The position numbers were made by a program, and so were the translations under genes. A stretch of 64,000 nt of DNA from Auricularia sp. M13 (lineage: Eukaryota > Basidiomycota > Agaricomycetes > Auriculariales > Auriculariaceae): assembly GCA_037042915.1 (NCBI GenBank), contig CM073200.1, forward strand, positions 62,001 to 126,000, written 5' to 3'. Positions 1 to 64,000 of this stretch are shown here, in pieces (within the stretch, counting starts at the first letter, position 1; the number at the start of each line of letters is the position of its first letter). The notes under the pieces were generated by a model. The model searched no databases. It was given only the letters and a program-made list of their open reading frames with translations, and was not told where the DNA came from.

Positions 1-2249
<2,249 letters not shown>

Positions 2250-2500
2250 AATCTGGACCCCGTCGTAATTTCTCTTGTGTCGACTTCTCTACATGTCGTC
2301 GTTTTCTACTCGTTTCCTTCAATGAATGCAATGATTTAGACAGAGAACGGTGGATGAGTACGAGTGATGAAAGAAAATGTGTGATTGAGCGGATGTCCGT
2401 GAATGGACTAGATTCACGTGTGTTCGCACTCATTTACGGTTACCTCGCTCTTTTGACATCGGGCAGCGTGCAGGGCCAGCGTGCGGGCCATATATGCCAG

Positions 2501-4262
2501 ATGTCTGAACTCAAGGAAGGCCCCACACAACCCTCGCACGAGTGGAAGTTCACGCTGTCGCCTCTGAAGACGTTTAACCCGCTGTCCGAGATCGAGTGAG
2601 CGCATCCGCCGTACGCGTCGCCGCCGCCGCCGTCGCTGACCGCTGGCGCTCTGGCAGATTCGTGCCCAGCAATGTACCGCGACACCGACGATTACAGACG
2701 TTTGCCGTGGCGATGTGGGCGCTGCTCATTCCGATATGCATGGTCATATTCAACTTTGCTTGGTGCGCCGCGCTGCATGGTCCGCCTGCTAAGCTGACTC
2801 GCACGCGTCGCGGTGCAGCTCCATACCTGCGCTGTGGCCTTTTCTAGTCTTATATGGCCTGTTTATCTTCTTCGACGGGGCGCCGGAGCATGGCGGCCGC
2901 TCGAGCCAGTGGGTCCGCGGCATGCGCATCTGGAGATACTTTGCCGAGTACTATCCTGCTACGTTCGTTGCTTATATCCAGGTGCTTGGGTGGTGCTGAC
3001 TTGGCGTCATATACTGCAGCTTGAAGAAGGCATGTTCAAGCTTGCGCCTGGATTGTGCGTGGGCGCTTACTGACACTGCGACGCGCCGCACCGCACGTAG
3101 GAAACGGACCTCCCACCCGACCGTCCTTACGTGTTTGGATACCACCCTCATGGTGCGGGGTGTTATCGCGTGCACAAAGTGCTTGCAGCTCATACAGTAC
3201 ACTGCAGGCATCATTGGGATGTGCGTGATAACTGCGCGCGCCGGAATTCATCTTACACGCGCTCATCGTTCTCGGATATCAGGGGCGCGCTCGCGACGTT
3301 CGCAACGGAGGGCACGGGCTTCTCCAAGCAGTTCCCGGGCATAAAGCCGCACCTTCTCACGCTCGCGAGCAACTTCCGCATCCCGTTCTACAGGGAGCTC
3401 ATCATGATGATGGGCATATGCTCGGTGAGCAAGCGGTCGTGCATCAACATTCTGCGCCAGGGCAAGGGAAGCGCTATCACCATTGTGGTTGGCGGTGCGG
3501 CAGAAAGTCTGGCGGCAAGACCGGGCACGGCGGACTTGACGCTGAGGAAGAGGTAGGTTGCGGGCTAGCTGACCAGCACGATGACTAACTTGTCTTCTTG
3601 CTGCATGCAGACTGGGATTCATCAAGATTGCGATCCAGCAAGGGTATGTCAGATGCTCTCGACACTTCGCGCCTTGCTAAAGACGGCCGTCTGCAGCGCC
3701 GACCTCGTCCCTGTATTCTCATTCGGCGAGAATGACGCAAGTCGATCATCGTCAATAAGAACAAGCTGCTGATCATTGCTTTCGACTTTTCAGATCTATG
3801 AGCAAATGGCGAACGAAAAGGGCACAACGTTGTACGAAATACAGAAGAAGTTCCAGTCGGTCTTGGGCTTCACATTCCCGCTATTCCATGGGCGAGGATT
3901 ATTGAACTGTGAGCAGTTGCCAGCACCCGTTGCGTTACCACTGACCATGCCTTCTCGACAGACAACTTTGGCTTAATGCCCTACCGACGTTCCATCGTCA
4001 CTGTCGGTACGCATGTTGCATAGGCGTACTAGATTCCCCTGCTGAGTATGTCTAGTTGGTCGGCCTATACACGTGAAACAACACGATCGACCCAACATCG
4101 AGATGGTGGAAGAAATCCAGAAACAATATATTGACGAGCTCCTGCGGTGCGCTCCTCTTCATCATTCCAGCTTTCATAGGCTGACATGGGTCAAGAATAT
4201 GGAACACGTACAAAGACAGCTACGCGCGCCACCGGAAACGCGAGCTGCGCATCATTGAATGA
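2501..4262 (+). CDS. DGAT2: Diacylglycerol O-acyltransferase type 2 (DGAT2/Dga1 family)
   Basis: ER/lipid-droplet enzyme that makes triacylglycerol from diacylglycerol and acyl-CoA. Thirteen exons: 2501..2595, 2658..2762, 2819..2962, 3020..3029, 3101..3152, 3208..3220, 3283..3552, 3611..3643, 3697..3736, 3794..3908, 3962..4006, 4056..4146 and 4196..4262. They give 359 aa, normal for the family. N-terminal hydrophobic hairpin is at about residues 45-85. The signature FGYHPHG is followed by GIIGMGALATF, then FPGIKPHLLTLASNF, VVGGAAESL, VPVFSFGEND and FHGRGLLNYNFG. Two exons are microexons (10 and 13 nt). Two introns use GC donors (3030 and 3737). Without those choices the conserved protein cannot be read in frame. 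The end is RKRELRIIE. It converges on GatA with 126 bp between stop codons. Confidence 0.93.
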
Positions 4263-4388
4263 ACGCTCTCTCTCACTCCTTATCACTTAGACGCGGAAGT
4301 GCCTGTGCTGCCGTTTAGCTTACTGCTGCTGGTGTACTGTAACTCTGTTTTATTCGCTGGTTATGATTCGTTCATATATCGTATCGAA

Positions 4389-6302
4389 TCAATCTGCGTG
4401 TTGTTGCAAAACCTGCGCGATGTCGAGCAGGAGGCGGTCGGAGCCCCACTGGCCGACGAGGCTGACACCGACGGGCCAGCCGTCGCCTGCCAGGCCCGCG
4501 GGGATGTTCAAAGCGGGTAGGCCCGCGAGAGACGCAGGGACGGTCAACACGTCTTGAACATATGCATCGAGCGGCGGGGACGATGTCGCGTCCTTGAGGA
4601 GCGGCGCAGTACGAATCGCCGAGGGATGCAACAGCAGATCCACGCTGGGCGACGCGACCAAACCCTCGTCCTCCGCAGCCCGCCGGCAGTTCGGGAGAGC
4701 AAAGACGGCGTCGAAGTCGTCGATGATGCGCTGCCGCACGCGCGTGGCTTGCAGGAAGTAGTTGTCGAACGCCTCCGCCGTGAGGGCGTAGGTGCCCAGC
4801 AGGATGCGTTTGCGCACTTCTGCGCCGAAGCCGGCTGTGCGCGAAAGCGCATATATGTGCGATGCGCGCGTACGGTCGGTGTAGGTATCGGGCGGGACAT
4901 ATGTGCCTTTACGCGCGGAAGTGTGAGCGTGGCGAAATGAATGGAACGAAGGGGCCAAGTACCGTAGCGGACACTGTCGAACCGCGCGAGGTTGCTGCTT
5001 GCTTCGGCGCTTGCGATCACGTAGTATGCGCTCAGTGCGAAGGGTGTGGAGGGCAGCGAAACTGGGACAAGTGTCGCGCCTAGACGTTGCAATCGCGCTG
5101 CCATGTCGCGACAGCTCTGAACGATGGCCGAATTCAATTCAGTCGGGAAGTATTCCTGGGTAGATAGTTTGGTTTGCGTCGACATGTTCTCGAAATTGTC
5201 GAATTGAAGCTCACCTGCGGCACGCCTACGCGCACTCCCTGTAGAGAGTGGCCAAGTGGACGAGTGAACCGCTGGCCGAGTAAGCCTCGAACGCGCTGTC
5301 GCCGGTCATCTGAGGCTGATGTAGTATCTCGAGGGTCGTGCTGGGCGATGATATCTAACAATTTCGATCAGGGCATGACGGATGGCGAGTTGAACTTGAA
5401 AGCACCGAAGACCTCTCGTACATCTTGCGGAGATGTGGCCATGACTCCTACGCAGTCAAGGCTGTCGGCGTAGGCCACTACGCCATATCTACACAAATAT
5501 TAGCAATGTTGTTTCTGGGGTGAGCGCGGCAGGCTAACCTGCTGACAAGCCCGTAGGAAGGTTTGAGGCCATATATGCCACAGTATGACGCAGGTAAGCG
5601 AATCGAACCGCCCGTGTCTGTCGCCAATGCGCTGATCATGTTAACTTGCGAGACTCGTATAGGGATCGCAAGCATAACGCACGCGAAACACATCCGTGCG
5701 GCGACTGCAGCGGCGCTACCGCCACTGCTGCCGCCAGCAGAACGATGCTCCGAGTCTTGAGGTCCTTTGTGCGGGTTGACGACGACGCCATGTATACTAT
5801 GCGTGTTCAGCGACCTGTCATTCGTACAAGTCCCAGGTGAGTCCATGGCAAAGCAGACAGACCGCAGGCTTACCCCATGCCAAATTCGTCGAGATTGGTC
5901 TTTCCAACGATGGTGGCACCAGATGCTTTCAGGTACTTGACTACTGACGCGTCAAACGGGGATTTGAAGTTTTGCTGGAAACGGCGTCAATATCGCTGGG
6001 CGAACGGCAAGTACGCATACCAGCATTGCAGACGCGCAGGTGGTGTTCCATTCTGTTGTACATATGTTGTCCTTGACTGCGATCTCTCGACTGGAGCTAC
6101 TGGAAGGGCCTGTTCCATAGACGAGAGTGAATACATGGGCTACACGACGAGTGCTGGATGTACCTTCAGATTGGAACGCGACAAACGCGTTCCATTTTGC
6201 GTTACAGGCTCTCCTATTGCCGGAGAAGGAGCCAAGCCCATTTCCAGCCTGAGCCGCGGTGGAGAGGCATCGTCGCGCACGGTGCGAAGCTGAGGCGCGC
6301 AT
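4389..6302 (-). CDS. HER2: Mitochondrial glutamyl-tRNA(Gln) amidotransferase subunit A (GatA/Her2)
   Basis: Amidase-signature subunit of GatFAB/GatCAB, which converts Glu-tRNA(Gln) to Gln-tRNA(Gln) in mitochondria. Nine exons (low to high coordinate): 4389..4906, 4963..5155, 5215..5354, 5406..5488, 5539..5631, 5683..5814, 5874..5974, 6021..6109 and 6164..6302, giving 495 aa. The Lys-Ser-Ser triad is visible: Lys in EIAVKDN, Ser in [13 protein letters not shown], and the nucleophilic Ser in [23 protein letters not shown] and LLGTYAL are further family landmarks. The N-terminus [14 protein letters not shown] is Arg/Ser-rich with no acidic residue, as expected for a presequence. The start at 6302 is the only ATG that supplies it, but the first exon is the least certain part. 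It is divergent from GPATCH1. Confidence 0.92.
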
Positions 6303-6337
6303 CGGCCAGTCCCGTTCGCGGCTGATCAGTGACCACG
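6303..6337. promoter_or_regulatory. 35-bp gap between divergent start codons (GatA and GPATCH1)
   Basis: The two coding regions start in opposite directions only 35 bp apart, so both 5'UTRs and core promoter elements must overlap or lie inside the neighbouring coding sequence. No TATA box is seen in the gap. This is an inference from coordinates; transcription start sites are unknown. Confidence 0.5.
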
Positions 6338-9248
6338 ATGAGCAGGCTCAAACGGAAGCTCGAGACCGCCTTTGACGGCAACCTGCCCTCCAATCTCAAG
6401 CTCAACGAGAATTTCTGCCTTATAGGCACTCCGCTGCCGCCCCTGGAGAAATCCAAGGACACCGGCGAGTTCGTGCCGCTCTGGAAACAGGAGGTCTGCA
6501 TGTCCGCAAGGGAATCTGGGATCTCCATTGAATGTTAGGATTATATAGGTTCGCGACGAGAAGGGCAGACGACGACTTCATGGCGCATTCACCGGCGGCT
6601 TCTCTGCTGGTTATTTCAACTCTGTGGGCTCGAAGGAAGGTGTGCACAAAGTACGGAGTATTCGTAGGCGTGCGACTCATCCGGCATACAGGATGGACTC
6701 CGTCGACGTTCACGTCTTCGCGCTCAGAGCGTGCATCGGCGCGTGTTGCAAAGCCAGAGGACTTCATGGACGACGAAGACCTGGCGGAGATGCGCGAGTC
6801 TATGAAACTGGTCGACACAACCGAGGAAATGGACCTGACAGGTGGAACACAGGCCGAACTGAGAAAGCGGATGGGAGATGGGCCCAAAGAGTACGTGCAT
6901 GTCACTCTCTTCCTGACAGGAAGACTGACTGTTCCTCAGCGAGCTAACCAGCGCGTTAGAAGCGGCCCTATTGCCGACTACGCAAGATTCCGTTGGCGCC
7001 CGTATATTGAAGAAGATGGGTTGGCGGCCTGGCCAAGGCGTCGGTCCTCGTGTCACCTGGAAGCAGCTCAAGCAGCAGGATGCCCTGTCCTCCACGCTCA
7101 GCTCCTCCGAAATCGCCTCCACCGCGAAAGTGCCCGAGGAGCACGAGGAGGCTTCAAAGCACACCTACGCGCCTCGCGACACTAAGTTACCTTCATTTAC
7201 ACGCAAAACCAACAATCATGGCATTGGCTATACTCCCGGCGCAACGCTGCATGAGTCCCTGGCGGCCGCGAAGTCATCGACGGGTCCAAATATCAGCTGT
7301 AAGCGTTGATAAAGTCTCCCTTCGTTAAACTGAGGGTTCCGCGTAGCCGGATTTGGCCTCGGTGCACTCAATGACGCAGAAGAGGACGATATTGACATCT
7401 ATGACACCAGTATCGGGCCGTCTGGTAGTAGGAGGGCTGCAGCGTACGACATTCGGGACAACGATGAGGACGACCGACCTTCTCTGGGACCCAGACGTCC
7501 AAATCTTGCGAATGTTTCTGCCCATGCATCGGTTCGTGGATCGCGATTCGCCCGCAACACTCGCTCTAATAGTGGGCAGTCTACACTCGCAGACACATCC
7601 AATACCTTTCACAACGGCCAGCCGGTCGTATCAGGTTTCGTTGTGTCAACAAAGAAAATCTCTGAAGATACATGGTATGCTGTCTCGCCACTTAATATTG
7701 ACTGCTCTAACGAAAATTGGATTGTCCAGGTTCCCTATGCCCGAAGTCCCACCAGGATGGAAACCCGATCCAACCCGCGTATGGAAGCAGGACCAGTCTA
7801 TCGACCAACAACCTCAACCTCGACCGGATCGAATGCCGGGCAACTGGAAGAATACAATCACTGCGGACCAGCGTGGATCTATGCTGGGCGAGACGCCACT
7901 ACCGGCCGCACCGCGCTCCGTATTCGACTACCTGTCGCAGAAAGACCGCGACCGCCTGCGTGCGCTGGCGTCAGGCATCCCCAATGCAGCGCCACCGCCC
8001 CCCGTACCGATCGTCATCCCACCACTCGAACCGCGCGTCGCGCAGGCCGCGCTGAAGGGATTCCAGCCGTTCATGGCGGACCCCGCGAAGCAGCAGCGCT
8101 ACACACAGTACTTGCAGAGTTTCGCTGGCGGAAGCGAGGAGGTCGCAAAGCTCGCTCCGCGCCCGGGGCAGTCGAACGCCGACTTCAACCAGGAGGTCGC
8201 GGGCTTTGCGAATGCCGCGAAGATCTTCAAGCCCGTCTCGGGCGCGATGGCGTCGCGTTTTACCACTGCGTCCGTCGTAGAGAGTGGCCCGAAGGCGGTT
8301 GAGGGGCTGCACCAGCCCACGGCGTCTTCCTATCTCACACAGCCCGAGTCGGGCAAACCGGAGCCAGTGGAGAAGATGAAATTGGAGGACCCGCCGAAAG
8401 TGCAAGCTGCCAAGGCTGGCATGTTTGGCCCGCTCACGCGCGAGTGCGAGGTGTGGTTTCCTGCCAAGCTGCTGTGCAAGCGCTTTGGTGTTAAGGATCC
8501 GCACCCCGACGGCGCGGCGGCTGAAGCAGCAGCAGCAGCAGCATCACAGAAGCAGACCCTATTCGAGCAGGAAACTGCGCGATTGGCCGCTGCTAGTGCT
8601 AGTGCTAGCGCTGCTGTGGGCGAGGCGCCGAATGGGGATGGACAGGCGGAGATTCGGAAACCCGACCTGTCCAATGTCGGCCTTGGGGAGGACGAGACGC
8701 AGGGCCGCGATACGCTCACGTATGAGCGCCCTGCCATCGACATTTTTAAAGCCATCTTTGCCAGCGACGACGAAGATAGCGACGTTGAAGAGGCACCCCC
8801 TGCTGCGAGTGCGCCAGAAGCGGAGGCGGCGCCTGCAAAGGTGGAACCTGTCGAGCCGAAGCTGGAAGATGACGGCCCTGTCGACCTGGCGACTTTCCGC
8901 CCAACTTTCACATTGCGTGCGGACCGCGAAGGGCGAAAAGACAAGGCGAAGGACAAGAAGGACAAGAAGAGCAGCAAGAGCAAGGACAAGAGCGCTAAAT
9001 TCACACTTGTATCATTCGAGATGGAGGAGGGTGTCGAGGGCCCGCAACTTGCTCCACCGTCGCAGAAGAGCAAGGACGATCATCGGAAGAAGAAGAAGCG
9101 GACCCAGGTGAAGGAGCCTGAGGACGACGACGCGATGTGGGTGGAGGCGGAAGTAGCTCCGGCTGTCAAGTCGTTGGAAGCGCCTCCCGCGGACAATTCT
9201 TCCGGGGGGACAACGCGGGGACGGAAACGCGCAATAGATTTCCTGTGA
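6338..9248 (+). CDS. GPATCH1: G-patch domain protein 1 (GPATCH1/TOUGH family splicing factor)
   Basis: Nuclear spliceosome-associated G-patch protein; the family is thought to recruit DEAH helicases and influence splice-site choice. Six exons: 6338..6493, 6549..6639, 6692..6890, 6940..7298, 7347..7674 and 7730..9248, giving 883 aa. The N-terminal conserved block contains [20 protein letters not shown] and GSKEGWTPSTF. The G-patch is at about residue 155-200: [19 protein letters not shown]. The mid-region [13 protein letters not shown] and [12 protein letters not shown] are family hallmarks. The C-terminal third is charged, with a Lys-rich stretch and acidic blocks, and ends GRKRAIDFL. The ATG at 6338 is preceded by an in-frame GTG only. 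It converges on MAK11 (98 bp between stops). Confidence 0.9.
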
Positions 9249-9346
9249 GCACGTCCAAGTGCTGGACCGCTAGGAATGTAATATTATGGTGCGAGATATC
9301 AAGTACTTTTGAAATCCACGTTGGCAGCTGCCAGATGCTGTCAACT

Positions 9347-10786
9347 TTATGCGTCGGCATCCTGGGAGTCGCTTGCAGCCTCGTCTTCATCTCGAATTTG
9401 ATCTTCATTTGAGTCTCCCGCAGCATCGTCCCCATCGCCAACGTCTGCAGCAGAGCGTTTTCGCTTCCCGAGCGAAACAGCTTTGGAACTCGGGTTATCC
9501 GCGTCAGCGAACGCGACGCAGGTTAACCGCGTTCCCTTGGTGTCGTAGGACGATATGCATTCAATCGACACTGGTTCACTTCCGTCCTCTCTCGAGTCGG
9601 GCACGTCGCAAAGGTTGAACAGCCGTATGTGACCATCCGAGGAGACGGTGACGGCGTACACGACACGCGCATCTTGATCACCGTCTTCTACGTGTACGTC
9701 GACACTCTTGACGCTGTTGGAGATGCCAACAAAAATGGAGATGCTCGCGTGAGTATTTGAGGCATACGATGGGAGATCTGAATATAAAAATGCGCACCGA
9801 TTTGCATGGCCGATCAGCTTGGCAACAAGCACTGGCGACGAATCATGTTCTGATGATTGGGGATCCTGCTGCCTCGGAGCTGGTGTCGTGGCGTAGATCA
9901 ACACGCACTTATCCTCCGCAGCGACCAGCAGCAGCTCCCCATCGCCTTTGACCCGCGGAGCAAAGCGAATGTCGTGTAGCCGACTTGTGTGTGTTATTGA
10001 CGACAATAGCGACATATCCTGCAAACCATAGGTGCAAAAGGAGTCCGTTCAGCATGTGCGTCGTGCCAAAGATAGTGCATAGGTACCGTTTTGAAGATAT
10101 CAAGCGTAGATTGCGCCGTGACTGCGAACAGGTCGCCCGAGCGAGACCATCGAATCACTTCTCCCTCTGAAACCGGCATGCATATCAGTTTTGGGGAGCG
10201 CCGTCGCTGCGCGTGCGCGCACCTTTGCCAAGCTTCGTGCTTGCGGAGCCCTTGCCCCTCATCAAGTCCCACATGCGCAAGGTACGGTCCTTGCCTACGC
10301 TCAGCGCCGCCTTAGACGAGGGGTGCACGGCTACACAGTTGATGCGGCCCTTGTGGCCCTTCAGCGTGCGGAGCACGGCCCAGTCCCGCGCGTGGAAAAG
10401 ACATATTAAGCCGTCGTCGGACGCGGACACGAGATGCGAGCGCGTCGGAAAGGCCAGATACGTTATAGAGCCTGACGAAACGCGTTTCGTGAGCATTCTA
10501 GCGAGCTTGGCTGGCCAGACGCCAGGCGGACCGAGCGCGCACCGTCGTGCTGCACGAGCCCGCCGACCTCCTTCCGTCTTCTGAGGTCCCATATCTTGAT
10601 GATTTCGTCTGTGCTGCCCGTCGCCAGCCACTTGCCACCCGGTGAACCGGCCACAGCCTTGATACACGAGGTGTGCGCGGGGAATATGAAAAACGGCTTG
10701 AGCTTGGGCCGCTGCGCGTCGAGCGTGAAGTCTGGACGCAGTCCGTACAGAATTTTCTCGTAGGAGCCAGCAACGATCGAGAACAT
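9347..10786 (-). CDS. MAK11: WD40 ribosome-biogenesis protein Mak11/PAK1IP1
   Basis: Nucleolar WD-repeat protein needed for 60S subunit maturation (yeast Mak11, human PAK1IP1). Five exons: 9347..9713, 9798..10018, 10087..10166, 10223..10471 and 10543..10786, giving 386 aa. WD blades are visible as FPAHTSCIKAVAGSPGG..LATGSTDEIIKIWDL, LVSASDDGLICLFHAR and LKGHKGRINCVAVHPS..RTLRMWDLMRGK. The order of blades matches the family. The C-terminus is an acidic, lysine-flanked tail containing GKRKRSAAD. The start at 10786 gives MFSIVAGSYEKILYGL, the conserved family start; the frame stays open 33 codons upstream but has no earlier ATG. Confidence 0.88.
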
Positions 10787-11024
10787 GGTCCCCGGGTTCG
10801 CCGTCGGCGTCTGGGCTGCGGTCGAGAATGGGTAGCGCGTCGGAACGCGACCGACTCCGAGCGCCGGTTGTGTCTGGCCTGCCACTGCTGACTAAGCCAC
10901 GTGGCTGAATACCGACAGGGGAGAATTACACTGCTACCCACCGGATTATGAAAAGCCTATGGTCAGGCCGATTACCAGCAACCTGGTAAAAACGTTCCAG
11001 ATTCCCGTAGTCGTGTAAATTACC

Positions 11025-11042
11025 GAAAGTTCGTGAACTTTC
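11025..11042. repeat. Perfect 8+2+8 palindrome
   Basis: Arms GAAAGTTC and GAACTTTC are separated by GT. The half-site symmetry resembles a dimer-bound operator, but no binding factor can be named from sequence. Confidence 0.45.
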
Positions 11043-12426
11043 CCTGAGGTTTCCTGTAATAGGGCTCACAGGCCAGACACGAATAAAATATGCCTCCGCC
11101 CGTTAACTCCGTACCCTCAACCTGACCTGCTAGCAACGCGGTTTCGCCAGCAACGCGGCAGGGTGGAAGGTAAACGAGTGATAGATAACGGCACATGATT
11201 ATATTAAGGCAACATAAGCGTCTGTAACGGCGTACAGCGGGAGAGTGGGTATAGACAGCTCGACATGAACTACAGGGTGGAGAGGACAGTTTAGACTTAC
11301 TGCCGCACACAGCCTCCGAAGGGAACTACACTGAGTAGTCGGACGCGCGCAAGGGAGCTGCCCGTCGTTGCGGCACGAACAGCTCAACGCGAAGTGACAC
11401 GTCAGCAGAACTCCCACCCAGTGCCATGCTCGCAAAGGCTACACACAAGGCCGTACGGGCAGAGGGAAGCACGTAGCAACTGGGATGATGGGCGAGCGTG
11501 GTGAGCGACAGGGAGTGGGGAGGGAGCCTCAGCGTCTGCTGGGCAAGCTGGACTTGGCCGGGAAGAGAGCAACTGTCGGAGTGTCAACGTGGCCGAACTT
11601 GCCTTCTCGACCGGCGACGGCGTTGGGGACCGAATCCGCCGCACGGATCATCCGGCACGTTTGGTGCATGGGCAACCTGTGAATTGGGCTCGAAGATTCT
11701 GGTAATTTGCCCCACTACCAGAAATCGGGACAATTCAACCAGGCATCCCATAATTTCAGATTCTGAGTATCCCGTAATCGGCCGAATTATAGCGTTTCTT
11801 GTAATCGCGTGGGTGGCCGTGTATCGCCTGGTCATTCCCTCGTCTCACACAGCGATGATGAGCTCCCAGCGCGCTATTATGACTCGTAAAAGCATCGATA
11901 ACGCTGCCATCATGCAAGCCGCTCTATCACGCGAATGATCCCCAAGCTGTCATGTCAACGCCCAAGTTGAGCTCCTGAAACATCCGCTTCATCCTTCTAC
12001 GGCCTAAACATGGCTTCTGCTGCTGCTGCTGCTCGGTTGACGATGTAACTCTTGCACGGCCCCGATGGAGGAATCGTGTTTGCGGGGGAACAGAATATTA
12101 CTTGCGGTTATGTAATGTCCGTGTGCATCAATCCCGTGAATCTCGATCTTTTGTTGCAGGTCCTAGCCAGATAAGGCTGCGCCGTCCGTGCGCGAAGTAT
12201 CCCGGGCTCAGAGAGAGCGGCAAGATCTGCAGAGGAACCCGTTCCTGGACACAAGCAGCCACTGGGGCCTGCTTGCAGCGGGTGAGAAGCATGCAAACAG
12301 CATGACAGGCGTCAGACTCGAGCCAGGACAGGCACCATCAACCGGACATCGAGCGCATCCCATGCGGTTGCATCGGAATTTCCCAGCGGTGGCACTCGAG
12401 GTTCTTATCGTATTCTCGGCATCACA

Positions 12427-12432
12427 TATATA
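12427..12432 (+). promoter_or_regulatory. TATA-like box upstream of amino acid permease
   Basis: TATATA lies 54 bp before the permease ATG and is followed by a C/T-rich stretch that runs into the start codon, a common arrangement for strongly expressed fungal genes. Confidence 0.4.
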
Positions 12433-12485
12433 CCCGCCGATGCGCGCGCCGGACGAACCCACCCCCTCCTTCTTCTTCAACCGCC

Positions 12486-15189
12486 ATGTCCGCCCACCTG
12501 GAGAAAGTTCCAAGCGGCGCGCCGTCCTCTGACGGCTCTGGCAAGGATGCGGAAAAGGGCACAGACCCGGCATACGTCGTCGCGGCCGACAACAGGTCTG
12601 CTTTCTTTGCTCGTGCTCGTCGTCGGCCTGCTCACCGCCGTCTCCGCGCTCCTTCCCACTACCTCACCATATTCCCCTGCGATGCGATGCTCTGGGTGAG
12701 CTGCTTTGGTTAGAGTCGCCGCTGCGATGCTTATAGACCGCAGTGAACGTCTGCTTGGCACTGCGCATGCGCGCTCCACAGGTATCACTTCCATCCTGCG
12801 GGTGCGTTATCATCGTCGTTATCGTTTCCCACGGCCAGCTCACCGTTCCCATAGATCTCGACCGCGTGCAACGGCGCTTGAAGCAGCGCCATGCTCAGAT
12901 GTAAGTGCTGTACGCTGATTTGTGGAGGAGCTCTTGCTGACGTGCTCTCAGGATTGCCGTGTGTTACTCCCTGCTCGCTCAGTGAGCTCTCACACTGACC
13001 ACACGCTCAGATCGCTGGCACCATCGGAACTGGTCTCTTCCTCGGTTCTGGCAAGTCTCTCGGGCGTGCCGGCCCCGTTGGTGCCCTCATTGGATACATA
13101 CTCGTCGGCTCTGTGGCGTACAGGTAATAGTGAAACCCAACCGTCGGCAGCTCTGGCCTCCTTACGACGACGTTGATAGCTCCTTGTGCGCCGTTGGTGA
13201 GATGACAGCGCATGCCGTACGTCGTTTTTGACGCCTATTTGGAAACTGTGGCGCGCATCTGACACTGGCCCTGCTGCATAGCCTATCTCTGGTACCTTCC
13301 CCCACTTTGCCGCTCGTTGGGTGGATCCGGCATTTGGTTTTGCAGTCGGTTGGAACTATTTCTACGTATGTGTTGTTATCTGCTACCGGCGGCAATTGCG
13401 ATTCGCCGTATCCGTATCTGGTGGCGCTGACGCAAACGCAGACGAACCTGATAACTGTGCCTGGCGAAGTCACTGCTGCCGTGCTCGTGCTCAGCTTCTG
13501 GGATTCCGAACATACTCACCAAATCGCTTTCACTGCTGCCATCTGCGTTGGTGTCTCCGTCATCAATATCCTTGGTGTTCGGTATTTTGGAGAATGTCAG
13601 CACCGTTGCCATACCCCCACTGCGATTGCTAACTCTGATATACAGCTGAGTTCTTCTTCTCCATCATCAAGCGTGAGTTCCGAACGTTGCTGCAATCGTG
13701 CTATGCTAACGACGAAGGAATTTAGTTATCCTCATCACTGGCTTGGTGCGAATTCTGGACTATGGTCTAGTTCGCGGACTCATTTTTTGTAGATCATCGC
13801 GGGTCTTGTCATTGATCTGGGCGGTGGCCCCAACCATGAGCGCATCGGATTCCGCTACTGGAAGGACCCTGGTGTTTTGAACACCTACCTCAAGGAGGGC
13901 AGCACGGGACGTTTCCTCGCCATCATCGGTGTCATTGTGCAGGCGGCATTCTCTTTCCAGGGAATGGAGCTCGTTGCTGTGTGAGCTCGATGCTCTTTCA
14001 GAACTGTAACGTGACTGAACCTGTGATCAGCTCCGCAGCCGAGACGGAAAACCCCCGCCGCAACATCGCCAAGGCCGTTCGCCGTGTGTTCTACCGCATT
14101 ATATTCTTCTACGTACGCAAACATGTTACTCCATCCTCCCAGCCGTAAGTCTCACGTGAACTGGTAGCTCCTTGGCCTTTTCATCACCGGCCTGCTCGTG
14201 CCATACGATGATCCCAACCTCCTGCACGACACAGGCAACGCAGCCATGTCTCCCTATGTCATTGCAATGACCCGCGCTGGTATCTCTGGGTATGCAACGT
14301 CGTGACTCCTACTGATCGGTCGCTCACTGTGACTGCAGTCTGCCGTCGGTCATCAACGCCGCAGTGTTCTCCAGCGCCTTCTCGGCCGGAAACTCGTTCT
14401 TGTACTGCTCCTCGCGTATCTTGTACGGCCTCTCCATCCGTGGCCAGGCACCCAAGATTTTCGCAAAGTGCACGAGCCAGGGTCTTCCCATCGTCGCCGT
14501 GCTGTTCTGCGTGAGTCGAGATGGGCGTCGAAGTGTGCTGTACTTACATCAGCATTACAGGCGAGTTTCTCCCTGCTCTCGTTCATGAACGTCTCCAACG
14601 GCGGTGGCAAGGTCTTCAACTGGTTCGTCAACCTGAGTATGTCTTGCCTGGCTGTTTCTGTCCTGTGCCACGAAACTGAGCCTTCCTGTAGCGACCATCG
14701 GTGGCCTGTTCTCCTGGTTCGCCATCAACTTGACGTACTTCCGCTTCTGTGAGTGACATGTGCTCAAAATCCTCCCTTTTCCTTATCATACTCGTAGACA
14801 CCGGCATGAAGGCGCAGGGTATCGACCGCACGAAGCTCATGTACTTCTCGTCCCTTCAGCCGTACCTCAGCTGGTGGGGTATGTTCTGGAACGGGTTGTT
14901 CATCCTCATCAATGGCTTCGATGTGTTCTTCGATTTCACCGCGTCCGGCTTCCTGACCTGCTGTACGTTCGGAGTAGGCCGGGGTTACAACTTGCTCATC
15001 TCTCTCCTAGACATCAACATCCCGCTGTTCTTCGGGTTCTTCTTTGGCTGGAAGATCTACAAAAGGACCAAGTTCTGGAAGGCGTCCGAGATGGACTTCT
15101 GGACTGGTGTGCCGTCGATCGAGGAGACCGAGGGCACGTACCGCGAGCCGGTGACGCTCAGGGAGAAGATTTGGGATGCTATCTTCTAG
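12486..15189 (+). CDS. Amino acid permease, fungal YAT/APC family
   Basis: Plasma-membrane proton-coupled amino acid importer; substrate cannot be read from sequence. Eighteen exons: 12486..12595, 12782..12801, 12855..12900, 12952..12958, 13011..13123, 13180..13216, 13282..13365, 13442..13595, 13646..13672, 13726..13745, 13793..13980, 14031..14112, 14168..14289, 14339..14510, 14561..14636, 14692..14748, 14798..14962 and 15011..15189, giving 552 aa. Hallmarks are [26 protein letters not shown] (TM1), [15 protein letters not shown] between TM6 and TM7, and [19 protein letters not shown] near TM8. About twelve hydrophobic segments are present. Exon 4 is only 7 nt and supplies the Met-Ile-Ala of TM1; exon 2 is 20 nt. 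The exon 2 choice is the weakest because the preceding intron is 186 nt. Confidence 0.92.
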
Positions 15190-15455
15190 AGGACGAAGGG
15201 GTTACGATCTGTTGTACATGTCTTCCATTAATCTATTATTTCTCGGCCTTGAATAACGCAATGCTTTTAATTTATGCTTGGGGTAAGACTCGGAAAATAC
15301 GATTTGGATATGTTTGCAAGTTGAGATTCTCGGGAGATTGCGATAAGCCGGAGATAACGCTTGTGTTAGACGCCAATCCATCGGATCGGCAGCCCTTGCA
15401 CACTAACCACAACCTGCTCAGTATCAAACCGTTCGGTGCTGCTGTGGACGCAACA

Positions 15456-16913
15456 ATGGACAACGAAGAAGTCCTCGAGGCTGACTTTGAGGAGGCTCGC
15501 GAGTCCGATCTGGCAGAGCTGATGCAAGACTCGTCCCCTTCAAGCTCAACGACGAAGACTGCGTCGTCGGTGCGCAACCGCGACGAACCACCGCCCTTCG
15601 GCTCGCGATATCTCACGGTAGGTGCCAGTGTGTCCTTACGCCTCTGGACGCGCTCAAATTCCCTTGCTCAGAATGAGGAAGATATCTTCACGCACAACGC
15701 ATGGTACATATCGCGCTCGTGCATATGCTGCTCTGGGCACTAAACAGTTAGCAGGTACGGCGCTCCTCGCGTGCGCTACGCTGTCTTATTCTCCTCCTTG
15801 ACTCCCAGGGATCATGTTCCCGCGCCTGAGGGCTACGACGACTTCGTTAACGCAGCACTGGAAAAGCAGCGCAGCAAGCCTGTGTCCGACTTTGAGAAGA
15901 CCAAGATCAACGGCCCTGGTATGGCCGCCCGTAACTGGGACATCTTCTATAAGAACAACCAGGTATATAACAAAGTGTTTGCGCTGCAATCGCTGACTCC
16001 TCTGTCAGGCAAATTTCTTTCGGGATCGCCGATGGCTGAACATCGAGTTCCCCGAGCTGCAAGCTGCCTCACAGGCAGACGTGCGTGGTTTTGTGCTGGT
16101 ATTTTCAGATATCTAACGTACTGCCAAAGGCTGGGCCAATGTGCATCCTAGAGGTTGGGTGTGGCGCAGGGAACACAGTGCTGCCTGTGTTAGCATCGAA
16201 CAAGAATCCGCATCTCAAATTGTACGCATGCGATTATTCCAAGCGTGCGGTGGAGATTGTGAAGGTAAATTGCATTCTTTTGTTGCAATGTGCAACTTGA
16301 ACTCGTCCTCATTTCCGTGCAGAGCGACCCACTTTATGCTTCTCCTCCGGCGGGCTCGATCTATGCATCTGTCTGGGACTTGACTTCTTCGGATAGTCTC
16401 CCCGAAGGGCTCACACCAGGCAGTGTGGACATCGTCGTGCTCATCTTCGTCCTCAGCGCTTTGCAACCAAGCGAATGGGCCCAGGCCGTGCTGAACATAC
16501 ACACAGTGCGTGCGCAGGATGTTAGAGGGAAATGTAGTCACATTCAGCGCACCCTGCTAGCTCTTGAGACCTGGTGGCCGTGTTCTTTTCCGCGATTATG
16601 GACGCCACGATCTTGCACAGTTGCGATTCAAGGCCGGGCGTCTGCTCGATGATAACTTCTACATCCGCGGTGACAAGACGCGGGTATACTTCTTTGAGCT
16701 TGGTAGGTTAACATACCCTATGTGGTGGGCGCAGCTGATGAGCTCGAAGAGGAACTAGAGAGCATATTTGGCGCACCGCACCCTGAAGGTGGTCAGCCTA
16801 TGTTCGCTGTGGACAAGCTTGGCGTAGATCGCCGCCTTCTGGTCAACAGAAAGCGACAGCTCAAAATGTACCGCGTCTGGATGCAAGGCAAGTTTTATAA
16901 GCCTGAGCTCTAG
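15456..16913 (+). CDS. TRM140: tRNA (cytosine-32-N3)-methyltransferase, TRM140/METTL2 type
   Basis: SAM-dependent methyltransferase making m3C32 in cytosolic tRNA(Thr)/tRNA(Ser). Eight exons: 15456..15617, 15672..15703, 15809..15962, 16009..16080, 16130..16264, 16323..16505, 16561..16702 and 16735..16913, giving 352 aa. The SAM motif I is [14 protein letters not shown], preceded by [21 protein letters not shown], typical of METTL2/6/8. Later landmarks are [38 protein letters not shown] and [13 protein letters not shown]. The intron at 16703..16734 is only 32 nt; removing it is required to keep frame into the conserved C-terminal [11 protein letters not shown]. Unlike yeast Abp140 there is no actin-binding N-terminal extension. 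Confidence 0.92.
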
Positions 16914-18271
16914 ACGGAAACTACGTCGCGTTATCGTGTAGTGACTAGCACCGTCAAAAGCACAGAGAACTATCGAATTACCTGAGATATACATTTGCTA
17001 TGTTTCCCCATCAAGCAGATTATTGCTTCATGCGTCGCTCCTTGGGGGCTTGAGTTGCAGGTCGTTGAAGCAGTTAGCTTGAAATTTGCATCCGGAACTC
17101 GCTCTTCCACCGTCTTCCTGGTTTTCTGGGAAACCTATATGAAGACCGCCTACTATCCTCGCTCTCCATGATGCAGCTATGGATGTGCCTTTGCGCTTTG
17201 CATGTTAGTCTGGCAGTGAATCTGGAGGACGCGCCTGGACGCGCTCGCTGGTGCTTCGAGCGTTGTCCGACCCCGCGATACGATACCCCTACCGCCAATG
17301 ATCAGCTTAAGCATTGGCTTTTCCCGCCTCCAGTACAGACGTGGCACAGTCCGTGTAAATTTTCTGCGCTCTGGTTTTCCAGCCACCGACCGGCCATCGT
17401 TATTCGAGGCCACCACTAGTCCATGCCCTCGCAGTCGCGCTGTGCACGCCCCCCAAAACCCAGCTACTCGCGCTGGTTCAGCTCTTCCGCACAGGTTTCC
17501 CCATTATGCTTGGGCCCGTTAGTGATTGTACTCTCGACATGGCCGCCGCGTTGTTCGTCATGGTCTTCAGGCAGTACGCTTGCACGGCTGGTCTGGGCGT
17601 CAAATGTACCCATGGTCATACGGTTCGGTCGACAGCAACGTGTATGACTTGCTTACCAGGTCAAATCCAAGAGACAAGCACAATCGAATATGGGCGGTGG
17701 AGGATGCAAGTGTGCCTATAAGCGCAAGCCCGACGTATTCACACTTTCACTTCCACAGATCCACGATTCCACGGGATCTCTGGCGGACGTAGTAAGGTGT
17801 GTGCTGCGCATTTCAGCTGTTATGTGCGATACTTACAGGGCGAAGTGTACGAATCATTGCCTTCTCTTCGTCCGCTTTCCTGTGCGCATGCAGGGGGTTC
17901 TAGGCTGCATGACCAGCGCTTTTTCGGCTTCTCGACTCTTAAGCACTGCAGAGGTCATTTTCGGCACTCATCCATGCCAGACGAGATACTTGTGCGTGGG
18001 TAAAGAAGACGTCATGGATATCCGAGTCGTTTTGTTATCATTGTGGGATGTACAGTACCGCCTTGCGCCCATGTATGGGCTTGACGGAGCCGTCCTAGAT
18101 ATTACTTCTCGAATTTCCTCTGTTGCTGCAGTTTTGCTGGCCGAAGCTTTGATGCAAACTTGCTGTTGGCTTGCTGTGCCTCCGCGACCTTTGCTCCCGA
18201 ATCTCACGTCTCCGCCATCGAGGGCGCAGCACAAAACGCACGCTAGCTACCGTCGATAGCTAGGCACGAAC
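16914..18271. other. 1.36 kb intergenic region, no supported gene
   Basis: Open frames up to 189 codons exist on the plus strand but show no recognisable domain, no consistent splice chain and no low-complexity bias typical of coding exons. I see no TIR, LTR or tandem repeat. It presumably contains the promoter of the RhoGEF. Confidence 0.4.
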
Positions 18272-21200
18272 ATGGCACCCACGTCGCCGTCGTCGGCGTC
18301 TTCGTTGCCGACACCACCGGCCGGCGATGAGGGCCTGCGGGAGCTGTACGAGAAGGTAGAGCATTGTGCTACGCAGTCGCAGTGATCCCGGCCACTCACA
18401 CGCCCGCCGGCGCGCATAGGTCTGGAGAGGCTTCGAAGATGAGTCGCCCATCAGCGCGGACACGCCTCTCAGCGACGGCACCTCGCCCGTCATCGGACGC
18501 GACGCTGGACGGGACCCAGAGCTGCCCGAGTACAACCGCCCAGAGCATCGGCCAGCGCACGATTACACAGACTCCAAGCCACCCATACTGGGCACGCACT
18601 TCTATCCGGCCGCGGCGTGCCATACTGACACCCTGCGCACAGAATTTCCCGTGCCTATGCCTGCGTCTGCTTACCCGTCCGGTAGCTCGACCAGGCCACT
18701 GCCTTCGCCTGGCCTCATGTCTCCTGGCGTGCGCAAGTCGCGCCCGCTACCAGCGCCGCCTGTTGCTGGCCCTCCGCCGCTGCCGGACGTTGTCGGCGGT
18801 CCATCGCAGCACCCGCGGCCGTCGTTTGGCATGACGGCGGCAGATATCAAGGGTCATGCCCCGTCCAGCTCGGTGTCGACCATCACTCCTGGTGGTTCTC
18901 TGAGCTCTCCCCCGCCGCCAGCATCGAGCAGGCCGCTGCCGAAGATTGACCTCGAGGGCCCACCGCCCCACGCGTTCGATAGCATGCCTAGACAGGGCTC
19001 GCGCAATGACTCGCTCCCAGCGCCAGGTTATGATGGTGGAGTGCGCGTGCTAGATAGGTCGCCGTCGCCGCTACCTGCAGCGCGCACTCCGAGCGGGGAA
19101 TCGTTTCGCGCCGCCTTGCCAGAGCCATACTACCACACATCACGACCAGACGATCAACAGCAGTCCCCGCAGCGACCCAGGGGAGCCCTTGCACCATCTA
19201 TTCCAGGCTATAGCTCTCCGCATAATGCATTGCCCACATACAAGTCATCCCCGACGTACGGTCAGGAGTATTCGGCTGCCCCTGCGGGCCCGTCCTACGC
19301 CGGACGAACTCCTGCCAACGGTTCGGCGCTTGCGTACAACGACGCCTTTGACTCCAATCCGTCGACACCGCGCGCGGGCCGCGTGGAGCTCGAGGACGAC
19401 ATGAGGCCATCGAGGACAGTCTCCTCGGCTTCGACTGCGCAGACATCCAATTCGGCGCGCTTCACGTCCTCTGATGAACACGGTCCCCCGTCTACTGCAC
19501 CAACGAGCGTAGATCGCAATAATTCAATGAGTTCCTATGATTCTTACACGAAGCCTCAGCACTACAACTCCTACGATCGCGACTCGTATACTCGCGACTC
19601 CTACGCGCGCGACTCTTACGCCCGGGATTCGTATGCAGAGGATCGCTACTCCGGAGATGAGGATGCCTACGATTCTTACACGGCTAGCCCGAACGATGAA
19701 TATCCCCATCACCAGCCGTCCATCGTGCTTTCTTCGCCTTCGGACTACTCCCATCATACTCCTGTGGCGGGGCCGAGCTCGCATCGCGTTAGCGACTTCG
19801 AGCGCATGAACGCTATCAAGCTTGAGTTGCATGACGAAGAGGTCGAAGAGCCTTACGATGACGAAGAGGACGATGAAGAGGACGACGCCGATCGCTTTGT
19901 GAACCTCGCCTTGCTCTCGCACATTGCTGTCAAGGTGCGCGACCAGGTCCCACGCGGCACCCACGTCAAAGGTGGCATACCATACCAAAGGGCATTTACC
20001 GGGCGAGACATTGTGGTGCGTGGTTATCTCCTGCAGACCTTTCGCTGCTCCTGTCGGCTAATGCATGTGATGCAGAACACCATCCAGCGCTTGGTGCAGC
20101 GCGACCTGATGCTCAACCTCGGCGTTCAAACGAATCAGGATCGGCAGATTGCATTACAAGTGGCGCGCAGTCTGCAGAGCCAGCTCTTTTTCTATGAAGT
20201 CGAATGGGGCGGCCGCGTACTTTCCGACAGCGTGGAGGACGTGTACATGTTCCTTGACGATGAGGTGGAGGGCATGTCGGAGGGCGCACCGCGAGAAGAG
20301 CTGCCGACTAGCGTCGTGACGGTGCTCACCAAATGCTATTCCGCCAGTTGTGTCGACGGAGAAGAATGTTTCTCCTACGCGTGTCCGCGTAAGCAGGGCG
20401 TGCGTATTCACATCCAATTAACTTGCATGACGCTTACCCCTCTGAAGGCACTCCTTGTCCGGCAGCAGTCAGCCATTTCGGTGGCAGAGAGCCCGCATGA
20501 GCAGGTTAGTCGCCCCTTCGATTCCATAGATGACGTCCTAATCTAATCTTACTTTCAGAAACGGGAATGGACCCAGTCCGTGGAGCCAGCGGTTTTGCAT
20601 TCACTGCCGGAGAGTGAGGTGAAGCGACAAGGGTGCGTCTCCACGTGCCGCTTTGACAGGCCATGACCTAACCGCTGGCGTAGAATCATTCATAAGATCG
20701 TTAGCAAGGAGGAGCAATATGTTCAGGACCTCGACACCGTGGAAAATGTGCGGTTTCCCCGTCCTCGCTCGTAACAGCTAGCTGATGGCCGCTCCTTAGC
20801 TCTTCATTCGGGGTTTACGGCGTACGATGCCACCAGTAATGCAACCCGATGCTCTGGAAGAGTTCATTGAGGAAGTCTTTGGAAACATCTTGGCGGTGCG
20901 CGAATGCAATCGTCGCCTGCTCGAGTCCATGGCCGTCCGGAAACGCGAGCAGGCGCCCATCATCCAAAGGATTGGCGACATTTTCCTCAATGCCGCGGCC
21001 GACTTTCGGCAGACGTATCCTATCTACGTCGGGCACCTGCCTGTTGCGGAGAAGCGCGTCAAGGACGAGGCTGAGAGCAACGCCGAGTTCCGCAGGTTCC
21101 TCGAGGTGAGTGGGCGCCTCATCGTTATCCATGCTGTCGTCTCGGCTGACTTTTCTCCTCCTTTCTCCCCTGAAAGCAATGCGCCCGTCATCCCGATTCG

Positions 21201-24200
21201 CGTCGCTTGGACTTGAAGCACTTCATCAGTCGGCCATCGGAGCACCTTTTGAAGTACCCTGTCCTCCTCGATGCCATCCTGCAGGAAACGGACAGGGAGA
21301 ACCCGGACGCCGAGTATCTCCAGGAGGCAATTCAAGCCATGCGTAACCTCTCGAGCGTGGCTCAGCTGCGCACATTCCAGTCTGCCATGGGTCGTGGGCC
21401 TACGGGAAAGCTGCAGTGGCACGATCTCGTTGCTCCTGAGGTGCGCGAAACCATCTCGAAGAAGGAGGCGAAGCGACAAGCGTGAGTTCCTGCTTTCTTG
21501 CGACCCTGACTGTGACTGAAATCTGTTCTAGCATCATCTTCGAGGTGATTCAAACCGAGATGGTTTATGTCAAGGATCTCGAGATGATAGTCTCCGTGCG
21601 TTTTTAGTTTCCCCTCCTGCGCACTAAAATTCTGGAGCCTCATGTTTTCTGCAGCTTTTCGTGCGGCCGCTGCGCGCTATGAATCCCCCCATTATTTCTC
21701 GGGATCGCATATCGCAGTTCATTCAAGATGTGTTTTACAACGTCAGCGAGCTGTACAAGCATCACCGGAAGATGCTCGACCGCCTGCATGAGATCCAGAA
21801 AGACGAGCACCCGCTCATCCGGAGCATCAGCGAGCCGATCTTCGACGCGGCGCTCAACTGGCGCGAGGCCTACATGGAGTACATTCCGCATTATCCAATT
21901 GCGGCGTACAAGATTGACGAGGAAATGGCGACAAATCCGTCGTTTAAGACCTTTGTCGAGGTTGGTGTCTAGTTTCAGTGTTTGTGAGCCTTTGACTGAT
22001 GGAGTGATCAGCAAAGTACTCGTCACCCGGATGCCCGTAGGCTGGACATGAAGGCATTCATCAATCGCCCCATCCCTCGCTTGCTACGCTACGAGCTGCT
22101 TCTCAAAGCTATCCTCGACGAAACTCCGCCTGGACACGAGGACCACGAGTCCATCCCGCAAATCCTTGAGATCATCAAGGATCTCGGCAAGGCAACTGAG
22201 CCTGGAGTCTCTACAGCTAAGCAAAAGGTTGAGCTCTGGCGCTACAACGCGAACCTCGTGTTCAAGCCCGGCGAGACGGTTGTAAGTACTTGCGTTATTT
22301 GGATACAACGAACCTCTCTAATTGTGATTGCAGGACATGGACCTCCTCGACGAAACGCGCACACTCATTCACACGGGCAAGCTGCTGCGGCAACCTGAAA
22401 CTGGCTTTGAGTGGAACGGCTGGAGCGAATTATTTGTTCTCCTCTTTGACAATTATTGTGCGTGTGCACGGCCATATTTATTCCGGGCTGACATGATTCT
22501 GCAGTGGTTATGACCAAACCGAAAGAGAAGGACGGTGTCACGAAGTACCATGTCAATCGTAGAGTCAGTCTCGTTTCTACTGTCTGTGCCGGAGAACTGA
22601 CACGTTGTTAGCCCATTCCACTGGACCTCCTGAGCCTGGTCAACTTTGTCGATCCTCCCCAACAACGTGGAACCGGTATCTTGAGAGGCTTACGGCACGG
22701 CACCTCGGAGACTGCGAACCAGAGCATGGCGGGCGATCGAAATGCGGAGAACGACTCGCGAGTCGTTTACCCATGTACCATCCACCACAACGGCCGGATG
22801 GGCGGCCTGTACACACTCTACGCTGAGAGTGCTGCGGCACGCGTAGAATGGCTACAGAAGCTGCAAGAAGCTACTGGTCTGCGAGCAGTCGTACAGGAGT
22901 CCAACAAGGCATGCTGACAGTCTGCCTCGCGGCTACATGCTGACCGACATGTGCACAGGTCTTCGAGATAGAGCCCTTGAGCGCCGATACGTTCCTCGTG
23001 CCGCACATGAGTAACAACCAGACGCAGTCCTGGAGCGAAGATAGCCAGTACACTGGAAGGGTCACTTGCTCTGTGCCATTCTGTAAGCGCTTCACCGCCA
23101 TGAAGACGCCTCCTCGCTCATAATTTATCTTTGCAGCCACTGCCGATGGAAGAGGACTTGTTGCCATTGGATGCGCGGAAGGCGTCTGGATAGGATTGCG
23201 ACACGACTCCCGGTGTAAGTGGACCTGCGCTAGCTTCCTTCCTGTTTCTAAACACCCTTTCGCAGCATTAAAGCGGGTTCTGCACCTCAAGCAAGTCACT
23301 CAATGTGCCATGCTGGAGGACTTCGGCATCTTCCTGGTCCTTGCAGACAAGGTCAGATTGACTGCGGTCTCTGAAGCATTATGAACTCACAAGGATGCAG
23401 TCGTTGTTCGCGTATCACATCGAGGCGCTGGTACCTTCCCAGCCGACAAGCCACATGCATACTGCACGGACTCCGCAGAAGCTGAACGGCAACAAGGATG
23501 TGCAATTCTTCAGCGTCGGGACCCTGAACGGCCGTACCCTCATCATCTACATGAAGAAGAAAGGAGTATGTTAACAAGTCGTCTTCTGCACCCGCTCTTC
23601 TCACATATAAGCAGTTGGACAGCGTGTTCCGTGTTCTGGAGCCGGTGACGGGCAAGATTGCGGAGAAACAGAAGAATCCTGGCGCATTCGGACGGTTTGG
23701 CTTTGGTCAGCACCGGTCGGAATGGTTCAGGATCTATCGCGTGCGTCGACATACGCAAGGTTTCCGTCATCCTAATTCCTCTCTACAGCAAGACTTCTTC
23801 CTACCTTCCGAGGCCTATGACCTGATATTCCTGAAGGCGAGGATTGCGATTTTGTGCCAGAAAGGCTTTGAGATCATGGACCTGAGCGAGTACGTTGGTT
23901 TGTCTTGACTTTTGCGCTAAGCTAACGGAACGTCGCTCAGCTTCAAGAGCGTGACTATCCCTCAGCGCGACGACCCACGTCTGCAGCCACTTGCTAAACG
24001 CTGTGAGGCGTGCCGCCCACTTGGAATGTTCAGGACAAGCGAGAACGAGTTTTTGCTCTGCTACAACGGTACTTGACATATCCCCTTTTTTGTGGACTCC
24101 ACTGACTTACGCATCCCAGAATTCGGCCTATACGTCGACCGGCATGGTGACCCTAGTCGGTCAACCGGTACGATTGAGTGGGAAGGTACTGCTGAGAAGG

Positions 24201-24592
24201 TGGCATGGCATCCGCCGTACATCCTGCTCTTCGACCCTCGCTTTATTGAGATTCGCCACATCGACACCGGTCGCCTCGTTCAGATCATACCTGGCAACGA
24301 GATTCGCTGTCTATGGGATGGCCGGGGTGGTGGCGCTCCTCCTGTGATGACTCCCGGTCCCGACGGATGGCAGGACGGTACGTCGCAGGAGTCAAGGGTC
24401 CACGCTGCGATGCGCGCAGAGCCGCTACCCGGACACCCCCGCGTCAAAGGCTCGTACCAACTGGTGTTTGAACTCGTGCCAACGATACCATTGTACTTGC
24501 CCGGATCCTTATCATCTCCGGGCGCGGATACCTACTTCCCTCCGGCAAGCCCGCCTCTGTCCCCCCGCATGTCGACCGCGTCCTGGGCCTAG
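18272..24592 (+). CDS. RhoGEF with DEP, two tandem DH domains, PH and CNH (Rom2-like)
   Basis: Guanine-nucleotide exchange factor, by family a Rho1 activator of cell-wall integrity signalling at the cell cortex. Twenty-two exons: 18272..18355, 18420..20015, 20076..20399, 20448..20504, 20559..20632, 20684..20747, 20800..21105, 21177..21481, 21532..21595, 21655..21960, 22012..22281, 22334..22457, 22505..22563, 22612..22908, 22959..23082, 23137..23214, 23266..23351, 23401..23565, 23615..23740, 23789..23889, 23941..24068 and 24120..24592, giving 1736 aa. Residues 1-520 are Pro/Ser-rich and disordered. DEP spans about 521-620, DH1 about 712-936, DH2 about 937-1150, PH about 1160-1310 and CNH about 1360-1650. 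DH1 CR1 is SKEEQYVQDL and DH2 CR1 is QTEMVYVKDL. Yeast Rom2 has one DH, so the second copy is unusual. The intron at 22909 has a GC donor. The intron 20400..20447 is in frame and could be retained. Confidence 0.9.
19572..19682 (+). repeat. Degenerate DSYxRDSY repeat in RhoGEF N-terminal region
   Basis: About five short coding repeats of the form R-D-S-Y-[AT] occur in the disordered N-terminal region of the RhoGEF. The Ser/Tyr periodicity suggests phosphorylation sites or a flexible binding segment; this is inference. Confidence 0.6.
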
Positions 24593-24807
24593 ATGACCTG
24601 TATTATGTGCTCCGGAGCTGTATTGGATTTGTCTGTCTTGTCGTTTACGCGCGTTATCTATGACATTAGTACCGTCTACATTCATGTGATCAATTGTTTG
24701 GACTGCGATGTGATGGCGACGCGTGCAGTAATACCCGAGACGCGCATTTGAAAGTCCGCCAACCCATTGCTTCCTCCTATTTTTCCTCCTAGCTCGCAGG
24801 TGGCCCA

Positions 24808-27800
24808 ATGGCCACTAGATATCCCGAGCGTGTGCTCCAAGCCGCGTGCAGAACTCTTTCCAGGGAAGACCGTACGGTGCGTAGGCAATATGTGGCAATG
24901 GCGCGGGCTGAAACAATAGAGCGTCTACAGGGACTCCCCGAGGACTATCTCGAAGAATTGGCCGCATGGCTCGGCGCCCACCCCAGCGAAGACAACTTCC
25001 TTATTGACATGGGCGAGCACCGTATGTCGTCTCGCAGTCACCAGCCAGGAATGCACGGCGTTTATGGTGGCTTTGTAGCACCGGTCGTAACCTGCATGGA
25101 TTGTTTCGTCGACGTGCCGCTTATCCCGGTCCCGCCGCAAAGGATCGGATTGCACTCGTTTGAGGTCTGTCTTGCTATTCCGTACATGTGCACGCACCAA
25201 TCGCGCTACAGCGGCACACGAACACGCCAAACCACACGCTGAACGCGCAAGAGAGGACACCGCCCCAAGTGAGTTACATCTGCCGCTGCTCTGCCCCTCG
25301 CGCTCAATCAGGACACTTTCAGGGTAACCAAAACGCGTGGTACTCGTGGCTGAGCTGACGTTGTTATAAGACAAGGCAGAGGACATGGACGACGCCATGT
25401 CCTTTATTTCTGCGCGCTCCGGCGGCAGTCCCGCTCCCACGACGCCCGAGATGACATCTCAATCCACGGACGACAGCCAAGACAGCTTCATATTCAGCCA
25501 GGACCAACAGCCCTGGAACCGTGCGCCCAGCAGGAAACGACCTTCAAGCTCTCCCGAAGGGCTCGGACCTTTGCCTATAGATGACGAACCCGACTACAAG
25601 CGGGTCAAGTTCGATTCCCAGGACGATGAATTATTGGAGCTCGACGAGGACATTTCAATGCTCAACATCCCCGACGATTTTTGGGAACCAGTTGTGCCGT
25701 CCAGCAGGGTCGAAGATCGGCCTGCAGTACCACAAATCAAGAAGAGCCGGCCGTCGGCTGTCCTCGCAGCTCTCGACTCTGACCCCATATTTGGCATCAA
25801 GCCTGAGCTCGTCGACGACTACAAGCTTCCCGGGCCATCAACGCAGGCGCTTCCCCCCAAGAGGCAGGCGAAAGCGAACTCTGCCCTCATGGCTGCGCTT
25901 GATGCACAGTTTGGTGCCAAGCCAGAGCCAATGGACGCCTACCTGCCTCAGGCTTCTGTGGCTGGCCCGTCCAGGGCCGCAAAGAAAGAGCCAGTGCAGC
26001 CGTTTCCATTAGGACATCTGCGCAGACCAGGCGTTGCGGGTCCCTCGTCTCAGCCTTATCCGGATATGTTGCGCATAGCGAAGGGCGTCATCAATCCCAA
26101 ACCTGAAATGCTGCGTGCATTTCCACCACAACCTTCACCGTTCCCATTCCCAAACGGTGTCGCCCCGTTTCCCGCTCATGCTGCGTATGCTGGAATGCCG
26201 GGTATGCCCGGAGCTCTGCCCTTGCCCGTGTATCAACAGCCTCAGGTCGCCGCCGGTATGAACCTTCGGTCTGACGTTGGTTCTAGCACTGAGCTGTATC
26301 CTGTAGGTGCGGCCGACGTGCTTTATGGGCGTGAATTTCGCTTAAACCCGGACCATGGGCCAATTCTGCCCATCGACATGGCGGGTCCTGATCAGGCAGC
26401 TGCGTGCGTAGAAGCGCGATCATATTCCCATTCAACCATCATCTAACTTGTTCATCAGCCTGAATGACTTCTTCACTCAAGGTACCGAGGATCTTGCAGA
26501 AACGGCCACGGTACAAGATGCCCTCAGGAAACTCAAGCTCACTGAGTATGTCAATCTTGATTCGCACTCGTTGCCGCATGACTGAATGCTTTGGCCAGCA
26601 TCAACCATAAGCTCCCTGGTATGGACTTGACGCTCCTTCCCCACCAAGCCATCGGAGTTGCTTGGATGCATTCCTTGGAGATGGACGTCAAGAAGCGAGG
26701 CGGCATATTGGCGTACGTGTTTTTTATATACGTTTTGCCATTCTAAGCTCCAATGTATGCATGCAGTGATGACATGGGATTGGGCAAGGTATGCAACGGC
26801 CAGCAAACGATCTCGCAATCTGCTCACAACGGGGCCGTCAGACGGTTCAAATGATCGCGGCCATGTGTCTGAACCAGCCTCCTGAGATCCCGGACAAGGA
26901 CGACGACGAGGATTGGTCGGGGTCAACGCTCATTGTCGTGCCGGGAAGCCTTTTGGAACAGGTTAGTTGTTGTCATACCGCTCGCGTCCTCACCTCATCG
27001 CGTGCTTGCAGTGGCGCGCCGAGATTGAAAACAAGACGCTCCCTGATACATTTTCCGTGTTTGTCCATCACGGCGACAAGAAACTCAAGCGCACGAAGGA
27101 CGTCCGCAAGTACGATGTATGTCCCTACACTCTCCTGCTTCGCCCGCGGTACGTCTGACAGGTGTAGATCGTTATCACTACGTACGGAACCTTGAACTCC
27201 GAATTTGAGAAACTCGTTCGGGAGAAGGGCAAGAAGGCACACGACTACATCGACGATGAGACTCGCCGGACAGGCCCTCTCGCCAAGACGCGATGGTGGC
27301 GCGTCGTCCTGGACGAGGCGCAGTTTATTCGCAATCGGTACGGGTTTTCCGGTGTGGGCAACTTTGCGGTCTAATTCTTGCAGGCTGACGGTGGCGAGTA
27401 TCAACACGGCGTCCCTCGAAGCCCGTCATAGATGGTGCCTCACTGGTACTCCGGTCACCAATACATTGTGGGTGTACCCACAACCCACGGTGCTGCACTG
27501 ACACTCCTTTGCTGGTTGATAGGACCGACCTTTATGCTCTTATTCGATTCGCAAAGCTGCGCCCATGGAACTCCTTCGAAGAGTTCAATTTGTACATTGT
27601 ATGGACCTGCCCGCATCGGACCGTATACTCGCAGACTGATGATTCGGTGGCAGGGCAAAGTCCAAGTCCGGGATCCCGACACCGCGAGCCACAGAGCGCA
27701 AGTCATTCTGAAGCCCATCCTACTGCGGCGTAACAAGAACTCGAAGGTCGACGGCAAGCCCATCTTGGAGCTTGGTAAGACGCCGATAACGTGCATCTCG

Positions 27801-29976
27801 TGCAGACCTAAACCGTGTCGCATGTAGGACCGAAGACGATCACTATTCACAAGCTCGAGTTTTCGCCGAGGGAGCGCGAAGTGAGTTTAATGTTTATGCA
27901 CCCGAGCAATCCTGACCTGGATGCTGCATGTAGATCTACGATGCACTGGAGAAGCGCCAACAGGACAAGCTGAATCGTATCTTGGACCGTGGTCGCCTAG
28001 CGAAGGAATACCATTTTATCCTGGTTATGATTCTTCGCCTAAGGCAAGCCGCAAACCACAGCCAGCTCATCAGCGTATGTCTCCATCGCCGGAGGACGAG
28101 CTGATGGTTGCTAATGTTTTTGCAGTATGCCGCCGATGAATTTGCGCTCGATGCACGCAGGGCGGCTGACGATCAAGAGAGCGATGACCCCGAAGAGGAG
28201 TTCGAGCGTGCTACGAGACTCCTTGGTGCCGAAGTTGCCAACCAGGTCTGTCAGTCATTATAGACCTCCCGCAGACGTCTTACATTTCATGTCATAGTTC
28301 AAAGAGAAGTATGGAAATTCGCAAATGGTGTCAAGCATAAATCCTGAGGTTTTGTTTCAGGTTTCTCGTGCGGGCCCAGAATGAATTGGCGCCCAAGGGC
28401 GAAGAAGAAGTCGACGACATTGAGTGCCACATTTGCTTGGAGCCCTTTGCTGGCAATGCAAGGATCACCAAATGCGGCCATGAATTCTGTGCCGACGTAA
28501 GCGTCGCGATTGCTCGCTCTACGTTCTCCTTTAATCCTTCATTAGTGCATCAACGATGTCTTCGAGACCGCGCCCGTACGGGCCGCAGGAGTGGACATGT
28601 CAGTTCCGCCGTATAACAAGGCTCGTACTGATGCTCGCCGAACAGTGACGCCGAGGCCGAACAGGCAGATGCCGCTGGACAACGTCCCTGCCCTCTATGC
28701 CGCACGACGCTCAAGCGCGAGATGGTCTTCAACACCATCGCATTTGAACCCTCTCCGGAGGAAATGGCAAAACTCCAGGCGAAGGACGAGGTAAGTCCTT
28801 CACAAGGTCCTCTGACCTGTTTTTGCTGACTACAAAACAGGAACCCTCGGACGAGGAGGAAGCCGAGTTCCTGAAAATCAATGCAAAGCGCGATGTCAAA
28901 GGGAAGGGCAAGGCGAAAGCGAACCTTGTCAACGGCATCGACATCGCCGCGCTCGACGAAGGGAGGAACTTCCGTCCCAGCACGAAGATGATCAAGATGG
29001 TCCAGCTGCTCAAGGAGTACAAGGAGAACGCGGTAGATGGCCGCGTGGAGAAGACCATCTTGTACTCGCAGTGTGAGTCTTCCCGCTTCTCGAGTGGTTG
29101 TTCAGCTTGCTAACCTCGCGCCATAGGGACGTCCATGATTGACTGTGTGTGGCCAGCCTTCATGGGAGCGGCGCGCTGATACATTATTCAGTGGTTGAGA
29201 TACTCCTGCGTCGCGAGGGTCTTAAGAGCATTCGCTACGACGGCAAAATGACTCGGGGTGCTCGGGACAAGTCAGGCCGCTTGGTATTCAGTCATGGATT
29301 GTAGCGCTCATACGTTCCTTAGAGCAATTGCTACGTTCAAGAGTCGTTCGGGACCCGACATCCTGATTATCAGGTCAGCCCCTTCGTGGTGTCGCAACCT
29401 ACATACTCATTTCCTTACAGCCTCAAGTGCGGAGGTGTTGGGTAGGGGATTCCTTGTAGAAACGCCGACCAGAGTCTGATCTGAATATTGCAGACTGAAC
29501 TTGACGGAGGCCAGCCGTGTCATCTCGTACGTTCATGCACCCCTTGCGCTGGTGATCATCTCTCATCTCACTTTCCTAGACTCGACCTTGCCTGGAACTC
29601 GGCAACAGAAAACCAAGCCTTCGACCGTGTGCATCGCAGTACGTCCAGTTCTCTCGCATAAGGCCAAAACTGACCGACACATGTGACTTTGCAGTGGGCC
29701 AGCAGCGCCCAGTTTTCGTGGAACGGCTTGTCGTCAAAGACACCATCGAGGACCGGATCCTCACGCTCCAGGAAAAGAAGCAGGGTATGTCTCAATCTCT
29801 TGTTTCGAGTTTAACACCGACGCTGCGTTGCAGGCCTTTCTGACGCCGCTCTCGGAGAGGGCGGTGGTCGCAAGCTTCCCAAGATGAATGCCCGAGAGCT
29901 CAAGCAGGCAAGTTTCACCGATGACGTTTCGAATGCGCGTACTCATCCGTTGCTTTAGCTCTTCGGCATGCGTTAA
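24808..29976 (+). CDS. SNF2 family ATPase with embedded RING finger (Rad5/Rad16/Uls1 class)
   Basis: DNA translocase with a RING ubiquitin-ligase insert. Twenty-nine exons: 24808..25021, 25212..25268, 25371..26403, 26459..26545, 26599..26712, 26767..26788, 26842..26961, 27012..27116, 27168..27337, 27384..27467, 27523..27598, 27654..27774, 27828..27880, 27934..28074, 28126..28245, 28298..28308, 28361..28496, 28546..28598, 28646..28790, 28841..29072, 29127..29144, 29192..29270, 29323..29373, 29421..29441, 29494..29526, 29580..29638, 29695..29784, 29834..29907 and 29959..29976, giving 1178 aa. Motif I is ADDMGLGKT, motif II DEAQ, motif III LTGTPV, and the RING runs CHICLEPF..CGHEFC..CPLC. Motifs V/VI are GGVGLNLTEASRV and DRVHRMGQQRP. 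No HIRAN domain is seen, so Rad16 or Uls1/Rrp1 fits better than Rad5. The first 500 residues are disordered. The last intron has a GC donor (29908). Exons 1-2 are less certain; translation could instead start at 25385. Confidence 0.9.
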
Positions 29977-30335
29977 GAAGCCGGCGGCCACATTCTGTGC
30001 AGTGCTCTGCGTTTTTATACCCTTCTGTAGCCAGTAGTATCGTAGTTCTTACCATTCGTCTTCATGATCACTTCTTCGTATCGTTACACACGCCCTACTT
30101 TCGACACAGTGGTAATCGGCATACCCTATGTACAGACTACTTTTCCAATATCATAGCGTCGTCGTTTACTCAGGTCAGTTTGGACGGACGTCGTCGGGAG
30201 GGTTTCTTTTCGACGACTTATCACTCCACGGAGCGTCGGGAAAACGAGATCTACTCAATTCGCAGTGTCAGTTACATGCCGGTGACCCTCGAGCTCAACA
30301 CGATTGGTATGTAACTAGGGTTAGTAATGGTGGCT
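29977..30335. other. Convergent intergenic spacer
   Basis: 359 bp between the stop codons of the SNF2 gene (plus) and the secreted His-rich gene (minus). Expected to hold both 3' ends; nothing else is seen. Confidence 0.5.
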
Positions 30336-33205
30336 CTAGATCGTCTCGATACTGGCGTCGTCGCCTTCAAACTCAGGCCACTGCTCTGGCTCGCCGTCTT
30401 CCGTCGCGAGAGTGTCCTCATCACGCACAAACCTCAGGCGATACGGCGCGGGCCAATCCTCCGCAGCAGCCGGCGTTGACGTGCCTGTTGAGCTTGGCAT
30501 AGCGGCGGGTGTAGCAGTTCCGGTTGCAGAATGCAGAATTTTGGAGACCGTCTGCGTGGCCTTGGCCGGGGTGCTGTCCATCTTGCTTTCAACCTCGGCG
30601 TCTTCGTCGTCTTCGTCGTCTTCGTCGTCGCAGTCAGGCAAATCGTCGTCCTCTTCAGCGTCGGCGGGCTTTGCGGTCACAGCAGCGGGGATACCGTCAA
30701 TCTCGTGCTTCGCCGTGGCCATGGCGGCTGGCACGGCGGATTCGGTCGCAGTCGCCGTAGCACTTGTCGTCGTGGTCGACTCGGTCGCAGTCGTTGACTC
30801 GTCAAGCGCATGCTTCGCCGTGGCCATGGCTGGGACTGCCGATTCAGTCATAGTCGCCGTGGCGCTCATGGTCGAAGTTGACTCGGTTGCAGTCGTGGAC
30901 TCGGAAGGCGAGGCGTCCGCGGGCTTGATGTTGTCCACAACGGGGCGGAAGCTGAGGTAGATGTCCTTGTCGTTAGATGCCATCGCAGGCCCAGTTTCGG
31001 TGGGGGCAGCGGCTGTCGTCGACGTCGAGGACGTCACTTCCACGGTCTTGGTTGGCTCAATAAGCTCGTCCCTGGCGCCGGTCTCGGCGACTGGAACAGA
31101 AGACGTGACCGACGTAGTAGACGTGACAGTGGTGATATCAGACATGAGCGGGGGCTCCTCGTCTTCCGCAGTGCCGGGCTCCTCGGTCGTCGCTGCGTCT
31201 GGTGCGGAACTGGTCGATGACATTGACTCTGACGACGACAAGGTCTCCTCATCTTCCATGGTGACGCTGGGGCTCGTCGAAGTGCGGGATGAGGTGGCGT
31301 CCTTGGTGCTCGATGCCGGAGGCGGAAGGGCGACGTTCTCAGCGAAGCTGTCCTGGGCAAAGAATCTGCCAGGAGCGGGAACATCGCGCTTGACCGCATC
31401 AGGGGCAGAATCGCCGCCACCACCACCACCCATCGGCGCGACGAAAGAGGTGACTGGATCGTAAGAAAAGCTCTGCGAGAAGTCGGTGGAGTTGTCGCTC
31501 GCGCACGGCGAGAGCATGAGAGGCGATACTTCTTGCTGACTGTACGACGCGCAGAGGCAGCACATGTTCGCATTTTGTGCGTCAAACATCTTGACTACGA
31601 ACTTGACGGTCATGAGGCCAGTGCTTTCGTCGGTGGGTGCAGGGCCCACTCGGACGAGCTGGACGGTGGCACGTGTGAGATTCGCCGATCCGTCCATCAT
31701 GAAAGGCGACGCAGGAGCAGGTTCAGCGGCTAGCACGAGGTTGGCGAGCGGAGATGGCTTCGTAGATTCGGTGGAGGGTGTCTGCAACGTCCCAGTTAGC
31801 ACCCAAGAAATACTGTATCACCGACTGCTAAGACGTACGACAAGTTGAAGATAGCCTGGTACAGCGGAGGAAAGCTCGGGGCAGCCATCGCTTGGTGGAA
31901 CGTCGCCGCCATCACGCTTGCTATTCTTCTTGCCGCCTTTCTGTGCAGGCACCGCATTCTGCTTGGCCCCGACGTATTTGAATGGTCCACTGTCCTTTGC
32001 CTCGAACTGCACGGAGTTAGCTGCGCCCCAAATGACTCCCAATGCACATGCACTCACCAAAGGCGCAAATTCGAGGAGTTTACGACGGTGGTTGTGCTCG
32101 TGAATGTTCCCTCCGTCATCGCGGTCTGAACGATGCTCATCATGGTCGTGAGCATGGGTGTGTTCGCCGCGGCGCTTCACGTCGACGTCAATGTCAAGAA
32201 GGTCTTCCGGGTAGTAATACGTGGTGCCGTCGTCGCGCTTCTTGAGGTTCAGGTCAACGTCCACGAGAGGGTCGGTACCATCATAGCCGTAGGTCGAATC
32301 TGGCAAATCGTATTCAGAGTTATCGCCCAACTGCGAGCTGCCAATATCGACGTCGATAATACGCTTCGAGTGATCATGCTGCAAAGAGTGAGACGAGGAT
32401 CGGCGAAGGTAAAAGCAAAGGCTCACGCCGTGATCTCTCTCAGAGCCGTGACGGTGAGAACGGTCGTGGTCGTGATGGCGCTCAGAGTCATGAGAATGCT
32501 GCAAGAAGAAATTAGGACGGTTTGCATAGACTTCAGGATGGCAGCGTACATCGTGGTCTCGGGAATACACTGTGATGAGACGTCTTGAGTGGTCGTGCTG
32601 TCATCGATGTGAGATACGAGGGAAAGACAGGGAGCATCGAGGTAAGCTCACATCGTGATCGTGGCCAGAGCCGTCAGAATGCGAGTGATCATGGTCATGG
32701 TGCCGGTCGTGGTCATGCTGAAAAGAGGTGTCAAGCACTTCAGGGTAAGAGCCGCGAAACATACGTCGTGGTCGTGATCACGGCGTTCGACGCTGGACGG
32801 CGGATCGACGAGTGCGGCGTCCGCGTCATCGTCGCTGCCCCAGTCGAGGATGCGACGCTTGTGCGACTTCCTCTCGCGGTGAGACTTGCCCTTGTGCGAC
32901 TTCTTCTTCGAGGACGAATGGCGCTCATCGCGATGGTGCTTCCCTTCGACGTGGGCGGCGTCGCTGTCCGTCTTCTTGGCCGCATGCTTGGACGGCCTGG
33001 CAGCCTTGAACTTGGCTGACTTCGTCCGAACCAGGGCCTTCGGAGGCAGCGGGAGCGTCATTGGCTTTTTGACCCCGGACGAGGAAGAGGAGGGAGCAGG
33101 CGCGCGCGCCGCAAGCGGCGAGGACGTCGGATCGACCGGTGCGGACACGGCGCCCTGGGCTGAGAGCAGCGCGGCGAGAACGAAGGTGACCGGGACGAAA
33201 ACCAT
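30336..33205 (-). CDS. Predicted secreted Ser/Thr-rich protein with histidine-aspartate-rich exons
   Basis: No family recognised. Six exons (low to high): 30336..31781, 31839..32378, 32427..32498, 32550..32597, 32652..32717 and 32765..33205, giving 870 aa. The start at 33205 opens a clear signal peptide (MVFVPVTFVLAALLSAQG, cleavage near VSAP). Then come a Pro/Ser region, a Lys/His-rich basic region and four junctions of His-Asp clusters encoded by phase-0 exons. After that a D/E-rich segment (DLPDSTYGYDGTDPLVDVDL), a hydrophobic stretch near residue 300, Gly/Ser/Thr-rich mucin-like sequence and an acidic tail follow. A Cys cluster (MCCLCASY) sits around residue 460. All introns are phase 0. 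Metal binding at the cell surface or in the secretory path is plausible from composition only. An in-frame ATG at 33244 would hide the signal peptide behind 13 residues, so 33205 is preferred. Confidence 0.75.
30696..30905 (-). repeat. Two imperfect 34-36 residue repeats in the secreted protein
   Basis: Two adjacent coding units both start ESTTATEST and end near MATAKH followed by a two-residue linker. They are Thr/Ser/Ala-rich and probably O-glycosylated stalk sequence. Confidence 0.65.
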
Positions 33206-33835
33206 AGTCTGAATAGAGGGGTCAGGGGATTCCACGACGCGCATGCGGGGAGACGCACATGAGAGGCTGGAGTGATTAGAGCTGGCTGAGAAAGTACAGT
33301 AGAGTAGAGTAGAACCGGCTACGCGTGCAAAAAGGATTCAGCAACCAGTGCCGAGTGTGGAGAGCTTTGGGGAGAGGGAGGGTGGGGAAATCGGCCTCGT
33401 GCGGCGCGCGTGAGGCTTTTGAGGGGTGTCGACGTCGGGGTCTCAAAATCGTGCAATTCCGCGGCGCGGAATTATAGAAGTCGCTGTCGGATTTGGCAGT
33501 CGCATGGCCAAATATGGGAACGAGGACAGGGGTAGCGTGGGAATCAGCGGAGATAGGGGCAATGGGCACGGTCGCGCCTCCCTGTACCGCGCACGTATGC
33601 GTACTGCGCGCCTTGGGTCTTCTCGTGCTGGTGTAGTAGTCTGTGAGAGCAATTGCTTAATAACGATGTCAATGATGAGAGAGAAAATACGAGCGATAAT
33701 AACGCACCTTCATGACTTTTATGCGTGTATGCGGGGCTATCGACCGGTATATTGTTAAATTGGCGGCGTCGAGCTGAACGCACTGGCAAGCGCTGGTCGG
33801 CCACCGGCGGCCGCTGGCTCTGTAAGCTGTCTGTC
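33206..33835. other. 630-bp divergent intergenic region
   Basis: Shared upstream region of the secreted protein (minus) and the thioesterase (plus). It contains a GTAGA direct repeat near 33300 and GC-rich stretches; no TATA box close to either start was convincing. Confidence 0.4.
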
Positions 33836-34673
33836 ATGTCTTTGGCTCCCAGGTTTAACAGGGCGTTCCTGCTAACAAGAGGCCTGCGCACGTCTCGCAC
33901 ACTACAGACGACGCATGCTGCGCGACCGGCGCACGAAGAAGCGCGTGAATACTTAGCCAGTCGCGGGTTCGACGTCGGCGACTCCTTGCACGAGCAGCCC
34001 GTCGTCTGGGGCGACCTCGACTCCTTCAGGTGCGCCTAGCACAATGCTCCAGCCACAATGCTATCTGAACACAATTCAGGCATGTGAACAACGTGCGCTA
34101 CGGTGAGTAGCCAAGGCCCAGATGGCATGGAACCAGCCTCGACGCCCTGCAGTCAGGTTCCTCGAGTCTGTGAGTTCCGGCGTACAACAGCGTCGAAGCC
34201 AACCCTGACGAATGCAGGGCCGTATCAGATGGATGTCGTCCATTGGACACGAAGCGGGTGGCGCAGAACGAGCGCAGGCAATGCTGGCAGGGAAAGGCGT
34301 CTCCCTCATTCTCAAGAGCATCGATGTCCAGTTTAGAGTGCGCCTTGCCGTCCGCGGAGGATCTGCCCCCGTGCTAATCCTGTCTGTACAGAGGCCAGTG
34401 ACTTATCCGGACACGGTGAGCAGAGAGGGAGGAGACGTGGAGATGTTGCGTAGGCTGACCGCAGTGGAACTGCAGCTGCTCGTGGCCCACAAGGCTCACA
34501 ATCTGAAACCGACACAACTCAACCTGGCCGCTGTTTGTTACAGCTATGCCCAGCGACGCATTGTGACCGAGTCTGACTGCGTCTGCGTCTGGTACGACTA
34601 CGATACGCTCGCCAAGTCTGAAATCCCTCCCGACCTGGACCAAGTCGTACGAAGGCGGGCCGCTGAGCACTGA
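33836..34673 (+). CDS. Hotdog-fold acyl-CoA thioesterase-like protein, probably mitochondrial
   Basis: Thioesterase-like hotdog superfamily member. Six exons: 33836..34029, 34080..34102, 34153..34169, 34218..34337, 34392..34415 and 34476..34673, giving 191 aa. The signature WGDLDSFRHVNNVRYVRFLES matches the conserved 4HBT-type core with Asp and His in the catalytic segment. It is followed by RRPVTYPDTL and a C-terminal strand region ending WYDYDTLAKSEIP. The N-terminus MSLAPRFNRAFLLTRGLRTSRTL is basic and Ser/Leu-rich, consistent with a mitochondrial presequence. Three internal exons are only 17-24 nt; each preserves frame and conserved residues. Converges on the RIM2-like carrier with 151 bp between stops. 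Confidence 0.82.
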
Positions 34674-34824
34674 ACTGAGCCGTGGATTGTGCAATGGATG
34701 AGTGCGGTAGAGTACAAATACAAACAAGTGTTAATGCATAACGTATAACTAGAGTGGGGTATGCTAGTGAAGCAAAACAGCACAGCGACGAATCTAGATG
34801 TATGACAGACCGATGGCAAGACGT

Positions 34825-36066
34825 CTATGCGTTGTACCGCAGCACGCCCTCGTAGATGCTGTACATGACTGCAGCATTGGGCACGACGCGCATGAGGTGG
34901 GCCGAAAGCCCGCCGTACAGCGCTTTTACACCTTCCTCAGCCGCGACGAGACGTAATGTCTGTAGCAGGCCGCTGTATTTTACTACGCCGCTAGGTCCCA
35001 CGGGTTGCCGTAACCTCGTGCGGATGACCTGCAAGCCATGATCCGTGAGCAAATGTCGAGCACGCAGCCGCAAAAGACGCGCACCTCGTGCGGGTAGGTG
35101 ATCAGGCTCGCGACGCACTTGGCCGTGCCCGCGCTTCCGAGCATGCCCATCCACTCAGCAGCGGGCCCCTGGCCCTCGGTGCGCGCGGTGATGCCCTTGA
35201 GGCGTTCATAGAGCACCCACTGTATTGTGCCCTCCGCGACGCCCAGATAGCTCGCGCTGAGGCCTTTGTACATGCCGCGCACGCCTTCATGTCGCAGAAT
35301 CTGGAGCACGCAGTCCAGCGCATTGCGGTATTGCACCGACTGCTGGCGCGAGGCCGAGAGCTGCATGCGGGTCTTGACGACCCAAATGGGGTTCGTGCAC
35401 GACGCCGTCACGATGCCCGCGGTGGCTGCTGCGCTGAGGTGCACGAGGGTGGATTCTTGGCCATCGTTGAACCGCTCAGCGATGATTTGCTTGCCGTTCC
35501 CGTAGGTGAAGAAGTTGATAGACCGTGCGGGTATAACGCCGACGAGTGTGGGCCCGAGGCCCTTGAAGAGCGCGAGCGGGCTTTCCTGTACGTATATGTT
35601 ACTGAAATCGGCCAGTCAGTGGCCTGCACGGGGCCCAGCGCGCCAAAAGAAGCATAGAGCCAACGCACCGTATTATGTGGGCCGTCTCGACGAAGCTGTA
35701 CAGCAGCCCGCCGCTCCGTTTCGCGACGAGGCCGCCGGCGCCGTTGGCGGAGACTGAGACGTCGACGGTGTGGGCGAACATGGACGACTGCAGCCTCGTC
35801 TTGACGACGTCGAACGGCGAGGTCACTATCGCGCCGCACATCCCGCCGAGTCTGCATTGGCCCAGGCGGATCGAAGCGGGGAGCCGGGAGGACAGAACGT
35901 AAGGGTGCGCGAAAAAAAGGGCGAGCGGGAATTAGTAAGGCCGTCATCAGCCGCCAGCGAGCAGCGCGCACCCTCCAGCGACGAAATGCTGCCAGGACTT
36001 GGCGGGCAGCCACGCGAGCTCGGGCTGCGCAGACGCGGACGCAGGGGCGGGCGCGGGCGCGGTCAT
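34825..36066 (-). CDS. RIM2: Mitochondrial carrier, Rim2-type pyrimidine nucleotide transporter
   Basis: Inner-membrane SLC25 carrier; the closest type by motif is Rim2/SLC25A33-36, which exchanges pyrimidine nucleotides. Exons (low to high): 34825..35028, 35085..35601, 35669..35851 and 35972..36066, giving 332 aa. Three carrier repeats are visible: SPFDVVKTRLQ, TNPIWVVKTRMQL and the last repeat with a TYPHEVIRTRLRQP motif. Rim2-like features are LFKGLGPTLVGVIPARSINFFTYG and the WVVKTRMQL segment. The N-terminus is Ala/Pro-rich with AWLPAKSWQHFVAGG starting helix 1. It is divergent from the MFS gene with 265 bp between starts. Confidence 0.9.
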
Positions 36067-36331
36067 TTTTCGGCGGCGAGCACGGGTGGCGCAAAGCAAG
36101 CGCAAATTTTGGAGTCTTGGACGGCCGAAAGAAGACCGGACAACTGGCGCAAATACTGTTCGCAGGCCTGGATAGCCGCCGGCCTATCAGCTTTTCCTTC
36201 CGCAGAGTCATTGGGCACGAGTTACTCCCAGCCCCGGCCCGGAGTAAGGAGATGCGAGTATATATTCCAGAATCCCATATGCCCTGCAAATGCCCCAGCT
36301 GCAGTCCCACAGCGCACTCGTCCTGACATAG
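36067..36331. promoter_or_regulatory. Bidirectional promoter region, carrier and MFS gene, with TATA box
   Basis: 265 bp separates the two starts. TATATATT at 36259..36266 lies 66 bp upstream of the MFS ATG. No equivalent box is clear for the carrier direction. Confidence 0.45.
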
Positions 36332-38351
36332 ATGGCCGCCCTTCCCGTCCTCCAGCCGTCGGCCTCCGTCGCGTTCGCATTCGCGTCCGGCCAGCAACGA
36401 CGGCCCTCCCTCGACGACCCCCACGGCGAGTTCAGTCTCTCCCCGACCGCCCATGTCAGCCAGGTCGACATCACGTACGCCGAGGACCCCAAGGGGCCCA
36501 AAGGTATGACCTTCAGAGAAGACAAATCCGCCGCCCCGTCGATCACCGACGACAGGGCTGCCACGACCGACAAGAAATGCGACGACCTCGACGACTTCAA
36601 CGAAAAGCTGCAGAACAGGCTAGAGCGCGCGGAAGAGGAGGAGTGGTACCCTGAGGGGGGCAGGGGCTGGGTCGTCGTCTTCGGATGCGCCGTCCTCGCC
36701 TTCGTCACGCTTGGTACGCCGCACTAGATATTCTACCCCAACTTCCCACGACTAATCCAAGTTTAGGTTGGGGGTAAGTGCTTCCTCTGTGCGTCTTCTC
36801 TCACACGCGTCGCATTGCAGTTTGTCCTGGGGAGTCTTCCAACAATACTACAAGGCGAACCTCTTCCCCAACTCTTCCGAAGCGACCCTCAGTCTCGTAG
36901 GCTCTCTATCTGGCACAGTAAGCATGCTCCCATCATGATCGTGCAGTCCCTCTCACGCCCTCAGGTCATGACTATTATCGTGTGGCCCCTTGGCCGGCTC
37001 GGTGACCACTAGTACGTCTGCATGCAAACCTCCCTGCACGCTCTCCGCTGATCAATGCTCCAGCGGTTACAAGGTAACACAAACTCTAATCCTTCGTAAC
37101 AACCCTGACTCCTCCCGAGCCCTTCCTCATCGCGGGCTCATTCTTCGCTGTTCTCGGTATGTTTACCGCCGCATGGAGCCATACCATCTGGCAATTCGCC
37201 ATAACCCAGGTCCGCCCCTGTAGCTCTGGGCTCCCCCGGATTTGCTCACCCCTAGCATAGGGTGTTGTCCAAGGCCTCGCCTGTGGTTGCATTTACCCCA
37301 TGGTCACCGCCATCCCGGCTCAATATTTCAAACAAAAGCGAGGACTCGCCATTGGTCTCGTGATGTCGGGCTCTACTCTTGGTTAGTCTTGTTTGTCTAT
37401 GTAACGTTCACCTTCACGGAAGCTGACTCCGCACTGTTCACCCACTCCAACAGGAGGAGGAGTGGCGTCGATCATTGTCCGAACGCTGCTAACGAAGCTG
37501 GGCTTGAGGAAAACGCTCCTGATTTACTCTGGAGCGCACGCACTCGTCTGCTCATGCTCAATTCTCCTCATCCGCGAGCGGAAAGTACCCGGGCGCGAAT
37601 ACCTGAAGACGCAGAAACTGTCTTGGTACGACCCGGAGCTCTTCAAGGACAAGGTCTTCTGGGGCGTCGTCGGCGGACTCTTCTTCTCAGTTTTGTAAGC
37701 TTGCTGAAAATTTTGCTCCGATACCGCATTCTCACGTCTGGCTCCTTCACAGCGGCTACCTCCCGCCAGTATTCTATCTCGTAACCTACACTAAGGAAAT
37801 TCTGCCCGAGCTGGATGCATCACTGACCGTACTCCCCGTCACACTGCTCGGCGTCGCCGCGACGCTGGGGCGTATCGGGGTGGGCTTCACCGCGGACAAG
37901 ATCGGGCCAACCAACGCGTTCATCCTCGCCGTTACGCTGTCGGGCCTCTCGCAACTCATAGTCTGGAACCTCGCAAAGACCTACGCCACTGTTATCGCGT
38001 TCTCCATCCTCACTGGTGCGTTCGGCGGTTGCTTTGTCAGCCTCACCGGCCCCGTGGCGGCACACGTCTTCGGCGCTGAGCGACTTGCGGGCCTTTCTGG
38101 CCTCCTCACTATCTCGAACTTGCCCGGTAACATGGCAGCCGCGCCCCTCGCGGGTGTCATCTTCAGCGCGTCCGGTGGCAACTGGCACGCGCTCATCGTG
38201 TACAGCGGCATTGTGCAGATCATGGCTGGCTTCTGTATGCTCTATGGTGAGCAGTCTTGGTCCCCCGCAGTAATCCTCATCCTATGGGCTTACCCACGTT
38301 CGATGCACAGTGCGGCTAAAGAGACAGCCCCGCATACTCGCCATTTACTGA
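36332..38351 (+). CDS. MFS transporter, monocarboxylate (MCT)-like
   Basis: Twelve-TM plasma-membrane transporter of the fungal MCT/riboflavin-type MFS family; substrate not predictable. Ten exons: 36332..36713, 36767..36773, 36821..36917, 36965..37011, 37064..37073, 37120..37209, 37261..37381, 37454..37694, 37753..38246 and 38311..38351, giving 509 aa. A long charged cytosolic N-terminus (about 115 residues) leads to EGGRGWVVVFGCAVLAF, the typical MCT TM1 entry. Then follow LSWGVFQQYY, GCIYPMVTAIPAQYF, KRGLAIGLVMSGSTLGG and GRIGVGFTADKIGPTNAF (the second-half MFS motif). Exons of 7 nt and 10 nt are required to connect TM1-TM3. The C-terminal exon encodes VRLKRQPRILAIY. Confidence 0.9.
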
Positions 38352-39727
38352 GGGACACTGGATTAATGGACCTATTTATCATACATGATATATTCGTATA
38401 GTTACCAAAACTTGCCTTAGCTGTCAAAACCGGATGCAATCTCCTTTTAGAGACGGGGAAATCGCATCACGCTCCTCTGGCTTTTATACCTGCAGCTTTG
38501 CCCGTGTCATAGCGATGACGCTGTAAAACCCAGGCTTTATGACTTGCTTTTCTGCTCGCCCTTTTCCTGCGCAATGACGTATTTCCCCTGACGCGGGAGA
38601 GCTCACGCAGAAGGTCGGATTTACCGTTATGACGCTGGAGTTGTGCCTCACAGCTCCGCGTCATTACCGTGACATCACTGTCAAGTCCGCATCATTGCCG
38701 CTTTGTCCGCGTCCTCGCTGTTGATTTTGACATCTGAGCAGGTAAATTTTACTTGATTGGCCATTTGGGCCATGCTCTTGCTGTAGGCGCTGCGTATGAC
38801 GACGGTCTGTGACGTCATTTTTGTTAAAGGTACTTAAGCCGGAGGTTTCTGCCCTGCTGCCTGCCTTTTGTTACTGGCTGCGTGTTGTGTATTCGATGGG
38901 CCTGGCCATGCCGAATCATCCACGACTGTGGCTGCCGCTGTCTCAAGTTAGTGGGTCTGTGTTTGTCGGTTTGCCTCTGCGTCTGGTCATGTCAAGTGCC
39001 TGCGCTATTTCTTGGGTTTTGTGCTGGCATTATGCGTCAGTCAATGGGCCTCACGTGCCGTATCTCGACTCCTTTGGTTAGAATCTCAGCAGAGCAGTGC
39101 TATACGGCGCCACCAGGACTTAAGGGGCGCTGGCTCCGACATTTCAATCCGCGTGAGCGAAACTTTAGCGCAAGCACCCAGTGTCACGGTTTGCAAGAAG
39201 AATGCAGATGCATTGCGCCGTTCTGCTTGCGAAATCAGAGGTAGTCGTTCACTGCCGTTGCCGTAGTGTAAAGTGCGACCGTGACACTCGCCGCTCTTTT
39301 GAATTTGTGGGGATAGACAGAGCGGTAGAGGAGCCAGGCTCTCTCGCAGCATTAAGTACCTCAGAAGAAGGACTCGTGTTGACCATGCACTGTGGGGAGT
39401 AAGAAGATTGGAAGGCAGGAAGATCTTCCTTGCATGCCGTAGCGTTGAGCTAAATGGATCATGAGTTTGCCCGTCAAAAGGATAAGGAAGGGGTGACTGG
39501 GGAGGGCAAATGGGACCGGAGCATCGCGGAGGTATGCCTTGTACAAAATATGTACATATTGCTAGACACACTACAGCATTAGTTACCACCTGGATCACGA
39601 ACCCTGGCCTCATCGCCATGAGAACCCATTTATCAGCAATAGCACCCTAGGGAATACGTGCAATTCGAGTATCATACAAGGAGAATACAATAGAGAGCAA
39701 GCAGGAGATGTCCGATGCCGAGGAGTT
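38352..39727. other. 1.38 kb intergenic region between convergent genes
   Basis: Both flanking genes end here, so no promoter is required, yet the stretch contains an inverted CCAAT box (38756..38760), a full CRE palindrome (38810..38817) and several ATGACG motifs between 38510 and 38800. Downstream open frames to 177 codons match no family. It could be an old gene remnant or a non-coding transcript promoter. Confidence 0.4.
38810..38817. promoter_or_regulatory. CRE-type bZIP site TGACGTCA
   Basis: A perfect 8-bp ATF/CREB palindrome 50 bp after an inverted CCAAT box. Both are known fungal bZIP and CCAAT-complex sites; occupancy is unknown. Confidence 0.4.
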
Positions 39728-42672
39728 CTAATTGAGGCCGATACTGTTCAGGAAACGATCCCATTGAACATTGATCTCCGCGTTAGAGCCCATCTCCGCA
39801 TTTTCCGGGTCGCTGGCCGGCTGATCTCCGAAGAAACTCGAAAAGTCGTCCAATCCGACGACGGGCTGTAGCGGGTTCGCAGTGGACGGGAGGTCCAGCG
39901 GGAATGCCAAAGGCTGTGAGGGTGGGAAGGTGTCGATCATTCCTGTAGGAGCGACAGGCGGTGGGAAGTAATTCATGGAAATGGGATCGTTCATGAAAGA
40001 TGTGTTGGGCTGAGGGTCGGAAAGATTGAGCCCGGCGAAAAGGTCGGGGTACGCCGTCGGGGTACTGGTACACGGCCCGTCTGGCTGCGCTTGAGACGCC
40101 GCTCGTCGCGGGCACTCCTTGCGAACGTGTGTCTTCAAGGCGCGCGTCGATATGAGGCGTTCCGTGGCTCCGAAATCCTCCCAGTCTGGAGCACAAAGTT
40201 TCGCGGGGAGCTTTGGCAACACCATTCCCGCCCGTTCCTGCACAATTCTCTCTTTGAGATGTGCAATCCATGCCTATGGGTAGTTAATTAAGCATATAGT
40301 TTCACATTCTGATATGAGCGTTGAATTTCTCACCCGGATTTTGGAGGGAATGGGCATCGTGGTTACTTCGTATATTTCCGAGATAGCCAACACCTCCGTT
40401 CCGGCTATTTGTCCGAAGGAGGTCTGGGGGCTCAAGACGGCGATGGATCCGAGCACGGTCTGAGTGGTCCAGGTCCTCAGTAAAATGCAGCAGAAAATTT
40501 GTGGGAACACATACGAGTGCCGCAAAGCCGTGCCCGAAAAAGCAGATGTGTTGACCCTGGGTTTCTGGCGACGAGATCAACGAGCGCAGCGCAGTACAGA
40601 GTTTGTACGCGCTGCGGAAGGCAGCGAGAACGGAGGGAGAGTACCGGTGTTGCAATGGATTGTCTCCTCCCTCTGTGACGGCGATGGCGAGTAAGTTTCG
40701 GTGGAGGTACATCAGCGCTAGGAGGTTGTCAGCATCCAAGACACCATAAACCGAAGGGGAGGGCCGCTCACCTAGTTCTCGGAACCAGAGGACAGTAAAG
40801 CGCTGAATCGCAGCGCTGCGAATCCCATCGAACAGTGTTGCAGGGTTTTGTCGGTCGAGCTGTAAACAGTCCGGCACCCACGACGTCCGAACCATCTTGT
40901 CCATCTCTAAGACTTTCGCGTACGTTGGTTGTTTGCAGCCAAAAATCTCCTCCATTAGCCCCGGGATGATCTCCTTGGAGAACCTCCATTTCCATATGAC
41001 TGCCCCATTATCAGCGACAGTAACACTGCGGCAAAGTCCTCTGCAGCTCACAGACTGGCCTCAAATCAGCATTGTTTAGAGGCGTATGGGATATCACTCA
41101 CAATTCGCCGTAATTCGCGTGGCAGGATCGCTGGAGTTGACATCGACCTCGGGGAAAGGGCAGTCAATGTAGGCCATATTATATAAGGGGGGTCGCATTG
41201 ATATGAACGTCTGTGTGCCGCACATCCTCAGTCGTTCATTCAGCTCAAGAACGATGTTTGAGCACGCACATAGAGTATGTCGTAGGAGTATACTTCCCAA
41301 AACGTATTTCGCTTCAAGGTGGCAGTCTCACCCTGGAAGCCGAACCGACTTGGGTCCCGATGCAGGTTGTTCTACGCAGGTCCTCAGCGGGCAAATAAAC
41401 CGACATCGACAAGCGTACCGCGAAAATGAGTTTGGTCACAATCCCAAGTGTCGTCCAACTGGAGCTGGATCGACCAGTCATCCGCGCATAGATTGCCACA
41501 TAAACCTGAAAAGCCGTCTGCATGTGTGAAGCAACGGGACAGCGTGCATACCATGCCCATAATGGTCACGTCGTTGACGGATTCAAAGGCAGATCGAATG
41601 CAGTAGAGCGACATCGCCAGGTGAAAGTACATTTCGGATACATCTTTCTCGATGCCAAGCTGCGAGTTGTGGAAGGCCGCCAGACCGAAGGAGATGAACA
41701 CAAGCGCGAGTTTGTGGACAGCATCGATGTCTGTCCTGTCAGGTGCAAGTTCATAGACTTCGTTCACGATTTGCTCGAAGACGCCTCGTGGCACCATGTT
41801 AAACCTATAGCAGTCAGGGTACCATCCCGAATAGTGAGAAGACCTACCCACGTCGAACCAAATCCCATGTAAAAGGACGTCACAAGATGTTGAGCCTGGG
41901 ATAGCGGAGGAAGAATGGATCTGATATCTTGGATGGTCCGCGCTGCGTCGATGAGATCCTCCTCCTCAATGGGCAGCGGGAAGTGTCTTCCAAGCTGCAG
42001 AAGCTCCTCCATGGACTGGGGGCTGGTTTCCTGACTATTGCTACCAGACGAGCCCTGCTGCTGCAACCACCGTCAGCGCACCATCTCGCACGGCGAAATA
42101 GACCGCCAACCTGAGAATCCGTCCGCCCATTTTGTGGCGCGTCGCCGTTCTGAGCTGCCGGCGCAGGTTCGGGATGCGCGTCCGCACTCAGCGGCGCCTT
42201 GAGCTGCCGCAGTGCATCGGCGAGCTGCGGATGCACGGGGCCCACCGCAGTTTCGAGCGCGTCCTCGAGATCGCGGATGCGGGTGCAGAGCGTCGCGATG
42301 CGCGCGTGCAGCGTCTCCGTGTTGGCCACAATCATGCCTGGCGCAGCGTTCAGCGTGAGCATCGTCCGCCGCGCTGCAAATAATAGTGTGGCGCGTACGG
42401 CCAGCCTTGCCGGGCGCCATCGAGCCCATGGGACATATCGCCGAGCACCCGCGGCGCACGCACGTCTTGCACGGCCAGGTCCTGCATACAGGCGGCGTCA
42501 GCGTCGCCGGCGACGACGAGAGCGGCGCGCGCACGCACTTGTCGCATTTGAGCTTCAGCCTGCGGCACTCGGCACACGCAAGCACATCGCGCTTGCGGCG
42601 CTGCTTCGGGCGCGACGTCGTCGGGTCGCTCGTATCGTTTGGGTCACCGTACTGCGAGAACACGGTGTTCAT
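39728..42672 (-). CDS. Zn2Cys6 fungal-specific transcription factor
   Basis: Nuclear DNA-binding regulator; target genes unknown. Exons (low to high): 39728..40273, 40334..40459, 40515..40717, 40772..40999, 41102..41210, 41270..41371, 41419..41505, 41552..41804, 41852..42060, 42111..42337, 42399..42481 and 42539..42672, giving 768 aa. The binuclear cluster is CAECRRLKLKCDKTWPCKTC then a Cys after VRRGCSAI, preceded by a basic KQRRKRD. A coiled-coil linker follows (VANTETLHARIATLCTRIRDLEDALE). The middle homology region has LHRDPSRFGFQ, RNTFWEVYSYD and RPPLYNMAYIDCPFPE. A Pro/Asp-rich C-terminal tail may be the activation domain. An in-frame ATG 10 codons upstream (42702) is an alternative start. 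Confidence 0.9.
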
Positions 42673-43180
42673 CTTGCCAATATCCTGGAGGAAGGAAAGC
42701 AAGGGCAGGCAACGCTGAAACTGCCAGTGGTTCCTATATCATTTTGTCTCGTGTGACTAAGCAAGCGCCCAGGCCATGATCACGCAAGAAGTTTCCTGAA
42801 GTTCATCCAATGATTTCAGCACGAAGTCACTTCTGTGCATTGTGAAGACGCAATGAGAACGGAGTCAACGGGGCCTTCAAGTCCTACACCTTCGCTCGGT
42901 AGCTCTTCGTAATGACTTGTGAAGGTGTCGACTCGCGAATGCATTGCATGCACGGCCTCGAATTGCGCATCTCCACATTGCCAGAGGATCCTCCGCAAAA
43001 ATCAAAAAAACGCCAAAGAATGAAAGAGTAGAAAAAATTCGTGTGCTTGTCTTCATTCGCTTTGCGAGGGCCGCATGGCAACAGCCCCCGCCTAAAACTA
43101 CACCAGCTACATCTAATGTCACACAAAGCATGCCGTCCAAATGTCGATGTCGTCGCGAGGAGGTATGGGAGCGCGCGTCG
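42673..43180. other. 508-bp intergenic region
   Basis: Lies between two minus-strand genes: upstream of the Zn2Cys6 regulator and downstream of the Smr gene. A-rich stretch near 43005..43030. No feature supported. Confidence 0.4.
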
Positions 43181-45939
43181 CTAGCTCTGGTGCGTCAGCG
43201 GGTCGACGCAGATAATGCCGTCGCGCTCCGACCACGGGTATCCCCACTTGTGCAGCCAGTCGCGCACGCCGGCCGCCAGGCGCAGGCGCGACGCCCCGCG
43301 AAGCGGGTCTTGAGTACCCGTGTGCTTCTCCTCGCCAACGACGAGGTACGCCAGGCCGAAGTAGTGCTCGTTCTCCAGCTGCGCGCAGCCAGTCAGTCAG
43401 CCGGGCGAACAAGACAGTTGGCGAACAAACAAAAGAAAAACGCACCGATAGAAGGAACGTCTCAAGCACTTCAGTAGCCTCGGTAGCGTGCAAGCCATGC
43501 AGATCCAGCACGACCTCCATGCGCTCCTCGGGCGTAGCCTTGGTGTCAACATTCTTCGCCGCGACACCAAGACACACGCCCAAGTTGCCACCCATAAGCT
43601 TTCCGCGCTCCGTGCGGTCTCGAGGATCGTCGCTCCACCCCGTCTCGCGACTGCGGACGGCGTCGACGCTCAGCCTCGAGCGTTCGCGCATGAGCCTCGC
43701 GACGGCCTCCGCGCTCTCCTTGCCCATCTTGGCATTGAGCTCCGCGCCTTGAAGCGAGAACTGCTTCGCAGCCGCACCGTCGCCGCGGCGCCAGGCCTCG
43801 GCGGCACGGCTGAGGCATGCATGGCGCTCCGCGCCGAGCTTGATGGCGCGCGCGCGGTACGCGAGGTACATCTCGTTGAGCGCAGCGCCGGTGGACAGCG
43901 TGGGCATGAGCGTCGGCGGGCGCAGCTTGATACGCGGGCTCGCGCGCGCGACGGGCGGGCCCGTGCGCAACATCGGGCCCGTGCTGCCGTTAGAGCTCGA
44001 CCGCGGTGTGGCCGCAAAGTGCGCGCCGAGCGTGGGAGGAGGAGATTTGCCGGGCTCTGTTGCGCCGCCTTCTTCACCGCCAGTGCAAAACGCGCGCGGC
44101 TAGGATCCTGCCCACGCGTCGCGGCGCCGCCGCGTCTTCCGCGCACCACGGGCTCGTGCCCGAGCGTCGGGAATTCGTCTACGGGTGTACCGGCCGGCGA
44201 GGGCTGGTCCAATTCCGTGGCCGTCATCTGCGAGGTGATATCCTTGACGGAGGAATCCCACTGCTCGGGCAGGTGGTGCAGGAATTCGCAGTTCTCCTGC
44301 TTAGCGCACGTGCCGCGGAGCCAGAAGCGACACATCGCGCGCTCAATGTCATGGCTAGACCGGGTTAGCTTCGCTGCCACTGCCGCGGGAGCACATCACG
44401 GACTGACCTGAACTTGCAGTCCGCACGCAGACACTCGCCCGCGAGAAAGTAGCGGCACACGCGGTTCGGTGGGCCACTCACACCGGGCGACTTGCCAGGC
44501 AGGCCGGGACCCTTGCCTGCCCCGGGGGCTCTGACAGGCGACTCGAAGCTCTTGCCGCGTATCATGTGCACATGCGGGTTGTCGCGGGGCACCACAAAGA
44601 CGCCACCATGAGCGGGGCGCATAGCACGCTGCTGTGCTTGGTCGAGCTGCGGGTAACGCCTGTCGATGAGCCAGGCCATGGTGGTATCAAAGTCGTAGCC
44701 GTTGCGGGCCAGTGCGTCCTCGAGATCCTCCGGAGCGACTGTGTTGCCGAAGACGGAGCTGAGCACGTCGAGCGGGGTCATACCGTCACCGTAGGGACCC
44801 TGTTGGTCCATGGGATACTCTTCTTCAGGGCCGGGTGGGTAGAGAGCATATGGGTTGTAGGGAGCGTCGGGGTCCGAGGACGGGTCGTAGGAGGTGGACT
44901 GCGAACCGGTCGAGTTAGAGGAGCCGGACCAGACGCCGCCGTTCTCTTGCTCATGAAAGGAAGTGCGCACGGCAGGCTGGGTGGCAAACGGCGAGAACTC
45001 GTCGTCCTCGGGGTCGGCCTCCTGCGGGCGGCGCGGGATCGGAGCGGTGCCATTCGAGCTGGACCATGACGTCGACAGGAGGGTCGTGTCCGGCAGCAGC
45101 GGCGCCGCGATGGCCAGGTTGGAGGTCGAGCGCGAGATGCCGGACGACCACAGGTCGGGCGACGCCGTGTCCTTGCGCGAGAGGCCGGACCGGTTCGACG
45201 CCGCGCTGAGCGGCCGGGGCAGGCCTGCGGCACCGCCGGCGCCGACGCCGCCGGGCTTGAATTCGGCGGCCTTGGCATTGAGCACGCGCGGGGACGCCAG
45301 CGGCGACGCCGGCAGACTGCCCACGGCGGCGGTGGCGTTGAGCTGCGGCGGCGAGCTGTTGGGGCCGTCTGGGGCGCGCGCGGAGAGGTAGCTGCTGGCG
45401 GAGAGATGGCTGCCGGCGGCCAGCGGCGACATGACGGGCGTGTGGGGGCGGCGGAAGGCGTAGGCGAGCGGCGACGAGACCTGCGAGGACGGGGTGTCGG
45501 GGCGGTTGGGCAGCAGGCGGGACGACGTGCTCGACGCCCGCGACGACGGGCGCGAAATGGGCTTGCGCGGTGTCAAGAAGGTGAAGGGCACGCCGGACAT
45601 GTCGTCGTTGTGCTTGTGCATCAGGTCCATCACATAGTGCTCGAGCTGCCCCCGCCGTCAGCCCCGGCCACAGCGCACGGTGTCCAGCGGCCCACTCACC
45701 ACCTCGTCGTCGTCGGGCACGCCGAACGAGTCCCGCAGCACGGTCTTGAGCTCGTCCTCGTTCTCGTCCTGCAGCAGCCGCGAGACCTGGCTCACGACCG
45801 CCGCGCTCACCGTCGGCCGCTCGCCGTCGCCGTCGTCGCCGTCGGGCGGCAGCACGAGCACGTCCGGCTTGCAGCCCTCGTTGTCCTGGGCGATGTTGAC
45901 GAGCAGAGCTCTTGTATGCTGGAACTTGGTGGGCATCAT
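43181..45939 (-). CDS. CCCH zinc finger, CUE-like and Smr domain protein
   Basis: Probable RNA-associated Smr protein; Smr domains in Cue2/N4BP2 relatives cleave mRNA in no-go decay. Exons (low to high): 43181..43378, 43446..44056, 44092..44354, 44408..45645 and 45700..45939, giving 849 aa. Residues 80-330 are Ser/Pro-rich. A CUE-like segment reads MTPLDVLSSVFGNTVAPEDL. Two CCCH fingers follow (CRYFLAGECLRADCKFSH and CRFWLRGTCAKQENCEFLH). The C-terminal Smr domain starts VVLDLHGLHATEATEVLE, continues VVGEEKHTG and ends GIICVDPLTHQS. The join at 44057..44091 needs a 35-nt intron or is a frameshift. The start (45939 or the adjacent ATG 45936) is tentative. Confidence 0.85.
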
Positions 45940-46081
45940 GTGCCGGATGGGAGACTGGGGGGGAGGGGGTCGTCGGAGTTGCAATCTCTTCCTATTACAC
46001 TTGCTTCCTACATACAGTATTTCCTATTTACTTTCCTACTATGCATTACTTACTTTTACTTGTACACTCGGCGCCTCAGAT

Positions 46082-46879
46082 TCAGAAGGACTGGTCGGAA
46101 AAGTAGTCCTCCGCCTCGCTGTTGCGCGGGTACGGCGTTGGCGGGCGGTTGCGGCAGCTGCGGAACTCGCTCTTGCGCTTTGGCGCCGTCTGCGGCAGCA
46201 CGAACCGCACCGTCCTGCGCACGAGCCCCACGAATCCCCCCATCTTGCCCAGCTTGCCTCTAGGCCCCTCCCGGCTCTTGCCCGTATCGCCGAACTGGAC
46301 CCCGGCGCATTCTGCCGGCGCCGCGACCTCGACCGTCTTCTTGCCGCGACCCGACGGGAGCTTGAGCGTAAAGTCCGTCAGCGGCGCGTCTATCAACGCT
46401 TGCAGCTGCAGCTGAGAGCGCCCGTCGAGCGTCGAGCCCAGCGTGACCGGCATCGGCGACGTTGAGTGGTTCGGCGTGCGCGCGAGTCTCAGCGCGGCGA
46501 GGCCTTCGGTCGGCGTGCTGCCCGCGAGCGGACTCGGAGACACGGGACCGGGCGTGCGCGGTGGCAGACGCAACCCGCCGTGTGGCGACGTTGGGCCGTC
46601 TCGCAAGCCTCCCGGGGTGAGCTGCGGCGGCACGCGTAGCCCAAACCCTGCGCTTGGCGCCTCGCCCACGGGCGAGTTGTCTCCGCCGCGCGATGGCAAA
46701 CGCAGCGTGAAGCCAGCAGGTGGGCCCGTGGGCAGGCTAGATACTGCCAAATGGGCGGCCGAGGGACCCGGCGATACCGCGTTGGATGCGGTCGCCATAC
46801 TGAAATACGACGCGCCGGTGGTGAGCGCGTGCTTGAGCGCGGGCGAGGCGAGCGGCGAGCGTGCGACGGCGATGGACAT
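46082..46879 (-). CDS. Hypothetical Pro/Gly-rich protein with repeated LRLP motif
   Basis: Single-exon 265-aa frame, no family recognised. At least four copies of a short motif of the form [GD]F.L[RK][LV]P or GGLRLPP occur between about residues 55 and 180 (GFTLRLPS, GFGLRVPP, GGLRLPP, DFTLKLPS). The C-terminal part is basic (GLVRRTVRFVL, KRKSEFRSCRNR) and ends acidic and aromatic. The frame begins with ATG and stops with a 142-bp gap to the Smr gene. The opposite strand is also open in pieces because of GC bias, so support rests on length, repeated motif and start context. Confidence 0.55.
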   Translation of the reverse strand: MSIAVARSPLASPALKHALTTGASYFSMATASNAVSPGPSAAHLAVSSLPTGPPAGFTLRLPSRGGDNSPVGEAPSAGFGLRVPPQLTPGGLRDGPTSPHGGLRLPPRTPGPVSPSPLAGSTPTEGLAALRLARTPNHSTSPMPVTLGSTLDGRSQLQLQALIDAPLTDFTLKLPSGRGKKTVEVAAPAECAGVQFGDTGKSREGPRGKLGKMGGFVGLVRRTVRFVLPQTAPKRKSEFRSCRNRPPTPYPRNSEAEDYFSDQSF

Positions 46880-47724
46880 CGAGTGCTAGAGGCTTGAGGC
46901 TTGAGGACTGTGAGAGCTGTATCGAGGGATTCGATACTTTTCTCTGCTCGCTGCTATCCTGGCTTTTATACTTCCCTCGCTGCTCGTCGATCGTGTGCTC
47001 GCGGTCTGTTCTGCCATGCCGCCGGTCTCGGTCTAAACTGCACATCCTACATCCGCGCGGATTTCAGTTCGGACTGAGCACCCGCAGAATAGGGGGATCG
47101 TGGGATCGTCTGACTTGCAGTTTCGCCTGCTTCGTTTCGCACTGGCCCCCAGAAATAATATGGTACGCTGAAGTAGTTCGTCGTGAATAACGCTGACACC
47201 AAAGCTTGTGCGCAGAAGGATGCTCGTGACTGAACGGAAGCTCAGAACATAATCATGCACGTGCCCTTCACGTGTCGTTTGCGTTTGCCACGATGAACAG
47301 GGCCCTCATTTCGTCACTGTTACGCCCAGTGTCTGTCAACAGCTGTGTGCGTTGGCTGAAGTTGTGCGGTATGTGCTCATGGGACACAGCAATTGGTGAA
47401 CAGCATCGAGGCGGGCGCACAGCTCGCAGGGACTTTCGAAAGGCGCTCGTTAAGCGCACCTACAGTATACACGCTTCTGGTTGCAATAGTCAATCATGGG
47501 CAAAAGTAGGGAACGATTGACAATTGGAATGTCACCCAGCATGTGTTTCTCCAGTGCATATAAGAGTCTCCAAGGAAAATAGCTAGCATATTGCAGCGGT
47601 CGTGGGTGACAACGGCGTGATGATGAAGAGTCCGGTCACTGCCAGGCTGGCCCCGACAACGGGCATCTTTTTGGCTTACGGCGCCACCCGCTGCGGCTTG
47701 ACCTTACCGATATCCCACTGTACG
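46880..47724. other. 845-bp divergent intergenic region
   Basis: Upstream region of the Pro/Gly-rich orphan (minus) and the coiled-coil gene (plus). No ORF, repeat or TATA box that I would defend. Confidence 0.4.
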
Positions 47725-49288
47725 ATGGACACGACGACGACGAACCATGAACGACCCGCGCATCTGCGGCACTCCAAGTCGTCCATCGACGAGTCGCTCG
47801 AGCTGGAGCACTCGCTGGCGGCCGAGGAGGGCGACGTGCCGCTGTCGCCGCCGGCGTCGAGCATCCTGGACCCGCAGGTGCTGGCGGACCTGATCATCCA
47901 GCTCCGGGCGCAGCTGGGCGAGATGACGCGCGAGCGCGACGAGCTGGTCAACGAGCTGGCGGCGTCGCAGACGCGCGAGGCGGAGCTGACGGACGCGCTC
48001 GAGCAGGCGCGCGAGCGGGCGCGGTCCGCGGAGGGCGCGCTCGAGGCCGCCCGGCGGACGCACGAGGGCGACGAGGAGGCGATCTCGATGCTGCGCGCCA
48101 AGGTCGAGGAGAGCCGCCGCGCGCTCATGCGCCTGCAGAACGAGGCCTCCTCCGCCCGCCGCATGAGCGGCCAGTTCCAGCTCGGCGGCCCGCTCGCCCT
48201 CGACCTCTCCGGCGCACGCACAGCGCCCGGCTCCAGCAAGCGCGCCTCCTTCACCCCGCTCACAGGCACCTTCAAGCGCGGCTCGCCGCCGCAGTCCGTC
48301 GCGGGCTCGCCGCCGCCCCCGCCGCCCGCGACGCTCCTGCGCAACGCATCATCCGACGGCGAGAACGACGCGCTCGCAGAGACACAGTCGCTCATGGTCC
48401 TGCCCTCCGAGTCCGCCGCGCCCTCCACCGCCCGCGCCCGGCGCTTCCCCGGCTCGACACGCGACAGCATCATGAACCCGCTCGGCGCCGAGCTCGACGC
48501 CCTGCGCAGGGAGCTTGTCGAAGCCCGCCAGGAGGCTATCACCCTGCGCGCCGAGCTGCGCGACTCGAACGAGAGCCGGCTAGCTTCCGAAGCCTGCGTC
48601 CAGGCCCTGCGTGAGTTTATCGCCAACACCGCTGCAGCAGACGCTGTTAGTCCTGGCGGGCTCGGTATCAGCTTGCCTCCATTACCATCCGACACCGGTG
48701 AGCGTGCTCAATGGGCCCCGTGTACAGCCTGACCAACACGTTTCAGGCGTAAATGAGGTGGGCGATGAGAAGCCCAAGACCGGCTGGGGTATCAAGCTGT
48801 GGCGCAAGGACACCGCCTCGACCCAGAGCTCGTCGCACCAGTCGACGCCCTCCATCAGCTCGACCATGTCGCGCCGGAAATCGGACGCGTCGGAGTCGCA
48901 TCCGCCCGTCGCGCGGAGCGGCTTCTGGGCGTCCAAGTCCTCCTCGGGCACCGTCTCTGCGGCAGTCTCGCCGTCCGCGACGAACCCGCCGTCGAGCAAG
49001 AAGTTCGGCTTCCTGTGGGGCGCGCCTCCTGCCACGCCGCCCAAAGAGTCCACCAGCAGCGTCCCCGGGCTGTCACCACCCGGCTCGAGCAGCGACCACC
49101 CGAGCGAGCCGACGAGCCCGAAGGACGACAAAGCGCCCGGGACGGACCTCGTCGTGCAATACGACGAGACGCTCACTGATAACGAGGCCGAGCATGAGGC
49201 CGACAAGACGCTCACCCACGAAAAGTCGCCCCTCGAGCCGACCCCCCCGACGCCGCGGAACGAGGGCCCCATAGGCTTGGCTGCGTGA
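47725..49288 (+). CDS. Coiled-coil protein of unknown function
   Basis: No family recognised. Exons 47725..48697 and 48747..49288, giving 504 aa. Residues about 50-145 form a strong heptad coiled coil with alternating Glu/Arg/Ala/Leu (LADLIIQLRAQLGEMTRERD onward). A second coiled coil lies near residue 255-300. A proline run sits between them. Residues after 330 are Ser/Pro/Thr-rich with two similar aromatic modules (GWGIKLWRKDT and SGFWASKSSSG, FGFLWGAPP). The C-terminus is acidic. Such architecture fits a cytoskeletal or polarity scaffold, but this is inference. An upstream in-frame GTG extension is not used because the ATG at 47725 precedes the low-complexity start. Confidence 0.72.
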
Positions 49289-49657
49289 TCCCTTGACTGC
49301 TAACGAACATATTTATATACGACTGCACACGCTCGCTCTCGCTCTCAATGCTCATGTGGATCTGCGGTTAGCTCAGTATACCTTACTCCTAGACTGTTGA
49401 CGCAATATATGTCGCTTACGATGATTCCAAACCCACAGCAACTTGCTTAGCATTGCACTGAACAATTTTTTGGTACACTATGTCCACGTTGTTGTTACAT
49501 GTATGTACAAGTTAAACTGATGGACAACAGGAGAGTCATGAGCGCGACACAAGCACAGCAAGAAACAACAGAGACAGCGTGCATCCGTAAACAAAGCAAG
49601 ACATATATGCAAGTCACCGCTGGGAGCGAGCATACTGTGCGGCCATGGCTCATACCG
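49289..49657. other. Convergent intergenic spacer
   Basis: 369 bp between the stops of the coiled-coil gene and the F-box gene. AT-richer than its surroundings; likely 3'UTRs and poly(A) sites. Confidence 0.4.
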
Positions 49658-51205
49658 CTACAGGAATTCTTCGGTTGTCGGCCGCCAGTTGAGAAACTTG
49701 TGGACCTTGAAGAGGCGCCGCAGGATGCGGACGCTATCGTCGGGCAGGCCGGGCGACCACATCGAGAGCCCGCGCACGATGAACTGCGCGTCTTTCTCCA
49801 CAGGCCCGAAGGTGCCCACGATGTTCTTGAGCGCGCCGTACGCGATCCTCGGGAGTGGCCGCACGGGCTTGAAGGGCCGGACGACAAGCTGCTCGAGCTT
49901 GGGACACTTGGCCTTCAAGCCCTCCGCCCAGGTGCACGGCTCGCTGCCTTCGAAGAAAAACTCCATGCGCAGGCCTTTGGCGGCAAACGGCGTGTCCTGC
50001 GTGAATTCGATGAACTCCTCCCAGAGCCGGAGCGGGATGGAGACGGACGTCAGGGAGTCGAAGTTGGTGATGTCCGTCTTGATGCCGCACACGAGATCCA
50101 CATGGATAGTCTCAGGGTTGACCAGCCCGATGCGGATGGAGCGTTTGAACTTGGGGAGCTCCGGGCACGTGCCCTCGAGATCGATCTCCCACGCTGGCGT
50201 CACAGATATGCGTGTGAGTGGCCTGCCCTCTGGCCGCCATATCTGCCAGAGATTGTAGACAGTGTTGTCAGGAAAAGCATCAAAAACCAGAAGATGCTCG
50301 ATGCTCTCGGTTGGAATAGTCCTGCGGATCTCGCCCACGCCGCCGGACGACATGTCGAGCCGCCTGATAGTGGGAAGGTAGATGGGCATTCGGCCGTAGA
50401 CCTCTGTCTTGACCTCGAAGCTATCGAAGAAATTCTCGATCTCGAGGTGAGCGAGAGGTATGCGGCGGTCCGCACAGTCCTTGTAAAAGTTCCAGAAATC
50501 AATGATCGAGACCTCCTCCTTCAATATGACGGTCGACAACGAGCTGCCGACGAGCGGAGTCCACTGGCTGAACGGTACGCGACTGTTGACCTCGATGTAC
50601 TGGAGTTTCGGCATGGTAAGATTCAGGCTAACAGGAGGACCGCCATGCACAGCCAGAATCAAGGACTGCAGCTCTGGGAAATCGCTGCCAGATGTGAGAA
50701 AGTCGCCAGGCTGGTCCAGGAACATAAACTCGAGGCGCAGATGCCGAACGGTGGCAGTACACCTTCGAAGATACTCAAACGCAGCAAGCACGACGTCGCC
50801 GGTAGCCCCATACTCGAAGAAAATGCCGACGCTGAGACCGGTTTGGCCGGTGCGGCTGAGCGCAAGAGAGAGCAATTCGACGCTTTGGGGAGGGATGTTG
50901 AGCGAGATGTCAGCCCAGATCCACTGATCTGCGATCACCGTGCGTCGCCAGTGCGAACAGATGGAGGAAAAAACAAACTTGTCGCAGAATCTGGAGACGT
51001 CGAGGTAGCGTACGACCTCGCTAATGAGCTCTGGGGGCAAGTTGGAAAGCTTGGATGGAACATGACTACTGAAATTGAGACCCTGAGTTGAGATCGACGC
51101 TCTCGGACGTACTTGGCGGCGGCACTTGGTTTGGTCATTGGAGGCCCGTGCGCACGATCTCAGAGCTCGAGAGACGCGGTGCCAGCAGTTCTCTGCTGAG
51201 AACAA
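49658..51205 (-). CDS. F-box protein with C-terminal LRR-like region
   Basis: Probable SCF ubiquitin-ligase substrate receptor. Uninterrupted 515-aa frame, unusual for this intron-dense window. The F-box is at about residues 53-98: LSNLPPELISEVVRYLDVSR followed by FVFSSICSHWRRTV and WIWADISL. The rest contains irregular leucine-rich strands (VRHLRLEFMFLDQPG, LQSLILAVHGG, LTSVSIPLRLW). Agaricomycetes have large families of such genes and I cannot name the target. It is divergent from MSC2 with a 123-bp gap. Confidence 0.85.
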   Translation of the reverse strand: MFSAENCWHRVSRALRSCARASNDQTKCRRQVRPRASISTQGLNFSSHVPSKLSNLPPELISEVVRYLDVSRFCDKFVFSSICSHWRRTVIADQWIWADISLNIPPQSVELLSLALSRTGQTGLSVGIFFEYGATGDVVLAAFEYLRRCTATVRHLRLEFMFLDQPGDFLTSGSDFPELQSLILAVHGGPPVSLNLTMPKLQYIEVNSRVPFSQWTPLVGSSLSTVILKEEVSIIDFWNFYKDCADRRIPLAHLEIENFFDSFEVKTEVYGRMPIYLPTIRRLDMSSGGVGEIRRTIPTESIEHLLVFDAFPDNTVYNLWQIWRPEGRPLTRISVTPAWEIDLEGTCPELPKFKRSIRIGLVNPETIHVDLVCGIKTDITNFDSLTSVSIPLRLWEEFIEFTQDTPFAAKGLRMEFFFEGSEPCTWAEGLKAKCPKLEQLVVRPFKPVRPLPRIAYGALKNIVGTFGPVEKDAQFIVRGLSMWSPGLPDDSVRILRRLFKVHKFLNWRPTTEEFL

Positions 51206-51328
51206 CGCTAGCAGTAAATTGGCGGGCGAGATAGATGAGAGGGATGCTGAGGATGACCGGACCGAGCTGGTCTGGGGTCAAGAGGCATTTCAGCTCCGCA
51301 TACCTTTCCGGTCAGCTCCACGAGCGCA
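51206..51328. promoter_or_regulatory. 123-bp shared upstream region of F-box gene and MSC2
   Basis: Divergent start codons 123 bp apart. No TATA box seen. Shared regulation is possible but unproven. Confidence 0.35.
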
Positions 51329-54300
51329 ATGGCCGCGAAACGGACGCAGTCCGTGCTCTTCGCCGACCCGCGCACTCGGCGCAAGATTCAGATGCAGGAC
51401 GAGGGCAAGGACAGATACAGGTGCGCCAACACGCTAGTGCCAGCGGCGACGCGACTCAGCAGCCTGCAGCGTCGCGTCGCTCGTGTCGTCCAACCTGCTG
51501 CTAGTCGTCTCCTTAGCAGCCGCCAAACTCTGGCTGCTGGACAGGCAGGTTCCTGCCCTCTACGTGGCGTTAGCAGAGCTCTGCGTCGGGGCCTGCATTA
51601 CGCTTGTCACCGCGCTCGCCCATCGTCGACGGGACGTCGAAATCATGTCCGAAGTACGCTTTGCGACTCCAGCGTTCCATTCTTTCCAGCTCATCCTTAC
51701 GCTAGGTGCCTGCAGTTGCCATGGCGTCTGTGCTGCAGCTGCTGCAACATATCGCGCTGTTCCATGCTTTGAGTCGGCTGTCGCTCGTTCGGTACGAGTG
51801 ATTGCTCGCGTTCCATCGGTCCAACTAACCTCACGCGTCAGTGCCCTTGCCTTGACCCAGTTCTCGCAGCTGTGGCTGAACTCTATATTGAGTCCTTCTT
51901 CAGTGCGTGCAAATGGCGTTCACCCACACTCCAGGGCTAACGGAAGTTTGTGAAGACGCGACGCGCTCTTGCTTCGCTCCTCGCGGTCGCGGTATCTGTA
52001 ACCGCCGATGTAACATTCAACTTGCGCATACCTACCGACGCACTCCTTGCACACGCAGCTCCTTTGGTGCACGCCATAGCATCATCTGGGCTCAGCTACG
52101 CTCAAGCATCTATAATCCCCAAATTCGGGCGAGCGGCGACACACCAAGCTACCATGACCGGGGCAGCAATAACCAGCATAATTACGTTAGGTATAATGAA
52201 ACTTCTGGTGGGCGTCTCGTTGATTCTAAGCCAGCGCTGAGGTTGAAGCGTGTTTCAGGGCTCAACGTCCATAGACCGACCAGAAGTGCCATTGCTATCG
52301 TACTTGCCCGTGCTCCCGCTGGCGGCCTTTTTCGCGCTCTCTTCGCCCATAGTCGCGACCAGGCTTGGGCTCGCACCGCCCACATCGCACTCGTTTATCG
52401 TGTCCATGACTTCCACGGCGTTGTTTGCCTACATCCTGTCTAGCGTCGTGCACCGACTGGGCTTTCATCTGGCGGACACCGCTGTCGTCCTGCTCGTAGC
52501 ATACGGTAATGCAGCATCTCGCAAAACAGTTGGTATTCTATTGACCACAATAACAGGCAGCTTTCCCTCGGCTTACATCCCTGCACAATCAGGCAGCACA
52601 GCAAACCTGATACGTTCATATCTCAAGACGATCATTGCGAACCCCGAGTCGCGCAAGATATTCTACTTCCTCATGCTCAATATGTGCTTTATGCTCGTCC
52701 AGATGCTTTACGGTGTTTGGACGAACAGTCTTGGCCTCATTTCGGACGGCAAGTTCACCCTTGCTGCTCTGAATCATGCTAATTTGCATGCAGCTATACA
52801 CATGGCGTTCGACTGTATGGCAATTGGAATGGGTCTGATGGCCTCGGTTATGGCGACGTGGGCTCCTAACGAGAAGTACACATACGGGTCCGTCCATCGC
52901 TTTGCTTGCCAGAGCCTCGACTGATTGATTACCAGCTACGGTCGTATAGAGACCCTCTCCGGTTTTGCAAATGGCATATTTTTGTTGCTTATCTCGGTTT
53001 TCATCGTCTTCGAGGCGATTCAACGTCTGTGCGTCGCTTTTTATTCTCGGGCGGATACTTGGACTAAACGAGGAACGTAGGTTGGAACCGCCAGAAATGA
53101 ATACGAATCAGCTTCTGCTGGTGAGCTCTATGGGCCTTGGGGTGAACCTGTTTGGAATGTTCGCGATGGGCGGGCATCATCACCATGTAAGTGATTTACC
53201 ATATTCGCCTGAAACGATGCTGATAAACTGTGCAGGGACACGGTCATTCGCATGGGCATGGGCATGATCATGGACACTCGCATGGACATTCACACGGTCA
53301 CTCGCACGGACATTCGCACGACCACTCGCACGGGCATTCGCACGACCACTCGCACAGTCATCCGCATTTGCATGACCATGATCATGACCACTCACATACG
53401 CACGCTCATGATCGACCCTATTCACATGCTCACGATCACTCGCACACACCCCATGGCCATTCACAGTCAACCTCTCGCTCACATTCGCATGACCGTTCGC
53501 ATTCTCATTCACCGGACACACATGGGCACCATGAACATTCTCATTCTCATTCCCACTCACATTCTCATCACGATCACGGCCATGCTGACCATGATCACGA
53601 TTGCGAGGATCACGACCATGGTCACTCGCATGCGCACGATGGGAAATGCGATCATGAGCACGAGCACGAGCACGACCATGCACATAGTCATGAAAAGGAG
53701 AACGGGCATGGCCACCATGGGCACGACCACGACTATGTACGCAAACTTGCTGCGTTTCCGCCGTGCGCATACTCATCGTAACTGTCTACAGCATCCCGTT
53801 CTTCCAGAACCGCCGACAGTGCTGGTGACCTCGCCACTAACACCCGTCGCACAGCACTACGACACGCACTACGCGTCGCACCATGCGCACAGGCCGCACA
53901 CGCCCAACGCGCATTCGCACGACCACCACCACCACGCGCACGACCATGAAGGGCACAGTCACAACATGCGCGGTGTCTTCCTGCACGTCATGGCGGACAC
54001 GCTGGGCAGCGTGGGCGTCATCATCTCGACGCTGCTCATACAGTTCTACGGCTGGACGGGCTTCGATCCCATCGCGAGCATATTTATCGCCGTGCTCATC
54101 GCGGCGAGCGTTGTGCCGCTCGTGATGGACTGCGCGCGCGTGCTGAGTCTGGATGTGGGCGAGGAGCGGGAGAAGGATGTGAAGAATGCATTGGCGGAGG
54201 TTCGTTATTCTCCTCCCTCCCTCCCTTTTGAAGTTCATTAACTTATCTTTCGCAGTTGCAAGCTGTAGAGGGTGTTGCGGGGTACACCGCGCCGCGGTTC

Positions 54301-54492
54301 TGGCCCAAAGACGCGGAGACGATCGTCGGCGCGATACACATACAGCTCACGCCTGCGGGTGCGCTGAGTGCGTCGAGCCTGACCCCGGCGTACGCCAACA
54401 TCGACAAGGTGATGGCGCGCGTGGATGCGCTGTTGCGGGAGAAGATACCGGGGTTAGAGGAGTTGACGATCCAGGTCATGGCACCGACATAG
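51329..54492 (+). CDS. MSC2: CDF zinc transporter, Msc2/ZnT5 type, with long His-rich loop
   Basis: ER/Golgi membrane zinc transporter of the Msc2-ZnT5 branch, expected to act with a Zrg17/ZnT6 partner. Twelve exons: 51329..51420, 51470..51653, 51706..51791, 51842..51902, 51947..52207, 52259..52748, 52794..52887, 52936..53028, 53081..53186, 53236..53736, 53792..54199 and 54256..54492, giving 870 aa. An N-terminal set of hydrophobic segments precedes the CDF core, as in Msc2. TM2 carries ISDAIHMAFDC with the metal-site Asp and His; the second site is HVMADTLGSVGV. Between them lies a His-rich loop encoded almost wholly by exon 10 (167 codons). The C-terminal domain reads LEELTIQVMAPT at its end. 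The 45-nt intron at 52749 has a GC donor and is in frame; retention would disrupt the metal-site helix. Confidence 0.93.
53236..53736 (+). repeat. Histidine-rich HGHSHD repeat exon of MSC2
   Basis: A 501-nt exon built of degenerate 6-nt units coding His alternating with Gly, Ser or Asp. The loop is cytosolic in CDF topology and is expected to bind zinc. The repeat also leaves long open frames in the other reading frames and on the reverse strand. Confidence 0.85.
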
Positions 54493-54678
54493 CGGTTTGG
54501 GTAGACGTACATTGCTGTATTCTATACCGTGTGGATCTTGAGGGGGCGGTTATACTTTTTCCTTTCTCTTATTCGAGTAACTTATGTTGCTTTTGACTCT
54601 GAGCCGGTGTTCCCAGGCTCTCGACGCGTCCGGCAATTCCCTGCGCGTTTATTTTTCTGCTTTACACTTCGCGCCAAC

Positions 54679-55626
54679 ATGGCATTCGCGCCCTCTGCGC
54701 GGCGGTTGGCGTTTTGTCCTACTGCACGGCGGCTCGCCCTGTCGCCTACTGCGCCGCGACATATGCCGCGCAAGGTGCACCCCAAGCTGACGGACGCCGC
54801 GGAAATCGCAAAGGCCGTGGCGAAGACGGCGTCGACGCCGCACAAATTGCGGCTGAAATCCGAGGCGGAGACGAAGCGCAAGCTGCAGCCTGGCGAGGCG
54901 GACCTGCTGCCCGACGGGCTGATGCGCGGCGAGGCGCGCAAGCTGCTGCGCGCGCGGCTGCACCGCGACGACTACGCGGCGGGCCAGGACGACCACGCGC
55001 TGCTGGTGAGCCTGCGCGAGCGCGAGTACCGGATCCGCGGCGTGCGCGACGGCAAGGTGGTGGGCCACCGCGTCTTCCTGCCCAACATCATCTTCCGGCT
55101 CGTGCGCAACCACACGCGGCCGGGGCACGCGTACAACCCGTTCGAGGCGACGTTCCGCGTCGGCCCGAGCATCACCAAGCTCGACATCCGCTCGTACCTG
55201 CACGCCGTCTACGGCCTCGACGTCACCTACATCCGCACGGACAACTACCCCGGCTGGGTCATGAAGCGCATGGACCTCAGGACCCGGACGCGCGGCAAGA
55301 TGGTGCGCAAGACCCACAAGCGCGCCGTCGTCGGCCTCAAGGAGCCGTTCTACTACCCGCTCGCGCTCGAGGACATGTCCACCGAGGAGCGTGAGCGCCT
55401 GGTCGAGGAATGGGAGCGCGACTTCCAGTACACGACGTTCAAAGTCGAGGAATGGAAATCCTGGTGGCGCAACGTGAGCAGAGTGGAGGACCCCAACACA
55501 GACGTGGAGACCAGGAGGACTATTCTCGACCGCATCCGCAAGCGCAGGGAGCAGAGAGAGGCCAAGGTCCAGGAGAACCTCGTCGAGGTTCGGGCGAAGC
55601 GACCAGTCAACGAGGCAGCTGAGTGA
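54679..55626 (+). CDS. MRPL23: Mitochondrial large-subunit ribosomal protein uL23m
   Basis: Mitoribosomal uL23, which lines the exit tunnel. Single exon, 315 aa. The N-terminus MAFAPSARRLAFCPTARRLA is a textbook presequence (Arg-rich, no acid). The uL23 core is at about residue 130-200: VFLPNIIFRLVRNHTRPG, then FRVGPSITKLDIRSYLHAVY and VTYIRTDNYPG. The C-terminal extension is highly charged and helical (ERERLVEEWERDF and later KRREQREAK), which is typical for fungal mitoribosomal proteins. Start chosen at 54679 because it supplies the targeting peptide. Confidence 0.88.
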   Translation: MAFAPSARRLAFCPTARRLALSPTAPRHMPRKVHPKLTDAAEIAKAVAKTASTPHKLRLKSEAETKRKLQPGEADLLPDGLMRGEARKLLRARLHRDDYAAGQDDHALLVSLREREYRIRGVRDGKVVGHRVFLPNIIFRLVRNHTRPGHAYNPFEATFRVGPSITKLDIRSYLHAVYGLDVTYIRTDNYPGWVMKRMDLRTRTRGKMVRKTHKRAVVGLKEPFYYPLALEDMSTEERERLVEEWERDFQYTTFKVEEWKSWWRNVSRVEDPNTDVETRRTILDRIRKRREQREAKVQENLVEVRAKRPVNEAAE

Positions 55627-55947
55627 CCTTGCTGCATGGCCCCTCCTTAAAATTACTGTACCTTAGCTTCCTATTCCACTGGGGTGGATTAGATGTTTAC
55701 ATGCGTTGACAATCTAGTGGTCCGAGTTCGTTTCACGCTGGTGATTGTATTCCGTGTTCAAGTCGGCGCACTGTCTAGCCATTTGTCTAGACTTATACGT
55801 CTCTCTGATTGCTTCGTTCAGCCTTTCAGAAGAAACATAAGCCCTCACAAGACCTGTGAGAATGAGAATTGCTGTTGCGGGAGTCGCTTCAGTAATAGCC
55901 GGCAGCAACCAATGAAGCGGTAACTTTCCGCTTTGCTGCTGGCCACC
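55627..55947. other. 321-bp intergenic region
   Basis: Between uL23m and GRX5 on the same strand. AT-rich relative to flanks. No specific element supported. Confidence 0.4.
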
Positions 55948-56434
55948 ATGTTCTCGCGAGCATTACAACTAACCGTGCGTCCATGGACCTAGCCCACTGC
56001 GAATAACGATTTACACCGTTCGTAGGCGCGACAGGCAACGCTGCGCCCAGCGCGCACGGCTCCCACACAGTTGTTTCGCCGGCTGCTCTCGGATGACGTG
56101 CGGCAGAAGCTGGACGCTGCAGTCCGCGCGCACCCGCTCGTACTCTTCATGAAGGGCGAGCCAGCTGCGCCGCAATGTGGCTTCTCGCGCGCCGTCGTTC
56201 AGATATTGGACCTGCACGGCGTGCCCGAATCCAAGATGCGCACATACGACGTTCTCCAGGACCCGCAGTTGCGCGAGGGCATCAAGGAGTACTCGTACGA
56301 GGCTCATCTGGTTCAAAAATTTCACACTACTCACACGCACGCCTTGCAGCGAATGGCCGACAATACCCCAGCTGTACGTCGACGGCGAATTCGTTGGCGG
56401 GTGCGACATCGTTCTCGAAAGTGCGCACAATTCT

Positions 56435-56477
<43 letters not shown>

Positions 56478-56575
56478 ATCTGGCTCATATGTGTTTTGCG
56501 ACAGTGCACCAGAATGGCAAATTGGAAGAACTGCTCGAGAAGCACAAGATCATCGAGCCCGCACCGAAGGCTTGA
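55948..56575 (+). CDS. GRX5: Mitochondrial monothiol glutaredoxin Grx5
   Basis: Matrix monothiol glutaredoxin that carries [2Fe-2S] clusters from the Isu scaffold to targets. Exons 55948..55974, 56026..56294, 56350..56420 and 56505..56575, giving 145 aa. The active site is PQCGFS (monothiol CGFS). The glutathione-binding segments [20 protein letters not shown] are intact, and LFMKG precedes the active site at the family distance. The N-terminus [21 protein letters not shown] is a mitochondrial presequence. The third intron (56421..56504) contains 40 consecutive C residues. It is tail-to-tail with ZIM17, with 33 bp between stops. Confidence 0.93.
56436..56475 (+). repeat. 40-base poly-C tract inside GRX5 intron 3
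   Basis: An uninterrupted run of cytosines sits between the donor (56421) and acceptor (56504). It may act as an extreme polypyrimidine tract, but its true length in the organism is uncertain because homopolymers assemble poorly. Confidence 0.9.
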
Positions 56576-56608
56576 AATATTAATATAGAGCTGGGATTAC
56601 TAGAGTCT

Positions 56609-57233
56609 TTACTTTTGGTCTGCGCCTGCATCTGCGTCAGGAGGGTCGTAGTACTCCAAAACGCCGCTTTCAGCATCGATCCGTCCACGGTCTATGCGCT
56701 CCCCGCGGGCGCGGAGCAAGTCTTCTACAGTTTTCAGAGTTCCGCCACCCGTTCCTTGAGAGCGCACCGAGTCAGTCTGCTGAACCTCAGAAGGCGCGGA
56801 CCACCCCTACCTTCGGTCTCTTTGAACCAGCCCATATGGTCTGCTATCAGATGCCTGAATTGTACGGTTAAACGGCTCCTCCGTTGCCCAGGGCCGGCGC
56901 ACCGATTCTTGCAGGAAGGACAAGTGACAATCACGATCCTGCCCCAGTCCATAAGAATCTGCTGGGCGCACGTACATGCCGAACGCACCCGCGCTCGTAA
57001 GCACGCCGCGTGAACTCGTGAGAGGAACGGTGGTTGCATTCATACGCCGTGCACGTGAAGGTCAGCGACAGGCGCGGTTCCGGCACCGGCGATGTTGCTG
57101 CTGACGAATTTCTGCGAAGGAAAACGGAGCCAGCTTCGTTTGGCCGTAGTCGCTGTAAAAGGGGTGTCGGCCTAGACAGGCGTGATGTGGCCGCTGTGGA
57201 CCGGGCGAGGCGAATGGCAGCTAGACGGAACAT
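56609..57233 (-). CDS. ZIM17: DNL-type zinc finger mitochondrial Hsp70 escort protein (Zim17/Hep1)
   Basis: Matrix zinc-finger protein that keeps mtHsp70 (Ssc1/Ssq1) soluble and active. Exons (low to high): 56609..56754, 56811..56854, 56903..56938 and 56989..57233, giving 156 aa. The DNL finger is complete: LTFTCTAYECNHRSSHEFTR with the first Cys pair, then VTCPSCKNRHLIADHMGWF with the second pair and the conserved HLIADHLGWF-like motif. It is followed by TLKTVEDLLRARGE. The N-terminus MFRLAAIRLARSTAATSRL is a presequence. The last intron acceptor (CTCAAG) was chosen because only it restores the conserved tail. Confidence 0.9.
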
Positions 57234-57321
57234 GGAATGCGCAAAGCGTGAAGTTGTTTGGCGTACAAATACCGCGTCTCTTTGCGATCGCGTCCTTCGT
57301 TTGGACGGCCGCTCACTCAAT

Positions 57322-57354
<33 letters not shown>
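57322..57354. repeat. (TAC)11 microsatellite
   Basis: Eleven perfect TAC units located 89 bp upstream of the ZIM17 start codon, thus in its promoter or 5'UTR. Likely length-polymorphic. Confidence 0.95.
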
Positions 57355-58073
57355 AATCCTACCACAAGAATACCAGATCATTTGCCCTTCTCGAATGGGT
57401 TATCACGAGCCCGCGAAATTGCTACGATAATGGTCGCAAGCTGTCGGTAATATCCCGGCACCTCATCTTCAGTCTGTTCGACGAGCTGCCGGTGAGCACA
57501 GGAGCAGTGCACGTGGCATTGAAGACCATAGTTTATAAGTAGACGTGACTTGTGATGAAAATTGGCGAACTCCAACATGGTGGAGCAGGAGCTACAAACT
57601 CCCAAACTGTCGCCTCTCCAACGGCACTTCCAGGAGCTCATCATGGCCGAATGTCCTTCTTTTAAGACCTGAAGCTAATTTGGACTGCTTTGGACTCGCG
57701 CTACGGTGATCATATTGAATGTAGCTCTTGTTGCAGTTTGTCAGTATTCTGTCATTCCTCAGCGATTTCCGAGAGCCTGCCAGCGTCCAACTAAGAGCCC
57801 GAGGCAGGGTATCCAGGTTCTTATTCCTGCTGCTGACTCTATGATGCAATCTGGTACTATTAAGATTTGGTCTACATTTGCTTATAGGTATATGGTACAT
57901 ACAGGAGACCGTCCTCAGGAGCAACTGAAGGCAGCCGGCTAGTTTACGCGGCCACAGGATCATTCCTCACAGGTCAGACTGAGGAAATAAGATATGTGCT
58001 CAATTCTTGTACGTTGCGCGTAAGAATGTATGTAGTTGCGAAGCTGCACATATGTGCAGGGCCGAACGCGAGG

Positions 58074-58087
58074 CACGTGACCACGTG
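58074..58087. promoter_or_regulatory. Paired E-boxes CACGTG
   Basis: Two perfect CACGTG hexamers separated by 2 bp. CACGTG is bound by bHLH factors (Cbf1, Pho4, SREBP-like) in fungi. Which gene they serve is unclear; both nearest starts are more than 800 bp away. Confidence 0.4.
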
Positions 58088-58880
58088 ATTGTCCGACATC
58101 TTTGGCAGATCCTACGGTTGCGCTGCTGTTGAGACCTTAAGGTCTTAGGCATCGTAGAAACATGACCTTTTTGATTCTACCAGTCTAATGTTATAAAACC
58201 TAGGATTAATAAATCCAATGAGTCGCGCATCCCATCTCAAACGGTAGGCAGTGTGAGTATTTTCCGATGCCTTCGAGATATACGTATGTGCGACCAGGTG
58301 CAGGGAGTGTCCCGTAGCCTCTCCGATACGGCCAGAGGGCCAGATTTAGGTGACGCCGTGACGTCAAATGTTGCGCGGGAATGTGCATTAGTGCAAGGGA
58401 AATACTGCAAACAATGCCGCACATTGAGATCATCGCGTCCCAGCGGATGTTGTGGCGTGGAATGGTCAGAGGTCTTACATGAAGCTTCGCCTTCGGGGCG
58501 CGAGAGTCCGGACACCTCAATCGTGGCTAGGTGGTGTTCTCGCCACCAATAGCGTAGCATCTCACGGGATTACTTGGTCATCAAGCCGTTTTTTTAGTAA
58601 TCTTCTTACTACTGTATTCTTCCTAAAGGGAAACAACCTGTCTTTAATTGGGACAGCTCATGTTGAACCTGGATGTCGGAAGGAATCCGAACTACGCCGG
58701 GGAAGACACTGCAAATAATTGAGGCGGGGCTGCCAGGACCAGTGTCCATAAGTCGCGCCCTTCTCCGCGGGGACGTCCGCAAAGTAACCGTGGCACAGTC
58801 GCTGGAGTCCCGCGCAACCATTCAATGCCGTTCTGCTTCCGCCGGCAAGGCGCTCGAGACGCATAACGCAGGCATATTGC

Positions 58881-59055
58881 TACAGTCGACTCCCTCGTTA
58901 CCCATAGTCCTCATAACCAACAACCCATACTCGGCCGTGGCCTTTGGCCGCCTCTAGAATCGAGATTTACATACAAATTCCCGTCCTTTTGACCCATACA
59001 CACAATAACCCATTGGTTCCACCCAAAACCTATGGGTTACGAGGGAGTGACTGTA
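58881..59055. mobile_element. MITE with Tc1/mariner-like terminal inverted repeats
   Basis: A 171-bp element (58883..59053) bounded by TA on both sides. The left arm (58883..58907) and the inverted right arm (59030..59053) match at all but one mismatch and one indel; both begin CAGTC and contain ACTCCCTCGT. There is no coding capacity. The TA flanks and CAGT-type ends fit the Tc1/mariner (pogo/Fot1) superfamily. Confidence 0.7.
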
Positions 59056-59458
59056 TGGTTGTCTAACTACAGCGTGGTCGTACAATAGTAGTCACACGCG
59101 TACGCGGTGTCTTGATCGTTGAATTCATATCTAATCTAGATATGGCAGTTGTACTGATCAGATAGTTGCGATAAGGATTGCAATCGTTTCTCCGAGCGCT
59201 CACCAACATACTTCGCATGACCAATGTTTGAACTTTGTAACGGTCTCCTTCTGAACCGGGCTTAGAAAGCAGAAAACTGCCTCTGAGGCTAAGGGTTATG
59301 GATTTCTCCGGACCTTACATCAGCAGCTCGGGGGGCCGGTGACTGGACTTGATCTGGTCATTTCGGCAGCTCGGCCTCGGCGTTTCTATTTAAAAAGTTG
59401 ACTTTCCGCCACCAGCGCAGCTCGCTTCTGCCCCCCTGTTCCTTTCCGCTCGGACGTT

Positions 59459-61355
59459 ATGGCTGCGATGGCCGAGAAAAACCAGCCTTCCAACGAGGAT
59501 TTCAGTCGGACGCCGACGCTCGCGCCCCACCGCTCGCGCGAAAGCGGCGTGCACGACGAGGAAATGGAAATCAGCGGTGTCGCGACTCCCCTCGACTGGG
59601 AGCAAGACCCGGACAACCCGCGCAACTGGTCGACCAAGAAGAAATGGATATCGACCGCCGTCGTGTCGCTGTACACGCTCGTCGCGTGCGTGCCTCGCTT
59701 TTGGCGCTCGTTGACCCCAGTAGCTAACAGCGCGCACTTGATTCAGTCCGCTTGCGTCTAGCATGCTGGCGCCTGGTCTTGCAGACATGGCGCACCACTA
59801 CCATATCACCAACGAGACCCTAATCGGCCTCGTACTTTCGTGCGTCATTCAGCGCCATCTGTCTATTCTCGGGGCGCCTTACTAATCCACCTCGCACACT
59901 AGGATATTCCTTCTTGGCTTTGGTATTGGGCCATTAATCTATGGGCCACTCTCCGAGGTCTATGGCAGAGTCGTGGTGCTGCACATATCGACGATAATAT
60001 TCACCATCTTCAACTTGGCCTCGATATGGGCCCCCAACACGGCCGCGATCGTTGTCTTTCGCTTTTTCGGTAAGATTCGAGAATCTTCTTATGGCTAGCA
60101 AGTCTCTCACGCGGCCTTCAACAGCCGGACTGGGTGGGAGTGCTGCAGTCGGTATTGGTGGTGGTGTGGTCGCCGATATCTTCCACGAGCGTGAACGGGC
60201 GCAAGCGATGGGAATCTACACCCTTGGCCCTCTCATTGGACCTGTAGTGGGTCCCGTCGCCGGCGGCTTCATCGTTGCCTCCATAGGTTTCAAATATGTC
60301 TTTGTCGTCATAACGGCCCTGGGCGCTATCAGTCTGGCGATTGGCATACCCTTCCTCCGGGAATCGTACGCGCCCGTCCTCATTGAGCGCAAGGCGAAAC
60401 AGCGTGCCCGCGACGAGGAAGCTCGTGGCGAACCACCTGAGAAGGTCCCCGAAGAACCTAAGCTGTCCCACGTACTCTGGCTCAACCTGACTCGTCCGGT
60501 GATTCTGCTCACAAGGAGTTACATCTGCTTCTTGCTCGCTTTATACATGGGCCTGTGCGTGCGAACCTCTTTGCGCTAGTTCCCCGCGCCCTGACATCTT
60601 CCGACAGGACCTACGGCTACATGTACCTCATGTTCACCACCTTCCCGACGACGTTCCACGACATCTATGGCTTCGGGACTGGCGTGTCCGGACTGGTAAG
60701 TTTGTCGATCGTAAACCATAAACCGGATATTTACCTTTTAACTCAGGCATACCTGGGCCTCGGTGTTGGTTTCTTTTCATCGACGCTCGTCGGTTCTCGC
60801 GTGATGAACACTATCTACTTGAACGTGCGTCCCGTCGCTCCGCTATGCAGTGATACTACTGACACAACATCAGTTAACCAAGCGTAATAACGGCGTGGCT
60901 AAACCCGAATATCGTATCCCTCTGATGATTCTCGCGTCCGTGCTGATTCCCATGGGTCTCTTGTAAGTTTGCATCGTCTCTCTCACCAGCTACCTATGCT
61001 TACTTGGTGCAGCTGGTATGGTTGGACTGCGCGGCCAAGTGTCCACTGGATTGTCCCGATTATTGGAACCGGCCTTTTTGGCCTGGGAGTCATGCTTTCG
61101 TTCCTGGCCATCCAGCTCTATCTCGTCGACACTTTCACGTATGCGGCAAGTGCCATTGCCGCAGCCTCCTTCCTGCGCGCGTTCTTCGGTTTCATCTTCC
61201 CGCTCTTCGCGCAGCAGATGTTCGAGGCGCTCGGCACAGGTCCAGGCAACAGCATGCTCGCGGGTATCGCCATCGTCGTCGGCGTGCCGTTCCCTCTGTA
61301 TCTCTACTACAGAGGCGAGCAGCTGCGTTCGAGGAGCAGCCTCACTCGCAGGTAG
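59459..61355 (+). CDS. MFS transporter, DHA1 drug/polyamine:H+ antiporter type
   Basis: Twelve-TM exporter of the DHA1 family (Tpo/Flr1-like). Eight exons: 59459..59685, 59747..59839, 59903..60069, 60125..60554, 60608..60695, 60747..60824, 60874..60962 and 61013..61355, giving 504 aa. Cytosolic N-terminal segment ends DWEQDPDNPRNWSTKKKW, the classic DHA1 entry into TM1. Motif A is GPLSEVYGRVVV, and the TM5 antiporter motif C reads GPLIGPVVGPVAGGF. The second half has RIPLMILASVLIPMGL and AASAIAAASFLRAFFG. The substrate is unknown. Two in-frame ATGs near the start (59459 and 59468) are equivalent. Confidence 0.92.
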
Positions 61356-62438
61356 AGCACACGCTCTTCTCCCTGCAATTCAACGCCACCTGCGCAATTG
61401 GGCGACCCGGACCCGCCACTTCAGCATTGCCTTCCCGCGTCCACCGCGATAGAATACAACAAACTATCATAGAAGGGCTGGCCCGGTCCCCTCACATACT
61501 GTATCAGTACAAATACGCATCGGACGGACTAATCGCCTACCCCGACGTTCAAAGTCGACGTCGTCACGAACCACCGGAACGATTTTCTACGCTTTCTGCT
61601 TTGCGCGCAGCTTTACTCCTCTATAAACATACATGTCTTGCAATCCTGTCAAACTCCCCGTGAAATCGGTGTGGACTAGAGGTGCAATTTAATAAATTCG
61701 ACTTGTTTCATTGGGATTCGCTGTGCGCCTTGTTGAATTGCTCGTACAAGTGCAACCGGTGTTGAAGCAAACATTGGAGGCCGCTGACTTGCTTGTCTTG
61801 CGTAAAATTGCCGCGTTTGGTCAGCATTGGTCAGACCTTGCACAACCCCCGGTGGACGCGCGGGGTGCCTTGGTTGAGTCACGATAGCGTGCATGCGGTG
61901 AGGAACTGAGAGCTGATCTATCCCGTGAGTTCTATCACTGCCAGCCTGAACGGTACGCTTATCGTGATAAAGGGTTGTTCACGCGTGCCACTTGAGGTGG
62001 CTCAGCGCTCAGCGTTCAATACTTATTGAGCTTCGAGCTGAGTCAAGCCTCACCAGTTCATCCAGTATTTGCTCATTCAGGAGGTCACCGAAGGTCTCCC
62101 TATTCCTTTGGCTGAGTTCGTGGACGCCATCCCGGCGCAAGGGTGCCATTCAAGAAGATTCTTGTCGACTTTGGTTCTGCGTTGAATATATGGCCATGAG
62201 GGATATGTTGCAGCGTACGGAAACCACGGGAGTTCTTTGGCATGTCGACAGTTCCCATATTTGCAGTCTGCAAGTAACAGGTGTTGGGCGTTCTTCCAAA
62301 CACGGACAACAGCCGGCGCCTACTGCTGTTAGCGCTCAAGGTAGACACAGCTCGTCTCGCTACTGACGGATCTGTGAGAGCGTCAGTTGCTAGTCGTACG
62401 ACGGTATTGGCACCACATAAAAGAGAGCAACGCAGCCC
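61356..62438. other. 1.08 kb intergenic region
   Basis: Between two plus-strand genes. Open frames are short and family-less. No repeat structure noticed. Presumably the promoter of the MDR oxidoreductase. Confidence 0.4.
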
Positions 62439-63575
62439 ATGACCCACCACGTGAAGTTGACTGGTTACACCCTCCAGAGCAGGATGCCGTCCTGGGACAA
62501 CACTCCGCATGGGACAATGTGCGCGGCGGTACTCGCCTCGCCAGGCGCGTCTCCGCCCCCCGCGGCGTTCCGAATTGACGTCGCGTACCCGAAACCCAGC
62601 CTGCCGTCGCGCGATTCAGAGTGGCTTCTGGTGCGCGTGCACGCCGCGGGGCTGAACCGCGCCGAGCTACGTGGGCGCGCGGGCGAGGTACCGCATCCCG
62701 CGGAGTTCGGGCCGTTCGCGCACGAATACCGCGTCGAACCGCCTGCGGTGCTCGGCGAGGAGTTCGTCGGCGTCGTCGAAGACGCCGGCGACGCCGCCAT
62801 CGCGCGCTTTCCGGTTGGAGCGCTTGTCGCGGGCTGGGGGTTCGGCGGCGGCAAGGCCTTCGACGGTTCATATGCACAGTATACCATCGCGCTCCCCATT
62901 CGGTGTTGGCGATTTGACTGGCCCGGCGAAGTGCCGTGGGGTATCGTTGGCGCGGTGCCGGTGGGGATGTGGACGGCGTATAACGCGCTATTCGAAGCAG
63001 CCGAGACGAAGAAAGGCGATACGATACTTGTTCACGGCGCAACGAGCAGCGTGGGCGTGTGGGCTGTACTGCTCGCCAAGCACGCGGGATGCTCCGTACT
63101 GGCGACGACACGGCAGGCGCACAAGGTTGACAGGCTGCGCGCGGCGGGTGCAGACCATGTCCTTCTCGAGAGCGAGCTGCAGGACCTCGAAAGCGTCAGG
63201 AAGCTGGCGCCCAAAGGCGTGAACACCATCCTGGAGCTGGTCGGACCGAATGCAGTTATGAAATTCGATATGCCGCTACTGGCGCGCAAGGGGACCGTCG
63301 TCGTCTCCGGCATGCTCGACAAAGGCTGGAGCGTAGCGAACTTTACACCAGCTGCTATTCCCAGTACACGCCGCTTGACATTCTCCACAACGACGGATGA
63401 CGATGTGGAGAGGGTCGGGGCTGTGCTTCAGGATGCACTCGATAAAGTGAGGCTGGGCGTGTTCAAAAGCAGCATATTCCTGGACAAGGTCTTCGAGTTG
63501 GAGGATGTCGGCAAGGCCCATGAGTACATGGAGGAGAGCCGCGCCGTTGGGAAAGTAGTAGTCAGACTCCCGTAG
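62439..63575 (+). CDS. Zinc-independent medium-chain dehydrogenase/quinone reductase-like protein
   Basis: NAD(P)H-dependent MDR superfamily oxidoreductase; the substrate is unknown. Single exon, 378 aa. The GroES-like domain has VHAAGLNRAELRGRAG and LGEEFVGVVEDAG. The Rossmann domain carries ILVHGATSSVGVWAVLLAKHAG (nucleotide-binding AxxxVG..A), then ATTRQAHKVDRLRAAGADHV. Zinc ligands of alcohol dehydrogenases are absent. The family usually begins near MCAAVLASPG (codon at 62517), so the first 26 residues may be an extension or the real start may be internal. It is intronless in an intron-rich region. Confidence 0.88.
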   Translation: MTHHVKLTGYTLQSRMPSWDNTPHGTMCAAVLASPGASPPPAAFRIDVAYPKPSLPSRDSEWLLVRVHAAGLNRAELRGRAGEVPHPAEFGPFAHEYRVEPPAVLGEEFVGVVEDAGDAAIARFPVGALVAGWGFGGGKAFDGSYAQYTIALPIRCWRFDWPGEVPWGIVGAVPVGMWTAYNALFEAAETKKGDTILVHGATSSVGVWAVLLAKHAGCSVLATTRQAHKVDRLRAAGADHVLLESELQDLESVRKLAPKGVNTILELVGPNAVMKFDMPLLARKGTVVVSGMLDKGWSVANFTPAAIPSTRRLTFSTTTDDDVERVGAVLQDALDKVRLGVFKSSIFLDKVFELEDVGKAHEYMEESRAVGKVVVRLP

Positions 63576-64000
63576 CTCCTTTTTCGTCATGGGTAGAATG
63601 TTGTAAAGAGGTTGTGTGCGGGAGAACAGAAGATGGCAGCTTCGTGATGATCCAGACTTGCAGCAACTGTCTGCGGGACGATTGTGAGAAGTGCTGTCAG
63701 CTCCAGACGAAAAACGAGCTGCAGATCCTGTTCTACACGCATATTGCAGGGTGCAGATGCTAAATCCGCCCGACTCGCTGCGATCTTTCTGATGACGGGG
63801 GTGAACAACCTGCATTTCAACAAATGTAAGTCACATCGACGTTCAGGTAGACCCTGCGGCGGCCTCCGCTTTTGCCATAGCCTCTGCAGCAGACTGCACC
63901 AATCAGTAATTGGGAAGAGAGAAAGGTCGCCAGCCCACCTTCGCTGCCTCTTTCGCGTCTGATGACAGATTATCCTCGAGGGCGGCACTCTCGAAGCCAG
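63576..64000. other. Window-end region without a supported gene
   Basis: 425 bp following the MDR gene. Overlapping short frames on both strands show no recognisable protein. A gene starting beyond the window cannot be excluded. Confidence 0.4.

Follow-up and report, generated by a model that had tools for sequence, protein, structure and literature searches.

A gene of the Rho1-GEF type, referred to as gene A, is located in the window, i.e., the whole stretch of 64,000 nt from Auricularia sp. M13 (contig CM073200.1, positions 62,001 to 126,000) that was analyzed. The frame of the splice model is open from end to end, and all introns are of the GT-AG type with the sole exception of a GC-AG intron at 22909-22958. 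With 22 exons, the model reproduces the 1736-aa spliced length given by an earlier, sequence-only reading of this DNA. The following features were annotated (window coordinates):

18272..24592, + strand: whole gene A, 22 coding exons, 1736 aa, DEP-DH1-DH2-PH-CNH, Rho1-GEF type
19947..20252, + strand: DEP-like domain, aa 538-619, spans the intron 20016-20075
20559..20632, + strand: exon 5, pre-DH1 segment KREWTQSVEPAVLHSLPESEVKRQ, compared with other pre-DH segments by shuffle scores
20684..20747, + strand: exon 6, 64 nt, CR1 of DH1 (splice model, intron columns)
20800..21105, + strand: exon 7, 306 nt, CR2 region of DH1 (splice model)
21177..21481, + strand: exon 8, 305 nt, mosaic of DH1 CR3 and the start of the last helix, then the linker (pre-DH copy)
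21532..21595, + strand: exon 9, 64 nt, CR1 of DH2 (splice model)
21655..21960, + strand: exon 10, 306 nt, CR2 region of DH2 (splice model)
22012..22281, + strand: exon 11, 270 nt, CR3 and last-helix region of DH2 up to the PH lead-in (splice model)
22334..22908, + strand: exons 12-14, PH_5 domain, Pfam 67.6 bits, aa 1161-1297
22959..24592, + strand: exons 15-22, CNH domain (Pfam 213 bits, aa 1359-1644) and C-terminal tail

Two RhoGEF domains, PH_5 and CNH were detected by Pfam above the cut-off, and the DEP domain scored below it (19.3 bits, cut-off 32.7). With this qualification for DEP, the predicted order is that of the Rom2/Rgf1 type with the DH doubled. The PH_5 domain directly follows DH2, and no PH was found between the DHs, as the sequence-only reading had stated. 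DH1 has no PH directly after it, and there would be no room for one, because the DH1/DH2 alignment ends in exon 8 only about 35 residues before the KRQ of DH2.

The central claim of the sequence-only reading, two DH domains in one RhoGEF resulting from an internal multi-exon duplication, was supported. The splice model confirms the equal lengths of exons 6 and 9 (64 nt) and of exons 7 and 10 (306 nt), whose intron phases are the same in both copies (2 to 0 and 0 to 0, respectively). Exons 8 and 11 are entered in phase 0, and a Gln codon comes first in both (QCARHPDSRRLD and QSTRHPDARRLD); the three introns of DH1 and DH2 are located at the shared alignment columns 9, 30 and 132. CR1 (EEQYVQDL in DH1, EMVYVKDL in DH2) and CR3 (FISRPSEHLLKYP and FINRPIPRLLRYE, respectively) were found as described before. 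In total, 70 of 197 residues (36%) are identical between the two copies, with a z of 24.6 against 200 shuffles. A rejection of DH1 by HMM scores had been named as a possible refutation; searched alone against Pfam RhoGEF, DH1 was accepted with 129.7 bits and DH2 with 131.4 bits (cut-off 27.6). Both match solved DH structures by PDB sequence comparison, intersectin being the best match for each, and the Pfam score and these matches rule out that DH1 is something other than a DH.

Sequence comparison revealed that the linker between DH1 and DH2 derives from a pre-DH segment, of which it is a copy. Residues 1-63 of exon 8 align to exon 11, and residues 78-101 align to exon 5 over its 24 residues. 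The score of the exon 5 segment was matched in 0 of 1000 shuffles against the linker of A, both segments of a paralogue (gene B) and the segment of gene D, and in 5 of 1000 against that of gene C, C and D being genes of the same genome. The linker itself scores 59 against the pre-DH segment of gene C and 46 against the pre-DH1 segment of A. This mosaic of an exon-11-like and an exon-5-like part identifies exon 8 as the predicted duplication junction, and the duplicated unit is, as judged from these alignments, larger than the exons listed in the earlier reading, including the pre-DH segment that now forms the linker. As the model of gene A is known here from DNA alone, two adjacent genes or an assembly duplication could have been taken as one gene. 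This is extremely improbable: exon 8 joins CR3 of DH1 and the lead-in of DH2 in one open frame and therefore implies one transcript, the identity of the DH copies is as low as given above, and gene B has the same layout at another site.

Gene B is located on the same contig, 2.9 Mb from gene A, and carries the same DH tandem, with two RhoGEF stretches detected by Pfam. Its tandem exons have 64/300/293 nt and 64/576 nt, of which the last equals 306+270 nt with one intron absent. A whole-genome search with DH2 resulted in 15 matches and no third tandem site. Between A and B, 60/84 residues are identical in the DEP-like region, 88/193 in DH1 (exon 7: 49/100), 134/220 in DH2, 64/149 in PH and 192/378 in CNH. 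The pN and pS values are 0.35 vs. 0.69 for DH1 and 0.25 vs. 0.71 for DH2, with dS being saturated. Because AU tests reject the within-gene pairs A_DH1+A_DH2 (p = 4.7e-7) and B_DH1+B_DH2 (p = 1.1e-5), the DH tandem is placed before the A/B gene split in the predicted order of events; a recent or gene-A-specific duplication is ruled out by these tests together with gene B. In the best tree, DH2 is grouped with gene C, with a support of 81/82 that is not starred; the long branches of the outgroup were flagged. The tree is compatible with a separate origin of DH1 and DH2 (constraint tests: DH1+DH2 together p = 0.17, DH1+C p = 0.17, DH1+D p = 0.086), and one tandem origin is favored by the phase-2 intron at column 9, which is common to both DHs of A and B and absent from C and D. 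For relatives in prokaryotic and viral contigs, 73 and 67 pattern matches, respectively, were obtained and none was confirmed, which says nothing on fungi.

Gene C (C10), which by its layout we take to be Tus1/Rgf3-like, has a single DH in the stretch read, whereas gene A has two, and in the assembly the reading frame of C seems to be interrupted in CR3. DH2 of A is nearer to the DH of gene C (84/226 residues identical) than to that of gene D (71/218). Gene D is a DEP-bearing gene with a single DH (DEP 59.5 bits, DH piece 112.6 bits, CNH 88.7 bits, PH read by eye), and the phase-0 end of exon 11 falls into the same alignment column as in this gene. Since the genome also contains gene D, A and B resemble additional relatives more than the plain Rom2 orthologue.

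The Glu of CR1 is kept in 6/6 aligned DHs, and EEQYV is the same in DH1 of A and of B. DH1 of A also keeps FISRP and, with its Lys, the KYP of CR3, in which EH is found where QR is frequent; DH1 of B reads LLHLP and QYP. CR3 of DH2 in A is off consensus as well (RPIPRLLRYE, without KYP). A similarly odd CR3 (DIPRSRLVKYP) is present in ARHGEF3, a match among the solved structures and an active GEF, which counts against a regulatory DH1. The earlier argument for a regulatory DH1 from its off-consensus CR3 is weakened by the state of DH2 and by the KYP of DH1. The regulatory role itself is better argued from the changed and shortened last-helix part and from the lower conservation of CR3 between the paralogues. 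DH1 is without the end of the last-helix region, so that about 27 residues have no counterpart, and the last-helix part of DH1 in A shares 3/29 residues with C, 3/29 with D and 13/26 with DH1 of B; DH2 reaches 17/47 for C and 15/47 for D. DH1 is conserved between A and B, though to a lower degree than DH2; the difference is clearest in CR3 (16/45 vs. 27/47, p = 0.04 in one uncorrected test on two genes); within DH1, the difference between the CR2 exon and CR3 was not significant (p = 0.15). Compared with C and D, 46 unique changes were counted in DH1 and 28 in DH2 of A (p = 0.047), and 48 and 23, respectively, in B (p = 0.004), counts that are biased towards DH1 if the best tree is right in placing DH2 as sister to C. 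In the six-row alignment, which is uncertain at the last helix, the basic CR3 residue and the last-helix residue are K/Q in A_DH1, Q/L in B_DH1, R/E in A_DH2, K/Q in B_DH2, R/Q in C and R/N in D. These are presumably the positions of Tiam1 K1195 (before the Tyr) and N1232; a full-text search of the open-access literature for the Tiam1 residue numbers found no paper. Only D appears to keep the last-helix Asn, and DH2 is thus likewise non-canonical, which is a counterpoint to a regulatory DH1.

We regard the chances as evenly balanced that DH2 is the exchange domain and DH1 a cis-regulatory module from an old duplication that predates the A/B split, which is the most likely of the readings considered. 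According to sequence and trees, a unit of pre-DH segment and DH would have been duplicated inside a DEP-DH-PH-CNH Rho1-GEF, resulting in DEP-DH1-DH2-PH-CNH, and this gene would then itself have been duplicated to give A in the window and B. DH2, whose last-helix region is complete and continues into the PH, is expected from its family to be the exchanger for a Rho1-type GTPase. DH1 is still a DH by sequence and is kept, its amino-acid changes being far fewer than its silent ones, but the GTPase-facing CR3 has drifted and the end of the last helix is replaced or lost. It may pack on or near DH2 in cis and limit the access of the GTPase, and contacts of DEP, PH or CNH may release this block, similar to N-terminal regions in other DH proteins. 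Inhibition of the DH by N-terminal regions is described for intersectin, Vav1 and Asef (PMC2892021), and Rgf1-3 are viewed in a review as autoinhibited by N- and C-terminal domains (PMC9697909). In the intersectin crystal, the CR1 Glu is buried by contacts between DHs to which CR3 and the last helix contribute; the authors of that study considered it unlikely that the crystal dimer accounts for the inhibition, given that the protein is a monomer in solution (PMC2892021).

DH1 of A may also be active, because the CR1 Glu and the Lys in KYP are kept. It would then be a second working exchanger for the same or another GTPase (Cdc42, Rac or a Rho paralogue) in a two-headed GEF comparable to Trio or Kalirin, except for having one PH. 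FISRP, a Pfam score on par with DH2, a pN below pS and an end branch of A_DH1 (0.14 and 0.17) no longer than that of A_DH2 (0.22 and 0.25) are in line with this, but the changed and shortened last-helix part, the missing PH and the CR3 residues of both DH1s speak against it and make it somewhat unlikely. Alternatively, DH1 could bind the GTPase without exchange and tether or sense Rho1 in a positive feedback, for which the common EEQYV and the contact of the Aspergillus Rom2 CNH with Rho1, reported in PMC9697909, can be cited. CR3, which contacts switch 2 (PMC2892021), is however less kept in DH1 than in DH2, and such a tether is considered quite unlikely.

Mutually exclusive use of the two exon sets had been named in the sequence-only reading as evidence against a tandem. 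Fully exclusive use is unlikely and strictly exclusive sets are ruled out, since without exons 9-11 (DH2) the reading frame is lost and a stop appears near residue 980. Skipping of exons 6-8 (DH1; 675 nt, phase 2-2) keeps the frame, as does skipping of exons 8-10, which results in a DH1/DH2 chimera. DH1 might therefore be a cassette exon set, included or skipped to give isoforms with two DHs or one. Skipping of the symmetrical exons 6-8 would restore the single-DH layout with its pre-DH segment, likewise in B (657 nt, frame kept). The duplication by itself already produces this phase symmetry, which is hence not independent support, and a cassette is considered very unlikely.

Returning to DH1 as a regulatory module, it can be speculated, with low confidence, that DEP-DH-DH-PH-CNH proteins constitute a separate class of fungal GEFs. 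In these, a pseudo-DH would lie against the catalytic DH within one polypeptide and close the GTPase site intramolecularly, as a stress-gated cell-wall switch long kept in two paralogues. Rho1-GEFs help to determine the place and time of fungal cell wall building. A conserved extra DH, if true, would be a natural example of a catalytic domain that now controls its duplicate, and would reveal the way in which Rho1-GEFs are held off. Among the open-access titles and abstract starts listed, no fungal GEF with tandem DHs and no intervening PH was found, which is weak evidence of absence. New here are the tandem of gene B, the linker as a pre-DH copy, the shortened DH1, the contrast in conservation between DH1 and DH2, and the frame effects of skipping.

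Trio, Kalirin and UNC-73 resemble gene A in having two DHs per protein. Each of their DHs has its own PH, so that two DH-PH pairs are present, whereas gene A has the order DH-DH-PH with a single PH after DH2 and a pre-DH copy as linker. For Rom1/Rom2 of yeast and Aspergillus and Rgf1/Rgf2 of fission yeast, the order DEP-DH-PH-CNH is given in two papers (PMC9697909, PMC8488606). Gene A resembles this order, with a DEP-like domain that scored below the cut-off, and has the PH_5 and CNH families, but carries two DHs instead of one. Intersectin, whose DH-PH is the best solved-structure match for DH1 and DH2, has a DH that is inhibited by its N-terminal neighbour (PMC2892021); there the inhibitors are SH3 domains acting on a single DH, whereas gene A has a tandem DH.

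Gene A, which carries the tandem DH1-DH2, was modelled at 18272-24592 on the plus strand with 22 coding exons (exon 3/4 border placed at 20399/20448, frame kept), and the spliced product equals the 1736 aa named in the sequence-only reading. Two RhoGEF domains, PH_5 (67.6 bits) and CNH (213 bits) were found above the Pfam cut-offs. Two further features were located:

19947-20252, plus strand, DEP of gene A (Pfam, 19.3 bits, under the DEP cut-off)
22909-22958, plus strand, GC-AG intron of gene A (spliced model)

A GC-AG intron also occurs, at a different position, in the paralogous gene B, after modelled exon 14 (stretch L009).

The two DH domains with repeated 64/306-nt exons that had been read from the sequence were confirmed. 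The same exon lengths, 64 and 306 nt, and the same phases occur in exons 6-7 and in exons 9-10, the starts of exons 8 and 11 resemble each other, and each copy alone is scored as RhoGEF by Pfam (DH1 129.7 bits, DH2 131.4 bits). Solved DH domains are matched by both copies at E <=0.01, with 58 distinct sequences hit by DH1 and 68 by DH2 and intersectin as best match for each. Aligned to one another, the copies share 70 identical residues out of 197 (z 24.6, 200 shuffles).

Exon 8 is a mosaic, in which residues 1-63 resemble exon 11 and the last 24 residues (78-101, KLQWHDLVAPEVRETISKKEAKRQ) align to 24 residues of exon 5 that directly precede DH1, with 14 residues in between. The linker between DH1 and DH2 of gene A scored better than 1000 of 1000 shuffles against each of its own pre-DH1 segment and the pre-DH segments of the single-DH genes C and D, and 6 of 1000 shuffles scored as well against the pre-DH1 segment of gene B. 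The latter segment is the least similar (1/1000 with the linker of B, 36/1000 with C). Mosaic and linker similarity together point to a pre-DH segment plus DH as the duplicated unit. In the exon 8/exon 11 alignment, the final 27 residues of exon 11, where the last DH helix region ends and leads over to PH, have no counterpart in the DH1 copy.

The whole-genome RhoGEF search resulted in at least 31 matches, grouped by eye into 20 places; it reads exon by exon and these are lower bounds, and seven places were spliced in whole or part. Two DH sets are present at two of the 20 places, the window and gene B, 2.9 Mb away on the same contig:

C8:2962212-2963725, minus strand, DH region of gene B (RhoGEF genome search, two DH sets)

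Near-equal scores were obtained for the pairs C1:643595/C1:5055851, C3:591591/C3:2319114 and C1:5646377/C2:2568080, which suggests that the places were duplicated recently or that a RhoGEF-like family has expanded in this genome. Gene C, CNH-like, shows an apparent CR3 frame break (L013 about 4640-4660, minus strand; contig C10 about 2.192 Mb), which may be an assembly slip or mark a decayed gene; its CNH piece (23.1 bits) lies slightly below the Pfam cut-off of 26.

Gene B (1235 aa modelled, 5′ end unplaced) has the Pfam order DEP-like (21.8 bits, under cut-off), two RhoGEF stretches, PH_5 and CNH. Its DH1 exons measure 64/300/293 nt and its DH2 exons 64/576 nt; since 576 = 306+270, the intron between the equivalents of these two exons is absent. 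An eight-DH tree grouped the DH1s of A and B (99/99) and also the DH2s (88/87, not starred). The AU test rejected DH1 and DH2 of the same gene as a pair, with p 4.7e-7 in A and p 1.1e-5 in B, so the tandem is older than the separation of the two genes.

For intron positions, flanking peptides were entered by hand, those of the DH1 of B being set with the gene B exon ends, and the introns of gene C, one with a GC donor, were read by eye. Column 30 (phase 0) is common to all six DHs of A-D, column 132 (phase 0) to A1, B1, A2 and D, and column 224 (phase 0) to A2, B2 and D. An intron in column 9 (phase 2) occurs in A1, B1, A2 and B2, and a gene C intron sits 5 nt downstream in phase 1; this pattern fits a tandem that arose once, in the A/B lineage. 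The best tree groups DH2 with gene C (81/82) and DH1 and DH2 as sisters are tolerated (p 0.17); the tree alone does not settle their kinship.

Between A and B, 88/193 residues are identical in DH1, 134/220 in DH2, 60/84 in DEP, 64/149 in PH and 192/378 in CNH. The pN of DH1 is roughly half its pS and that of DH2 roughly a third, with pS near saturation. These values argue that DH1 has been retained, with conservation below DH2 and similar to PH. The DEP of gene D reaches 59.5 bits, compared with 19.3 and 21.8 in A and B, whose DEPs appear to form a diverged yet conserved subtype. In CR3, the DH1s of A and B have identical residues at 16/45 positions, compared with 27/47 for the DH2s (uncorrected p 0.04); inside DH1, the CR2 exon and CR3 did not differ significantly in conservation (p 0.15). 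Unique changes number 37 in the DH1 of B versus 21 in that of A (p 0.048) and are even in the DH2s (24 versus 20, p 0.65). Hence the DH1 of A may still be fully functional, and that of B has drifted.

The CR1 Glu, the CR3 residue preceding Tyr and the last-helix Asn presumably have the roles known from Tiam1/Dbs work. The Glu is present in 6/6 aligned DHs, the CR3 residue is K in A1, Q in B1, R in A2, C and D and K in B2, and the Asn is found in D only among the six. As these residues give no clean division between DH1 and DH2, the CR3 argument of the sequence-only reading is weak. Passages on intersectin (PMC2892021) back the roles in part, describing the CR1 Glu as crucial and CR3 and the last helix as contacted by switch 2.

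In the favoured reading, exchange is the task of DH2, and DH1 is a cis-regulatory DH that would contact DH2 through its fold and inhibit exchange, with DEP, PH or CNH releasing the inhibition. The sequence itself shows the anatomy, the relative age, the retention, the weaker CR3 conservation and a helix end that is lost or replaced. In the rival readings the product would be a two-headed GEF, or DH1 would tether Rho1. Gene A without exons 6-8 (675 nt) stays in frame, with a single-DH protein as predicted product, as does a chimera without exons 8-10, and omission of exons 9-11 shifts the frame; gene B is in frame without its DH1 exons (657 nt) and out of frame without its DH2 exons (640 nt). 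The Rho1-GEFs Rom2/Rgf1 are described with a single DH in passages of a review (PMC9697909) and of the Aspergillus Rom2 paper, whereas gene A has the same layout plus one DH.
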